Origin: Nitrospinae bacterium RIFCSPLOWO2_12_FULL_45_22
GTDB lineage: Bacteria; 2-12-FULL-45-22
NCBI GenBank assembly: GCA_001803565.1
Contig: MHDQ01000012.1
Coordinates: 1-9,620 of the forward strand
Direction: 5' to 3'
DNA length: 9,620 nucleotides
Shown: positions 1 through 9,620 of the stretch, one piece after another
How the letters are laid out: every line of letters starts with the position of its first letter
How positions within the stretch are numbered: the stretch's first letter is position 1
The notes under the pieces: generated by a model
What the model was told of the DNA's origin: nothing
Seen by the model: only the letters and a program-made list of their open reading frames with translations
The model's database searches: none
Program-made: the position numbers and the translations under genes

Positions 1-172
1 CCTCCAGACCCTCTGCTATACGCGACAGGTCCTCTAAAATCTGGGTTTCGAGTGACCGTTTTGTGGTAATGAAACCCAGCATGCCACCAGCGCCCAGTGA
101 GAGGAGGCAGATGAATAAAAAGGTGAGGGTTAATTTATATTTAATGGGGATCTTAGCTAACGGGTCATTCAT
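1..172 (-). CDS. Membrane-anchored sensor protein, probably histidine kinase (N-terminus only)
   Basis: This open frame starts at ATG 172-170 and is cut by the left edge, so 57 codons are visible. The protein begins MNDPLAKIPIKYKLTLTF. A short basic N-terminus is followed by a hydrophobic segment at about residues 14-35. After it comes TTKRSLETQILEDLSRIAEG, an amphipathic, helix-prone stretch. From family knowledge, this pattern (basic lead, single transmembrane helix, then SLExQIL) is common at the start of HAMP- or PAS-containing sensor histidine kinases. The catalytic part lies outside the window, so a chemoreceptor-like protein is also possible. The start is 34 bp after the tetraheme cytochrome stop, so cotranscription is likely. 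No purine-rich ribosome-binding site is visible. Instead a perfect 10-bp tandem repeat (173-192) abuts the ATG, suggesting weak or controlled initiation. Confidence 0.68.
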   Translation of the reverse strand, partial: MNDPLAKIPIKYKLTLTFLFICLLSLGAGGMLGFITTKRSLETQILEDLSRIAEGLE

Positions 173-192
173 ATATGCTCAGATATGCTCAG
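173..192 (-). repeat. Perfect 10-bp tandem repeat abutting a start codon
   Basis: The unit ATATGCTCAG on the plus strand occurs at 173-182 and 183-192. The second gene's ATG follows directly at 172. The repeat occupies the place where a Shine-Dalgarno sequence would normally lie. It could be an operator or simply a slippage-derived repeat. Confidence 0.6.
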
Positions 193-206
193 AGAGGGTT
201 TTTAGC

Positions 207-1022
207 TTATGGCTTTTTCGCATATATAAGGGTTTCGGGTGTTTCTTTTTCCGTAAGACTCAGGACATATATGGTCAGGGCCTTGGCCTCTTCGTCTGAA
301 AGACCCAGGTTAGGCATCTCTGAGTCAGGATTAAATACCTGCGGGTCTTTGAGATGCATAAATTGCCAATCTGCCTGGGTCAACTTTGGGCTATCATATT
401 TACCGAAATCGAACTCATGCCTCTTTTTATCCCCTTCATTAGTAAGGTCCGGGGCATCTTTTTCTCCTTCACCCCGGAGGCTATGGCAACCCAGGCATTC
501 ATACTGGGCAAATAACTCCTTACCCTTTAAAAGTAGTGGGGCATCTTTTATCAATTCCTGGTCTTGATGGCACTTGCTACAGGATGCCTGCACATAATCA
601 CTTTTCAATATTGGGTACTGCCAGTTCTCCCGCTCGCCATGGGCATCTGCTACCGTAGTAGCCAATCCCTGCCCACCATGACAAATAGGACACCCAAAGT
701 CTTCCGGTGGGTGCTGGTAGGGGTTTGGATGGGCTTTATAGGGATTATCCTCAAAGCCCGCTTCGGTATTGTCAAATCCCAGGTGACAGGTAGTACAGCG
801 ATCCACAATATCGGTACCAGGGATCATAATTTGATTTATTTTATACCTAAGCGGCTCCATGGGGCCTTTTCCTCCCCGTGCCATTGCCTGGCTATATTCC
901 ATCTGGTAATACCTCTTTTGATATTTTTTCCACTCTCTATTGGTATCTCTCCCTACCGTGAGGCCAAAGAGCACCAGAGAGCCTAAACCCAAAAGAGCAA
1001 AATCCCAGTTTTTTATCCTCAT
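207..1022 (-). CDS. Membrane-anchored tetraheme cytochrome c, Rieske/cytochrome b complex subunit
   Basis: The 271-residue protein has one N-terminal membrane anchor (about residues 8-24) and a periplasmic body. Four CxxCH heme c sites are visible: C76-H80 (CTTCH), C111-H115 (CPICH), C148-H152 (CSKCH) and C176-H180 (CLGCH). The last domain reads like a class I cytochrome c, with DSEMPNLGLSDEEA giving a likely axial Met236. The ATG at 1022 has AGAGG about 7 nt upstream. The gene follows cytochrome b with a 179-bp gap full of palindromes, so it is most likely the electron-accepting cytochrome of the complex, replacing cytochrome c1 or f. Multiheme cytochromes in this operon position are known from several anaerobic lineages. 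The exact redox partner cannot be read from the sequence. Confidence 0.9.
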   Translation of the reverse strand: MRIKNWDFALLGLGSLVLFGLTVGRDTNREWKKYQKRYYQMEYSQAMARGGKGPMEPLRYKINQIMIPGTDIVDRCTTCHLGFDNTEAGFEDNPYKAHPNPYQHPPEDFGCPICHGGQGLATTVADAHGERENWQYPILKSDYVQASCSKCHQDQELIKDAPLLLKGKELFAQYECLGCHSLRGEGEKDAPDLTNEGDKKRHEFDFGKYDSPKLTQADWQFMHLKDPQVFNPDSEMPNLGLSDEEAKALTIYVLSLTEKETPETLIYAKKP

Positions 1023-1049
1023 ATTTTATCCTCTTATATTCCCTCGACT

Positions 1050-1114
1050 TTGTCACATTAGCCAAACTGTAAAAAAATTGGCTAATTCTTACGGGTATCC
1101 AATAAATGTGACAA
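1050..1114. repeat. Two nested perfect inverted repeats between cytochrome genes
   Basis: TTGTCACATT at 1050-1059 is the exact reverse complement of AATGTGACAA at 1105-1114. ATTAGCCAA at 1057-1065 is the exact reverse complement of TTGGCTAAT at 1078-1086. The arms overlap by three bases, so the outer and inner stems compete at their junction but can largely stack into one structure. The inner loop is 12 nt and contains seven A's on the plus strand (1071-1077). The region lies 28 bp upstream of the tetraheme cytochrome start. It could be a mobile palindromic element, an RNA processing or stabilising structure, or a dyad operator. Confidence 0.8.
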
Positions 1115-1126
1115 GGTTAAATTAAC

Positions 1127-1142
1127 GCAGGCTAAAGCCTGC
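1127..1142. repeat. 16-bp perfect palindrome GCAGGCTAAAGCCTGC (REP-like)
   Basis: GCAGGCT at 1127-1133 and AGCCTGC at 1136-1142 flank a two-base centre. The adjoining AACTACC, together with the palindrome, resembles a short dispersed repeat I recall from many environmental bacterial genomes. An 11-bp palindrome, GTTAAATTAAC (1116-1126), lies directly beside it. A transcript through the region would form small hairpins, but no U tract follows, so an intrinsic terminator is not indicated. Confidence 0.7.
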
Positions 1143-1201
1143 AACTACCCCAAAACCGCATTATTAAAATGAAAATTCCTATGCAATCAAGTTACTTTTG
1201 C

Positions 1202-2464
1202 CTAATGCTTAGGCCATTCCTGCCAGGGCCAATACCAACCCCAGTTAGGGCCCCTAAGATAAGTGCCAATAATAGTAAGGATAACAGCCGTCAGTACAAA
1301 GATAGAAAAAAGTATTATTGCCAGTTTCCTCTCCCGGGAGAACCATACCCCTACACCGCTGGGGTTCCTGTCTATAAAAGGGATCAGGATAATCCCTATG
1401 ACCGCCAGGGCGGGAGCGAGTACCCCACCAAGAAAGGCCGAGTAGCTTACTAATTCCTGTAGACCCAGGAAATACCAGGGGGCTTTAGCCGGGTTGGGGG
1501 TATGTTCCGGGTCAGCCAATTCCTCCAGGGGGGCATTAAAAAAGAAGGAAAAGACATGAAGGATAATCATGATGAGCATGGCATATTTAATTTCTTTATA
1601 AACCAGGTTAGGAAAGGTAAACTCTGTATCTTCCGGCTCTTTTTCGACCATCGGGGTCGGCCCTTTAACCAGCCCCATCAGCCCATAAGTCTTTAGGGGA
1701 GCCGGAGCGGCTTCTTCCTCTGCTCCTACCTCCTCTATGGGCGGCCCAGAAATCCCCCCATCCTTTCGTATCCGCCAGAAATGTATGGCCAAAAAAGTAC
1801 CCATCAATACCGGCAGGATAGTCACATGGAGGACATAAAAGCGCATCAGGGCATTCTGCCCCACGATATTACCACCCAGCAGGGCATAGCGGATTTTAGG
1901 CCCCAGGATAGGGGCATAACTCGCTATATTCGTGCCTACAGTTATGGCCCAAAAGGCCAACTGGTCCCAGGGGAGAAGGTACCCAGTAAAGCTAAGGAAT
2001 AGGGTTAGTAATAACAGCACTACCCCTATCCCCCAATTAAACTCCCGGGGTCTTTTATAACCGCCAGTATAAAACACCCGACACATATGAAAGAAAACGA
2101 CTAAGACCATTAGATGGGCTGACCAGCGGTGTAGATTCCTCAATAAGAGACCATACGAAATCACAAACTCTAAATCTTTCATATTGTTGTATGCTTCCTT
2201 AGTAGAAGGGACATAGTAAATCATTAGCAAAATGCCGGTTACCGTCAACACGAGAAAGAGAAAAAAGGAGAGCCCGCCTAATCCTAAAGTATAAGTAAAC
2301 TTCAGGGCATGCCTTCTAACCTTCGCAGGGTGTAAGTGGAGGAAAAAATTACTCGAGATAGCTAATGACTGGTTACGTTCTGTGGGGGCATAGCCATGCC
2401 GGAAAATAGATCGCCAGACCTGAGTCTCCCTTAGTCCTTTTATAAGGTCATTGAATTTTGCCAT
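1202..2464 (-). CDS. Cytochrome b (fused b6 and subunit IV type) of Rieske/cytochrome b complex
   Basis: This 420-residue integral membrane protein oxidises quinol and carries hemes bL and bH. The four heme-ligand histidines are H112 and H126 (14 apart) in [16 protein letters not shown], and H213 and H228 (15 apart) before FWRIRKDGG. This spacing is b6-like. The C-terminal half matches subunit IV ([10 protein letters not shown] near residues 286-295, then [10 protein letters not shown] at 361-370). An acidic, Pro-rich linker (about 240-280) joins the halves, so the b6 and IV parts are one polypeptide. The Qo motif that is usually PEWY reads KAPWY (327-331), lacking the Glu. No Cys is present where b6 binds heme ci (Leu69 aligns there), so a covalent ci heme is unlikely. 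The ATG at 2464 follows AGGAGGAGATA and lies 18 bp after the Rieske stop, so translation is probably linked. Confidence 0.95.
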
Positions 2465-2482
2465 ATCTAACCCTATCTCCTC

Positions 2483-2947
2483 CTAAACTTTTAGCTTATA
2501 GCCGGTCTCGACAAACTTGGCAACATCAATCACCAGTTCCCCTTTTCGCGTAAGGGCAATAGAGAGCCAATCCAAGGGCTTTGGGGCTGGCCCGGAGAGC
2601 ACAAAGCCATTGGCATCGAAGACACTACCATGACAGGGACAGAAAAAGCCCTTCTTTTCCTGCCGCACAGTACATCCCAAGTGGGTACATACGGCCGAGA
2701 GGGCACGGAAGCCTCCATTGTCCCTAAAGACAAAGACTCTTTTTTCTGCCAGAAAAGTTACGGAATCGCTGGGATAATCTTCTGGCCGACCTGCCCTAAA
2801 AGTAGTGGCTGGTTCATATAAGACATTAGGGAAGATAAATTTTACTGTCTCTTCGATCATCCCGGCAAATACAGGAAACAGAGTTCCCCAGCCGATCCAG
2901 AGCATAAAATCCCGCCGTTTTATTTTGCCTCCTTTCTCTTCTGGCAT
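2483..2947 (-). CDS. Rieske [2Fe-2S] iron-sulfur protein
   Basis: The 154-residue subunit transfers electrons from quinol to the cytochrome c partner. A twin-arginine sequence (KRRDFM, R11-R12) precedes a hydrophobic anchor (about 15-33), as expected for Tat export of a folded cluster protein. The cluster motifs are CTHLGC (C87, H89, C92) and CPCHGS (C103, C105, H106). C87, H89, C103 and H106 are the expected ligands; C92 and C105 form the usual disulfide. GPAPKPL follows, as in the family. Ser108 is present, but the position two residues later, Tyr in high-potential forms, is Phe110. That suggests a lower potential suited to menaquinol. The ATG at 2947 has AGGAGGG 8-9 nt upstream. The gene is the first one after the 287-bp palindromic element and directly precedes cytochrome b. 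Confidence 0.96.
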   Translation of the reverse strand: MPEEKGGKIKRRDFMLWIGWGTLFPVFAGMIEETVKFIFPNVLYEPATTFRAGRPEDYPSDSVTFLAEKRVFVFRDNGGFRALSAVCTHLGCTVRQEKKGFFCPCHGSVFDANGFVLSGPAPKPLDWLSIALTRKGELVIDVAKFVETGYKLKV

Positions 2948-2970
2948 TAGCTATTCCCTCCTGTTATTTC

Positions 2971-3257
2971 AGGTCATTAGGTTATTGGGTCATTAGGTCA
3001 TTGAATAACCGTAAATGTTTAGCCAACTAAAGTCTTCTAAAAATAAGCCGCAAAAATGCGCAAAAAGAACAAAAACAATATGAACCACAAAGCCACAAAG
3101 AACACCAAGAAAAAGAAGGGTGGCATCTCGAGGATGGTCAATTGAATTCTTTGTGTCCTTGGTGTCTTTGTAGTTATAAACTTAACCAGAATTTTCTTGT
3201 GCCTTTTTGTGGCTAAACTATTACGAATAACCTAATCACCTAATGACCTAATAACCC
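2971..3257. repeat. 287-bp near-concentric palindromic (foldback/MITE-like) element
   Basis: This element fills nearly all of the 300-bp gap between the flavoprotein and Rieske genes. The outer arms are four 8-nt tandem units each: AGGTCATT-type units at 2971-3002, and inverted AATRACCT-type units at 3226-3257. GGTTATT at the arm core pairs along 23 nt with two mismatches (2980-3002 against 3234-3256). The middle arms are 3010-3025 and 3210-3225 (14 of 16 complementary, including a perfect GTTTAGCCA/TGGCTAAAC). The inner arms are 3083-3110 and 3148-3175 (23 of 28), built from ACAAAG/CACAAAG words. The three arm pairs share nearly one centre (about 3114-3129). No open frame of note lies inside. 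The structure suggests a non-autonomous mobile element or a large RNA hairpin in the operon transcript. Confidence 0.8.
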
Positions 3258-5164
3258 ATTGATTGGATTACTTCCTCCTCAAATTCGAATAACTCCAGAG
3301 TAATAGCCCCGGTGGGGCAACGCTGCTGACATAAACCGCACCGGATACACAGAGTCTCATCTTTAATAATAGCCGTCCCCATATCTGACAGATTATCTCT
3401 ATCAGTTATTCCTTTCAAATTAATACCATAGCGGGTTTCAATCAGTTCCTCTAAATCTTTATCTCCCGATATGTCCCCCAATTTAACTAACTTTAGACAG
3501 TTATAAGGACAGACATCTACACAGCCGCCGCAAAGGATGCATTTTTCGCTATCAAAGATAGTATTGATAGCACATTTTAGACACCTCTTACCCTCCAGGG
3601 TCGCCGTCTCATTATCGTAGCCTAGCTCTACTTCATCAATGCCCATACGGCGGTTAAGGGGGGTTACTGATACCTTCTGTCTTGGTATAGTATCATAGTC
3701 CTCATACTTACTCCGGGCAGGGACTATCTTCATGGACCAGGTGGTCTTTCTTCGCTCTAAGCCTGTAATATAGCGATCAATGGCCCTGGCCGCCTTTTGC
3801 CCATCAGCTACCGCCTCAATCACTAACCTGGGCCCAAAAGCCACATCACCGCCAGCAAATATCCCTGGGCTTGAAGTCTCCAAAGTTACAGGATTAATCT
3901 CTACCAAACCCCTTTTTGATGCCTTTATCCCGTCCTCTTCTTTTATAAACGAGAGATCCGAGGCCTGGCCAATAGCCAGGATTATAGAGTCGGCTTCTAT
4001 AACCTTTTCCGTGTGGGAGATAAAGGTTGGATTAAATCTCCCCTCGCTGTCGAACACCGAGGCCACATCCAGGGTCTCTAACCCTGCTACCCGGCCATTT
4101 CTACCCAGTATCCGTTTAGGCCCTCTTGAGGTATGGATAATAATCCCTTCTTCTTCCGCCTCTTCTACTTCCCATTCATGGGCGGGCATCTCCGCGCGGG
4201 ATTCCAGACATGCCATATGTACCTCCTCCGCCCCTAACCGCAAGGCTGTCCTGGCAGCATCGGCTGCTATACTGAGGACTTCTTCTTCCGGCAACGTCTC
4301 AATCTTCCTCCGCTCTATAACTCTTCGGGCAATATCCATCAATGTCTGCAGCTCCCCCTCGCCCCGTCGGATAGCCGACCTTGCTACATCAATAGCTACA
4401 TTCCCACCACCAATGACTACTACTCGGGCCCCTAGATCAATCTTATAGCCAAGATTTACATTAAGGAGAAAGTCTACTCCATTAAGGACACCATCCAACT
4501 CTGTACCTTCTATCCTCAAGTCCCGGCTTTTATGGGCGCCAATAGACAAAAATATCGCCTTGAAACCTTGCTCCCGTAAATCTTTAACAAAAAAATCCTG
4601 GCCGAGTCTTACCCCGGTAACCAGATTCACCCCTAAATCCAATATTGCATCAATATCCTGCTGGATGATCTTCCGGGGCAACCGGTATTCAGGAATCCCT
4701 AAATATAGCATCCCGCCTGGCTTAGGATGGGCTTCAAAGATAGTGACCTGGTAACCCAGTTTAGCCAGCTCATGGGCACAGGAGAGGCCTGCGGGCCCTG
4801 CTCCCACAATAGCTACCTTTTCTCCCTTTAATTCTAAGGGCCGTACTGCCAACTGATATCCTGTCTGATGCCGGTCAGTAGCGGCGCGCTTTAAGGCGCG
4901 GATAGAGATAGGCTCATCCAAAAAGCCCCTTCGGCAGGCATCTTCACAAGGGTGGGCACATATCCGACCACAGACATAGACAAAGGGATTGGGCTTTCTC
5001 GCTAAGGTAAAGGCCTCTTCAAACTTCCTCTCTCCAATAGCGGTTACATAGCCGCCGGAATGGGTATGGACCGGACAGGCTTCCTGGCAAGGGATATTCT
5101 TCTTAAAATATTCCAAGTCCGGAATCTTTACCTGATATGTTCTTTTCTTCCTATCTTTCTCCAT
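3248..5164 (-). CDS. FAD-dependent NAD(P) oxidoreductase, GltD/NfnL-like, with two C-terminal [4Fe-4S] clusters
   Basis: This 638-residue cytoplasmic flavoprotein has no membrane segment. The N-terminal domain has the GltD-type Fe-S cysteine set (C26, C30, C65, C69, C73, C77). The FAD motif GAGPAG is at 121-126, the NAD(P) motif GGGNVA at 252-257, and the second FAD motif GIFAGGD at 434-440. The C-terminus adds CLKC (528-531) and a two-cluster ferredoxin domain: C542, C545, C548, C552 and C606, C609, C612, C616. The expected role is electron exchange between NAD(P)H and Fe-S or ferredoxin-like carriers. Its place at the head of the Rieske/b operon suggests it docks to that complex, as I recall for NAD(P)-oxidoreductase subunits linked to Rieske/b complexes in anammox planctomycetes. 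A roughly 43-residue helical insertion follows the NAD(P) motif. GGAG sits 5 nt before the ATG. The stop codon lies inside the adjacent repeat element. The physiological substrate is uncertain. Confidence 0.9.
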   Translation of the reverse strand: MEKDRKKRTYQVKIPDLEYFKKNIPCQEACPVHTHSGGYVTAIGERKFEEAFTLARKPNPFVYVCGRICAHPCEDACRRGFLDEPISIRALKRAATDRHQTGYQLAVRPLELKGEKVAIVGAGPAGLSCAHELAKLGYQVTIFEAHPKPGGMLYLGIPEYRLPRKIIQQDIDAILDLGVNLVTGVRLGQDFFVKDLREQGFKAIFLSIGAHKSRDLRIEGTELDGVLNGVDFLLNVNLGYKIDLGARVVVIGGGNVAIDVARSAIRRGEGELQTLMDIARRVIERRKIETLPEEEVLSIAADAARTALRLGAEEVHMACLESRAEMPAHEWEVEEAEEEGIIIHTSRGPKRILGRNGRVAGLETLDVASVFDSEGRFNPTFISHTEKVIEADSIILAIGQASDLSFIKEEDGIKASKRGLVEINPVTLETSSPGIFAGGDVAFGPRLVIEAVADGQKAARAIDRYITGLERRKTTWSMKIVPARSKYEDYDTIPRQKVSVTPLNRRMGIDEVELGYDNETATLEGKRCLKCAINTIFDSEKCILCGGCVDVCPYNCLKLVKLGDISGDKDLEELIETRYGINLKGITDRDNLSDMGTAIIKDETLCIRCGLCQQRCPTGAITLELFEFEEEVIQSMGY

Positions 5165-5236
5165 TTTTCTCCAGAAAATAACCGCATCCCTTTTTATTTT
5201 TTTATTTTGATCAGAAAAAGCTTTTATTTAGTATTA

Positions 5237-5256
5237 ATATATCACCATATATCACC
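5237..5256 (-). repeat. Perfect 10-bp tandem repeat upstream of flavoprotein gene
   Basis: ATATATCACC on the plus strand is repeated exactly at 5237-5246 and 5247-5256, 73-92 bp upstream of the flavoprotein start. One-helical-turn spacing would place two identical protein contacts on the same DNA face. The repeat overlaps the best -10-like sequence, so it may be an operator. A chance A+T-rich duplication is also possible. Confidence 0.5.
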
Positions 5257-5379
5257 CCTGGACATTCTTAAAAAGGGAATATTTTTCTTCCCCTCTCTCC
5301 CGGAGAACGCGGGCTCGCAGTGACTCTGCGGTGAAGACCCTATAAGCTTATTTAACCTTACTCAATTTCCATTCGGGCT

Positions 5380-5436
5380 GGGCTAGGAGACCCACCTTAG
5401 CCCAAGCGGGTAGGATCGGGTCTCCTGACCCGATCC
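5380..5436 (-). other. Hairpin cluster with mutually exclusive pairings downstream of cytochrome gene
   Basis: A perfect 10-bp stem, GGATCGGGTC (5413-5422) with GACCCGATCC (5427-5436), has a 4-nt loop. A second stem pairs GGGCTA (5380-5385) with TAGCCC (5398-5403). A third pairing, AGGAGACCC (5385-5393) with GGGTCTCCT (5418-5426), is perfect over 9 bp and excludes both. No U tract follows on the minus transcript, so this is not a standard intrinsic terminator. It may protect the cytochrome mRNA 3' end, or be a dispersed palindromic repeat. Confidence 0.65.
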
Positions 5437-5468
5437 ATAAATGGGGAATAAGGGTTATATAGTTCTTG

Positions 5469-6389
5469 CTAGGGTGCAATCTTGGGCAATGTTTGCCCAT
5501 ATGTCAGAATATCATTTTGATCAGTAATGGACAAACCATTATTTACTGCCGAGGGCATCGTTGGACTGCTACCTGGGTGTCCAAAGCGGATCTTTTGCAA
5601 GGTCTCCCAGGGATTGTCATTGGCAACGTCACCAACACCCTCGGTACCATCAAATTTAATAGCCGTACCATCGGCACCGTGACACATGATACACTGTCCC
5701 CCACCGGTCCCGGTATTCTCATATAAAGTCTTGCCCTTTGTTACATCACCGGTAGCGGACTTCTTTTGCGTGCCATTAAAGATAACATACTTATCCATCT
5801 CAACTAAGCTTTCTTTAATAAACCGGGTGAGGTCCCAAATATCCTGCTCAGAGAGAGAAAGGTTGTGTTTGGTGATTATAGCAAAGAGATGGGCGGCATT
5901 CATATTTCTCGCCTCATAGACCCCTTTGATACCGGTATAGTGGCTACCACTAACATAGGCCCCATCCTTACCTTTATAATCCCAGCCGTGGCATTCTTTA
6001 CAGCGCCAGGTATCTTTACCAGACTGTTTCCCGGTCGAGGGATAGAAAGGATGATTACTTGTAGGTTCAGCTTGACCATTTATCTTCCACCACTTATCAT
6101 ACAAAACTCCTCCCCGTACCGCATCTGCCGTCGCTAACTTTGATTCATTAATAGTAACAACCGAGGTTGGCAGGACAGGCTCAAACTTCAGGGTGGTCTC
6201 ATTAAATTTGAAATCGAGATTATAGGTAATTCCTGGCGTGCCCGAATAAATCAGGCCAAAAACCCGAATGGTGTCTGCATCAGCCGGGGAGACGTCTGAC
6301 TTGGACCAATCAAGAACACCGGCAAAGGCCCCACCTCCTGAAATGACTAACATCCCTAAAACCATAACAAAAAAGGCTTTCATCTTCAT
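5469..6389 (-). CDS. Exported diheme cytochrome c
   Basis: The 306-residue protein has a clear signal peptide (MKMKAFFVMVLGMLVISG, with likely cleavage after AFA at residue 23). Two heme c sites are visible: C130-H134 (CKECH, in a WRCKECHGWDYKGKDG context) and C233-H237 (CIMCH). Met279 (PTMPS) is a likely axial ligand of the second heme. The first domain has RGGVLYDKWWKINGQ ahead of the heme, a pattern I recall from periplasmic cytochromes of anaerobic or metal- and sulfur-cycling bacteria. The specific function is unknown; a soluble electron shuttle or small oxidoreductase is reasonable. The start at 6389 is chosen because AGGAGG (6402-6397) is 7 nt upstream. An earlier in-frame ATG at 6407 would place the ribosome site inside the gene. 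A sigma-54 promoter lies about 209 nt upstream. Confidence 0.9.
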   Translation of the reverse strand: MKMKAFFVMVLGMLVISGGGAFAGVLDWSKSDVSPADADTIRVFGLIYSGTPGITYNLDFKFNETTLKFEPVLPTSVVTINESKLATADAVRGGVLYDKWWKINGQAEPTSNHPFYPSTGKQSGKDTWRCKECHGWDYKGKDGAYVSGSHYTGIKGVYEARNMNAAHLFAIITKHNLSLSEQDIWDLTRFIKESLVEMDKYVIFNGTQKKSATGDVTKGKTLYENTGTGGGQCIMCHGADGTAIKFDGTEGVGDVANDNPWETLQKIRFGHPGSSPTMPSAVNNGLSITDQNDILTYGQTLPKIAP

Positions 6390-6426
6390 CTTACTTCCTC
6401 CTTTCATGATTTCTTGCTCATTTTGG

Positions 6427-6447
6427 TTATACTATAGCAGTATACAT
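6427..6447 (-). CDS. Possible 6-residue leader peptide (MYTAIV)
   Basis: ATG at 6447-6445 is followed by five sense codons and TAA at 6429-6427. AAGGAGGGG (6463-6455) lies 7 nt upstream of the ATG, as good a ribosome site as those of the real genes here. It sits 38 bp before the diheme cytochrome start, inside the sigma-54 leader. The frame spans the TATACT/AGTATA dyad, so translation could affect a local hairpin. A frame this short can arise by chance, and no codon bias can be assessed. Confidence 0.25.
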   Translation of the reverse strand: MYTAIV

Positions 6448-6609
6448 CTAAAAACCCCTCCTTGATTACCTTTTTTATCACCTCCCTTTACCCTGTTTGC
6501 TCTTATACACCTTAACTCCCCGGATAAATTGCCCGCTTTGTACTCTTGCCCGTAACTCCTCACCTCCTCGGGGCCTCTTTGCAAGAGAGATAATGTCTGC
6601 CCTTAGTGA

Positions 6610-6624
6610 GCAAAAGTTGTGCCA
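6610..6624 (-). promoter_or_regulatory. Sigma-54 (RpoN) promoter upstream of diheme cytochrome
   Basis: On the minus strand the sequence is TGGCAC-AACTT-TTGC, with -24 at 6624-6619 and -12 at 6613-6610. The GG and GC dinucleotides are separated by exactly 10 nt. This matches the TGGCAC-N5-TTGC sigma-54 consensus. Transcription should start near 6598, giving a leader of about 209 nt before the cytochrome ATG. The NtrC-type activator encoded just upstream is the obvious candidate activator. Confidence 0.85.
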
Positions 6625-6797
6625 GAAGAAGGAACGGAGCTATCAGAACCTTTAGAGAGAGTCCCTGGAATATGAGCCGGGCTGGGGCGTTATTTTCTCT
6701 GACATATTCTCCAACTGTGACTTTATGCTCTTTATCTATGGGTTCTCAATACCTAATATTTCATTTAGTAGAGATGTATAAAAGATTTATTCGAGTG

Positions 6798-6834
6798 TGG
6801 GATAATTCGCAGTAGGATGGGGGAAAACTCGCAG
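6798..6834 (-). promoter_or_regulatory. Possible upstream activator site pair
   Basis: Two direct 15-bp copies lie at 6820-6834 and 6798-6812 (CTGCGAGTTTTCCCC and CTGCGAATTATCCCA on the minus strand). They match at 12 of 15 positions and are spaced 22 bp, or two helical turns. They lie about 174-210 bp upstream of the -24 element, within the range used by NtrC-type activators. The sites are not palindromic, as NtrC-family sites often are, so this call is tentative. Confidence 0.35.
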
Positions 6835-6843
6835 GTGGAGATA

Positions 6844-7179
6844 CTAGCTCTTCTTCGAAGGGTTCAAATCTATCATCTTGATATCTCTAGCATTATCCCT
6901 TAAATAAGAGGTGGTGTGGAGGACTTTTAATCCTTTTAACTGACTCATGATCTTCTTTATCTTCTCAGCCTCTTGTCTTATGTTAACCAGCACCTCTTTT
7001 GCCTCAGCCGGAAGCCCTTGTTCATTACGCAATAAGACCTCTATCGCCCCTATGATGCCTGCCAGGGGGTTATTGATACCATGACTCAGGGTGACAACTA
7101 CCTGCTGGATAGCCGCCAGTTGTTCAACCTCTACCTGCCTATCCTTATCGTCCTGTAATCCCTCTGGGTAATCGCTCAT
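6844..7179 (-). CDS. Stand-alone HisKA (DHp) domain protein lacking the ATPase domain
   Basis: This 111-residue soluble protein consists almost wholly of a histidine-kinase dimerisation and phosphoacceptor helical hairpin. Helix 1 (about 18-51) carries the H-box LSHGINNPLAGI with His33; helix 2 spans about 57-85. No N, G1 or G2 ATP-binding boxes follow, and the gene stops after MIDLNPSKKS. The residue after His33, normally Glu or Asp, is Gly34, while Asn37 at the +4 position is kept. From family knowledge, the acid is needed for autophosphorylation and the +4 residue for phosphatase activity. The protein may therefore act as a phosphotransfer shuttle, a response-regulator phosphatase, or a dimerising inhibitor of the kinase. 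The ATG at 7179 has AGGAGGGAGG about 12-14 nt upstream. Its own sigma-54 promoter lies about 50 nt upstream, so it may provide feedback on the neighbouring NtrC system. Confidence 0.82.
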   Translation of the reverse strand: MSDYPEGLQDDKDRQVEVEQLAAIQQVVVTLSHGINNPLAGIIGAIEVLLRNEQGLPAEAKEVLVNIRQEAEKIKKIMSQLKGLKVLHTTSYLRDNARDIKMIDLNPSKKS

Positions 7180-7240
7180 TCCCTGGTAAGACCTCCCTCC
7201 TATAATTTATTAAACAGAGAGATGCAGAGACATTAGGGGA

Positions 7241-7255
7241 GCAAAGATTGTGCCA
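7241..7255 (-). promoter_or_regulatory. Sigma-54 (RpoN) promoter upstream of HisKA-only gene
   Basis: The minus strand reads TGGCAC-AATCT-TTGC, with -24 at 7255-7250 and -12 at 7244-7241. The spacing is exact, and the core is nearly identical to the promoter at 6610-6624. The predicted start is near 7229, giving a leader of about 50 nt to the ATG at 7179. The promoter lies in the 116-bp gap after the NtrC-type regulator gene. Confidence 0.85.
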
Positions 7256-7295
7256 CAGGTGGGAATAATAGGAGGGGGGACTTGATGCTACTCCA

Positions 7296-8675
7296 TTATC
7301 TTAAATTAAACTTGTCCATCCTATACCGTAATGCATCCCGGCTGATCCGGAGCATCTGGGCAGCCTTGCTCTGATTACCGCCGGTCATTTCTAAGGACTT
7401 TCGGATGATTTCCTTCTCTATAAGTTCCAGAGATATCCCTCCCCGAGGCAGAGAGAGATTAATCAGGTCAAGGGGTTCGTTGTCCTTACTCCTTTTAAGC
7501 GAGCCCGAAATCTCGCCGGGGAAATCTTCTACCGTTATATAACCCTCTCTATTGAGCAGGATAGCCCGCTCGATCACATTTTTAAGCTCCCTGACATTTC
7601 CTGGCCAATCATAAGCCAGCAAATATTCCATAGCTTCCCTGATTATTCCCCCTTTCCTGGCCCTATATTCCTTGTTGTAATAATCTATAAAATAATTTAC
7701 CAGCAAAGGAATATCCTCATGCCTCTCCCTGAGCGGAGGTAGATGAATGTGCATCACCTTAAGGCGATAGTAAAGGTCTTCCCGGAAACTCCCCTCTCTT
7801 ACCATGTTTAAGAGGTCTTTATTGGTTGCCGCGATAATCCGAACATCTATCTCTATATCTCTGGTAGAACCTATCCTCCTTATCTTCTTGTTTTCACACA
7901 CCTTAAGTATCTTGGCCTGCATGGGGAGGGGCATGTCTCCTATCTCATCTAGAAACACTGTCCCTGCCTTACCCGTCTCCAGAAGTCCTTTTTTTAGTTC
8001 CTTGGCATCCGTAAAGGCGCCTTTTTCGTGGCCAAAGAGCTCACTCTCTAATAATGCTTCTGGCAAGGCAGCACAATTTATCTCCATAAAGGGACCATTA
8101 CCGCGATAACTTTGATAATGTATGGCCCTGGCTACCATATCTTTTCCGGTCCCGCTTTCTCCGGTAAGCAATATGGTAACATCTGCCTGGGCTACCTTAC
8201 TGATCATATCGAAGACCTGGGTCATCTGTTTACTCTTACCAATAATATTAGTATAGCCATAAGTCTTCTCATGAATGGTTCTGAGGTAGGTAAGTTCTTT
8301 TTTTATAACATTGGCGTCCAGGGCTTTTTGGATCTCGAGCTTTAGTTTCTCGAACTCCAGGGGTTTGGTAACATAATCATAGGCCCCCAATTTTAGGGCC
8401 TTGACCGCAGTATCAACCTCCCCATAGGCAGTCATAACGATAGTTATAATATCTGGGTCTATTTCTTTGATTCCTTTCAGGACCTCGATCCCGGTAACGT
8501 CCGGGAGTCTAACATCCACCAGGACCAAGTCTGGAATCATTTCTTTAACCTTTTCTAAGCCCTCGTTAGCCGAGGCTGCTTCTCCCACCTGGTACCCATG
8601 ACCACTAAAATATTTATTGAGTGACCACCGGATCAGTTTGTCATCATCTATGATAAGGATTTTTCCTTTAGGCAT
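7296..8675 (-). CDS. Sigma-54-dependent NtrC-family response regulator
   Basis: The 459-residue transcription activator has three domains. The receiver (about 4-118) has the acidic triad D10-D12, phosphoacceptor Asp54 (VLVDVRLPD), Thr82 and Lys104. The AAA+ domain (about 142-375) has Walker A GESGTGKD (172-179), the sigma-54 contact loop GAFTDA (219-224; usually GAFTGA), Walker B FLDEIGD (241-247), arginine-finger candidates R298 and R304, and WPGNVREL (357-364). The Fis-type helix-turn-helix is at about 431-459 (NQSKAAQMLRISRDALRYR). The start at 8675 is chosen because GTCTGGAGTTAGG gives a ribosome site. A longer in-frame start at 8735 would overlap the kinase gene and add 20 residues ahead of the receiver. 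The gene is 22 bp after the kinase stop, and the two are surely a pair. Two sigma-54 promoters downstream are its likely targets. Confidence 0.95.
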   Translation of the reverse strand: MPKGKILIIDDDKLIRWSLNKYFSGHGYQVGEAASANEGLEKVKEMIPDLVLVDVRLPDVTGIEVLKGIKEIDPDIITIVMTAYGEVDTAVKALKLGAYDYVTKPLEFEKLKLEIQKALDANVIKKELTYLRTIHEKTYGYTNIIGKSKQMTQVFDMISKVAQADVTILLTGESGTGKDMVARAIHYQSYRGNGPFMEINCAALPEALLESELFGHEKGAFTDAKELKKGLLETGKAGTVFLDEIGDMPLPMQAKILKVCENKKIRRIGSTRDIEIDVRIIAATNKDLLNMVREGSFREDLYYRLKVMHIHLPPLRERHEDIPLLVNYFIDYYNKEYRARKGGIIREAMEYLLAYDWPGNVRELKNVIERAILLNREGYITVEDFPGEISGSLKRSKDNEPLDLINLSLPRGGISLELIEKEIIRKSLEMTGGNQSKAAQMLRISRDALRYRMDKFNLR

Positions 8676-8697
8676 CCTAACTCCAGACCCCGCTATA

Positions 8698-9620
8698 CTA
8701 AAGTTCTCCCGGGGCAACCGGGGTAAACAATACAAATTCTGCGGCAGGAATTACAATCGTAAAGGTAGTTCCCTTCCCCGCAGTGCTTTCTACTGCTATC
8801 TTACCAGAGTGCTCTTCTACAATCTTTTTTGCATTAGCGAGTCCTAAGCCTGTACCTTTAGCCTTAGTAGTATAAAAGGGGATGAATATCTTCGGTAGAG
8901 CCTCTGGAGAAATGCCTTCCCCATCATCCCTAATAGTCACCCTTACTCCATCCTCTGAAGCAGGTCTCCCATCCCATAGGGTTCCCCTATTTAGATTTGA
9001 GGTAGCTATCTGGATATTCCCTCCCTGGTGGGCAGCTTGAATAGCATTTAATAAGATATTCAGGAATACATGCCGCATCTGTTCTGTATCTGCCAGAGCC
9101 AGGAAAAGGTTGGGATATAGTTTGAGTTCAAGCTCGATGTCCTTGTCCTTTAAGGGTTGGTTTAGTAACACAATAGTACTGTCCAGGATATCATTCAGAT
9201 TTACCTGCATAAGACATGGCTTTGGTGTCTTGGCATAACTGAGCAGGTTATCAATGAAATTGGTCAAGCTCTTGATTTGCGATTGCATCTCTCCAAAAAT
9301 ATCCTTTTTTGGATCCTCCTCGGCTACTTCCTCTGCCAAAACCTTTAAAGCGCTGCTGATACCTGCCAAAGGAGTCTTGATTTCGTGGGCCAATCGGCTA
9401 GCAAGCTCTCCCAGAGAAGCAAGCCGGTCTGCCCGCAGCATATGTTCCTCATGGTAGCGCATAATTTGTTCCTGGGCCTCTTTGAGCTTCTGGATCATAG
9501 AATTAAAGCACTTTCCTAAACGACCCAATTCATCATTATTGTTTATCTCGATCCTGGCAGATAGGTCCCCTGCCTCTACCCGGCTCATTTTATCCCCTAA
9601 TTCCTCCAACGGCTTATCTA
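8698..9620 (-). CDS. Sensor histidine kinase, NtrB-like, C-terminal part (runs off right edge)
   Basis: The frame is open to the right edge. The in-frame TTG at 9609 is not the start, because D-K-P precedes it within a HAMP domain (PLEELGDKMSRVEAGDL). After HAMP and a coiled-coil signalling helix comes the H-box SRLAHEIKTPLAGI, with the phosphoacceptor His at 9387-9385. The HATPase_c domain has the N-box (LNILLNAIQA, Asn at 9048-9046), G1 (DDGEGI), an F-box (FIPFYTTK) and G2 (GTGLGLANA). All catalytic boxes are intact, so this is an active kinase that phosphorylates the regulator encoded 22 bp downstream. The missing N-terminus should hold the membrane segments and sensor domain, so the signal cannot be inferred from this window. 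The C-terminal tail after FTIVIPAA is short. Confidence 0.95.
   Translation of the reverse strand, partial: DKPLEELGDKMSRVEAGDLSARIEINNNDELGRLGKCFNSMIQKLKEAQEQIMRYHEEHMLRADRLASLGELASRLAHEIKTPLAGISSALKVLAEEVAEEDPKKDIFGEMQSQIKSLTNFIDNLLSYAKTPKPCLMQVNLNDILDSTIVLLNQPLKDKDIELELKLYPNLFLALADTEQMRHVFLNILLNAIQAAHQGGNIQIATSNLNRGTLWDGRPASEDGVRVTIRDDGEGISPEALPKIFIPFYTTKAKGTGLGLANAKKIVEEHSGKIAVESTAGKGTTFTIVIPAAEFVLFTPVAPGEL

Follow-up and report, generated by a model that had tools for sequence, protein, structure and literature searches.

A flavoprotein gene at the head of a Rieske/cytochrome b locus

The window, that is, the whole stretch of 9,620 nucleotides that we analysed from the genome of Nitrospinae bacterium RIFCSPLOWO2_12_FULL_45_22, carries four genes between positions 207 and 5164 (Table 1). 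Open reading frames and Pfam matches bear out the set and the order proposed in the first-pass annotation, namely a flavoprotein, a Rieske protein, a fused cytochrome b and a tetrahaem cytochrome c. The flavoprotein matches Fer4_20, Pyr_redox_2 and two Fer4 domains, the second protein matches Rieske, the third Cytochrome_B and Cytochrom_B_C, and the fourth Cytochrom_C. A viral scan found no relatives. The 300-nt gap between the flavoprotein and Rieske genes holds a repeat element with several copies in the window genome. The element is no part of the complex, and its position between the two genes may weaken their co-transcription in this genome.

Table 1. Genes, repeat and diagnostic codons at the locus (window coordinates)
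Feature	Position	Strand	Details
Flavoprotein gene	3248..5164	-	638 aa; ORF call, Pfam, AF2 model, fold matches
Rieske [2Fe-2S] gene	2483..2947	-	154 aa; ORF call, Pfam
Cytochrome b gene, b6 and subunit IV fused	1202..2464	-	420 aa; ORF call, Pfam
Tetrahaem cytochrome c gene	207..1022	-	271 aa, four CxxCH; ORF call, Pfam
MITE-like repeat element, inverted ends	2948..3247		arms 2974-3002 and 3234-3262
Insertion, flavoprotein codons ~267-301	4262..4366	-	after GGGNVAxDxAR helix
E321 codon, flavoprotein	4202..4204	-	CLES motif, acidic residue, end of beta-2, nucleotide-binding domain
R608 codon, flavoprotein	3341..3343	-	in CIRCG, last cluster motif
R615 codon, flavoprotein	3320..3322	-	equivalent of Kustd1483 Arg550
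H43 codon, cytochrome b	2336..2338	-	equivalent of Kuste4571 His43 / Kustd1481 His62
G61 codon, cytochrome b	2282..2284	-	aligned to spinach b6 Cys35, which binds haem c_n covalently

To follow the linkage of these genes, neighbouring genes were read from stop-to-stop ORFs with profiles. Among the best 80 flavoprotein relatives in named genomes, which span at least 15 phyla, Rieske and cytochrome b genes adjoin the flavoprotein gene in all 79 readable loci, and the linked unit occurs in Geothrix campi and Anaeromyxobacter PSR-1, among others. When 60 genomes were searched by cytochrome b alone, the flavoprotein was found with each of the seven members of the clade to which the window complex belongs (hereafter the wide clade). 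The same flavoprotein, Rieske and cytochrome b unit is present in at least 15 bacterial phyla. Because the same four genes form a conserved unit in other phyla, their arrangement in the window is not due to chance, and the conserved synteny likewise rules out a mis-assembly of four unrelated genes. Moreover, evolutionary distances of the flavoprotein correlate with those of cytochrome b (r=0.85) more tightly than those of cytochrome b do with the Rieske protein (0.63). We searched for close relatives in which the flavoprotein gene is absent or unlinked, the observation that would have spoken against its membership, and found none in either sample. Together with the distance covariation and the conserved predicted contact residues described below, this supports the earlier proposal that the flavoprotein belongs with the Rieske, cytochrome b and cytochrome c genes.

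The flavoprotein could instead be a soluble enzyme that shares the operon and the regulation of the complex but works outside it. No signal and no membrane helix or anchor was seen in its sequence, its gene is displaced by the repeat in the window genome, and its physical association across the wide clade is predicted. However, co-inheritance in 79/79 loci and a distance correlation with cytochrome b tighter than that of the Rieske protein point the other way, as do predicted contact arginines that are conserved in the clade and absent from free paralogs. In Kuenenia, the subunits of Kuste4569-4574 co-migrate (PMC12954380). We consider a role outside the complex distinctly improbable.

The flavoprotein and its nucleotide site

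In the flavoprotein, a GltD-type Fe-S domain at the N-terminus is followed by FAD/NAD(H) domains and, at the C-terminus, by two [4Fe-4S] ferredoxin-type motifs. Its 17 conserved cysteines fit two N-terminal GltD-type clusters, to which the C-terminal RCLxC pair probably supplies the remaining ligands, and two ferredoxin-type clusters. The AF2 model has a mean pLDDT of 86.7, and its best fold matches are the GltD-like subunits of NfnABC/StnABC. In line with the NfnL/GltD family, the protein has the Fer4_20 and Pyr_redox_2 domains as well as FAD and nucleotide sites. The NfnABC/StnABC subunits and NfnL share with it the FAD/NAD(P) domains and the N-terminal clusters (Z up to 37.5), but belong to soluble bifurcating transhydrogenases without a Rieske/cytochrome b partner.

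This kinship with bifurcating enzymes raises the alternative that bifurcation or confurcation takes place at the FAD itself, as it does in NfnL, and connects NADH and ferredoxin with cytochrome b and the quinone pool. The invariant R161 aligns with Arg239 of StnC, the FAD-tuning arginine of Nfn-type enzymes (PMC7483475), and there are four clusters that might feed a ferredoxin site. Yet such an arginine may be widespread in the superfamily, the ORF list of the window holds no ferredoxin gene linked to the genes of the complex, and the C-terminal ferredoxin domain, with its conserved R608 and R615, is more simply explained as a link to cytochrome b. Flavin-based bifurcation thus appears improbable.

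The first-pass annotation had described the flavoprotein as an NAD(P) subunit. The nucleotide can be narrowed to what is probably NAD(H): where beta-2 of the nucleotide domain ends, the window flavoprotein has CLES with E321 in place of the YRR motif of NADPH-dependent enzymes, suggesting an NADH-type site. This position is Glu in 88/89 members of the wide clade; Arg is found there in 14 of 19 outgroup rows and in 7 of 12 anammox rows.

Two arginines near the C-terminus set the wide clade apart from non-complex paralogs. R608 is conserved in 89/89 wide-clade proteins versus 1/13 of these paralogs. R615 is conserved in 88/89, and 10 of 14 non-complex paralogs have Glu at the same place. AF3 models of the Kuenenia complexes predict that its equivalent, Arg550 of Kustd1483, contacts the propionates of an interfacial haem (PMC12954380). 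An equivalence of the CIRCG arginine with Arg511 of Kuste4570 was also considered and is ruled out by the numbering, which places Arg511 in CVLCGRC. The insertion (about 14-44 aa across the wide clade) is absent both from non-complex paralogs and from Kuste4570/Kustd1483-type proteins; it forms helices in the AF2 model, at low confidence.

The cytochrome subunits and their relation to anammox complexes

Both Rieske motifs and the four haem b ligands of cytochrome b (His 112, 126, 213 and 228) assign the membrane part to the bc1/b6f superfamily. The Rieske protein has an N-terminal RR and a membrane anchor, and its motifs read CTHLGC and CPCHGSVFD, with Ser present and Phe where some have Tyr. 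Its best structure matches are 9rk4 and 9rk3. The APWY Qo motif of cytochrome b is invariant among fused rows, many rows being gapped in the wider alignment, and the AF2 model of this subunit is of moderate quality (pLDDT 70). The tetrahaem cytochrome c is membrane-anchored and stands in place of cytochrome c1/f. Thus, the window complex resembles cytochrome b6f/bc1 in its Rieske protein, b-haem histidines and Qo site, but differs from them in its putative NAD(H) subunit, its multihaem c and the Gly that replaces Cys35 of b6.

Flavoprotein-free complexes of Rieske, b6, subunit IV and octahaem c occur in many phyla, and the window genome itself encodes one as its second copy (G000:C4). They share the cytochrome b subfamily, H43 and the APWY motif with the window complex, whereas their b is split and their c mostly octahaem. 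The haem c_n Cys is found in 29/33 of these sisters and in 12/12 anammox rows versus 1/88 of the wide clade. Its loss fits a putative altered exit for electrons on the negative side. A general coupling between loss of the Cys and presence of the flavoprotein is ruled out, as anammox complexes have both and an independent-pairs test was not significant; the link is a single lineage-level event. H43, whose Kuenenia equivalents are predicted by AF3 to be ligands of the interfacial haem b (PMC12954380), is conserved in 89/89 wide-clade members and in 31/33 flavoprotein-free sisters. Because it is equally conserved in the latter, an interfacial haem, should there be one, is no special feature of the flavoprotein route, and the idea that its histidine marks flavoprotein complexes was dropped.

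The first-pass annotation also drew a parallel to anammox planctomycetes. NAD(P)-linked Rieske/cytochrome b complexes do exist there, as Kustd1480-1485 and Kuste4569-4574 of Kuenenia (PMC12954380), but the window complex is no ortholog of them. Both kinds have a Rieske protein for which 9rk4 and 9rk3 are the closest structures, a b6/subunit IV cytochrome b with an HLHP motif and H43, a multihaem c and a GltD-type flavoprotein with extra [4Fe-4S] clusters; the junction arginine R615 is common to the window and Kustd1483. The anammox flavoproteins, however, fall outside the wide clade, carry YRR where the window has CLES and lack the insertion. Their cytochrome b keeps the haem c_n Cys and is split, whereas that of the window is fused and has G61. 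Hexa- or octahaem cytochromes take the place of the tetrahaem c, Kuste4569-4574 also includes an HAO-like subunit, and the Rieske gene comes first, not the flavoprotein gene. Cytochrome b trees separate the wide clade (100*) and reject its joining with the anammox rows (p-AU 4e-68), placing the window complex in a clade separate from, and wider than, the Kuenenia complexes. The best flavoprotein trees also set the wide clade apart from Kuste4570/Kustd1483, which suggests that the two flavoproteins were probably recruited separately. This cannot be upheld as proven, since a single joint clade is not rejected (p-AU 0.114).

A possible route from menaquinol to NAD+

On a slight balance of probability, we favour a Rieske/cytochrome b complex in the membrane that carries an NADH-type flavoprotein on its cytoplasmic side and would bifurcate electrons from menaquinol to cytochrome c and NAD+. 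We infer both the formation of this complex and the direction of electron flow from sequence. The C-terminal ferredoxin domain of the flavoprotein would dock on the cytochrome b dimer from the negative side, where the H43 residues of the two monomers would hold a haem b, and the conservation of H43 and R615, both junction residues in the Kuenenia models, supports such a docking. Oxidation of menaquinol at the Qo site would send one electron by way of the Rieske protein to the tetrahaem cytochrome c. The second electron would travel over haems b_p and b_n to the interfacial haem and from there, via the four [4Fe-4S] clusters, to FAD, with NAD+ as its final acceptor. Reduction of NAD+ would thus replace the usual exit at Qn/haem c_n, and the net result would be NADH made from quinol and paid for by a high-potential periplasmic acceptor. 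Kuenenia Rieske proteins of this kind have potentials of +303/+335 mV, which its authors take to support bifurcation to NAD(P)+ (PMC12954380).

Electrons might also run the opposite way, from NADH via FAD and the clusters to cytochrome b, making the complex an entry point for NADH rather than a source. Menaquinone would then be reduced near the negative side, or the second electron supplied at Qn. Such a quinone/cytochrome c reductase would suit a nucleotide site that is acidic, as is usual in NADH enzymes, and clusters that can pass electrons in both directions; probable heterotrophs among the clade members would have surplus NADH. On the other hand, the haem c_n Cys of the Qn exit is lost, and complex I is encoded by the window genome and by 63 of the 66 genomes that were searched. 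Because complex I is also present, a simple NADH:quinone reductase would duplicate its function and waste energy, an argument that has likewise been put forward for Kuenenia (PMC12954380). We regard the NADH-fed direction as unlikely.

For the favoured menaquinol-oxidising direction, a haem-copper oxidase is a possible high-potential electron sink; it scores over the cut-off in 37/44 wide-clade genomes, the other 7/44 having no match over the cut-off. As for the type of quinone, MqnC or MenD exceeds the cut-off in about 15/24 genomes searched, and the MqnC match of the window genome lies below it.

More tentatively, and at somewhat less than an even chance, the wide clade may represent a family of quinol:NAD+/cytochrome c bifurcating complexes that is ancient, extends over many phyla and evolved apart from the complexes of anammox bacteria. 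In this family, a branch that reduces NAD+ directly would stand in place of the Qn/haem c_n branch of the Q-cycle and would provide NADH without reverse complex I. In the searchable literature, anammox bacteria are the sole group for which NAD(P)H-making Rieske/cytochrome b complexes are discussed, and testing is hard there; none is described outside this group, although ten Brink 2013 and Dibrova 2013 may contain one. The occurrence of this kind of complex in at least 15 phyla, including the cultured Geothrix campi and Anaeromyxobacter PSR-1, makes purification, knock-out and redox titration possible outside anammox. It also offers two natural versions for comparison, that of the wide clade and that of anammox bacteria, which differ in haem c_n and in their nucleotide sites. 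If the proposed route is true, it would show that electrons of the second Q-cycle branch can be diverted to a soluble carrier.

A flavoprotein linked to Rieske/cytochrome b genes

The window is an entire contig of 9620 bases, taken from a draft assembly of 3.67 Mb in 321 contigs, 85% complete. Its lineage is thinly sampled: out of 59 further genomes chosen as relatives, only one belongs to the same order. All four genes named by the first-pass annotation are present as listed below. The flavoprotein–Rieske gap measures 319 nt, where relatives have a median of 44 nt, and is widened by a MITE-like repeat; at least five near-full copies (75–97%) and dozens of fragments of this repeat occur elsewhere in the genome. 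On the same strand as the flavoprotein gene, a diheme c-type cytochrome gene (5469-6407) lies some 300 nt farther upstream. Further on, a 111-aa ORF (6844-7179) with HisKA as its sole domain, which looks like a kinase fragment, adjoins a pair (7296-9618) made up of an NtrC-type regulator and a sensor kinase.

Rieske/cytochrome b genes of the window genome and the intergenic repeat
Feature	Coordinates	Strand	Evidence or remark
Flavoprotein	5164-3248	minus	ORF, Pfam and NCBIfam
MITE-like interspersed repeat, ~230-300 nt	2948-3247		inverted ends 2974-3002/3234-3262
Rieske protein	2947-2483	minus	ORF, Pfam and NCBIfam
Cytochrome b, fused	2464-1202	minus	ORF, Pfam and NCBIfam
Tetrahaem cytochrome c	1022-207	minus	ORF, Pfam and NCBIfam
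Second Rieske/b complex (L054)	G000:C4 408-2999		split b, haem c_n Cys

We searched 84,980 named genomes with a flavoprotein profile and took the best 80 loci. Rieske and/or cytochrome b genes directly follow the flavoprotein gene in 79 of them; in the remaining one (L151) the contig stops within the flavoprotein gene. By record titles, these 80 loci include Acidobacteriota, Zixibacteria, Neomarinimicrobiota, Planctomycetota, Chloroflexota, Binatota, Verrucomicrobiota, Bacteroidota, Ignavibacteriales, KSB1, Myxococcota, Actinomycetota, Armatimonadetes, Omnitrophota and Abyssobacteria. The genes run flavoprotein-b-IV-Rieske-c in Chloroflexi and in a single Actinomycetota locus, and flavoprotein-Rieske-b-c in the others. 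As this set had been gathered via the flavoprotein itself, linkage was also tested from the other side, by searching a 60-genome sample with cytochrome b alone. Outside the window genome, seven cytochromes b from the window's clade turned up there (L041, L042, L043, L045, L046, L047, L048), every one of them adjoined by a flavoprotein gene, and none was found, within the stretch read, beside the related split-b/octahaem complexes (L044, L049-L058). Absence or unlinking of the flavoprotein in close relatives, which the first-pass annotation had named as refuting its reading, was thus sought and not encountered.

Across 85 loci, pairwise distances correlate with r=0.85 for flavoprotein and cytochrome b, 0.65 for flavoprotein and Rieske, and 0.63 for cytochrome b and Rieske. 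Judged by these sequence distances, the flavoprotein tracks cytochrome b no less closely than a bona fide subunit does. In a Phycisphaerae genome, an 11-haem cytochrome ORF (L154 6780-8039) immediately precedes the flavoprotein gene; at L209 (1584-6036), a tandem pair of flavoprotein genes stands before a single Rieske/b complex.

Comparison with the anammox complexes

The anammox parallel drawn in the first-pass annotation exists: in Kuenenia stuttgartiensis, the two Rieske/b complexes Kustd1480-1485 and Kuste4569-4574 each include a putative NAD(P) oxidoreductase. Bifurcation of quinol electrons to NAD(P)+ has been put forward for them, and Rieske potentials of +335 and +303 mV were measured (PMC12954380). 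G109, an anammox-order genome with both Kuenenia gene orders and residue numbering that matches the published positions, was taken as Kuenenia or a very close relative. The PDB entries closest to the window Rieske are 9rk4 and 9rk3, presumably, to judge by the entry titles and PMC12954380, the two Kuenenia Rieske proteins.

However, the window's wide clade is distinct. Its cytochromes b form one side of a 100* branch, the anammox rows are placed inside the flavoprotein-free complexes, and a tree joining the two flavoprotein-bearing groups is rejected (p-AU 4e-68). In the flavoprotein trees, neither the Kuste4570 type, which sits next to a free paralog, nor the Kustd1483 type belongs to the wide clade; a single origin of wide-clade and anammox flavoproteins was not formally rejected (p-AU 0.114). 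Window cytochrome b G61 aligns with spinach b6 Cys35 (haem c_n), a cysteine present in 1/88 wide-clade members, whereas it occurs in 12/12 anammox rows and 29/33 flavoprotein-free sisters. The window genome carries both kinds, the cysteine being present in L054 and absent from the window complex; no flavoprotein was seen on the 13.6-kb contig of L054, which ends 0.4 kb past subunit IV. The association between cysteine and flavoprotein reflects lineage and does not amount to an independent correlation.

At the nucleotide site, the wide clade has CLES with E321 (88/89), whereas the Kuenenia proteins have YRR. In two-dinucleotide-fold enzymes, an acidic residue at this site goes with a preference for NAD(H), arginines with one for NADP(H). 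Wide-clade flavoproteins also differ by an insertion (~14-44 residues) after the GGGNVAxDxAR helix. Both types can coexist in one organism, as a Scalindua genome has a wide-type (L085) and an anammox-type (L161) flavoprotein. One anammox-order flavoprotein (L204 8480-10327) clusters with Kuste4570 yet bears the CLES motif and insertion, and is possibly a product of domain exchange.

Flavoprotein architecture and its predicted junction with cytochrome b

The window flavoprotein combines Fer4_20 and Pyr_redox_2, as in GltD/NfnL, with two subsequent [4Fe-4S] motifs. Its best solved relatives, by sequence and by an AlphaFold2 model (mean pLDDT 86.7), are the GltD-like subunits of NfnABC/StnABC (9bov, 9n5u, 8oh5); the model matches 9bov_A with Z 37.5 over 494 residues (rmsd 5.5).

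AlphaFold3 models of the Kuenenia complexes put a new haem b where the two cytochromes b of the dimer meet, liganded by Kuste4571 His43 or Kustd1481 His62, with its propionates met by arginines of cytochrome b and flavoprotein (PMC12954380). The equivalent histidine in the window, H43, is kept in 89/89 clade members, yet also in 31/33 relatives without flavoprotein. Flavoprotein R615, which aligns with Kustd1483 Arg550, is arginine in 88/89 clade members and glutamate in 10/14 non-complex paralogs, while R608 is arginine in 89/89 versus 1/13. Because both are kept in the clade and mostly replaced in free paralogs, the residues modelled as membrane-facing in Kuenenia typify complex-linked flavoproteins. 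Their conservation supports, short of proof, a docking of the flavoprotein on cytochrome b.

Proposed electron route

The complex could merely be an NADH:quinone entry point, but complex I, found in 63/66 genomes, already provides one almost everywhere, which argues against this. A haem-copper oxidase scored above the cut-off in 37/44 clade genomes (12/21 flavoprotein-free genomes of the same sample; raw counts that ignore kinship), so that a high-potential sink is generally available. MqnC or MenD genes suggest menaquinone as the probable quinone in most. Near its cluster, the window Rieske retains the serine and has phenylalanine in place of tyrosine; Kustd1480 (+335 mV) likewise has the serine and lacks the tyrosine (PMC12954380).

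The most likely function is menaquinol oxidation with electrons split between Rieske/tetrahaem c and, via the b haems, NAD+, with direction, stoichiometry and docking as we infer them. Loss of haem c_n would fit a rerouted electron exit on the negative side. Menaquinol would be oxidised at Qo, one electron passing to the Rieske protein and tetrahaem c, and the other crossing b_p, b_n, the interfacial haem b and four clusters before reaching NAD+ by way of FAD.
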